Under the pieces are notes generated by a model. It searched no databases and was not told where the DNA came from. It saw only the letters and a list, made by a program, of their open reading frames with translations. Both the position numbers and the translations under genes were made by a program. This document shows, one piece after another, positions 1 to 47,000 of a DNA stretch of 47,000 bases (its first letter is position 1; every line of letters begins with the position of its first letter). The DNA comes from Nannochloropsis salina CCMP1776 (taxonomy: Eukaryota; Sar; Eustigmatophyceae; Eustigmatales; Monodopsidaceae), in assembly GCA_004565275.1 (NCBI GenBank), contig SDOX01000140.1, positions 1 to 47,000 of the forward strand. The letters are read 5' to 3'.

Positions 1-138
1 CCCTAACCCTAACCCTAACCCTAACCCTAACCCTAACCCTAACCCTAACCCTAACCCTAACCCTAACCCTAACCCTAACCCTAACCCTAACCCTAACCCT
101 AACCCTAACCCTAACCCTAACCCTAACCCTAACCCTAA
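1..138. repeat. Telomere, 23 perfect CCCTAA repeats
   Basis: The first 138 bases are 23 uninterrupted copies of CCCTAA, so the complementary strand reads TTAGGG toward the end. The C-rich strand at the 5' edge is the orientation expected at the left end of a chromosome. Unique DNA begins immediately at base 139 with no degenerate telomere variants, so the junction is sharp. This shows the window starts at a true chromosome end in the assembly. Confidence 0.98.
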
Positions 139-409
139 CAGTCTCTCTCTAAAGCATAGAGGGCCCCACTACCTTCATCTTGTCAGAGAGTCAGTGTGGC
201 CAAATAATTCGTCCGTAGTATCAAGTTTCCGTGAAAAGTGCTCGAAGGGTCCTTTTCCTGCATGCTCGTTGAAGAAAATTGAATCCTTCGTGATTGTGCC
301 TTCCTTTGAAGTCAATGATATCCTTTCAATACTTCAATTCTTCAAGTCTTTCTTTGAGGGATGTGAAAGGAGCTAGATCTCTTGTTCTCACCCAGTCACT
401 TGCGCATGC

Positions 410-2250
410 CTACCCAAAAGTCCAGATAGGGCCACCTTGCACGACGGCGGCAAGTTTCTGTCGATGATGGAATAGGGTAGTCCACCAGGAAGCGTCAGAT
501 CGAGTAGGATATCGCGATTCTGGACGAGGCATGCCAATACGATGGGACCACTGTGAAAGACAGGGATATGTTCAACCTTGTGGAATCTTCTGCATTTACA
601 CACTTACCGTGCCATTCGATGACGACGCGATGGAGAACCAGTTACCTGTGCCAGGGGCGACTTGCTCCGTCCAGGTGACACCCGTGTCGGTGGACCTCCA
701 GATAGACCCTTGATTCACCACGGCGGCAAGGATCTTTGCATTATGCGAGGGGTAATGGAGGAGGATGCGTCAGATCAAGCATCGCATCGCGACCCTCAAC
801 GAGACATCCGCGCAGGATGGGATTGCCTTCGTCGACAGGGTCATCATGCACCTTGTGAAATGCCCTGCATGGAAAGACGTACCATGCCGTCCGATGAGGA
901 CGCGATCGAGTACCAGTCACGTGAGCCAGAGCTGGTTCGTTCCGTCCAGCTGACGCCTGCGTCGGCTGAAGTCCAGATGGACTCTGCAAGCACCGCGGCG
1001 GCAAGGTTCTGTGCATGATGGGATTGGTAGTCGATCAGCATGCGTCAGATCGAACATCACATGGAGACCGCGGACGAGACATGCACACACGAAAGAATCA
1101 TTTTGGTCGACAGCTTTATCAGGCACCCTGTGAAATAGCCTGCATCCAAACACGTACCAGGCCATCCGACGAGGACGCGATCGAGTACCAGTCACGTGGA
1201 GCCTCGTCTAATCGCTCCGTCCAGGTGGAGCCCGTGTCGGTTGATGTCCAGATCGAGCCACCATAAACCACGGCGGCAAGCTTCTGTGCATGATGGGATG
1301 GGTAGTCGACCAGGATGCGTCAGATCGAGCATCACATGGCGACTTTGGACGAGAAATGCTCACACGACGGAATCATTACCGTCGACAGGTTTATCATGGA
1401 TCTTGTGAAATTGCCTGCATCGAAACACCTACCGTGCCATCGGACGAGGACGCGACTGAGTTCCAGTTTCGGCTTGATGCTACTCCCGCCCACGAGACGC
1501 CCGCGTCGCTCGACCTCGAGAGTTGTCCACCATAGATCGCGGCGACGAGTTTCTGTGCATGATAGGATGGATAGTTGACCAGAAAGCGTCAGATCGAGCA
1601 TCGCATCGCGACCCTCGACGAGGTATCTACACACGATGGGAGCACCATTGTCGACAGGGTCGTCATGCAGCTTGCGAAATGGCCTGCATTGAAAGACGTA
1701 CCATGCCATCCGACGACGACGCGATCGAGTACCAGTTACGGGTACCAGCGGTGTCTCGCTCTGTCCAGCTGACGCCCGCGTCGGTCGACGTCCAGATCGA
1801 GCCGTTATATACCACGGCGGCAAGTTTCTGTGCATGATGCATTGGGGAGCCGATTAGAAAGCGTCAGATTAAGCATCGCATCGCGACCCTCGATGAGACA
1901 TGCACACACGATAAGACCAGCATTGAAGACAGGGTTATTATGCAGCTTGCGAAATGGCCTGCATCGAAAGACGTACCATGCCATCCGACGAGGACACGAT
2001 CGAGTTTCAGTCACGGGTACCAGCGGTGTCTCGCTCCGTCCAGCTGACGCCCGCGTCGGTCGACGTCCAGATCACGCCTCCATAGACCGTGGCGGCAAGT
2101 TTCTGTGTATGATGCATTGTGGAGCCGACTAGAAAGCGTCAGATCGAGCATCGCATCGCGACCCTGGACGAGACATGCACACACGATAAGACCAGCATTG
2201 AAGACAGGGACATGGTGCACCATGTGTAATTTTCGGCATCGAATACGTAC
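410..2250 (-). repeat. 275-bp tandem exon+intron cassettes
   Basis: A conserved landmark (gcgtcagat) occurs at 492, 767, 1042, 1317, 1586, 1861 and 2136: spacing 275 bp five times and 269 once. Each unit is a 126-bp exon (120 in the 1433-1552 copy) plus an intron of 148-150 bp. Introns resemble one another as clearly as the exons do, so the duplicated unit is exon plus intron. The most telomeric unit is internally shortened. Because 275 is not a multiple of three, unspliced reading breaks in every unit, which hides the gene from simple ORF searches. Confidence 0.9.
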
Positions 2251-3453
2251 TGTGCCATCCGACGAGGACGCGATCGAGTCCCAGCCACGGGTACCAGCGG
2301 TGGATTGCTGCGTCCAGGTGGCGGTTGGTGCCGTAGGTTGCGCCGTTGGCGTCATGGTCGGAGACGCCGTAGGCTGCATCGTAGGCGCCATGGTCGGAGA
2401 CGCCGTAGGCTGCATCGTAGGCGCCATGGTCGGAGACGCCGTAGGCTGCATCGTAGGCGCCATGGTCGGAGCCGCCGTGGGCTGCATGGTCGGAGCCGCC
2501 GTGGGCTGCATGGTCGGAGCCGCCGTGGGCTGCATCGTCGGAGCCGCAGTGGGCTGCATCGTCGGTTGCAGTGTCTTTGCCACGACTACCTCATACACAC
2601 TGGAATCAGGATCGAATATGAAGGGTGTGCATACCGCCACGCAGCAAAAGCACTGGTTGGTCGCGGTATTCCAGCTGAAGAAGAAAGGCGTCTCTTCTCC
2701 GGCATTGAGAGAGCAATATTCATAACAAGCATTGGCGGTATCGATTGACTGGAGCTGTCGGTCTTGAGGATGGCTGAGGGCTGCGATATCCTTATGCATG
2801 TCAATTGGAGAGGGCACCGAAAGACGACGGTCTTGGAAGGGGGCCTGGCGCGCTCCTTGAGAGAATTGCTGTCCCTCACCAAAAAGTACAAATGGCTGCG
2901 CGGGATTGATGGTAGGAGCTGGAGACGGCGCACACGTCGCGGTTTTTTTAGACTTCGAGTAGCGCACCTTTACGATTTGGGAGTGGGCGAGCGGCGTAAT
3001 GCACGACGCCCCAGTACCATTTACTGCATAAGCGAAGGCATCTACCTCCAACATCTCAGGGGCACACTCATCAGCTTTTACCTTGACGCGGAAGCGGTGT
3101 TTTCCCCCTTTACGTTTTGTGAGTGCAATGTTGAGCCAGTAGATCACAGTCGTTCCATCTGCATTCTCAACGCTGTTCGGGGATGTATAGGGCTTTGGGG
3201 ACGGACGCATCGCTGTTCGCTCTACCGACAAGCCCTTGGGGATATTCAATTGAAACTCGAGATTGTCGACGGGGCCTTTGCTAGTCAAGGTCACGGCTAT
3301 CTTGGCGTGACCCTTCCCTGCAAGGATCCCACGTCTAACGCTCGGTCTAACTTTGGCCTTGAGGAAGAGGCCTGGACAATCTTGAGAGACGGTTGTGAAA
3401 ATGCTTGCAAGCCCCAGTAGGGCGACAAGGAGAATGCCAAAGAGATGAATCAT
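410..3453 (-). CDS. Secreted Asp-box (BNR) repeat protein built from repeated exon cassettes
   Basis: Predicted exons on the minus strand: 2251-3453, 1977-2102, 1702-1827, 1433-1552, 1158-1283, 883-1008, 608-733 and 410-457; all junctions are phase 0 with GT-AG ends (donor mostly GTACGT). Exon 1 (401 codons) has a signal peptide (about residues 1-23), a DUF11-like beta-sandwich region (about 30-170), a Cys-rich segment (about 240-295), a PTMQPTA-type linker, and ends in SIASSSDGT. Each later full exon gives one 40-42 residue repeat: KLAA start, an Asp-box such as STDAGVSW, a Trp, then SIASSSDG. Asp-boxes are known from beta-propellers of sialidase-like and secreted proteins; the ligand here is unknown. 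Exon 2 has TGA (2007-2009) where the other repeats have TGG, giving a 432-residue product unless exon 2 is skipped. Exon 8 is short and ends at TAG 410-412, about 270 bases from the telomere. A continuous frame that reads on into intron 1 and stops at 2011 is not the true end. Confidence 0.72.
2313..2575 (-). repeat. Thr-Pro linker minisatellite inside exon 1
   Basis: In-frame coding minisatellite: 36-bp units followed by 24-bp units on the same theme. They translate on the minus strand to PTMQPTA, PTMAPTMQPTAS and similar. Such Thr/Pro-rich linkers are common in secreted stramenopile proteins and are probably heavily O-glycosylated (inference). The linker joins the N-terminal domains to the Asp-box exons. 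Confidence 0.85.
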
Positions 3454-3520
3454 ATTTTAAAGCGTGATTAAGTGCTTCTATGGGCACCTGTAGATTGTTT
3501 GTGAAGCGTGGGACGGCTTG

Positions 3521-3531
3521 ACCTATAAATG
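3521..3531 (-). promoter_or_regulatory. Possible TATA-like element of the Asp-box gene
   Basis: The minus strand reads CCATTTATAGG about 70 bases upstream of the start codon at 3453. Position and composition fit a TATA-like core promoter, but this is only a sequence resemblance. Confidence 0.25.
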
Positions 3532-3672
3532 GGCAATATGAGTGGAGGGCGTACATATTTAATGAGTTTTACAAGTCTTTGCCGTATCACATTACGTCTT
3601 CGTAGCTCTTACGTAAGACTGAGACACCACAAGCATGCCTATAGCGCTCAATTGCATTTAATGGTGCTCCGG

Positions 3673-4240
3673 TCAGGAAGACCTTAGCAGTGCATCATAC
3701 CACGAAAAATAAGGGGCATTAATAACGACCTCCAGGGTACACCTCGTCAGGCAATTTGGAATGCAGGAATAAAATTAATTCATGAAGAGCGCAGAATCAT
3801 CTCAATTATACAATTTCCGCCATCGCAGAAGAGCTATATAGAGCATTTCTTTTCTGTGTGGCATGACATGTGTGCCTGCGTAAGTCGATCTGGTCGACAT
3901 CCACGGGTGCAAGTCAGAATGTCCTCAGCAGTGCGTCACGCCAGAACAACGAGGGGCCACTTTACTTTAGTTCTCATGACCGTTCCTCAACAAACAATAT
4001 AGAGAGGAAGAGAAAAACGAGTGCATGGAAAGACCTCCGACTCATTGCCTTTATGAGCATCCAACGCGGAAGTCCAAACACATTAAAATTGAAGGAGCTC
4101 CGATCCTCGGAGACCGAGGGAGTGCAGGTCTAATATGTGGCTTAAACATGATAAGTATGTCTCCGTTGCTCAATTCCATTGACATCCATGAGATTCAGGT
4201 CAAAATATTGTCAGTGGTACGTCATGAAAACGAAGCGCCC
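3673..4240. repeat. Three diverged copies of a subtelomeric repeat
   Basis: Segments starting near 3673, 3910 and 4196 share a common pattern: a GGTCAG/AGTCAG start, then a CAGTGCATCA/CAGTGCGTCA/CAGTGGTACGTCA core, then a GGGGC-like end. They are spaced roughly 240-285 bases apart. Similarity also extends upstream of the first and third copies (GCTCAATT...CATT). They look like old tandem duplicates. Their relation to the 275-bp cassettes is not evident. Confidence 0.45.
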
Positions 4241-5637
4241 TTGTCAATGTGCTCATGAGCATCCATTAAATTAGAACTGGGAAAGCAATGGGCTTCGTGG
4301 CGTCGCGGAAGCCCATGAATATATTTTCCGCACGTGGCACATGGTCGTTGTGAGAAGGAACGCCAGTGCACATAATGTGCTCTTCATCGCGTCCTTTTCG
4401 TAAAGGACTTCTCAAGCACATGAATATCAAGGATCATGAGTCGGAGGCGCATAAACATGTGTACTAAACATTCTCCGATCCTCGGAGGAGAGGTCGTGCA
4501 TTTGGTCGTTCCGTGAAGCTACGCCATTGCGTACAGCGTACGCTTCACTACGAGCTGTCCGTCAGATGATAGCCCGAGCACAGGGAGATCAGTGCAGTCC
4601 ATTATATACTCTACCTTTATCCACCACAGTACCATTCACGTATCGCCTTCCTATTCGTTAACGGTCCCGGCATACTAAATTTTCAAACGTCAGTCATCAG
4701 CGACTCGAACAACCACGCGACCGTTAGTGCGTTGGACGTCTTACTGAAGCGGCCGGGGTTGAGTGCCTGCCTGTCTGCACTATGCGTATACAATTTAAAT
4801 GGAAGGAGCAGACATAAAACTATGAAAGTAAGTATACGATGAACTCGTGTGAGGTGTTTAGTATTCCTGACAAAGGGCGCAAAGATATCTTCGGCTTGTG
4901 GCATCATATCCCGATAAAATTGCCCTCACTGAGCAAAGATAACGCACTCATTATGCTGCTTTTGTCTACTAAGAAAGATCCAGTACACTAAAATTGTTCT
5001 CCAATATCATAATAAACCGTGGTCAGGTCTTATAGCGCTTGCTTGGCATGATGCCTGTGAGTGTCAAGCAAACCATAGCATTGCATAGGCTTCCAGATAA
5101 GTTTGGTGATCGTGAGAAAGAATTCTTTCCGTGCATGTTTTACATTCAGGGAGTCTTATAAAACCAAAATGGGACTGCAACTGCCGTAATACTGACCTTT
5201 GAGGATGTTAAACTGGAACAGCCGCAGCAAATCGGCTGGTGGCCCTCTACTTCGTCATCTAGTCCTTTCAGCAATACGTAATGTAAATCATGACGAAAGG
5301 AGAAGTATGACTTATTGAGCATTAGGCAATGGAGTCAAAGAAGGACTGAGTTGAAGAGAGAGGGCGGACAAAGGGGGGAGGAAGTGGGAGGGGAGAAAGG
5401 CAAGTCGTGAGCCACACCTGAGCTGCTCATGCATTGAAAGTCTTATTCTTACATCACTCTTCGGATTTTTGTGGAGGGAAGGCTTCCTTAAGAAGAAAGA
5501 TACGCGTCAAAAGAACGACGGGAAAGAACAAGGACGACTCCCTAACAGTTCCGAAAGAAAGCGTGTCTCCTCCTGCTGGCGATATTGTTATGGGCAGCGA
5601 GGGGAAAGTGATCGAGTTATGTCGGGCTGAAAAACCC

Positions 5638-5704
5638 TCGAGGTCAACTGAGCAGAAGTGCCCGATTCGAGGTCAACTGAGCAGGAGTGCCCGATTCGAG
5701 GTCA
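5638..5704. repeat. 29-bp direct repeat, two copies plus a partial
   Basis: The unit beginning TCGAGGTCAACTGAGCAG is repeated head to tail at 5638-5666 and 5667-5695, differing at one base, followed by a nine-base partial copy. No coding context was recognised. Confidence 0.85.
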
Positions 5705-6083
5705 AATCGAAAAGAGCTTAAGGTAGCTGTCCGGTACGAAGGCCGTAGCAAGTGATCTTTGTGGCAAGTATAATTCTTGGAGAACGCTTTGACAGCCACT
5801 ATAACTTTACTTTAGATTTTATTCTTTTTGACTTACGTACGTCTTTTTTACCCTTTATACGAAATTAAAATTTTCGTTATCCTGGAGTTCTACACACCTT
5901 CACGTCCATCTCGACAATACACTGCAACTGCCCTTAAAATAGCACGAGAATGAAGAGGACACTGTATCTCGTTTCAATTTCGCTTTAGTTTTGAGTTCTA
6001 CGTAATCAGCCCGCGGAAATCCTCTCATTGTTTTCCTATTGTTACTTTGCGGATGAGTATACATTTCCTTGTCTTATGTCTTC

Positions 6084-9000
6084 TCAGGCATATTGATGGG
6101 TGCCATAAAGCTTACGCTTCTGTCCCACATGAGAGATCGTGTACGTCTGCGAATAGCTGACATGGCCCTTATCGGTGGTTACCTTGATGAATGGAAGATA
6201 ATGTAGAATTGAATAAAGTAGCTCCAACACAAACGTTCAAATTTCGACTCTCGGGCTCGTAAAATGCTTCATTACCTTGAAAAAATAGTCTGCTGGTAGG
6301 ATATGCTCGATGAAGTCCATGTCTATACGAGCGTGACCCTCTGCATCCGTTGTTACGCTTTGAAGGTTGTGAATGATATGCTCTGCATCGGCATGATCCT
6401 AGAGTGAGGTCCGAAATTATGGTTTAATCAATAAGTACATTATCAAGCCCGTGAGAGCGATACCATGCCGACATCAAGGTAGCAACTTCATAGGATTCAT
6501 GTGAGGACTCCTTGTTCTGACCAAAACTCTCTTTACGTATGTAATAACTATGAACTTTATTCATTGGCTTCAGGGGCAGGGGCGAGAACGACAGCCAGTA
6601 AGGATGCTCGCCGCATCCAAGCAGGTAGCTCCTCACCTTAAAACGATGGAGCTCAAGCTGGAGAGTGTTCTCCGGAGGAAAGTTCTCCAAGTAAAGATGA
6701 TAGGTTTTGCCATATTTAGCGTCTGTGACTGGTACAGCAGTCTGATGAGGGTCGACTAACACCGCCGAGTGCTTGCCAAGAGACCTGTGAGGACCAGTCA
6801 AGTGAAGCTGGGAGTAGAATTTCCGAAGGGATCAGTTGTGAATTTCTGATGTCAAAAAGATAGAAAGTAAATGATCAAAGTTAGGCATAGAAAAAGAGTT
6901 AAACGTTACCGGAGAATTGTATGCCGGTACAAAGACTTCATCGTCAAACAGGATAGAGACGTGGCCGAGCTCAATGCCCTGGTGTTGTAACGGAAAGTAT
7001 CGTGTGTAAGATAACGCGCGACACCTGTAAGATGATAAACGGTCTTTTCTACGTTTCTTACACACCGAGTCAGTGGCTAATGCCGCTTTAATTGCCTCGG
7101 CCAAAGGTCCTTCGTTCCTTTCATCCTGACTGCCATCAAAACCAGCCTTGATGACATCCATCGCCTTCTCCGTGGACGATACGAAGACCATCTAAGGTGT
7201 TATTAGGTATTGTTAGATATGTACGAAATTATTTGACCGAGAATGGCCGGCAAATTGATATGTTGAAGGAAGTTGCTCAATCCTTGCTCACCCACCTTGA
7301 CGGTGTGTGTCTTCGAAAACTCGCTATCCTCGTAAAGGCTTCGGGCAGGGCCTGCCTGGTGATCACCGAAAAAGGAATCGCGCTCCCCAGTATACAGATT
7401 AACCTGTAGTAGTAAAATCCGAGCGTGAAGAAACGCAAAGCTATAAGCATCCGAGAATGACGCAGCAATCCAGCAAGGAAATGTCAGAGAATGCTAAAAG
7501 ACACTCACAATTATAGAATCCTTGTCCATACTAGGTCCCTGCAACAATGCCACGGCTGAGACGACGGCCTCTTGAATCTCAGGCAAATCTAGAGCCTCAA
7601 CACTCTCCTCGGTGGTAGTCGACATAGTTGCCATCAAAATATAGTGCGCTTTGTAATCTAGTTCTTCGCCGTCCTCGACCAGTGTCCTGATTGTAAGCGG
7701 AATCAATAACACACGTAGGTAAAATTGAGTTAGAACCACGATTTCACTCTGCTTCTATTTCACTCTGAAAATTAACTTACTGTTGGCCATCTAATTTTAT
7801 TTTCTGACCACTTGGCAATGCTAAGTCGTTGCAGCTGTCTTCAACAGAACAACCATCGACTCCTTCGCCTTCGACGCTATAAGGATTTTTGAACGCAGAC
7901 GGATTGTGAGAAAAAAAGTCGAGTTCGTGTAGGAATTATTATGGATTTCCCAAGATGTATATAGACATACCCAGGAACATTGCAAAGTCCGCAGAAGCCA
8001 TCGGGCTTGTTGTGAATATAGAATGCAGGCCTATCGTCCTCTTCAGCTTTGGGGGCCTTTCCATCCGGAAACATGGAAGCGATCTGGGTCTTGATTTTTT
8101 TGAAGGTCTTCATACGCAAGCGTGTTAGAGGAAGAGATTAGAGAAAGTGACACGGCTTAAAATTTTACGCCTATGATGCCATTGATTCAAGTCGCCGGAA
8201 AACTTACATCCAAAAATTGGGGCGGGACAAGGTGTGCGATTTTGGAGCCGTCAACCTCGCTTATCCGAGTAACGTTCATAGCCAAGAGAGAAGTCTCCAG
8301 CTGCGAATGTAGATAAGATGTCAGTCAGAAACGAGACTTTTTTAAGATGGCTACTAATTACTTACCACTGGCTCCATAGGTGAATTAGACAAGATCCTGT
8401 CATCCACCTCAGTGAGTGAATCCCCTTTCTCCAGGTGACTACGCTCCCATAAATTCGTGGCATGGCGCCGTACTTGACGCGGTAATGCATGGGTGTGCCC
8501 ACCCTCCTGGAAAAAAGCACGGAGTGCACGCTGCTTCGAAGATAGCTGGCGTGTACTTGACCTGACTGTCCGAGGTCGTACGGGTTCTTCCACGAGCGTC
8601 TTTGGAGCCTTGAGGCCAGAAGCAGGACGGCGTCCTCCTTTAGAAGCGGCACTCGCCGCGGTTCCTCGCCGTTTCTGGGTCAGTGCTCGAGCTCGTCGGC
8701 CTCCTTCTTCAGCAGCCCCTGGGCCGTCGTCTCCCTTCTCGTATCCGAAGATCAAGTCCGCTGAAATTTCGAAGATAGAAAAATATTTTCTTTAAATATG
8801 CATTCAATATTTATCCACATTCCGAAGAGTCTGTTCTGACTTACGTAATTTTTGACAGCCTTGTAACGGAGCAATAAATGTCGGGATACTGAACAATGAT
8901 CGATCTTGCATTGCAAGAGCACGCCTCCCTCCTTCCTCGCCGCCGCCGCCTACAGAGCTATTGCTGATAATCCCGCCTTCGATCTCACAACTTCCCTGTA

Positions 9001-11990
9001 CGGATTATTTCCAGAGATGATGCTTTATTAATTATCTGAAGCAGCACTCACATGCGCTGAACGCCAGCATGAATCTGCTACGTACCATGACCCAGAACTC
9101 AACGGTCCGCGAAACGCGGGGGCCATAGACCTCTACGATGGGTGTGGCCCAAAGAACCATAGCGCCTGCACCAATATAGACCATAGAGCCCAATTGTCGG
9201 GCAAACTCAACCGCAGCAGCTTCGATGAAAGGCGAAGCAATCCAGGTAAGGAAACCAGCTAATGGTGACAGACGCACGGAAAAAGAACGTGAAGGCTCAC
9301 AGATGAGAAGATTTCCGAAGGACTAGTGAGTAAGTTAAGAATGCTTCTAATCTCGTGGCACATACCATCAACAGCAATGTATTCCCCAAGCATCCAAATA
9401 TTTGCGATCGAGATAAACTCGAGGACCACACAGCCCGTGAAGGATGCGTATCCAGCACCAATGAAGGTGTTGCCACCCTGCAAATATTGAAATGGTGTCC
9501 AGTCTTATTGAATCAATAGGAGCTTTTCTTAACTTCTATTAAATTCCAACCACAAACTATCACCAACCTGTCCGTTCTCGCTCGCCTGAGCTACGTACTC
9601 CATCGCTGGACTACCTGTAGCAATCATCACACCGGACCCAATGAAATTGACCTCGCCAAGCGCGCCCTAAGGAGGAAACAACAAGTGGCACATTCGAAGC
9701 TATGAGTGCTCGATAGAAAAGAGAGGATATCCTTTCTGGGACTTACAAAGAAAAATAGACCGTTGTACTCGTCGAAGACCGTGCCTGTAAAAATAGCAAC
9801 ACCTCCCCCAACTGTGTACTCGAAGCCAACTCCGTAAACAGCGCCAAGCGCGAAAGCTTCAACGTTATTCACGCCCGTCATGACGAGAACTCCTGCGTTG
9901 GCAAAATGAGCGTTGTCAGATCGAGAAAAGACACCGAGATTGTGTTTTCCGTAGTGCAGTGGTCTGCTACATTTGACGTACCGCCAAGGACGTTGAGCTC
10001 TCCCGTGCCACTGAACGACAAACCTGCTGAGTACTCGTTGATGACCGAAGTGGTCATGATCATCACGCCGCCTACGGGTATCAAGGTATCATGGATCACA
10101 AATGAGCAAATTTGTTTGATTTCTAAGTAGCCCTACTCTTGCTTTTCCCTTACCTCCAACTAAGAAGGCCTGCCCAAGGCAGTTTTCACTGATTGCAAAA
10201 TTGTTTTCTATGAATGTGTTGAAGGTGTACGTGCTTAATCCCGCGATCTGGGCAACAAACTGTGCGGGGAACGGGAATATAAATTTATATTACTTATTCT
10301 AAGATAGAAATGCTGCGAGCATTTGGAATGGGGAAAGGGCCAAAACTTTCTGTTTGTACGTTATGCTTACCAAACCCAAGCCATTCTCCACTCCGAAAAC
10401 GGTATTTTCGAAGAAAGTACAGCCCGTGAAGGTTAAGATCCCACCCAATTGAAGAACGTCTTGACCAATGTAGAGGGCGTTGCCGAACGTATAGATCAAA
10501 GTCAAATCCCAGAATAAGCAGCCCACGAAGTCTATGGCGGTCATATGAGGGTGTTTCAATTTGAGTAAGGGAAGCATGTCAAGAATTCAATCGAAAGATT
10601 TACTCATATCATTCCTCTATGACAACTTACCGACGCGGCCACCGACAATAAAAACGTGTCCGCCATAAATGCGATAGACATCGCCATCTAAGGTTCTTCT
10701 GATACTCCGCCTGGCAGCATCTTCCACGTCTGGGTCGTCAATGAATATAACACCTGTGAATTTCCCCCCTAAAGCACCTTCGTCGATGAAGACACTGCCT
10801 CCACGGATCTCCCAGACCCTGTTCCTGGGAGAAGTAGTGGCAAAGATCTCATAGGGCTTGGGCTCTCGAACTATTCCATCGCTTGCAAATTGCTGCACAA
10901 AGCGGAGATCCAGAAAGCCTCCTTCCAGTACGTGAAAAGAGCGGATGGCATCCTCGCCGTCGATCATAGGCAGCATACTGGGGTTCCCCATAACGATTAC
11001 TTCCCGTCTCACGAGAATCTCCCGCTCAAGCTCGTAAAGCTGGCCTGGCTTTAGGTATACAACTGAGCAGGACTGGTTCTGTAATGTAGGTATGTTCAGA
11101 AAGATTGAGGATTCGCTGAACTTGAGAGGAAGGGAAAAGAAGGAGCCCACAAGAGCTGTTTATTACATACCTCGATCGCGTCGGTCAGTTCAAGCCCGTC
11201 GTTGACCTCACATCCATCCTCAGGCAATCCATTCAAACCCCCACCAGCCAGTGCGAGCCCAACTGACAAGTCTTGAACAATCTCAGGAGGCTGAACATTG
11301 GTTAGAGGATTGTCCGAGTTTCCGGAAAGTTGCTTGTCATGTCCATTGGGCTTTCCTCCGACAGGGGAAGTCTCACCGGGATTAAAGGTCAGCCCACCAT
11401 CGGCTTTGGTTCCATTTTTCATTAATGTTGTATCCTGTATCGGTGGAAGCAATTAGGCATTCGTATGCTATTTTTGTGTTCTAATATAATCCTACCTTTT
11501 GTAAAATCGGAGGAGACACGTCCTCCGGTGTAGTGCCCGAAATCGCGACGTCACTCATTACACTAAGCGGGGTCGTTCCACTGGCAGTCTCTACCGGTGT
11601 CTTGTCATGATTCTAATGATCAAAATAAAGGAATTTGACAGAAGCACTATGAGATTGATCATTCCCCAGAATTTCCACTCCTTTCATGTTTAGTCCCCTC
11701 CGTTGACTGATGAATTATCTTTACCTTCCCAGCAAATGCGACGATTACAGCCACAACACCCGCCACGAGCACTGCGGAGACTACGGCAAGACGTATTCGG
11801 CGGCGTCGGACACGGACCACTTCTGATCCGTGGTCGTTCGCTTGTGCCGTCATTATCGTAGCGTCTAAAGAATCATAAATGAAGAAGAATATAATGAGAT
11901 TTTTAATGATTTTGCTGAAGACTCACGCGCGCTAAAAGGCGATGGACTTCGCAGGCAGTCACTTGCGATGCTTTTGTGGGAATGGGCCAT
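6084..11990 (-). CDS. Large type II membrane protein with beta-helix-like region
   Basis: A 23-exon model gives 1316 residues with every junction in phase. Exons (minus order): 11927-11990, 11725-11864, 11496-11612, 11171-11434, 10631-11078, 10371-10531, 10154-10259, 9982-10071, 9747-9892, 9568-9666, 9366-9477, 9086-9258, 8845-8995, 8366-8760, 8208-8300, 7971-8107, 7781-7876, 7509-7686, 7296-7403, 6910-7191, 6439-6807, 6276-6398, 6084-6182. Residues about 45-67 form one membrane segment after an RRRR cluster, suggesting a type II anchor. Residues about 195-690 repeat the pattern GGxxxFTGCxFxxN, as in right-handed beta-helix (pectin-lyase-like or polymorphic outer membrane) proteins. Then comes a basic, Ala/Gly-rich linker (about 690-770) and a C-terminal half with beta-rich segments such as YHLYLENFPPEN. 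Catalytic residues are not evident. The start at 11990 was chosen because its short exon joins in frame; 11853 is an alternative Met. It could also be two genes split near 8800, but the phase-1 junction there argues for one. Confidence 0.7.
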
Positions 11991-12749
11991 TAATTGTAGA
12001 GCTGATGGCGTCGACACGTAAAGCACTGGTGCAGGTGAATGCGTAGCCTAAAAATGAAAAGATAGAACGCTGTTCTGAAGAGCTCAGGGTTACATTCGCA
12101 GTCGCTTTTCGTGCTCGCGTTTTTAGGAGGTATTCAAACCGTCGCCTCAAGTGTTCACCTTCCTGTTGTCAAAGCAGTGGTCAAAGTATCGCCATTTCGC
12201 TAAGCATTCGAAAATTCGTGCAGACACGAAGAGACGCCTACAAAATATGGCCCATACTTATTTGTTTGTAATTGTCCAGAGAGGAAAGGCGGATACGTGC
12301 GAGGCAGAAGAGATTGAGTCGCCTCTTCAGGCGCGTGCCCCTTTATCTCCTGCGTATTGCTCTCAGGCGCGTGCCCGCCACCTACGAACGAGGCTCTTCC
12401 TCGTTGCGAGTTCTCGAGCACCCGAACGAGCAACGTGCATGTCAATTTTGTCATGATGCAGCGATCTCACATTTGCACGAATCACATGATTTGCTGGTGT
12501 TTGATTACATGTGAGAAATGTCGAGGGAAAGCGCGCGACTGCAAAAGTCGAGGTCGCATCTCGCTGAGCATGTCGTCACTTCTTGCCTGCCTTAACGATG
12601 CTATTCAAATCCTCAACAAGCTTTACGATGCCATTGTGAGGCGCATGATCTGCTCGAAACTAACTTGTCCCCCTCCTCTCCTTCCTTGAACGTGTCATAA
12701 ATAGTCGTAATCACCTTTCGTACAATTCCATCAACATTTCTTCGGTTCG
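11991..12749. other. Divergent intergenic region
   Basis: Lies between the start of the beta-helix gene (minus) and the start of the small secreted protein gene (plus), so it probably holds both promoters. Several overlapping short frames on both strands here show no family features. A direct repeat of GGCGCGTGCCC occurs near 12330 and 12366. Confidence 0.6.
12696..12703 (+). promoter_or_regulatory. Possible TATA-like element
   Basis: CATAAATA lies about 50 bases before the start codon at 12750, in the expected orientation. Resemblance only. Confidence 0.25.
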
Positions 12750-14073
12750 ATGGCAACACCTCGATTTCTCGCTCTGTTATTTTCCTGCCTTTGCTGCTTT
12801 ATTCAAAGCCAGGGGCAGATGTTTTCCGAGTTCAAAAACATGGCAGCCAATCAGATGGGCAACGTGGCCAGTACAGGAAAAGATTTCAAGGACAAGGCCG
12901 GTGAACAATTAAAGGACAAGGCGAAAGAAGTAAAATCCTCCCTTCAAGGCTGTGAGTACGGATTGGTCGTCGGAGGTCGGCAGTGTAATGGCATCTATGA
13001 CCAGGTTCGCAGAAATTAGATGTCTTCCTCACAATACCAACATTTCCTGTCATGCATTTTCTCGTTAAGTGTTTGATCCTGTTGGTTCTCCGGGCAAGTC
13101 CGCTTTCTTTCAGAAAGTCAAGAAAGACGGCCTCAATCCTGTCGAGCTATTCGAATCCTTATTCAACAGCAAAGCGTTTGAGGTAGGTCTGCATGCTAGC
13201 GCTACAGAGTGTTGTCATTTTGCGATTTTAATTTTCTCCCCTTACCCCCCAGAACATCCTGGATAATGTGGAAATACAGCACCGAATTATGGAGGGAGTC
13301 CCCATCCTAGGAGCAGTAAGCGGATTCCGAGAGGCTAGTGGCCGCCGTTTGAACGATCAGGAGGTAGGCCCATGTATAACTGGCCAGCCATGCTTTTGCA
13401 TCTGTCATATACGTTCAAATTTACCTTTCTTCTTTTAAACACGGCCAGACAACAGCTGGCTTCGGCAAAGGTGTTCGAAATCTCCTTGAAATGTTCAAGA
13501 CATCAGCAAAGCATGCTTTGGTAATGTATACCAGTTTTGTCTCTCTTCAGTCTTGTGGGAAATATCACGTCTTCTCTCATAATTGAAAGAGGATGATCTC
13601 GATCGATTCGCGTATCTCATGTGCATCTCTAATGCATTTTTCCTAAAAATGTTTCAGGATCCAACGCTGATGAATGAGAAGATTGCAGAGCTTTCCAAGT
13701 CTGAGGACCCAGAAATTCAGGTATGAGTGCCGTTTCAGAAGATTTGTTGAAAGAGATTGAAACTTACCCTTCCATGCAATTGACAGGACCTTTTTAAAGG
13801 TGCATCTGAAAACGATGAAGCCTCTGTCTTGGAACTCAAGAATCTTGCAGCTCGAGACCTTTATCCGGGTAGGAAACTGGCGTCGGCAATATCAATGCTA
13901 ACCCTTTTTGCCTAATGATGTCATTTTTCATTCATCTTTAAGGTGTCGACCTTGAAATACTCCAAGACGTCATGGATAGCCTGAGCTTTAACAAGCTGCT
14001 GGAAATCCCCGAAATGGCTCGATTTATTGATCAGGATCCATACATCTCGAGAGTTTTCCACATGAATGAGTAA
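12750..14073 (+). CDS. Secreted helical protein of unknown function
   Basis: Seven exons join in phase: 12750-12951, 13070-13182, 13253-13363, 13449-13520, 13658-13720, 13787-13868 and 13943-14073, giving 257 residues with TAA at 14071. The protein begins with a clear signal peptide (hydrophobic LALLFSCLCCF core, likely cleavage after IQSQG). The mature part is charged and looks alpha-helical, with Lys/Glu-rich stretches (about residues 45-65) and a C-terminal segment VDLEILQDVMDSLSFNKL. No transmembrane segment follows the signal, so it is probably exported or resident in the secretory system. No known domain was recognised. The introns are short (69-138 bases) with good pyrimidine tracts. 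It stands alone between the beta-helix gene and the CETK family. Confidence 0.72.
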
Positions 14074-14898
14074 ATTACATAGCTAGCAGATGTAAGGATT
14101 TATCCACTCCGCAAAGTATCGAAATAAGCTCGTTCTTTAATTATGCAATAGTTCGTCATCAGAGCATTACTTCCAGGCTACTTCGCTACAAACAATTATG
14201 TAGATGCAAAGAAAACAAATGCAAAATAAAAGAAGACTTATTACGCCCAACCATTATTCTGTCCTGTTTTTTTGCGCTTTTTCACTTTTTCAGTTCATCA
14301 ACTCATGGGTGATGGAATAATCGTTCTTGTGCAGTCTTTAATATGCATGTCAGGTTAAAATATCAAGGTTGAACCATGAAATTTGGAAAGAATGCGCTTC
14401 ATCTGTTACGAGGTCGGGTGATAGAGATATATCTAATCACGGGCTTTGACCATCGTCTGATAAAAGTCGAGGGACAGGCCCTCAGATCGCTTGAATCTCG
14501 GTCACGAAGCAGCCCTGCCAACCGTTAAAGTAAACGTCTTCGGGCGGGAGAGCAGGCGCGTGCCTCTTCTTCTCCTACCAGCTTGCCACGATCCCCGCGA
14601 ATGCCACAAATTGCAATATTCTATCTCTTGAGATCTTTCGGTCGTTTTGATTGGACTTGGCTCATAACTTTTTGTCTGGATCACGCTTGAATCCGACTTT
14701 ATGCACGTTTAGGCCCATATGTGCTTGGCCCATGTGTGGTTTGTTCTACAAGATGTGAAAGGCTCGCACTCTGGTCTTGCTCTGTGAGATGCATGTGTTT
14801 TCATTCTACTACCATAGCCTTCAAACACATAATATACAACCTAGTGACAGGAAGAGAGACCAAGTGACCGAGCGGACAGCAGTTGGCGAATCTGTACC
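14074..14898. other. Intergenic region, no gene recognised
   Basis: AT-rich spacer between two plus-strand genes. The only frame of note (14502-14684 minus) has no family features. It probably contains the 3' end of the upstream transcript and the promoter of the first CETK paralogue. Confidence 0.6.
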
Positions 14899-15830
14899 AT
14901 GCTCAATTTAATTATTAAAAGCGCGCTCCTCTTTTCCGTACTGTGTTCGGTACGTTATTTCTGCGGGATCTCACATTATTTACTGAAATATTCTCGTCAC
15001 TAAACAATTTAATTCTTACTTTCCCAATATGATGTTATCAAAGGTCGAAGGAAGGCGCAGAGGGCGCGGCCCGCGACGGTGGATGGAGGAGCCCAACAAT
15101 CAAACAGTTCCCACCGACCCACCTTTCCCCGCGGGAGTCAGTGTGAATGATATAGTATACCTCAACTTTGTCACGAAGCCTAAAGTTCACCGAGCAGGTC
15201 GAACAGTTGTTATGAGGACTAAGTTTCGTTTTGAGAGTTGGCCAGAAGGAGCAACATCAATGTATTGCGCGGTACGTACATTGTACTAAAGAATCTCATT
15301 ATGCGGAATTTTCCTTCTCACAGGGTGTGTAAGAATTCTAATTTTCCATAAAAATTCTGTCCACATAGATGCGCAATTATAATACAACTTCTGATCTGAC
15401 CACATTTGCGGTGATCAACCAAGATATATCCCATGAAACCTCGGGGCCACTGTTCCCACCCTCAAGTTTTGGGATCGAACAATCCGTTCAATCTGATCGA
15501 GTGGAGTGGGTGTTTGACCAGAGTGGGAAAGATCTTGTTGTTGGAAGGACCTGGAATCTTCTCGGCAGGTTGAGGCTGAACCGTCATGCTACTGCGAATC
15601 AGTATGTTTGGCGAGCTTACTGCGAGACAAAGCAGCCGCCAGGACGAAACAGTTGGTATTATTTCAAAAGCTGGATGGAGGTAAGATTTTGAAGGCTACC
15701 TTTCGTCTTTAAGAGAAACAGGCTTTACCGCAGCATGCTATTTTTTACTTCGCACTCTATGGCAACTGACCCTAACTTATTCCCTTTCCCTATACCAAGG
15801 TGACGATGAGACCCGCGAGGGGAAAGTAGA
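14899..15830 (+). CDS. Small secreted CETK-motif protein, paralogue A
   Basis: Four phase-0 exons: 14899-14949, 15044-15271, 15369-15680 and 15801-15830, giving 206 residues. Exon 1 encodes a signal peptide (MLNLIIKSALLFSVLCS). Exon 2 has a basic start and ends in SMYCA right at the splice donor; exon 3 carries VFDQSGKDLVVG and the family signature WRAYCETK; exon 4 adds a short basic tail. Paralogues B and C have the same layout, with one Cys at the end of exon 2 and one in CETK that may pair in a disulfide (inference). The fold looks like a small beta-sandwich, but no named domain was recognised. The acceptor of exon 2 (after ATCAAAG) is weak; a slightly later acceptor would shorten the basic segment. 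Confidence 0.7.
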
Positions 15831-16237
15831 GAATAGCAGTTGAAGCTCGAGATTCCTTATCTCAATAAGTTTGTCAGATAAGATTACGTATGGACGAAAG
15901 AAGGAGACTTCTTTTCCTACGGGATCACCAAAAGGGGGTTAGCGGGTTAGCACGAGAGCAATGGTGTAAAGAAATTCGACAGAGATTCCACAAGACAAGA
16001 ATGCCCGGTGGAGAGCGCGACAGCAATTTCTACTATCTCGAAGAAAAAAGGATAGAGACTTTATAAATCATTTCGGTAGAAATGACGTGACAATTATCGT
16101 TATGAGTGAGTGATATTTCAGTTCAATCGAAAAAGAAATTGCGTGCATACATCAATGTGGATGCTGTAGCTCAATAAACATAACATATATAATCTCTGAG
16201 AGTTTTTTTGGCACTTCCATGGGCCTTAATTATCCAG

Positions 16238-17671
16238 CTATAGCTTCTCCTGGATTGGCATTGGAGCTTGCACCAGTCCAATTGTACCGTCTGCAGCCAT
16301 ATCAAAATGTGGGAGTCTTATTCGCAAACCCAGGGTGCGCTTGATACTATGTCGAGGCTGGAAGCGCTCTGAATCGTGATACAGTGACATGGGGAATATC
16401 ACCACCGTACCCCGCGATGGTTTGACCACCAACGGACAGTGATTCTTCTCGAAATTGTTCTTGCTTTCCCAAAATCGAGTGCCTGCAACCTCATCCAAAA
16501 AGAGCAGCAATTTATGTGTCTCTCCGCCTTTGATGGCGTCAAAATGCGGATTTACCTCCACATTCTCTTCAGAAAAGGTGACGTAGTTTTCAAAGTGCAC
16601 ATCAGAAATCGGTAAAATGTCTTTGATAAGTCCGTGGAGCGGACTTGCTTCTGTTGCCTCCAGTATCATCCGTTGTTCGCTGTGCTCATGCACCAAATCG
16701 GATAAAAAAGATTCCATGACGCTCACTTGTGCATCAGAGAGGAGGCGAGGGAACACCAAAATTTCCCCCCTTCTATCGTCAAATAACTCAAGCTTTGATT
16801 CCTTACTCTCTTTGTCCTCCCAAACTTCCCGTGGAAGGATGTCGTCTAAAAGTCGGTCACCTCCCTCCTTTGACTTGCAAACACAGCCAGCACGCTGGTC
16901 GAATCCACAACCCAAACAAGATTGACCTGCTGTTTGGCAGTGATGTAAGCATTTCTCCACTGCGGCGAGTCTTGATGACACTCGTTTGCATTGCTCAAAA
17001 GCCTGATGACTTGAGCCTAAAGATCGTGCGGGACTACTTCCGAATTTCTTTGCCCGCTGCTCGTTAAGGAGCTCTTGCGTGATCTTCGGGCGTTTTGTGA
17101 ATGAAATGGTTGACTCAACAGTGTCGTGTGTCTCCCCACTGTCCACAATATCGGCCATGCCCTGGACGTCAATTGGACTGGTCTCAGATATTGACTTGAT
17201 CCTGATATCCACATTAAAGACTCGCGATTGCCCAGGTGCTATTGCCACCTCCGGCCATCTGACCACGAAAGCGCTATCCGTATCAATATATGTGGTTTCT
17301 TGTCTAGCAGAGTTCTCTTGTGGTGGAAATACACTTGATTCGAGATATGTTGTACGATCGACCGGCAAGCGCACCTTAAAATCTACGGCTCCGTGTCTTT
17401 CACCTGCGTTTTGCAGTGTAAACCAACAAGGTACTATGTCTCCCGCTGATATCTGTTTTTCATTCATTGATGATAAGATTTGTATTCTTGGAGAAAGATG
17501 TTTGGTTGCTAAAGCCTGAATACTTTCCGAAACATTATCCTCCTTCGAGCCGCTACTGCCTTTCTGTTTGAGAATAAGCAAGGAGACAAGCAAAAGCGAG
17601 GTCCTTAGAAGTCGCAGCAATGGTCTCCTCTTTCGTCGAAAATATATCCATGTCCTTTTGAACAGAATCAT
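16238..17671 (-). CDS. Membrane-anchored 2-oxoglutarate/Fe(II) oxygenase, prolyl-4-hydroxylase type
   Basis: Single uninterrupted frame of 477 residues. An Arg/Lys-rich start followed by a hydrophobic stretch (about 17-34) indicates a type II anchor, so the enzyme probably faces the ER/Golgi lumen. Residues about 60-195 resemble a DUF11-like beta-sandwich; about 225-275 is Cys-rich (CLHHC...CLGCGFD...CVC), WSC/PAN-like. The C-terminal third matches the P4H-type oxygenase core: HFD (H376, D378) and a distal His in YHDSERF (H432) as the iron triad, with K444/R445 as the 2-oxoglutarate salt-bridge candidates. Family members hydroxylate peptidyl proline or related residues; the substrate is unknown, but Pro-rich secreted proteins occur nearby. 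The first two domains repeat the plan of exon 1 of the telomere-adjacent gene. Confidence 0.85.
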   Translation of the reverse strand: MILFKRTWIYFRRKRRPLLRLLRTSLLLVSLLILKQKGSSGSKEDNVSESIQALATKHLSPRIQILSSMNEKQISAGDIVPCWFTLQNAGERHGAVDFKVRLPVDRTTYLESSVFPPQENSARQETTYIDTDSAFVVRWPEVAIAPGQSRVFNVDIRIKSISETSPIDVQGMADIVDSGETHDTVESTISFTKRPKITQELLNEQRAKKFGSSPARSLGSSHQAFEQCKRVSSRLAAVEKCLHHCQTAGQSCLGCGFDQRAGCVCKSKEGGDRLLDDILPREVWEDKESKESKLELFDDRRGEILVFPRLLSDAQVSVMESFLSDLVHEHSEQRMILEATEASPLHGLIKDILPISDVHFENYVTFSEENVEVNPHFDAIKGGETHKLLLFLDEVAGTRFWESKNNFEKNHCPLVVKPSRGTVVIFPMSLYHDSERFQPRHSIKRTLGLRIRLPHFDMAADGTIGLVQAPMPIQEKL

Positions 17672-18057
17672 GTGGAGAATATCCTATACTTTTAAAGATA
17701 GAAAAGGTTGGTTGCAAGCTTATTATAAGTTCTATGTCATTGCCATATGATGCATTTTAAACCCTCAGAAACGGCTCGTTGTCAGTTAATCAAAGCTAAC
17801 GGCAATATGTCGGGGCACGCGCCCAGCACAAGCCCTCTAACGAAAATCATCAAATATGTTAGATATTTCAATGCTGTCCATGAATCATGTATTTGATTTT
17901 GTTTTTGAGAATCTAATTTCTGTATCAAGATGATTTCTCTTTTCTTCTCTTTGACTTGTACTTCGTCGTTTGCGGCCCATTTCCCTACTCTCTCTGACTT
18001 ACCCTCGTGGAAATAGGGCTCCCGCTTAACCCATTAATCAATATCAGTGCAAATACT
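17672..18057. other. Divergent intergenic region
   Basis: AT-rich spacer between the start of the oxygenase gene (minus) and paralogue B (plus); it probably holds both promoters. No coding exon recognised. Confidence 0.55.
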
Positions 18058-19065
18058 ATGACAGTTCCAACGATGAGCCTGCGTCTGATTCTATCCTTAG
18101 GAGCATGTGTCTTGCTCTCAGTGACGGCGGTAAGTGTCATCTCCGTCTTTGCCCTTTACCCTCTGCATCCATCCTCACATTCACGGATTAATGTAGATCT
18201 CTCTTTTGTTGAATGCAAGGGTCAAACTCTAGGTCGAATACTTTGAAGTTGATGAGATCTGACTCCTAGATATGCTCCTGGATCATTCTTTCCTTTCCAG
18301 CAAAATCAGACTAAACCAGACATCGAGTTTATTGGTTTTAAGGTCAACAGAGCGCAGCAAATTAAGGGAAGAAGTGTTATGCTCACTGGTACTGCGAATA
18401 TGAAATTACTTGGGATCAATGATCTGGTCTATTGCGGAGTAAGTGATAGATCTCAGAAGGAGAGTGTACAGCAAGTCGAATTTAAATTGTTGTTGACAAT
18501 GAAAGGTAGAGCCTACTGACCATCTACATCGGTATTTGACTAAGTAAAAATGTTATTTTATGCCTTGTACACTTTACAGTTTAAGAACCTGAATATAACT
18601 GACTCACCTCCAGTTGCAACGGGTACTGCTCTTGCGGGGATCCGATTCTACCAGCAGCGCTTGAAGGCTAAAGCAAAATGGTTCATCAAAGAGAAGCGTT
18701 CCGCTGGCCGAATCGTCTGGTAAGTTTCGGGCCATTTGCGACTCTGAATCCATCATTTCTGACTTCAGTCAATATACAGGGAATTTGATCCTCGGGGATA
18801 TGCTTTGACGGAAGGAAAAACTTATACTTTTCGTATGAAAAACAAAGTGGCCAAGCAAACAATTCCTAATTCTGTTACGTGGGAATTCTTCTGCGAGACA
18901 AAGCTCACAGGACAGGAAAATTTTTACTCCTTCCAGGAATATCTTACGGTAAGTGATTTTACTACATTAGACCCTTGAACAACTTACTTCTCATCTAATG
19001 CGGATTCACATACATCTTCCATCCATTATTGAGTACAGTTTCCCCTTGTCACGAAAAGAAAGTAA
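18058..19065 (+). CDS. Small secreted CETK-motif protein, paralogue B
   Basis: Five exons: 18058-18129, 18301-18438, 18580-18719, 18780-18948 and 19039-19065, giving 181 residues. Exon 1 ends the signal peptide (LGACVLLSVTA). Exon 2 ends in LVYCG at the donor, like A and C. The part that is one exon in A and C is here split by an extra phase-2 intron inside a Trp codon (18720-18779); the two pieces together (309 bases) match the 312 and 318 bases of A and C. The signature reads WEFFCETK, preceded by EFDPRGYALTEGKTY. The first ATG with a good signal peptide is 18058; an in-frame GTG lies upstream but is not a likely start. Confidence 0.72.
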
Positions 19066-19865
19066 GGTCTACTTGCGCATATCTCGCCTGAATTCATGAC
19101 TTCTTGCGGTTACATATTAGAACGAGGGTGAAAGGGATCAACATATGACTCAATAGCGTCAAAGGCCATGGAAAGTCTTATATTTTAAATTGGCAACGAT
19201 GGATGAAAATTTGTAGGAAGGTCAACATCCATTTGCACAGTTGGATAAATAAGCGTTATAGAACCGGAGAAAGAAGAAATTAGAACATTCAATTATTGTT
19301 TTGAAGGATTGTTTTTTCTCTTCATTTTCATTTTTCTTGTTTCTTTGTTAAATCTTAAAGAGATTAAATTTCAGTGTGTCACTCGACAACTCGTGTGAAT
19401 TCAGTCAGCATTATGTGCAGGTTGTGGTTCAACACTTCTGTTCAGGTAAAATTTTTTAATATCTTGATACTGGGTACAAGTGACAATTATTCGTTCTGCA
19501 AAGCTGGAAACGTAGGAGCAGATAGATGCCTTTGCCTGCAGAGGTTTGACGAGATTTCCGTTTGATGAATTTCAAAAAATCAAAAAGAGGCTAACGGCAC
19601 ACGAAGGGCACGCGCCTTGGGTCTCGGTTGATACGACTTCATTGCCTATCGCGAATACTGTCTTATTCATTAAAATGCTCGTATAAATGTGTCTCTTCAT
19701 CATTTGACATTTATATTATAGTTGTAGATTTCAATTTGCAAGAAGTCCTTTGAAGAGATTTGCCTATGTATATGGGCCAAAAACCCGAAAGCCGCTACTG
19801 TGGGTCGTCCTCCTTTCACAATCATCCCTTCCAAATATCATGTATCATAGAAAGCAAAAGATTAA
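19066..19865. other. Intergenic region, no gene recognised
   Basis: AT-rich spacer between paralogues B and C. Short frames here (for example 19374-19565) contain no CETK-family motifs and no signal peptide, so no fourth copy is apparent. Confidence 0.55.
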
Positions 19866-20893
19866 ATGCTTCGAATAATTATAGCTCTTGTCATTTTGGC
19901 CTTGGCTGTGCCCCAGGTAAGTGTCTATATGGAATTTTTGACAAGGATGCCTTCGACTAGATGGTCTCATGTTCCTGAGAGCGCCATCATCCTTTCCGTA
20001 CTTCACGAAGCTCTATGACTTGCTTAAATATCAAAAATTAAAATGTAGGGTCTGGCCCAAACGTTGGCTAATAATGGAAGCATGACCCTGCTCCGCTTCA
20101 AGTTGAATAGGAGGAATGTCCGCTGCGGCAAAGTCCTGGCTGTAATTGGTAGGGTCCGTCTCGACAGCTTCGGGGATGCTGATAGTCTATACTGCGCGGT
20201 ACGTGGAGGAATTAAGCGTGTTGAAGACAGATAAGATTAATTTGATACCATAACTAATGTCTTGCCGTACTATTCTCGCGGTGTCATACGTGTACACCTC
20301 GGGTGGACATTTGAAATTCAGCTCCGCAATATGAATCACGACACTGCTCAATTTGAAGTGAAGGATCGGGTCACGCGCTTTACTCATGTGAATACCCGCA
20401 AGTTTGCCTTGATGGCGGGAGACGAAACTCCAGGGGACGGAACCAAAAAATACTGGTGGAGTTGGAGCCGGGATGGGCGCTTGTTCAGCGAGGGCCTTAA
20501 AAACTCTCTTCGCTTGAACCTTATTCTGAAAAATGCAACGGAGAGTCCCGTTACGTGGCGATTCTATTGCGAGACCAAAAAGGACAATTTCACAAGCCAC
20601 TACTTTTGGGACAAGACGGGCGCTGATGTGAATAAACAGGTAAGGTGCCCATTCCACACATACAAATGGCGAGGAGAGCAGATGTCCTCCTGACCGACCA
20701 TATCAGCTTGTTGTTCGCTACTGCCACTTCTCGAACGCGAAGGTCATAGCAGCACAGCACTGCTACAGCGCGGTCCTTATTCGTATACAACTATTTTTCT
20801 GGATCCACTCACCTCGACTTCACTAAATTTGCGACACAACAGGTCAGAATTGCCGCCCCCTGCGAGCATACCAGCAAGAAGAACAAGTTATAG
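19866..20893 (+). CDS. Small secreted CETK-motif protein, paralogue C
   Basis: Four phase-0 exons: 19866-19916, 20049-20198, 20322-20639 and 20843-20893, giving 189 residues. Exon 1 (51 bases, exactly as in A) gives the signal peptide core IIIALVILALAV. Exon 2 ends in SLYCA at the donor. Exon 3 starts LRNMN (A: MRNYN), continues with WSWSRDGRLFSEG and ends with WRFYCETK. The tail is Lys-rich. The acceptor of exon 3 was chosen by alignment with A; an earlier acceptor would add unrelated residues. Function unknown; with A and B it forms a tandem secreted family. Confidence 0.72.
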
Positions 20894-21203
20894 AGTGCGA
20901 CAGATATGACACAATATTGTCGTACGGAAAAGCAAAAGAGTCGCCAATGTGAGCTACCTTTTAAAAAAAAGGTACCCTTCACACGAAAGTACCAGAAGAG
21001 TAGAATAATAAATAAATGACCCACACCCTATTTTCTACCAACGGGAAAGCACATGCTGGTAATAATCAGAATTGCGGCACGTAGATCAGAAAGAAAACCC
21101 ATACACCTACAGAACAAAAGTCTGAGTCGCGTGAAAGCCGTGTTGTCAGATGGATATTTCCTACAGGAGCGGTCTTCGCGAGCTGCGCGAGCTTCCTTTT
21201 CCC
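20894..21203. other. Convergent spacer and composition boundary
   Basis: The 3' ends of paralogue C (plus) and TFIIF beta (minus) face each other here. Base composition shifts sharply from AT-richer on the left to GC-rich on the right at about 21.15 kb. Confidence 0.6.
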
Positions 21204-22563
21204 TCATTCATCTTTCCCTCTAAATTCTGTCTTGAGCAAGTACTTCCCGAAGTACTCTCCCTGAGTCTGGTAGTCAGAGATCTCTCTCAGCGCGCTCTTG
21301 ACGCTCCCCTCGGGCTGCCCCAGTCGAGCCACCAACTCCCGCGCAGTCCAGGCCGATTTCAATTGAAAGCATTTAAAAAGCGCCGTCCGCAAGCCCGCCT
21401 GATCGAGCCGCACCCTCTGGGGCCCGTCCCTCCCCCCTGTCCCCCTCCCCACCCCTGCTCCGCTCAGGGGCGCGTTGAGGTCGATCATTTTCCGCATAGC
21501 CCCACCAGCCCCCCGCCCTCCCTCGCCTCCTGGCCCCCAGTCATCCCGCAAAAGCTCCACACGCCGCTCTTTCCGGTGGTGCTGAATTTGCCTCTTTTTG
21601 GCAAAGACGCGGTAGTCCAGGGACGCTGTGGGCAAGAGGCTCGTCCGCCGACTCACCACCCCCTCCACCATCATGCGCCCCCCTTCAGGCCCTCCCCCCT
21701 CCGCGGCGGCGCGCAGGGCGTACATCTTGGGCATCTTCGTCTCTGTGGGGGGGGCTTCCAGGGTAAAGTCGCGGGGCAGCTCCAGGCGCTCGCATAAGCT
21801 TTCCTCCAGGCGTACGGCTTCCGTGCGCTGCAGAGAAAGCAAGAGAGGGGTGGGGGAGGGTGAAAGACGGTTTATTCAAGTGAGTAGGGGTATAGACGCA
21901 AGGTCTCCTCCAAATCGTGCACCCTGGACAGGAGATCGCTTTAGCGCCACCACCCTTTTCGGGTCGACTTTAGCTCATCTAGCTGGACGGACGCCCCCTC
22001 GGTGCCTCTCTCTTACTCTCACATGATTGTTTGCTCCAATTCCTCCAGCCTTCTTCTTCCTGCCTCCCCCCTCCTCCACATCTTTATCTTTCCTCCCGTC
22101 GCTTTCCATACACTCTGCATCTTTCGCATCAATCACCTCTTTCGCATCCGCCTCCTTACCAGATCGTCTGCTCCTGCCCCTCCGCCGCCATGGCTTCGGC
22201 TCACAGTCAGAGTGCCGACCTTTTCGCCTTCTTGAGCGCTCTTAATGGCCTCCGCCACCGCCACAGGGACCTTCACCAGCCACACGCGCACCCCCTGGCG
22301 CGTCGTGTCCAGCAAGCGACGTTTGCCCGATGTCGCGGTCCCGGTCGTAACACCGCCAAACTCTCCCTTGTCCTTGCCTAGAGGTTGGATTCGATGGTAG
22401 GACGTGATAGTGTGAGGGAAATGGGGAGGGAGAAAGAAAAAAATGGGATATAGGAAGCGAGATCAGAACAAAGAAAGAGGAATGTAAAACGATAATGGTT
22501 TTGCTTACCTTTGCTAGATATGGAAGGACATGTGACACAGCATAGTGCGATAAATGATTGCAT
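21204..22563 (-). CDS. GTF2F2: Transcription initiation factor IIF, beta subunit (RAP30)
   Basis: Three-exon model (22509-22563, 22160-22377, 21204-21827) gives 298 residues. RAP30 with RAP74 forms TFIIF, which brings RNA polymerase II to the promoter in the nucleus. Visible evidence: the N-terminal signature VRVWLVKVPVAVAEA (RAP30 GVWLVKVP), a central block with MVEGVVSRRTSLLP and LDYRVFAKKR (the RAP30 dimerisation region, where yRxxkR is typical), and a C-terminal winged helix (about 235-295) with LRTALFKCFQ...TARELVARLGQPEGSVKSALREI and LKTEF. Human RAP30 is 249 residues; the extra length is low-complexity Gly-rich segments. The start is uncertain: the short first exon reads in phase, but the exons described just upstream could also splice to 22377 in phase. 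Confidence 0.85.
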
Positions 22564-22620
22564 GTCAAAAGATGTAGAAAGTATTGTGCGAATGAGTACA
22601 GAGTACGACGGAGTTCTCAC

Positions 22621-22990
22621 CAGAACACATCGTTGCTACCATCTCATTCATGCCGAGCTCTGACGCACCGGACAGAGGGACGCTTCCGCGACGGTGGGAC
22701 TGCAGGTTGTCCTGTACCACTTCCAGAGCTATCTGCCATTTATTTGTGTCTGTTCGTGCAGCTGTGGACGGAAGGAAAATCGGGGGATGAAGCGAAAGCT
22801 GAGGATGCATGTGATGAAATACCTGCCTGGAAGCAAGCCACGTCAAGCGCTGGTAACCGTGACCTCTACAGAGGTACACTCTCTACGCATTCAGCGTGTT
22901 GGTCACATCTTACACTCGATAGCGCTGCAGCTCGTAGCGCCGGGCACGTCGGCGCCGTGCCTGGCAACTTCTCGTTATGTTTTTAAGACC
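22621..22990 (-). other. Possible additional minus-strand coding exons
   Basis: Exon-like blocks at 22621-22761, 22823-22865 and about 22916-22990 join in phase with GT-AG borders and read ELQRYRRSRLPALDVACF and later KWQIALEVVQDNLQ. The reading looks protein-like (amphipathic, few rare residues), but no family was recognised. The last block ends in phase 1, so it can splice into TFIIF beta at 22377 (N-terminal extension) or end at a stop near 22565 as a separate small gene. No start was found. Confidence 0.35.
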
Positions 22991-23139
22991 GCTCCGTGTC
23001 CTGTTACCTCCCCGCCCTCGCTGGAGAAGAAAGCGTCACCTCAAGTCAACCCCACTCCAGAACACTTTCACACGACCGCCCATTCCAACTCTACCACGAA
23101 TTGAAACGGACAGACGACCGACAGCACTCCGGGGAAATT

Positions 23140-26100
23140 ATGCCTTGCACGTCTCGCGCGGCTCGGATGGCGGCCGTGGCAAGGCTAGCTAGGGTGATAA
23201 GATCGGCTACGACAAATCCATCGACGTGTGTACTTGCTACCGCCCCAAATCCCGGCAAATGCCAAAATCACATGACCTCAAAAACGCTACGTGAGGCTAG
23301 GAGGTCACTATCATGCTCCTCCTCCTCCCATTGGGCCTCCTTCCCTGTCCTTTCGGATCCGGCAGAGCCCTGGTCAGACGACTTTCAAGCCAACAGGGCC
23401 GCAATGGACAAGCTGGTCGACCGCCTCGATGGCATCTTGGAAGAAGTAAGAGACGTTCGTGTCCTCTAGTGGTTATATGCATACATGATTCCTTGGCCTC
23501 AGGCCCTCACACATTCGTTTTTCTCGGTCAGGTGTATCAAGGTGGAGGCGAGCTTGCTCGTTCGAAGCACGAACAGCGTGGAAAGCTTTATGTGCGAGAG
23601 CGCATCGAACGGCTCGTGGATCCTGGCACCCCTTTTCTGGAGCTGTCGCCATTGGCAGGAAGGGAGCTCTACGGCCAAGACAAAGTGCCCGCAGGAGGCA
23701 TCGTGACGGGTGAGAGGGTGGCCTGGAGGGAAGGAGGAGGCAAAGCTTTGGATGGGGACAATCCTCGTGGACAAGTGCTTGCGGGAACTGCTGGCTTTAT
23801 ATCGAGAGCGATGCCAGAAGCGTCACTTTCTGTTCGCTGGCAGGCTGCGCTAGTTGCATCGCCCTTCTGCACTCCATCTGTTCCCCCGTCTCACCCCTTG
23901 CCTCCCGCCGCGCTCCGTTCTCTCGACACCCCAGGCATCGGTCGCGTGGCGGGCGTGGAGTGCATGCTGGTGGCGAACGACGCCACGGTCAAAGGGGTAA
24001 GCCCATTGCAACTGTCGGAAGGACCAAGGAGGCAGGTGGTCGCCTGGCACTTACCCCCTTTGCACCCATGCAGGGCACCTATTACCCCATCACGGTCAAG
24101 AAGCACCTGAGGGCCCAGGAGATCGCTTCCCAGAACAAGCTGCCGTGTATCTATCTGGTCGATTCAGGAGGCGCCTTCCTCCCCAGACAGGATGAGGTCT
24201 TCCCGGACCGGGGTAGGCCCCCCCCTCCCATCTCGCTCCCCCCCTCCCTCATTTTCCCCTCGCCCGCCAGAGGCCATCGGTCCTTCTTCTCTTGCGCGGT
24301 CTTGCCTCACTCCACTTCCAATCCTCTCTCATGCACCCTCTCGTTCTACAAAAGATCACTTCGGGCGTATCTTCTTCAATCAAGCCAACATGTCCGCCGC
24401 AGGGATTCCGCAGATTGCGGTCGTTATGGGGTCCTGCACCGCGGGAGGTGCCTGCCTCCCTCCCTTTCACTGTCCTCTTCTTTCTTGCTCGCCGCCTTTA
24501 AATTCCTCCTACTCTCCTTCGCTTTCCGTGCCTCGCAACCAACAGTCTCCCCTCGGTGTCTTAAATCAGCCCTCCCCTCGTCCCTCCCTCCCTCTCCTTC
24601 TCCTTCCACGCCTCCTACCCAGGCGCCTACGTCCCCGCCATGTCGGACGAAAGCATCATTGTCAAAGGAAGCGGTACCATTTTCCTTGGAGGTCCTCCCC
24701 TCGTCAAGGCAGCGACAGGGGAGGTCGTCAGCGCCGAGGATCTAGGTGGGCGACCCCATCGGCGCCCCCTGTCGTTCTTCCATACAATCCGTCCCCCCGC
24801 GCCTAACGTTACGGCGTTTGTACCCACTTAATTTACCTCACCCTCGAAAAATTTCATCTTGCATCGGTTCTCTTGCCCTTACAAGCTGTTCTGTCCTTCT
24901 GCCTCCCTCCCTCCCTCCCTCCCTCCCTCCCTCTCTTCTTCCCTCCATCCCTCTCTCCCTCCCTCCCTTTCTCAGGCGGCGCGGACGTCCACTGTCGAAC
25001 CTCAGGCGTGGTCGATCACTATGCTACTGACGACCTCCATGCCCTCGATATCACCAGGTATTCTACATACCTGCCTCTGATGCCTAATAATCTCCCTTTG
25101 AGCCTGTCCCTGTCTCGAGGCTGTAGTGACCATGCTCGGCGCTTCTCTCATCCTCTTACCTCCTTCGACACCGAACCCTCATTCCGCCTTTTAGCTCTCT
25201 TTGTCATCCTTTCCTGGCCCGTGCCTCGAAGCCTTCCTTTTTTCAGTGTCCCTTGTCCTCCTCCCTCCATTCTAGGATCAGCTTATACGCATTACCCAAG
25301 GCCTTCCCGCTTACCTCCTCTTCCAACCTCCTTTGCACTCACTTCCTCCTTCAGATCCATCGTAGCCAGCTTGAATGTGCCTGAGGCGCGGACCGCTGCC
25401 TTCTCGCCCAATGGCAAGACGGGAGGTAAGCCGTGTGGAGGCCGCAAGAGAGGGGGAAGCCAAAGACCGGGAGTTGTCCCTTGCGGTCTCCCACCCCTTT
25501 GGCCCCTCCTTCCTTCCCACCCCCAAGGCCCATACGAAGAGCCCCTCTACTCTCCCGACGAGCTGGGAGGGCTCGTCCCACTGGACCCCAAGCGGCCCTT
25601 CGACGTCCGCAGCGTCATCGCCCGGGTCGTGGACGGCTCCCGCTTCCAAGAATTTAAGGCGCTCTACGGCCCCACCATCGTCACGGGCTTCGCGCGCATT
25701 CATGGCATCCTGACAGGTGGACCTTTAGGATTAGGGTTCCAGGGTCTCCGCTTTTTGTGTTGGCAGTTCGAGTGTGGTTATGCGACTTCTATAGACGCGC
25801 CCCTCCCGCGCTAGTCGCGGGGCACCATCGCCTTTCTTTCCCCTTCCCTTCTCTTATGCTCTTCAAAATGTCCCCCATTTCTCAGGCATTGTGGCCAATA
25901 ACGGGATTCTCTTTTCCGAGTCCGCCTTGAAGGCCGCCCATTTCATCGAACTTTGCTCCCAGCGTCATATTCCTCTCGTCTTCCTACAGGTAAGGCTAGT
26001 GTTACCTTCTGTCGCGGCCTATACTGCCCACTCTGCCTTTTCTACGATCTTGCCTCCCCTCGTTCCTGATGTCATGCAAGCCTCAAAGAGAGAGCCGGCT

Positions 26101-26942
26101 CTTCATAATCCTCGAGAGCCTATTCCTTACTTGTCATTCTTGCTCTCCCATAAATGCCGTCGGCGGGCCATCGTACGATCCGAACCCCTCAGAACATCAC
26201 GGGCTTCATGGTGGGCAGGAAATACGAAAACGAAGGCATCGCCAAGAACGGGGCCAAGCTTGTCACCGCTGTCTCCACGTCGAAGGTACATTGCCCCCCC
26301 CCAGGGGTTGCTATCGTCCATTTCGGCCAGGGAGCCTTGGCAGGCCCAATCCTACGAGCCCTCTGCCCGCCATTCATCTCTCTTCTCTGCCTTACTACTG
26401 ACGCATCTCTCCACTCCCTTCTTCCCCTCTCCTTGCCCCCCCCACATTCTCGAAGGTTCCGAAGATTACCCTCCTGATCGCTGGCTCCTATGGGGCGGGC
26501 AACTACGGGATGTGTGGGCGCGCGTTCTCCCCTCGTTTCCTCTTCATGTGGCCGAACGCCAAGATCAGTGTCATGGGCGGGGAGCAAGCAGCAAATGTTT
26601 TGGCGACTGTGGCGGCGCAAGGAAAAGACTGGACGTCCGCGGAGGGTGAGAACAAACCCGCAAAGAGCGGCATCAAGTGGTTATAAGATTAGTTTCCTAT
26701 TACTATTTCCATTCTTATCGCTCGCTTGTCTTTCCCACACATCTGTCACCACAGAATCCGCTTTTAAAGCACCCATCCTAGCCAAGTTTAGCAAAGAGTC
26801 TTCCTGCTACTATTCCTCGGCTCGTTTGTGGGATGACGGCGTGATCAGACCGCGGGACACAAGGCGGGTGCTGGGCTTGGGGCTGGCGGTGGCAGTGAAG
26901 GAGCAGGCAGAAAGGACGCAATTTGGAGTTTTCAGGATGTAA
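23140..26942 (+). CDS. MCCC2: Methylcrotonoyl-CoA carboxylase beta chain, mitochondrial
   Basis: Thirteen exons join in phase to 605 residues: 23140-23445, 23532-23709, 23935-23996, 24074-24212, 24355-24447, 24623-24745, 24976-25057, 25355-25425, 25528-25716, 25886-25989, 26193-26285, 26456-26645 and 26755-26942. The enzyme carboxylates 3-methylcrotonyl-CoA in leucine breakdown; this chain is the carboxyltransferase working with a biotin-bearing alpha chain. Motifs match the family throughout: [110 protein letters not shown] and the C-terminal FGVFRM. The first about 90 residues are Arg/Ser-rich with few acids, fitting a mitochondrial presequence. The start could also be the Met at 23167. Several donors are unusual (GTGCCT at 24448). 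The intron before 24976 carries a (CCCT)n tract. Confidence 0.95.
24900..24932. repeat. (TCCC)n microsatellite in an MCCC2 intron
   Basis: Plus-strand TCCC repeat, pyrimidine-rich on the sense strand, about 45 bases upstream of the acceptor at 24975. Confidence 0.9.
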
Positions 26943-27482
26943 TCAAGCACCAGAGAATTGTACGGAAAGTGTTGGATGCTAGCGAGAAGGTCTATAGATG
27001 TACTATGCAACTAAACCGGAGCTTGTACTGATGAAGCAAACAATAGGAGCGTGGAGGGAATAAAAATCAGTAAGAGGGACAAAAATGTGCGGGCTGTCAT
27101 GAATAGAACATCTTTATTTCATATACAGAGTTGTCGATAAGACTGTGAATGAGAATTCACCACATACTCTGGCCAAACGGCTTGCAATTTAGAAAAACGA
27201 AGTATGCCAGTAAGGCGGATCACAAAAATAGATATCGAACTGTGTCGCACCGAACCTCGCATACTCTTTGTCTTCCTGGGCTTGTGTTTATGCCGTGCAA
27301 GAAAAGATATGGCTGCACTACCTGAGTGGCTTCACGCCTCGGATGTGCTTGATGCAGTTCGCATGGGCCACATTTCTAAGAGTCCTGATGCTCGATGCTC
27401 TTGTCATTTGATGCCCCTATTGTGAAACCTCCCGCTAATTCTTTCCTATTTCATCAATCATATCGTGGCTTAAAAGGTCGAA
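26943..27482. other. Intergenic region, no gene recognised
   Basis: Spacer between two plus-strand genes, AT-richer than its flanks. The 27204-27425 frame has no family features. Probably 3' UTR of MCCC2 and the promoter of the phosphatase. Confidence 0.55.
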
Positions 27483-29802
27483 ATGGTGTGCGTAGTATGC
27501 GGACGTAAGGTGGATTGGGCTCTTGCTTCCGACAAGCAGGGCTCCTACTAGACTCCCTTCCCCCTTCTTTCTTCTTTACCCTCTACAAGCGGGCCAACCG
27601 CTCCCACCCGAACAATATATGCGGCGTGATGCAAGTTTAATCAAAGCTTACGGTCTTGTTTGCTTCATCCTTGCTGTGCTTTCCACCGTCTTGGTCTTCG
27701 TCCTCCTTTTCTCAACTTACCAACCGTCCCTACCTCCCGGCTACGGTCGTCGAGGCGGCTTGACGGGCGCAGGGACAAAACGACCGTACACCCTTCTCCT
27801 TGACGTCGTCGAAGACTCGTGGCTGGCACATCATAACACTCCCTTGAACACCTCATCCGACGTTTTGCGGCCATCAAGTTCAGGTAATGGCACCTTCAGA
27901 CTCTCCTACGTGGGCGTGCTCGCAAGGCACGGAGCCCGATATCCCACCGCCCGCAAGCTAAAATTGAGCAAAGCTGCCGCGAAGTGGATATGTGACATAA
28001 CAGATGGTCAGCATTCTCAGGAGGGCAGGTGGAAGGAGGCGCAAGATTGGTGCACTTGGATGCTGGCCTCTCTGGATGGTGCACAGGGGGGCGGCTTAAA
28101 CAGTTTTGGGGAGTGGGAGCAACGAGAATTTGGACGGGAAATTGCGAAGACATATTTCCCATCATCTAGCACCTCATCGTCCAGCGCAGGTCCATACACG
28201 CCCGCTTTTGCGTCTTCTCTCCCTGCATCGACCTGTCCCACCCTTCCACCCCTGCCTACGGTGTCGGTCAGCGTCACAGCCAAAGCCCGCACCAAGCAGA
28301 GCTGCCGTGCATTCTGGGACGGCGTCTATGAAACAGTACTCCCGTCATCCTTCGATGCTCAGCAAGTTCCTGCGCCTTCATCGGCCGACGCCCCAATCAG
28401 CGCGGGTTTGTGCGATGCAGCAGAGGCGGAGGCGGAGGGCCTTCTTCGTCCTTATACAACGTGCCTTCGCGTGCAGCGACATCGAAAGGCGGTGGTCGAC
28501 GGTCTCTACGACCCACGGTAACCCCAGCCCTTCATGCCTTTCGTCATCTCAACCCCTGTGTCAATTCTAATTTTCTCCTCTCCATCCAGCACTATCAAGG
28601 CAGCGAGGCGGGCCCTGCTCGAGAACCTGGACCATCCGTCCCTCCCGCACTCCTCCGTACCCTCCGATGACATTGTCCTTGGGGTCTTCTACGCGTGCCA
28701 GACCGCCTTCACCCTGGTGGACCCCTCGCCCTCCTCTCAAGAGCAGACCCCCCCCGACCAGCCCTTCCCCCCCCCTTCCCGGCCCGACCTCGCTTGCTCC
28801 CTCCTTTCATCGTCGTCATCCCCCCTTCCGTCTCCGTTGGAAGCCCTCGAGGCCACAGAGGACACGGAGAACTATCAAACGAGGGGCTTTGGCCCCGCTT
28901 CGTCCAAAGAAGTGATGGCCCCCTTCCTCCGCCACCTCACTCAGCGCATGGAGAATAGGGGGGGTGGGGCGGAGGCTCAAAGGCCCTTGATGATAGATTT
29001 ATTTTTTGCGCATGATAGTACCTTGCTCCCGGTTGTGGCACTGCTGGATCTCGTTCGGGTGCGTGCTGAGAAGGGGACTCGAGCAATCGGATAGAAGACG
29101 GATGGCTCCGTTCATTGCACAGAGCCACGCGATAACTCACGCCCTCTCCTTGCCTCTGCACCTCATACACCTAGCTGGGGCCTCATCCGCATGGAGCGGC
29201 GCGCCTTTGTCCCTTTTCTTCTCGCCTGGCGGTGGAGAGGTGGGAGCGCATGAGCGAAGAGGACGGGGAGGCTGGGGATGAGGACAAAGAAGCAAGCTTG
29301 AAACGAAGGAGCCAATCCCTTATCGAGCACAAATTGGCAGCTATCCAGGACCGTCAAGGAGTTACAAAAAACCGGCAGGCGTCCGACCGCATTGTCTTGC
29401 GGTACAACGGTTTCTTATTGAAAATTATTGAAGGCGGGCTTGCTGAGTGGAAAGAAGTCTATGCTGACGCTTTACTTGTCAGGTATGTAGGAGGGTAGCT
29501 GTTGGCTGGATCGGAATGAAATTGGAGTTTAGTTAGGCTTGATATAGGATAGGCGTGAGGTTATCCCATGGTTCCGCTCATCTGTCCTCTTCATTTCGGA
29601 AATTTACATAATCGCCTGGCGTGTGAAATTTAAAAATCTTACTATAAGCAATTTATATATGTGTATATTTGTATACGTGTTTCAAGAAATTATTGGTTCT
29701 TACCCCTTTACTCGCTTCGACGTACACAGGCATGAGGAGGTCTGCAATGTCCCTGCATCTCAATTGTATCCATCCCCGAATGAGGTTGAAGAGGATTTAT
29801 AA
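27483..29802 (+). CDS. Membrane-anchored histidine acid phosphatase (branch 2; MINPP/phytase-like)
   Basis: Five exons (27483-27504, 27590-28517, 28590-29058, 29175-29482, 29730-29802) give 599 residues. A cytosolic start with two Cys (MVCVVCG) is followed by a membrane segment (about 28-49), so the catalytic part probably lies in the secretory lumen or outside the cell. The phosphate-binding motif RHGARYP (R120, H121) and the proton-donor HD (H458, D459, in FFAHDSTLLP) are both present; MINPP enzymes usually have HAET at the latter, so this is closer to HD-type acid phosphatases/phytases. The C-terminal block SRLAVERWE...RIVLRYNG matches the end of the family domain, supporting the last splice choices. 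Long Ser/Pro inserts (about 215-240, 360-400) enlarge the loop regions. The substrate is likely a phosphomonoester or inositol phosphate (inference). Confidence 0.85.
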
Positions 29803-30745
29803 GGAGCGAATCTAATACCATGCATGTGGGCGTGTACATATAGCTAATGAGTACTTTAACATTACAGAGGATTTATCTATTGCTTGCACGCTCCTGAAGG
29901 ATTTTTTTCAGGGTGAAGTATATCACGATTAGTAGAACAAAGCCCTTCTTTCGTTCATAATAAATTACTTTCAGAAGCTTCAATACATCATAGATCTTAA
30001 AACATCCTTTTTCACCCGCTCCGCATCTTCAAGTGCAATGGTGCAAGTTCTAGCTACTGGTACGCTCTTACACGCGTCATATGTATATATATATTTCGCA
30101 CTCTTTGCGATTTCACGTGGCAGGGTCGAAGCTATTTCATTTTATTTTAAGTGCAGGTATATGAAGAAAAACTCTCAGAATTATTTAGATGTACATGAGA
30201 CGTTGTAATTTCACTTTTTACTATCCTCTTTGCAAATGGGAAAAATAAGTAGTGGCCCATATTTGAATTTCTGAAATTTAAACGGCTGACGGTTTTTCCA
30301 GCGTGGGAGGCGCGAGATCCCGGTGGTGGACGACGCGCTGCTGGCACTCGACGACGAAGAGAGACTCGAGAAAAGACGCTCATATCAGTGTCCCGGCATG
30401 CTTTTATATTTTCCTGTAAAAAAGGCTTTTCAAATCAACGTATCTGGCAGTCAGACAAAGTCATCTCTATATTCAAGTTCTTCAAATTTGGAGTAAAACA
30501 CCTCGAAGGCCTGAGTGCATCTCTCTCTTCTCCGAAGTTGCCCAATTTCATGTACTTGTCCTCTTTCGGTAAATTACATTACAGACATAGTAACTCCGCG
30601 GGACTCTCTCCTTTCTGGTTTTTGAGGAACGGAGTCCCATGACCGACGAGTGAAGAAGCGGCCATTTCGCAATTTCCTAGGCGGTGTGGTTCGTGTAAGT
30701 AGGAAAATTCCAGCGGAAAGCCCGCCGGCTACCGCCTTTCACGAA
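29803..30745. other. AT-rich intergenic region with an exon-like island
   Basis: Mostly AT-rich spacer with TATATATATA near 30080. At 30302-30496 a block after a strong acceptor (TTTTTCCAG) is open and starts with a GC-rich part reading REIPVVDDALLALDDEERLE, then drifts into AT-rich sequence ending in TAA. No partner exon was found, so it is not called as a gene. Confidence 0.5.
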
Positions 30746-32057
30746 ATGCTGAGACGTCGTCGTAAAAGGCTACTTTCAACGTCAGCAAGCATACTCGGCC
30801 TCTTCGTAGTAGTTATATTGTTACTTTTACCAACAAGGGCCGCTGCACTCTCTCGGAAGCAGAGGATTCTGAATTGGTTTGCCGGTGCATCACAGGGTGG
30901 TGGAGATCAAAAGGCAAATAAAGCGGTGGAAGATGAAGCCCTTGCAGTAAATTCCCTGACATCCATCATGAAGAGCTCCGGCGAGTCCCTACCTGGGACA
31001 ATCGCACCACCCCCTCTACTGGATCAGATGCTTACACTCTTTGCGTCTCTCGGCCTGCCCCCTGACACTTTATCCCACATGAGTGAGCTCACGCCAGAAG
31101 AAATCGTACACGTAAGTTTTGAAACAATGTGAGCTGCGTTCGGATGGTGTTGTTGCTAACCGAAGAAAATGAATTACTGCTCAACACAGGGCCTTTCCAC
31201 CGTTATGCCTACCAAGACTCTCCATCTACGCGTGGGAGACGAGGCAGTCGTGGATGAGGTATATCAAAAGTTGAACTTAACTAGTTTGCTCGCAAAATGG
31301 CCTTTGTGCTGTATAGCTCATCCATGTTCCCATAATCGCACAGGCGACAACGCTCGAGTTGACGGGCGTGACGGACAACCGCTGTCCTATAGGTGCTCAA
31401 TGCATTACAGATGGGAAAGCCACCGCCATGCTTACCGTCAGACAAGAAATGATTGTTCCATACAAAATAGAAGTGGGTCTGGGAAGAGCCGTTCTCTTGC
31501 AGCGGGGGTACGAGGTGAGCTGCGAGGAGATCACCCCGCGGCCAGGCGCGTTGGTTTCTTCCGTGCTGGTGTCCACCAGCCCCTCCACCGAGCTCGTGGA
31601 GGGCTCGAAGACCGGCGCGGAGCAATCCGAGTACCGCGTGCGACTGCGGGTGGCCTTGCCTACGGAGCGCATGAACGGGTTGGTCCAAGGGGTTTTGAAG
31701 TGGGTAAAGTCCAACGCGATGGTCCGGGGCTATGAGTTCAGCCAGCGTCGCATGTGCTTCTGTCCCCAGGCCACCATCCGGCCCGTCCGACTCGATGTCA
31801 GTGCTTGGAGCCAGGGGGTGCAGGGCGTCTACGAGGACCCTCCCAATGGGGCCGTCCCCCCCGAGGCCCTGGCGGAGTACAAGACGGTCGGAGACCTTTT
31901 CCTGCTCTTGACTCAAGCCTACGCGCTCAACGCCGACCGCGTGGAGGCATCCTATGACCCTGTCTTCGGCTACCCTAACCGGATATACATCGACCAGTCT
32001 GCAGATATGGCAGACGACGATGTCATGTACGAAGCCTACGCGTTGAAGATCAAGTAG
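30746..32057 (+). CDS. Secreted DUF6174-like protein
   Basis: Three phase-0 exons: 30746-31111, 31190-31258 and 31344-32057, giving 382 residues. An Arg-rich start plus a hydrophobic stretch (SILGLFVVVILLLLP, about 14-30) is a signal peptide or anchor. The middle has a DNRCPIGAQC segment, similar to small secreted beta domains with a DSRCP...C pattern. The C-terminal part (about 275-380) matches the DUF6174 pattern: CFCP, PVRLDV, a YKTVGDLFLLL helix, YDPVFGYPNRIYID and a final D-rich strand. No enzymatic residues are evident; function unknown. In-frame sequence upstream of 30746 lacks an ATG. Confidence 0.78.
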
Positions 32058-32836
32058 TTTGACAGTGATGGTAGGCATTCGAAGGGCTCGAAAAGTGACA
32101 TGTTAAGAGTCTGGGAAGGTGATGATGGTGCAACTGAAGTGGTGCGATGGCAAATTAATGCGAGGAGAATCATGTTCGGTGATTCCGGTGGAGTATCAGA
32201 CTCTTACTGGTGGGCACAAGGTCCTCGTTGCTCCATGTTGCGCGCGAGGATGATAAGAAAAGCGTCCACAGGGGGGGAGCGGGCTATCCATTTGCTTTAA
32301 TCAACGATTGAAATTAACCAAATATGTGCAAAGTTTTGCACGTGCTGTTTTCTGGATGTGTGGACAGGGTCGTTCTAATCCCGAATGAAGCCTTGATTGG
32401 AGAAGGAGGGCGGATTGTGCAGGAGCAAGGGGGCAGGAAAGGGCCGGATGCAGATGGAGGAAGCTCGGTCAACGAGGGAATGACAGATCGCATACATTTA
32501 GACCGTGCACGTGTGCGTGATGCACTGAATCTGAAGGTCCGCGAAGACATGCTTGAAGCAGAGCACGGGCAGGTAATGGCTGCATTGAATGAGTCGAATG
32601 AAAGAACATGCAGCCGCGTAAGGTTTTTAGGTACCAGCAGTCGCGTCATCTGGTCGCTGCTTGCTCTCGCCTAAGTTTGATTCTTTGGGCGCTTTTTGCG
32701 ATCTTCTTTGACCTCGTGCTCATGCTGAAACAACCATTTCGCCCTTCCCCTGGGCCTTTCCCGCCTTCAACCTCTACCGCCTCCCACCCCAAAGCCTTCC
32801 TCTTCCTACCCCGCGCCCTCTCGCTACCCGTTTCCT
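32058..32836. other. Convergent intergenic region
   Basis: Lies between the 3' ends of the DUF6174-like gene (plus) and the BAG-Hsp20 gene (minus). Overlapping frames on both strands at 32314-32674 have no recognisable domain and lack phase-compatible neighbours. Probably both 3' UTRs. Confidence 0.5.
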
Positions 32837-35800
32837 TCACCACCAGACATCCTGGTCTCCCCAAAATCCTCCGGGCGCCATCCCTCTCCGCCCGCCCCCC
32901 CCATGGTAGTAGCCCCCCATCGAGGGGTGGAAGAGGGCCGGCTGCGGAGGCGCGTAGACAGGATGGACCGGCGGGGTTGGGCGTGGAGGGAAGGAGGGGG
33001 GGAGGACCGGCCGGCGGGGGATGATGATCCGCAGCGTCCCCTTCTCATAGGTGGCTTCTACCCCCTCTGCATCTGCGTCCTCCGGGACCCGCACTGTCTC
33101 CACAAAGGAACCGAAGCGCTCCGCCCCCGCCGCCAACAGGTCTTCCAGCCTCACGCCCTCCCTCCCTCCCCCCCTCCCGCTCCGTCCCACCGCTTCTACC
33201 AGACTTCCCACCTCCTCCTGCGTTGGGCCCCGGAAGCCTTTGACGATCAAAGACTCCCCCCTCGCGCCCAGCGTCACTGACAGGTTCGCGAGCTTCATGT
33301 TGGGCAGTCGGGCGGCCAGCACGTAGGCCTGCGGAGTGCTGCCGCTCTCGAAGCGCGGACGCATTTTCATTTGCCGCCAGTGCGGGGCAAGGAGGGAGAC
33401 AAGGTGAGCGAGTGAGGGGGTGCGGGAGGGAGGGGGAGGCGGCCGGCGTCGACCGGCCCGTCCCTGCCCCTCCTCCTCTCCCTGTGCTGCGCTCGCTTCC
33501 TTCTCCTTCTCCCGCCTCTTCCCTTCCTCCTCCTTCTCCTTCTCCTCCTGTTGAGCAGCCAGCTCGGCCCGGAGCCCGCGGAGGCGCTCCTTCGTCTGCT
33601 CCACGTCGTCGATCAGCTGCTGGATTTGCATCACTTGACTCTTCCTTAAGGGCCGGTCCTGCGCGGTGATGGCGTATCGTATCGAATCGAAAGTCGGTGA
33701 TTTTCACACGTCGCTTGGTCGGTCACAAGCATGCGGAAAGGAGAAAGGGAGCGGGAGGGGGTGAGAAGAGAGAGAGGGTCCAAGGAGGAAGAGGAGAGAG
33801 CGCACCTTTTCCGTCACGTGCATCTCGTCCAGGACGTCGAGCCCGTGCATCAGCCCCTTCACAAAGCTCGCACAGCGCCCCTGAAGCTCCTCCAGCACCC
33901 TCTCCGAGGAGCGGCCCTCGGAGCTGTCGGCCGAGGGGAGGGAGGGCGGGAGGGAGGGCGGGGAGGAGGAGAGGGAGGCCACGTACTTGTTCAGGTCGCT
34001 GATCTGGGCCTTGAGGGCATCCACATCCTCGGCCACCTTCTGGATCTACTCGGAGGAGGACAAGAGGGAGGAAGGACGGCAATGCCGCGGTGAGATGGAG
34101 AGTCCATGCAGAAGCATCTTGCCCCCCCCCCCTCCCTCCCGCTGTACCTCGATTCGACCCTCTTCCTCCCGTTCCCCTTCCCTCTCTTCCTCCATCCCTG
34201 CCTCGGCCGCGCCGGCCATCGTCTCCCCTCCCTTCTCCTCCTCCTCCTCCACTGCCATGTTCTCCTCCTCTTCGCCCTCTTTTCCTTCCCTCTCTTCCTC
34301 CTCGTGCTCATCCGTCAGCCCCTCTCCCTCCCCAACCTGCCCTTCCCTACCCCCGACCCCCTCCGGCATTCCCTCCTCCCCTCCTTCTCCGCTAGCGTCC
34401 TCCCCCGCTTCCTCGCTTCCAGCGCCCTCGGTCCCGACCGGCGTCTTTTCCTTCACGTGCATCTCCGCCACCGCCGCCTCCATCCATCCTTCCTCCTGCT
34501 CCTCCCCCGCTTCCTTCACTCCTGCCTCCCCTGGAGCCACCTCAGCCGGCAGCGGTGGACTCAGTCGCATCCCCTCCTCTTCCTCCTGCGAGCCCTCCCT
34601 CCCTTCCACCTCCTCCTCCACCAGCCCCCCCACCTCTCGCGCCTGCTCCGCCACCGCCCGCAGCCCCAGAAGGAGCCTCCTTAAGGCCATTAGTTTCCGT
34701 GGCGTCCCCTTGCCCCACCCCTCCTTCACCCTTCGCACCACTTCCTCCATCCCGCCCTCCCTCAGCCCCTCCCATGCCTCCACCACCCCGTCCAATATCT
34801 CATCCTCCTGGCCCAGCACGCTGCTGCTCCTCACCAACGGCCCCCCTTCCACCGCCTCCCTTCCTCCCTCCCTCCCTCCCTCCTTCCCACCCTCCTTCTC
34901 CGCCCTTTCATCCCTCGTCTCCCCCATGCGGCTAGGTACGGGAGGAGGGAGGGCTGGAGGGCGGGAGGGAGGGCGGGGAGGAGGGCAGGAGGGAAGCAGG
35001 ATGCCGCGTTCGCCCTCTGGCATGTCAGATGGGGGCAGGCGTCCCTGTGAGAAGGACTGAAGGTAGCCGTCCACTCTGGCCTGTACCGAGGGGAGGGAGG
35101 GAGGGAGGGCGGGCGGGAAGGAGGGAGGGAAAGGCGGGAAGAAAGGGAAGGAGTGGGTCGACAAGCGCGTGAGAACGGGCGGTAGAGGAAGTTGAGGGAA
35201 GAGGGCAGGGAAGGAAGGAGGGAGGGAGGGAGGGAGGGAGGGAAGGAGAGTGAGTAGGCTACCTTGGTCAGACCCTCCACGTAGCCCCGGCCATCTTGGA
35301 GTGTGGCGTGGACGAGGTCCGTGACGAAGCGGTCTGAGGGGGGAGGGCCGAGGGGGAGGGAGAGGGCGAGGGGGTGAGGGGAGCAGTATGGCAAGCGAAC
35401 GGCGGCAACCGCCACAAGAAGGAGGCAATGGAATCAGAAAGGGAATGTATAAGAGCGGCAGAGGAGGCGCAGGGCGCGTCCCCCCCGATAGGCTCAATTC
35501 ACGCGTTTGAGGAGAGAACAAGACAGAGCGACGGAGGAAGAGGGACGCACGCGGCCCGCGGAGACGAAGGCCATCCCTGGTGTGCATCCCTTCCTCCACC
35601 CCTTCCTCCACCCCTTCCTCCCTCCCTGCGCTCCGGCCTCCTTGTCCTCGCCTTCCCACCCTCCCTCCCCCTCCCCCATCTACCAGGATAGTCTTGTGGG
35701 GCGTAAGGTACCGAGTGAAAGAATTCCCGGGCGCTGCCGTCCACCATCCGCATTTTAAAGCCCTCCTCCTGCCATGAAAAGACGCACGCATGAGATAAAG

Positions 35801-36539
35801 AGTGAAGTTGACCAAAGAAATGAGCCTGACTCAGCACGGGCAGGGTGGATCGGCATCAAACAAGGAGCTGTACCACCGGATCGTTTTGCTCCACACGCAC
35901 CAACGCCCTGACGCCTCGTACCTGCATCTCCCCCCCCTACTCCCCCCTGCATTCCTTCCCTTCATCCTGACCCACCCTCGCCCAAGCCCCCTACCTCCTT
36001 GTCGAGCTCGGCCCTGGTTTTGGCCACGATTCCGGCCGCCTCCTCGAGCAGGCACAACACGTCTTGTTTTTTGAAGGGCGGTTCCGCCCATCCCTTGCGA
36101 AATCGAAGCTATTTATTGGGAAAAAGGGTGCGATATGGACCAGGGAACATACGAAACTATCAATGCGTGCAAGTGCATTTTGTTGCAAGGTCAGACGTAG
36201 GAGCCGCTGGTATGCAACTTCCTTCTACGAGCGACTAGAGCAGACAGTATGTGTCCCGCAGACAAAGATTGATTTCGACCCTAGCATGGCAGCAAAATAC
36301 CAAAGGCTTCCTAAATTACATCCAAAATCCCCTCTGATGCCTTGATTCAGACGTACCTGCGTCCAGAAATCGGAATACGCCGCTACGATGGCCCTTGCCG
36401 CTTTACGCTCCGCAAGCGTGAGGCTCTCTCCCACATTCCTTGGCGTAGAAGGTCTTGGACTTTGAGCCTTACCCTTGGGTGGAGGCTGAGAAGGCACTGC
36501 TGAAAATGGCGGGCTTGTGACGGGAACGCGTCGCACCAT
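32837..36539 (-). CDS. BAG-domain / small heat-shock (alpha-crystallin) fusion co-chaperone
   Basis: Seven exons (36357-36539, 35995-36108, 35684-35768, 35263-35333, 34148-35080, 33806-34045, 32837-33658) join in phase to 815 residues. BAG-like region, about 463-575: IQKVAEDVDALKAQI, LEELQGRCASFVKGL, LDVLDEMHVTEK and then RPLRKSQVMQIQQLIDDVE across a splice junction, matching the helix-3 pattern of BAG domains that release nucleotide from Hsp70. Alpha-crystallin domain, about 640-760: FVETVRVPEDAD and the signature ATYEKGTLRIIIP. Between and before them lie a helical N-terminal part and a long Glu-rich low-complexity segment (about 290-460). Family knowledge suggests coupling of small-heat-shock binding to Hsp70; here both would sit on one chain. 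The start at 36539 is the first Met after an acceptor; a 5' UTR exon is likely. The last exon is long and could hide an intron. Confidence 0.75.
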
Positions 36540-37069
36540 GTGTCTGAAAGGTAGGGAATGTACGCATGAGAGAGGAGGCAGGCGGGCACGTCGCACGGAA
36601 GCAGATACTTAATCTGAGGCTGATGACGGGAGGGGCAGACCGGACATTGTGTCTCCAAGACCTAATGCAGTCACGACAGCCCACGAAGGGCACTCTACGA
36701 CCTTATTTAAGGCCAAAACACACACACAGGACCACATGCCCCCGTGGAGTCCAAGATGGGACTTACATCGCTGGTTTTCTTCTAGAAGTTGTGCCCCTGC
36801 GCGTCGCCGGACGTGAAAGCGAGCAGCTGCCCCTCCGAGAGGAAAACTCAAGTCAACAAACATACGTAACCCCTTTCCCACCCTCACGCCCGGCTTCATT
36901 GGCCTATTACCAATGTGACAGACGCGACTTGGTGCGAACAAGCGAGAAAAGACTGCTGCGCTTGAGGGCGTCTGCGAGCAAGGTTTTACGTCGACTCTGG
37001 AGGAGAGTTGCACAGGCGCAACACAAATTAAGCGAGGCAGGAATGGTCTATTAAAGGCATATCGCTGGG
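36540..37069. other. Divergent intergenic region
   Basis: Separates the BAG-Hsp20 start (minus) from the CtpA start (plus); probably a shared promoter region plus a 5' UTR exon of the BAG gene. Frames on both strands here show no family features. Confidence 0.5.
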
Positions 37070-39404
37070 ATGAAGAGCACAAACCCAGTACGCTCTCCGC
37101 ATTGCGCCATGACCATGCTCCTACCACGTCCATGGCTCCGTAGCCTGCTAGTCTGGGTCCTTTGGGTGGGCACGGCGGCGGCATTCACACGTTTCGACCG
37201 GGCGAGGGCTCCTACATTCCCCCGCCGTTTGACCACCCTGAGAGGATTTTCTCCCGCGCCTCCACCAACACGCAGACTTGCTACAGAGTCCGAGCAAGAC
37301 CCTGTCCAGACAAGCAGATTCCACTCCCCTCTTCTAATTACGCTGGTTTTCCAAACTGTAAATCGGCTGACACTGCCACTTTGTAGCCTCGTCTGCAGCA
37401 TCCTCCCGTCCTCAACGCTCGCTCTTTCTCTTCCTGCCTCCGCCGGAGCCACAGGCACGGCCACTTCAAGCGTTTACCAAGCAAGTAGCAGCAGAGGCAC
37501 TGATATTGACACGACCCTCCTCCTCTCTCCACGCATTGCGGCCCGCGGGAGCGGCCAAACCTATTCGCAGGCCATGGCTTCGGCGGATGCTCGCCGCATC
37601 CACGACGTCAACAAGGCGTTCGCCCGGCACGTATGGGCCACGATTGGACTCTCCTTCTACGACAAGAGCGGGGGAGGGGTGCTCGGAGGACGGGGAGGAC
37701 ACGACCCGGGCTGGGAGCGGGTGTGGGCGGCGGCGAATCGGCTGGGGGAGGGCGGGGCCGGGGGGGGAAGGGGCTTCGACAGCGTGGAAGGGACGAGGGA
37801 GGTGATTCGCTACATGGTGCGGGAGCTGAAGGACGAGTACTCGGCGTACCTGGCCCCGCGAGAGATGAGGGGGCTGAGCCGGTGGTCGCCTCGGTCTTCG
37901 TATCGCCTCGACCGGACGCCGTCTCCTACCGCCTCCCCGACGGGGACCTCGGGCCCAAGGCGCGCCCAGACGATCCGGAGCAGCAAGGAGGACAAGGCGG
38001 ACGGCACCAGCTCCCTCACCGCCTCGGTGGGCATGCAGCTCGAGCCCGCCATCTACTGCCCGCCAGCCACCACCCTCCTGCCCCAGTACGACGCCCGCAC
38101 CGACGAGTACGCCTACCCCTCCCTCCCGCCCTCCCCCTTCCCCCTGGGCTCCCCCCACCCGTACGCCCGACCCTGCGCGGTGGTGGCGGGCGTGCTTCCG
38201 AACTCGCCGGCCGAAGAAGCTGGGATCCGTATCGGCGACCGACTGAGTCGCATCGGGCACGTGCGGACGGAAAACGCCGGCTGGGACCGGGACGGGGCTC
38301 TGGAAAACACCTTGCTGCAGGGCAGGGAGGGGACGTCGGTGCAGGTGGAGGTGTTGCGGAGCCTGGAGGAGGGCGGGCGGGAGGGAGGGAGGGGGGGCCA
38401 GGGCCGGCGGGAGGTGCGAGTGCCGTTGACCCTGCGTCGCCGCTCCTTCGCCGCCCACAAATACCCGGCCCTCCGGGTGCAATCCCTGCTCGACGCCGAG
38501 GGCCGACGCATCTCCTACATCCGCCTGCATCGCTTCGACGCACAGGCCACGGACCAGCTCCGCTCGGTCTTGTTCGCGGAGGAGCGTGTGGGCGCTGCGG
38601 GCTACGTGATCGACCTCCGGAACAACATGGGCGGTGTCTTCCAAGAGGGCTTGAAGATGGCCACCCTCTTCCTCCCCGACCCCAAGGCAGTGCTTTGCTT
38701 CACCATGGACGCCTGGGGGGGCTACAGCCCCCACCTGGCCGAGGAGTACGACACCTCCACCGCCCTGCCCGTGACCGGCTCGGCTAGGGGAGGAGCCCAC
38801 CCTGGCCTCGGTCTCTTGGGCGCCTCGGGGAAGGAGTGGCGCCCGCTCGTGGCGCGGACCAAGCCGGTGGCGGTGCTGGTGAACAAGGGCTCCGCCTCCT
38901 CCTCTGAGACCTTCGCGGCCGCCCTGCACGACAATGGGCGCGCCTGGTTGGTGGGGGAGAGGACCTTCGGGAAGTCCTTGATCCAGCACCTCTTCTCCTT
39001 GCCAGACGGGGGGGTCCTGAAGCTGACCGTGGCCGAGTATTTGACCCCCCACCAGAGGCACTTGGCCCGCGTTCGCCTCCCGGGCCCGACGCGGGGCCGC
39101 TCGGTTAGCGCCACCACCTTCAATGCCGGTGAGTGGAGGGCGGGGCGGAGGGAGGGAGGGGGGGAAATGTAGGGATGACCTTGCTCGTGGAGGTTTTTAA
39201 TGCCTTTTGTTTATTCCCGCTACAGGTCTTGAGCCGGACTTGCCTGTTGCTGACTCCACACCGCGGCCTAACACCCTGGATGACCGAGCCCTGACCAAGG
39301 CGATGGATTTGCTCATGCAGCAGCCTTTTCCGTCTGGGCGGGGGGAGAGGGAGGGGGATACAGGGGGGGAGAGAGGGAGGGGCGGAGGGACTCGCAACTT
39401 TTAG
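37070..39404 (+). CDS. CTPA: C-terminal processing peptidase CtpA (S41), thylakoid lumen
   Basis: Two exons, 37070-39128 and 39226-39404, give 745 residues. CtpA cuts the C-terminal extension of the photosystem II D1 precursor in the thylakoid lumen. The presequence is multipartite: a hydrophobic signal ending TAAAFTRF (the AAAF cleavage type of secondary red plastids), then a second hydrophobic stretch with an Ala-rich end (about 90-125), suitable for lumen transfer. A PDZ domain spans about 360-445 (AVVAGVLPNSPAEEAGIRIGD). The protease core includes GYVIDLRNNMGG and the catalytic dyad: S610 in GSASSSE and K635 in TFGKSLIQ, 25 residues apart as in Prc/Tsp. The C-terminus ends in a Gly/Arg/Glu low-complexity tail. 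A second in-frame Met at 37109 gives a tighter signal peptide and may be the true start. Confidence 0.92.
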
Positions 39405-40322
39405 TTTGTCGGCACGTACGCTGGTGGAAAGTGAATGAGTGCGGGGAGGAGGCTTGGCTTCTACGTACCGCAAGTTAATCACTGTGTTGCCCGTGTCCGT
39501 GCTTCGTTGGGAGCAGTAATGTAGATACTTCGTGGAGCCACGCGATAGACTTTTGCAGACAAGGGGACCTATCATGGGTGCTCTCAAATACCTCTTCCTC
39601 TTTCCCAACTATGTCCCGCGCGACGGCTGTGTGCGCGAAAGCTTCTCGGAAGAGGCAGCCTGTAACCATACGCGTTTTGAAAGCAAAAAAGGTTGAATAA
39701 GCGAGAACAGCTAAGAAGGCAGCAATTCTTTTCTTAGGATTCTCCTCTTTTCTAGATTTCATCGGCCTTGCCGATCAATCCCTCCCTGCGAAAACGCCGT
39801 GTCTGCTCATAATTTCCATTCTTATTCCAAATTTTTGCTTTTCAATTTGCTGTAGTCTAGCCTTTTCTTCCATTTTAAGTTTATGTCCTGCTTGCTGTTT
39901 TTATTTGGTATCACTGACATCCAAGTTCTACTTTGCCAACGCAAGATCCGCGTCCTCAGTCCTAGGGGCTCCACCCTTATGATCCGTGGCCATCTCTCGT
40001 CGTGTGGCGTACCGTGTCGCCGGTGTCCATCGGGAGCGGCAACCATCTCCTTCCCGCTCCCACGGTCCCTCTTGCATTCATGTCTACTCTCAATGAAATT
40101 CGAATTGTTTCTCTCGCTCCTTCTCTTTTGTCGTCTCTTTCTCAAGGCTTCTCTGCATTCCCCTCAGCCTGTCTTCTCATATCGCCTAATTTTCTGAGCA
40201 TTTCTTTTTATTTTGTGCCTGTGTCGTCATTCATTCCGCCCATGGAACCTGCTGACTTCTCGCCCATGCGCATCCTCCTCCCTCTGGCCCCTCTTCCCTC
40301 GAGCATTTCCAGGGCCATCGCC
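39405..40322. other. Convergent intergenic region
   Basis: Between the 3' ends of CtpA and the CAP gene. Short frames at 39475-39762 (minus) and 39822-40197 (both strands) have no domain features; composition is AT-richer. Probably 3' UTR sequence. Confidence 0.5.
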
Positions 40323-42248
40323 TTAATTCTCATCCCCCGCACCGCTTTCCTCGGATTTCATCTCGGTTACCGGAGGCCAGAAGTCGAAGGGATCGATGTC
40401 ATCTGCAACCAAGGTAGACGGAATGCCCGACCAGCCGGAGGACGGACGTCCGCTTACCGACGAGGGAGCAGAGGGGCGGGACGGAGGGCGGGTGTAGGAG
40501 GTGGGGGGTCGGGGACGGGAAGAAGGAGGGCGAGGGCGGTTGGAGGGAATGCTGGAGGGGACAGAGGAAGGAGGGCGAGGTGACGGAGGGCGGGGCCAGC
40601 TCGAGGGGTTGGAGGAAGGGGGGCGGGGCGACGGATTCGATGAGACGCCTGGAGATGGCGGGCGTGGGGAAGGAGGGCGAGGGGAAGGAGGGCGAGGGGA
40701 AGGAGGGCGAGGGGAAGGAGGGCGGGGCTGGCGGGTAGGACTGCGAGTAGGACGGCGCGTGGGGCTGCGAGTAGGACGGCGCGTGGGGCTGCGAGTAGGA
40801 CGGCGCGTGGGGCTGCGAGTAGGACGGCGCGTGGGGCTGCGAGTAGGACGGGATACAGGCCTGCGGGTAGGGCTGCGGGTAGGGCGGCTTGTAGGGCTGC
40901 GGGTAGGGCGGCGTGTGGGAGCGACCGGTCGGGGGGCGGGCGCAGGAGCTGGACCCGGGGCAGGGCCGCTCCCCGCATTGCGGGTTTTGATCCAGTTGTT
41001 GGTGCACTTGCCAACGGTGGCGGTCTGGAAGGCGCCAGTCTCGGGCATGTTGTAGGTAGACCCGCTCGAGGTGGTGGCGACGAAGTAGTAGCTCATGCAC
41101 CCGGCGCTGGAGCTCGGCTGGCTCTGCTCGTAAGCATAGAGGCCTTGAGCGCTGCTCCCTAGGTGGAGGGACATAGACTTGGCTTGACCGTTCACCACCA
41201 CCTCCATCTTTTTGGGGGCGGAGGAGCTTTTGAACGTGGCCAAGAACCGGAGCTTGCCACCGGTCTTGGCGGGGTGCAAGTAGTGCGTCCCGTCGTGGAG
41301 AGGGTTGTTCGTCGAGCCGGACAATTTCAAGAAATCCTGCGTCCAGAATCGGTCGTAGGCACCAGTACCTAGATGGGAGAAGTCCCCACTGAAGATGTTC
41401 GAGCAATGTGGACCCGAGGCGAGCCACTGGAGTACTGGGGCGCTCGGTTCCTCCTTCAAATTACGTTGTGTCATGGCAATGTTCTCGCCCATGCCCCGCC
41501 AATTCGACTCGTACTTGGATATGCGAGCATCCCAATTGCATTTGCCATCGTACAGCCTGCAGTACTTGTTGCAAGTATCGTGCTGAAAAGGACAGTCTGG
41601 ATCAGCCAGCATTTGACTTTCTTTTAAAGCAGCCTGCTGCGCATTAGCACTGTATCGAAGGGGAGGAAGGGTCCGAGTCGAGCACTTGTAGGTGCCTCCG
41701 TCGTTACCATTGTAGATGCGCTTGAAATCCTGGGGATCCATGCGAGCAGCATTAGTCAGCACTTGAGACGTGCGCTCGATGTAGGACATGTAATAATCTG
41801 TCCACTTATTGTTCGTGGCCGCAGGGCAGTAGTCTTTTCCCAATGTGAAGTAGCAACGAGGCCTGTCTTCGACCAAAGAATACCCCTTAGGAGAGTTCGC
41901 TCCGGTACCCTCCCTCAGCATGGTACGATTAGACTTCAGTTTTGAGTCATCTTCAATGGCGCGAAAAGCCGAGACCCCCCACGCCTCAGTGCCTGCGCCT
42001 TTGTAAATCAAAATTGGAGAGTCCGTATGTGCGGTGGTCCTGGCAATATCATCAAACAGAGCTGAAAATGCAAAGAGACTCCGGAAGACACGGGATATGA
42101 AAGTAGTAGGTGTGGAAGACTCCGGTAATGGAATGTTTTTTTCAGTCTGATGGGATGAGGCACGCTGTGGATTATCCTGACCTCGAGCAAAACTGACGGC
42201 GCAATATAATGCGATAGCGATTAAGGATGGAAAGCCAGTAATCTTCAT
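40323..42248 (-). CDS. Secreted CAP-superfamily protein with Arg/Pro/Ser/Thr repeats
   Basis: One frame of 641 residues. A signal peptide occupies about 1-23 (cleavage near SFARG). A CAP (SCP/PR-1) type domain lies at about 140-330, with PLRYSANAQQAAL, a Cys-rich insert, MGENIAMT and VLQWLASGPHC...NIFS...HLGTGAYDRFWTQDF, corresponding to the family's GENI, HxxN and YW-like blocks. A further beta-rich part (about 340-430) is followed by low-complexity repeats: RPTRSPTR units and then PRPPS units, resembling extensin-like cell-wall proteins and good substrates for prolyl hydroxylation and glycosylation. The last about 28 residues are acidic. A possible 55-base GT-AG intron near the 3' end would shift the frame and is not used. 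Role likely extracellular or wall-associated (inference). Confidence 0.85.
   Translation of the reverse strand: MKITGFPSLIAIALYCAVSFARGQDNPQRASSHQTEKNIPLPESSTPTTFISRVFRSLFAFSALFDDIARTTAHTDSPILIYKGAGTEAWGVSAFRAIEDDSKLKSNRTMLREGTGANSPKGYSLVEDRPRCYFTLGKDYCPAATNNKWTDYYMSYIERTSQVLTNAARMDPQDFKRIYNGNDGGTYKCSTRTLPPLRYSANAQQAALKESQMLADPDCPFQHDTCNKYCRLYDGKCNWDARISKYESNWRGMGENIAMTQRNLKEEPSAPVLQWLASGPHCSNIFSGDFSHLGTGAYDRFWTQDFLKLSGSTNNPLHDGTHYLHPAKTGGKLRFLATFKSSSAPKKMEVVVNGQAKSMSLHLGSSAQGLYAYEQSQPSSSAGCMSYYFVATTSSGSTYNMPETGAFQTATVGKCTNNWIKTRNAGSGPAPGPAPAPAPRPVAPTRRPTRSPTSRPTRSPTRRPVSRPTRSPTRRPTRSPTRRPTRSPTRRPTRSPTRRPTRSPTRQPRPPSPRPPSPRPPSPRPPSPRPPSPGVSSNPSPRPPSSNPSSWPRPPSPRPPSSVPSSIPSNRPRPPSSRPRPPTSYTRPPSRPSAPSSVSGRPSSGWSGIPSTLVADDIDPFDFWPPVTEMKSEESGAGDEN
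40666..40920 (-). repeat. Coding minisatellites in the CAP gene
   Basis: Two in-frame repeats sit side by side: 15-bp units encoding PRPPS (about 40666-40726) and 24-bp units encoding RPTRSPTR (about 40733-40920). Both keep the reading frame, so length changes would alter only linker length. Confidence 0.85.
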
Positions 42249-43604
42249 GTTTCCCTGTTTAAATAAGGAATTCGTAAGCGATCGCTCATTTTGTCGTGCA
42301 TTTCATTATAGTACAGTTCGGGGCATTGCACTGCCGCGGGATCGCTATACCCTTATAAAATATGGCTGTTTCATTGGTCCTGTCTCGCACACTACGACAG
42401 CATCTCATCCTTGAGATTGCCATATGTAGTTTGCTTTCTTATAATTCTGTATTCCTGGACTAATGAATCTTTGAGGCGCCAAAAAAAGCATCTCGGCAGA
42501 AAACCAGAAGTAACGGATACCCGTTTCAGAACGATTTTGAGAAACGGTCAGAAACGGCGGTACTACGCTCTTAAAATGTAGTCTTCGGATTCGCCAATGT
42601 ATTCGAGATCTGCTGGCGCGCATGCTGTTAGCATGAGCAGCCACGCCTTCCGGTATTGAAGATGAAAGTCGGAGGACGAAAGAAACGGGCCAATTTTAGC
42701 CACCCTGTCGCCTCATGTGCAAACCAATTTAAAAAGTTGAAGCAAAGTTCTCTTACTTTGTATGCATTGTGCAACATTGAAGTCATCAAGTTTTTTTTAA
42801 ATCTAAAGGTAATTATTTCAAATGCTGTTGCGAATTCCTATGATTTCGCTTTGGTACACTTGTCCAGCACAATATTGCTCTGTTTATTCCAGTTTATGCT
42901 TAAGGCGCTATGATTCTGAGGTCCGCCCATTTTAAACAGTACTTTGAGATGTAAGGATACACATTATTTAACAAATAAATATGGAGCAATATCAGGCTCC
43001 AATTGCACACATGGTAAATTTATGGCCTAAACACATCATTTCCCTCTAATGATACGAAACCGCGTTTTTTTTTCGTATTTTCCACCTCACCCTCTCTTTG
43101 TTGAAATCTGTTTATCCCTTTCTTCCTTCCACGTCTCCTATTATCACCTTAAAACCTTAAAACCTTTACAGCTTGATATTCACAATAAATCTGACAGCGG
43201 TGCAACAGAGATGTTTGAAAAAGTTTGAAATTAAAAAGTTGAATGGGAGAAGGAGCAGGACTTAATATTTTTGGTGGATGAAAAATAAGTATTAAAACAA
43301 CAACATATAGGACATTTATAAAATTTCTTTTGTTTCACTCAGCAACGTGCACCGCGGCTTCGTTAAAGTCCAACTTCCCGCAATGCCTTGTCTCTCTTTC
43401 CTCTTCCTCCTCTCTCGGGCCTTCACCGTCGCATAGCCGCAACACATTTTCCTCAGTGGTCGCCTCCTTCAAGCAGGGAGGTGACCAGTACCCTGACGCC
43501 AGGCTGTGATTCACCGTGGAGATTAAGAGGGATAAATGAGTGTCACGACAAATGCGAGAGTCTCGTGACGCATGCGAGCATTTCTCTCCCTGGGATCTGA
43601 ATCC
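42249..43604. other. AT-rich intergenic region, no gene recognised
   Basis: Spacer between the CAP start and the myotubularin stop, clearly AT-richer than the neighbouring genes. The Lys-rich frame at 42656-42913 has no homologous features. It probably contains the CAP promoter and the myotubularin 3' UTR. Confidence 0.55.
42353..42363 (-). promoter_or_regulatory. Possible TATA box of the CAP gene
   Basis: The minus strand reads ATATTTTATAA about 105-115 bases upstream of the start codon at 42248. Resemblance only. Confidence 0.3.
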
Positions 43605-46600
43605 TCAGAGGTCGTTTCTGTAGGAATACTCCTTGCACTCTGTCTCCTTACCAAGCTCATACAGCTCAGTCTGCCAGGAGAAGAAGTAAGCCTCCCACAG
43701 CACTAGGCGCTTGCTGCTAGTAACCGGGGTGAGGAGTGAGGAAGAAGACGAGGCAGAAGAGGAAGACTGGTAGGCTGGGTTCAGGAAGCTGAGGGGAAGA
43801 GAGCGTAGGAGAGAGATGAGAGGTTGGACCGTAGGCGAACATGATTGTATTTGGCTTGCCCTCCAAGGCAAGGTATCGAGGGGGAAAGTAAGCGAGCACT
43901 TGACCTACCGGTGCCTGTTGGCGTCTATCAGAGCGAAGATAGAGATACTCCTCTCTGTTACACGTGCCTCGGTCCTGTCAGCGGGAGAAAGAAGATATTT
44001 GCGTCATCCCTCAAGAGATGCTGGAGCCCGCCCTCCCTCGTCTCCTCCTACCCTCCTTAGACCCTTCTTTCCTACCTCTCCCTCTCGCAGTTGTACAGAA
44101 AATCGCCTGTCCAGCCAGCATGAGCGTGGCGAGCCAAGAAGAGGAGGAGCCCTTCTGTGAATTGAAAACGATTCGGAAACTGTCGCAGGATCTGTAGACG
44201 GGTAAAATGCAGAAGGAGGAGAAAAGAGGGTACGAGGAAGGGATTTGGGCCGTCGAGGGATGTCAGGCGAGGAAATGGAAGCAGGGAGCGAGGAGCGTAC
44301 TGGACCGACGACGGCAAAAGATGACCTTCGGTGGCCGGCAATTCAAGACGAATGAGGCGGGAAAGAAGAGAGGAAGGAGGGAGGATATTCAGGCAAGGAC
44401 ATACCTGATGGACGACGTCGAGCCACTGCACAAAAATCGGCGCCCGCTCGTTCGAAGCGTAGCCCTGCCTGTCGAGGCCATTGCGGCGCGTGAAGTTGTG
44501 GCCGAAGGCGATCCAGTCCTTGTGGATGAGGGCCTGTCGAGGGGAAGGGGGGAGAGAGGACGTGGGTCCGAGGGGAGGGCCAGCGCGACGGCGAGAGGAG
44601 GGAACGACCTCACGAATGTTGCCCTCCCTCCCTCCCTGCCTGTCGTCTCCCTTCCTCCCTATTTTCCACCACTTCACCTGAAAGCCAGTCAGAGTCCGAT
44701 AGAACGGATCCATCAGCAGTTGAGCCGTCGCACAGAGCTGAGCGGTCCTATCCCACCTGTGGTAAGCGGGACGGACAAAGGGAGGAAATCAAAAAGAGGG
44801 GTAAGTGAGAGGGAAATTGAAGGACTTTCAGCAAAAGAAGAGAATATTGTGCGAGAATGGAGCACGAGGGGACGGCGAGGAAAGGGAGGAAAGGGCCGGG
44901 AAAATGGTTAAAGAAGAGGAAGGGACAGACAACGAAGGGGAGGAAGCCAGTGACAGAGGTCACGGAGAGGCGTGGAGATGAAGTGGCATGAGGAGGCGGA
45001 GGGAGGGGAGGGAAGGCGAGGAGCCAGGGCGTCACGAACCCGTCGGAGCAGTGGACGAGGAGGGAGACGCCGTGGTGGTGCATGAGGTGGGCGATGAGGA
45101 GGGCGCCGGCCAGGACTTTGTGCAGGTGGAACAGCCAGCGGGTGTTCTCGACCTAGACGGGAAAGGGAGAAGGAAAGGGGGGAAGATACGAGTTGGTCTT
45201 GAGAAGGGAGACATTGGAGGGAGAAGAAGGGAGGGAGGAAGGAAGAAGGTGGCAAGTGAAGGAGAGGCAGGGAAAACGCGAGGAAGGGGGGAGGGAGGCC
45301 CTGGCCGTGTGCCGACTCGCTGGGAGACCAAGGAGCTCCGTGCAATAGGTCGAACGAAGGCGCCATCCAAATGTGGTCGTCCGCAGTCTTCCTTTCCCCC
45401 GCACCCCTCTCTCCCTCGCTCCCTCCATACCTCCCTCCCTCCATACCTGCATCCCAAAGCCGCCGCCCTCTCCCTCCCGACGGCGACACAGCGCCTCCAG
45501 GGCGTCCCAGCTCTTCCGGATGACGTGGATGTTCGAGACGCCCATGAAGAGGACTCGGCACACCTTAGGAAGGAGGAAGGGAGGGAGGGAACGGTGTACG
45601 AATCAGTCGGTCGACGATATAAACCCCTAAGACAAATTAGAAATTATCGAATGAATCGGGAATAGACAGGGGAGAAAGGGACCAAAGGAGGAGGGGAGGG
45701 CGGGCGGGAGGGCGAGAGAGAGAGGGAGGGAGGGAGGGAGGGAGGGAGGGAGGGAGGGAGCATGGTCCAACCTGCTTGTACTGGGCGGTGTTTTCGAAGC
45801 CCATCCCCCTCGCAGCCTGATTGGCTCGTGCAGAGAGCTGAGGGCGCGCGTCTATGACTAGGAACTTCTCCCGCCGCTGTCCGTCCATGGAGAGGTAGCC
45901 CGCATCGGGCTGAAGGGGAGGGGAGGGGCGGAAAGAAAGGAGGGAGGGAAGGAGGGAGGGAAGGAGGGAGGGAGTAGCGGTGATTGGGACGGCGTGAAGT
46001 TAGTCGCCAGCGTCAATGGATTTCGACTCGATCTATCCCCTTCTTCACCTCTGCCTCTCCCCTTCCCTATATTTCCACTTCCCCTCCCTTTCTCCCTCCC
46101 TCGCTCCCTCCTTCCCTCCCTCACTCCACCCCTCGCCCTTACCCCTCCTCGGAGACGCCGTGCGTACAAAGGAAGTGCCGTTGCGCTCTAAGGCAGCGTG
46201 AAGAGCCATGGCGTCCGCACTCCTTAGGTCTTGGTTGGGAGGGAGGGAGGGAGGGAAGGATAGAGGGAGGGAGGGAGGGAGGAAGCAGGTGGAGGATGCA
46301 AAGGGTCAATAAGCCGACGAAGAGCAAGGAAGACGGCAGGGAGGGGGAGGGAACAGGCGGGGAAACAGAGGAAGAGGCAAAGAGAGCGATCAAGACAAAG
46401 AAAGAAGAAGAAAGGGAAGTAGGGAGGGAGGGAGGGAGGGAGGGAGGGAGGGAGGAAGGGAGGGGAGGAGGAACGCACGTGCTCAGGTCCTCGGAGGGGC
46501 AGGGACAGTGATGCTCGCAATTCGAAGGGGGGGGGAGGAGGAGGCCGCTGGCGGCGTGGATGTGCTCGAGCAGAGCCACATCGTCCTCCTGCGCGTCGGA

Positions 46601-46895
46601 GAGGCCCGCGGGCAGGTGTAACCCCACCTGTGCGGGGGGGAGGGAGGGGGGGAAGGAAGGGGGAAGGGCTTAGGCTCAGGGTTACTCCCTCCCTCCCTCC
46701 CTCCCTCCCTCCCTCCCTCCTTCCCTCCCCTCCTACCCGAGGCTGCGAGGAGCGGGTCATGGTGGCGTGGTTCAGGGGGTGCCGCCAGGTCAGGCTGGGC
46801 AACCGTTGCTTGCTGCGACAGGAGGCGACGGCCAGAAGGAAGCTGTCGCTGATGGAGGCGGGCATCGCCAAGAGAGGAGGGTAGCTGGGGCAGGC
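43605..46895 (-). CDS. Myotubularin-family phosphoinositide 3-phosphatase (N-terminus beyond window)
   Basis: Eleven exons were followed in phase (minus order): 46737-46895, 46479-46627, 46168-46222, 45772-45909, 45447-45563, 45040-45152, 44678-44756, 44405-44533, 44076-44191, 43909-43974 and 43605-43788, giving 434 residues up to TGA. Further 5' exons (PH-GRAM and N-terminal catalytic parts) lie right of the window. Family enzymes remove the 3-phosphate of PI3P and PI(3,5)P2 on endosomes. Matching blocks: LPSLTWRHP...SQPRVG, FLVIDARPQLSARANQ, SNIHVIRKSWDAL, VENTRWLFHL, the P-loop HCSDGWDRTAQL (Cys and Arg of CX5R present, so likely active), LMDPFYRTLTGF, DWIAFGHNF, RAPIFVQWLDVV and RQFPNRFQFTE. 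The C-terminus with FLNPAY and LVLWEAYFFSW also fits. The donor after CSDGG is a weak GTTCGT. The exon 46168-46222 is the least certain. Confidence 0.88.
45718..45760. repeat. (GGGA)n microsatellite in a myotubularin intron
   Basis: Near-perfect GGGA repeat on the plus strand, pyrimidine-rich in the sense of the gene. Similar tracts occur at 35216-35242, 46236-46255, 46421-46452, 46684-46721 (opposite strand), 46935-46958 and 46969-47000. Confidence 0.9.
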
Positions 46896-47000
46896 CTGGA
46901 AAGGGAAAAGGGGGGGGGGGGATAGGGACGCGAGGGAGGGAGGGAGGGAGGGAGGGAGGAGAACGAGAGGGAGGGAGGGAGGGAGGGAGGGAGGGAGGGA

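Follow-up and report, generated by a model that had tools for sequence, protein, structure and literature searches.

In our judgement, the array of exon and intron cassettes that lies beside the telomere at the start of contig C26 quite probably forms the 3' module of a gene from a large family of this photosynthetic alga, a family that would be subtelomeric, point toward the chromosome ends and swap its modules. The members found at the ends share an N-terminal domain of about 294 amino acids (N-domain) and a PT-rich linker, and several of them also have near-identical upstream DNA. As in a subtelomeric variable gene family, many paralogues are found at chromosome ends together with exchange between these ends. 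The window, that is the whole analysed stretch of 47,000 nucleotides, is the start of C26 in an assembly of 26.5 Mb in 103 contigs, in which runs of N are present. The genome encodes light-harvesting proteins, one of which is nearest to diatom-type fucoxanthin proteins.

The terminal gene of the window and its cassettes

The window begins with a telomere of 23 copies of CCCTAA (1 to 139), determined by a tandem-repeat scan; other contigs carry the motif at or close to their ends as well. TTAGGG is the telomere motif of eustigmatophytes (PMC8570151), which together with the light-harvesting proteins makes Nannochloropsis or Microchloropsis a likely, though not proven, source. The terminal gene is encoded on the minus strand and its stop (410) lies 271 bp from the end of the telomere repeat (139). 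According to the open reading frame and the splice reading, exon 1 (2251 to 3453) comprises a signal-peptide-like N-terminus (judged by eye), the shared N-domain (amino acids 1 to 294), the PT-rich linker, which matched PF04886 (PT) with 49.4 bits, and half an Asp-box repeat at its 3' end (2322 to 2251). It is followed by intron 1 of 148 nt (2103 to 2250, GTACGT..ACAG) and by six full cassette exons at 1977 to 2102, 1702 to 1827, 1433 to 1552, 1158 to 1283, 883 to 1008 and 608 to 733, each of 126 nt except for the third with 120 nt. Introns 2 to 6 comprise 149 nt each (1828 to 1976, 1553 to 1701, 1284 to 1432, 1009 to 1157 and 734 to 882), and intron 7 with 150 nt (458 to 607) leads to a short last exon of 48 nt including the TAG (410 to 457, KLAAVV..IWTFG). 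All seven introns are GT..AG and all junctions are phase 0. The start-to-start spacing of the cassettes is 275 or 269 bp and the array reached a TRF score of 1568. An Rfam search at the gathering threshold gave no match.

A sequence-only reading of this DNA had described six phase-0 exons of 120 to 126 bp with introns of 148 to 150 nt, a period of about 275 bp and a distance of about 270 bp to the telomere, and its coordinates and counts were correct. The common intron sequence that it had described was found as well, with the introns of the window 64 to 86% alike compared to 61 to 89% for the exons. Introns as alike as the exons indicate that the cassette was copied as a whole unit. The assignment of one Asp-box repeat to each exon extends to all five terminal arrays (C26, C23, C70 left, C78 left and C84), where S, G and W as well as D or N of the motif were present in 27 of 27 full exons. 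In a profile search for the suggested relation to the BNR families, the relative at C23 exceeded the cutoff of 27 (BNR 43.5, BNR_6 27.9) and the copy in the window stayed below it (BNR_6 21.1, BNR 10.5).

An array that adjoins the telomere, whose introns are no less alike than its exons and whose window copy carries a stop codon, could be regarded as a non-coding subtelomeric satellite of 275 bp with chance open stretches. Several observations speak against this. The claimed register is open in 26 of the 27 full exons of the five terminal arrays, which is the equal highest count; 11 of 552 combinations of offset and strand reach 26 open units, and all 11 lie in the claimed frame and strand. 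Full exons have a length of 126 nt (25 of 27) or 120 nt (2 of 27), and every one of the 27 is a multiple of three with phase 0 throughout, so that duplication as exon and intron units keeps the frame. In the five terminal arrays, each of the 31 introns has GT-AG borders and sits flush with the frame. When the relic arrays of C41 and C7 are added (seven arrays), 37 of 41 introns conform, the four exceptions being near-identical copies with one extra base in one inner relic of C41; the exon limits of both relics were set by the repeat instead of the splice site, and their lengths were excluded from the length count. The pN/pS of the Asp-box exons of the five arrays was 0.73 (mildly purifying), a value as low as which was obtained in 2 of 100 column shuffles, and that of the six exons of the window was 0.67, with 4 of 300 shuffles as low. 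Moreover, the Asp-box residues are invariant, and a bacterial protein matches across the exon junction.

This protein (L083), from a Spirochaetes MAG, is the best prokaryote match. It has the same repeat consensus and register as the algal repeat, but in contrast to the present genes it is bacterial, with continuous units and no introns: its sequence ..SSSDGTKLAAVV.. runs on at the site where the alga has its intron, and it reads SSSDGT-KLAAVV with no gap at the algal exon junction. Of all the sequence evidence for a removal of the 148 to 150 nt in the alga, this continuous reading is the strongest. Altogether, the open register, the consistent splice sites and the colinear bacterial relative led us to reject the satellite, the probability of which we regard as very low. 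In prokaryote genomes, 114 stretches with the same 42-amino-acid repeat were confirmed, of which 78 loci were kept (L083-L160), with identities of up to 66%. The carriers comprise Saccharibacteria and other Patescibacteria, Planctomycetota, Nitrospirae, Spirochaetes and others. The cassettes show how a repeat without interruptions in bacteria can be divided in an alga into exons of one repeat each. A lateral origin of the algal Asp-box module is possible.

The stop codon mentioned above, an in-frame TGA at 2013 to 2011 in the first full exon, had been overlooked in the sequence-only reading and was flagged independently by the genome search. Of the 26 exons in the parsimony set, 24 have tryptophan at this position. 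Due to this codon the assembled window copy cannot give a full protein unless that exon is skipped, and the copy is probably a pseudogene or decaying member, or else the codon is an assembly error.

The last exon, previously regarded as a shortened unit, is the conserved gene end. The arrays at C23, C78, C84 and C7 close likewise with KLAA..IWTYA or IWTFG and a stop, which rules out that the last exon was shortened by telomere erosion. At C70 a diverged form of the short last exon was found, and the last exon of the C41 relic begins like the others but reads on without a stop there. A complementary half repeat ends exon 1 at C26, C23, C84 and C4, and also at C78, where it stands behind another N-domain; the terminal repeat piece of exon 1 at C70 is longer than half. 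Together, the half repeats of exon 1 and of the last exon form one whole repeat, and with the halves joined the totals would be seven repeats for the window gene, six for C23 and five for C84. Beta-propellers are closed by strands from both chain ends. By analogy, we infer that the Asp-box module would fold into a beta-propeller in which each exon gives one blade and the halves of the first and last exons close the ring.

Divergence within the five arrays was lower than between them, both for introns (0.207 vs 0.270) and for exons (0.220 vs 0.264), and the similarity of these values for exons and introns indicates that both were copied together. The number of full cassettes is four at C84, five at C23 and six at C26, C70 and C78. 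In a tree of 36 cassettes from the seven arrays, 11 changes of array label were needed compared to 25 after shuffling, and none of 200 shuffles was as low. The six cassettes of C78 form one clade (100/98). Those of the window do not form one cluster (4 changes) and those of C70 are scattered too (3 changes), because the cassettes of these two arrays intermix. The 120-nt unit of the window (1433 to 1552) and that of the C70 left end are sisters (98/88), which points to a common ancestral order followed by separate expansion. The proposal that unequal exchange alters the unit number therefore agrees with the range of four to six full cassettes and with the clustering by array, both of which concern paralogues, and unequal exchange within paralogous arrays is supported by these data. 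Unit number may vary within the species as well.

Selection on the Asp-box exons was determined by parsimony on an intron-only tree with 26 units, resulting in a dN/dS of 0.63. None of the codons showed a significant nonsynonymous excess in this count. Since the hypervariable codons were also raised in synonymous change, positive selection on these exons was rejected and is not claimed.

Gene family at the contig ends and probable exchange of its modules

A search of the genome with the N-domain gave 66 rows, from which 52 loci were counted; the 14 rows left out are 13 extra fragments of counted loci and one weak row at C37:698. The outermost 10 kb of the contigs, which make up at most 7.8% of the genome, contain 32 of these loci, and 31 of the 32 read toward the end (28 different ends, p=1.5e-8). 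Each of the 18 strongest rows is stop-free, lies within 5.2 kb of an end and points to it. Farther in, 9 of 13 loci (10 to 30 kb) and 2 of 7 beyond read toward the end, a bias that is not significant. Altogether, ten of the 52 loci face away from the nearer end, and for nine of these ten the distance to an end exceeds 10 kb. Not all contig ends are proven telomeres: for the strongest rows, telomere repeats were found at or near 11 of 18 ends and were absent from six, the right end of C78 being outside this comparison.

In an alignment of 21 N-domains, 59 columns are invariant, and ten of these are cysteine. No weighty match to the N-domain was found in Pfam, NCBIfam or PDB, and neither the N-domain nor the second cassette repeat described below had a relative in scans of viral contigs. 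At C57 and C62 the frame changes in the linker, which shows that not every terminal copy is intact. Based on the signal peptide, judged by eye, the products of the family are presumably secreted; they may have a role in adhesion or recognition.

Behind the N-domain and the linker, modules of different kinds were observed. Asp-box cassettes follow the PT linker at C26, C23, C70, C84 and C4. A second cassette repeat (TSPGIVVKVNLTDFSRV..SVVSGDFAYFG), also with one exon each, occurs at C17, C64, C33, C7, C41 and C78:886k. Intronless SBBP beta-propeller repeats of about 61 amino acids stand behind the shared N-domain at the right end of C78 (C78:891663-894354, L046), C87, C25 and C57 (frame broken), with a Pfam SBBP score of 63.5 bits in C87 (cutoff 20.5). 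Finally, collagen-like GXY repeats were seen once, at C37:3671-6080 (L054), where they are fused to the N-domain and followed toward the telomere by second-type cassettes; the Pfam Collagen score was 204.9 bits (cutoff 27.2). At the left end of C78 an Asp-box array (C78:2581-3258, L047) is joined to a different signal-peptide domain, which indicates that the Asp-box module changes partners on its 5' side too. A second, diverged copy of that signal-peptide domain apparently lies just upstream (by eye).

The exchange of modules becomes visible in pairwise comparisons (matches of 88% or more). Between C17 and the right end of C78 the identity amounts to 98.7% along 2027 bp, starting 695 bp upstream of the start codon and extending to +1331 at the linker end, after which the second repeat stands against SBBP repeats. 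C4 and C7 match along 2172 bp with an identity of 93.4% and then carry Asp-box and second repeat, respectively. For C64 and C87 an identity of 95.2% extends to +1187, again followed by second repeat vs SBBP. Judged by these alignments, modules have evidently been exchanged between chromosome ends, with the homology breaking at the linker.

Misassembly at the repetitive PT linker would produce the same picture. The linkers are tandem repeats, in which misjoins are expected, so that any single swap could be an artefact; some contigs contain runs of N, and if the assembly is the same as the published N. salina assembly, Illumina and 454 reads were used (PMC6953503). However, a switch of module was observed in several pairs that differ in their divergence (98.7, 95.2 and 93.4%), which makes a misjoin unlikely as a general explanation. 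Furthermore, three of the four kinds of module recur on several separate contigs with the same N-domain in front of them, the collagen-like kind (C37) having been seen once. We therefore consider misassembly as the origin of the swaps to be unlikely.

Another explanation would be an ordinary tandem exon duplication in a housekeeping beta-propeller, with an incidental position at the telomere. Photosynthetic organisms do have Asp-box propellers, YCF48-like ones among them, and a weak similarity to YCF48 was found. An assignment to YCF48/PSII_BNR was rejected, as PF14870 reached 9.7 in the window and 19 in C23 against a cutoff of 27, and NF010237 reached 21.4 in C23, far below its cutoff of 326. 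In addition, the strong direction of the N-domain loci near the ends toward the telomere and the occupation of the same position by dissimilar modules do not fit a housekeeping propeller, which makes this explanation very improbable.

For the family with exchangeable modules, the arrangement itself offers a possible mechanism. As the linker separates the N-domain from a 3' half on its distal side, an exchange that starts in the linker or in the N-domain, either by break-induced replication or by ectopic crossover, would transfer everything out to the telomere. Such an exchange would put a new module behind the old secretion domain, and unequal exchange could then alter the number of blades. 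The proteins of the family would bind something outside the cell.

Second cassette repeat, possible older ends and possible roles

Second-type arrays were counted by fixed splice-site patterns at the contig ends of C17 (L045), C64 (L044), C33 (L052), C7 (L051), C49 (L081) and C31 (L082); diverged arrays at C41, C37, C78, C1, C44, C46, C69 and C75 are left out of this count, and the splice-site pattern detected no second-type cassette at C62. A search for second-type exons listed at least 104 matches. All 39 exons of the six arrays comprise 132 nt, are stop-free and have phase 2, and 42 of the introns have a length of 88 nt and two of 87 nt.

The exons of the second repeat showed a higher mean column diversity than the introns (0.157 compared to 0.100), and 12 of 132 exon columns vs 1 of 88 intron columns exceeded a diversity of 0.5 (p=0.017). 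The variation is found chiefly at codons 2, 4, 23, 29, 30 and 32, and six codons showed no variation at any position. Invariant columns were about equally common in exons (50/132) and introns (37/88), and the overall pN/pS of the first 17 exons was 1.00, so that the result has to be read as a positional pattern and not as proof of positive selection. Nonetheless, this focused codon diversity is of the kind seen in recognition surfaces, and it is the main reason why the idea of recognition is kept.

Structural proteins of the cell wall or matrix, whose repeats vary neutrally and have no recognition role, would also account for much of these data. Collagen-like and PT repeats fit a matrix protein. 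The Asp-box exons showed no significant sign of positive selection, and both the pN/pS of 1.00 and the similar shares of invariant columns in the second repeat point in the same direction. On the other hand, exons that are more diverse than their introns, with the diversity concentrated at few codons, speak against it. A matrix role is quite conceivable, though not the reading that we would choose.

Apart from the terminal genes, possible relics of older ends were observed. Inner second copies are broken by stops or split frames at C84, C70 and C41, and at C78:885792 an inner copy has an open frame. The telomere-adjacent stretch of the window (142 to 341) recurs with 73% identity inside C41 (7125-7322), near an Asp-box relic and beneath the newer terminal gene. 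The region C41:7125-9389 (L040) comprises this recurring stretch and the relic Asp-box array, which has four near-identical cassettes with one extra base, and three TTAGGG units in reverse orientation were seen near it at 5854-5871. It is possible that C41:7125-9389 is a buried former chromosome end. At C7, an Asp-box relic array without N-domain and with one frameshifted exon was noticed at about 125100-126500 (L051); two interstitial CCCTAA units, CCCTAACCCTAACCC, lie near this array. These relics suggest that existing ends become covered by newly added ones and then decay.

Combining these observations, we tentatively propose, as a possibility that is open to considerable doubt, that the ends of this alga could act as a generator of diversity in secreted recognition proteins. 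A constant N-domain would be kept on the proximal side and swapped cassette modules on the distal side, with the blade number changed by unequal exchange or splicing and, in the second repeat, with a few hypervariable codons within DNA that is otherwise almost the same on different chromosomes, while old ends would be overgrown and decay inward. Such proteins might serve the contact with bacteria, viruses or kin, following a logic like that of the variant surface genes of parasites. Fast-evolving telomere genes are best known from host-evading parasites and pathogenic yeasts. A comparable layout in a free-living and probably harmless oil alga would suggest that diversity generators at chromosome ends serve ordinary ecology (bacteria, viruses) as well. 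The geometric rule of a constant proximal half and a variable distal half could be applied to any genome with finished ends. For N. gaditana CCMP1894, 30 chromosomal scaffolds are reported, 23 with both telomeres and no gaps (PMC5814478).

Relation to known systems and further loci

In brown algae, each leucine-rich repeat of the ROCO genes is one exon of 72 bp and phase 2, and the number of repeats varies (PMC11378527). The present genes resemble these ROCO and NB-TPR genes, likewise from stramenopile algae, in having one repeat per exon with a fixed length and phase and a variable number (PMC11378527), the Asp-box exons comprising 126 or 120 nt with phase 0 and the second-type exons 132 nt with phase 2. 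In contrast to the present family, ROCO proteins are GTPases without the N-domain and its signal peptide (PMC11378527), and the cassettes of phase 0 or 2 with introns that are alike, the direction toward the telomere and the exchange of whole modules distinguish the present family from them.

With the TLO genes of Candida albicans the family shares the ultimate or penultimate position at the ends, a conserved N-terminus, differing 3' ends and the movement of copies between arms (PMC9713401). However, TLO proteins carry the MED2 Mediator domain (PMC9713401), whereas the present proteins carry unrelated repeat modules and no MED2 match, this domain being absent among the five Pfam matches of the window protein at E<=1. 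The telomeric FLO/FAS adhesins of yeasts are likewise repeat-rich proteins with a signal peptide and many telomeric paralogues (PMC6277891). Unlike these adhesins, with a PA14 N-domain, repeats in the middle of the protein and a GPI C-terminus (PMC6277891), the present family showed no such domain and has an exchangeable C-terminal module as well as introns.

The Asp-box S/T-x-D/N-x-G-x-T/S-W is known from sortilin, sialidases and YCF48 (PMC2716378) and occurs here once per about 42 residues. In contrast to those propellers (PMC2716378), the present family has one exon per repeat and a repeat number that varies between paralogues, and no enzyme domain was found in it. A module-swapping family of the present type at telomere ends was not found among the best-ranked papers of the mostly open-access literature searched. 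The one paper there that mentions both eustigmatophytes and subtelomeres deals, by its title, with RABL2, and the main text of the N. oceanica genome paper does not mention telomeres. One repeat per exon, families at telomere ends and telomeric adhesins are each known, and their combination appears new within that literature.

Some further loci were noticed. An internal, diverged N-domain lies at C2:86204-87230 (L058), and its tail resembles, by eye, the start of a class-3 lipase. In the window, an open reading frame on the minus strand at 16238-17683 runs toward the telomere and comprises Ig-like and Cys-rich parts (by eye); it gave a weak match to 2OG-Fe(II) oxygenase below the cutoff. Its assignment by eye as a distant relative of the N-domain was rejected, since the profile comparison gave a probability of 0.5%. 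A CAP-domain protein (PF00188, 26.3 bits, cutoff 21.1) with a repetitive tail rich in Pro, Arg, Thr and Ser is encoded at 40326-42302 on the minus strand, and a 29-bp tandem repeat with 2.3 copies was found at 5638-5705.
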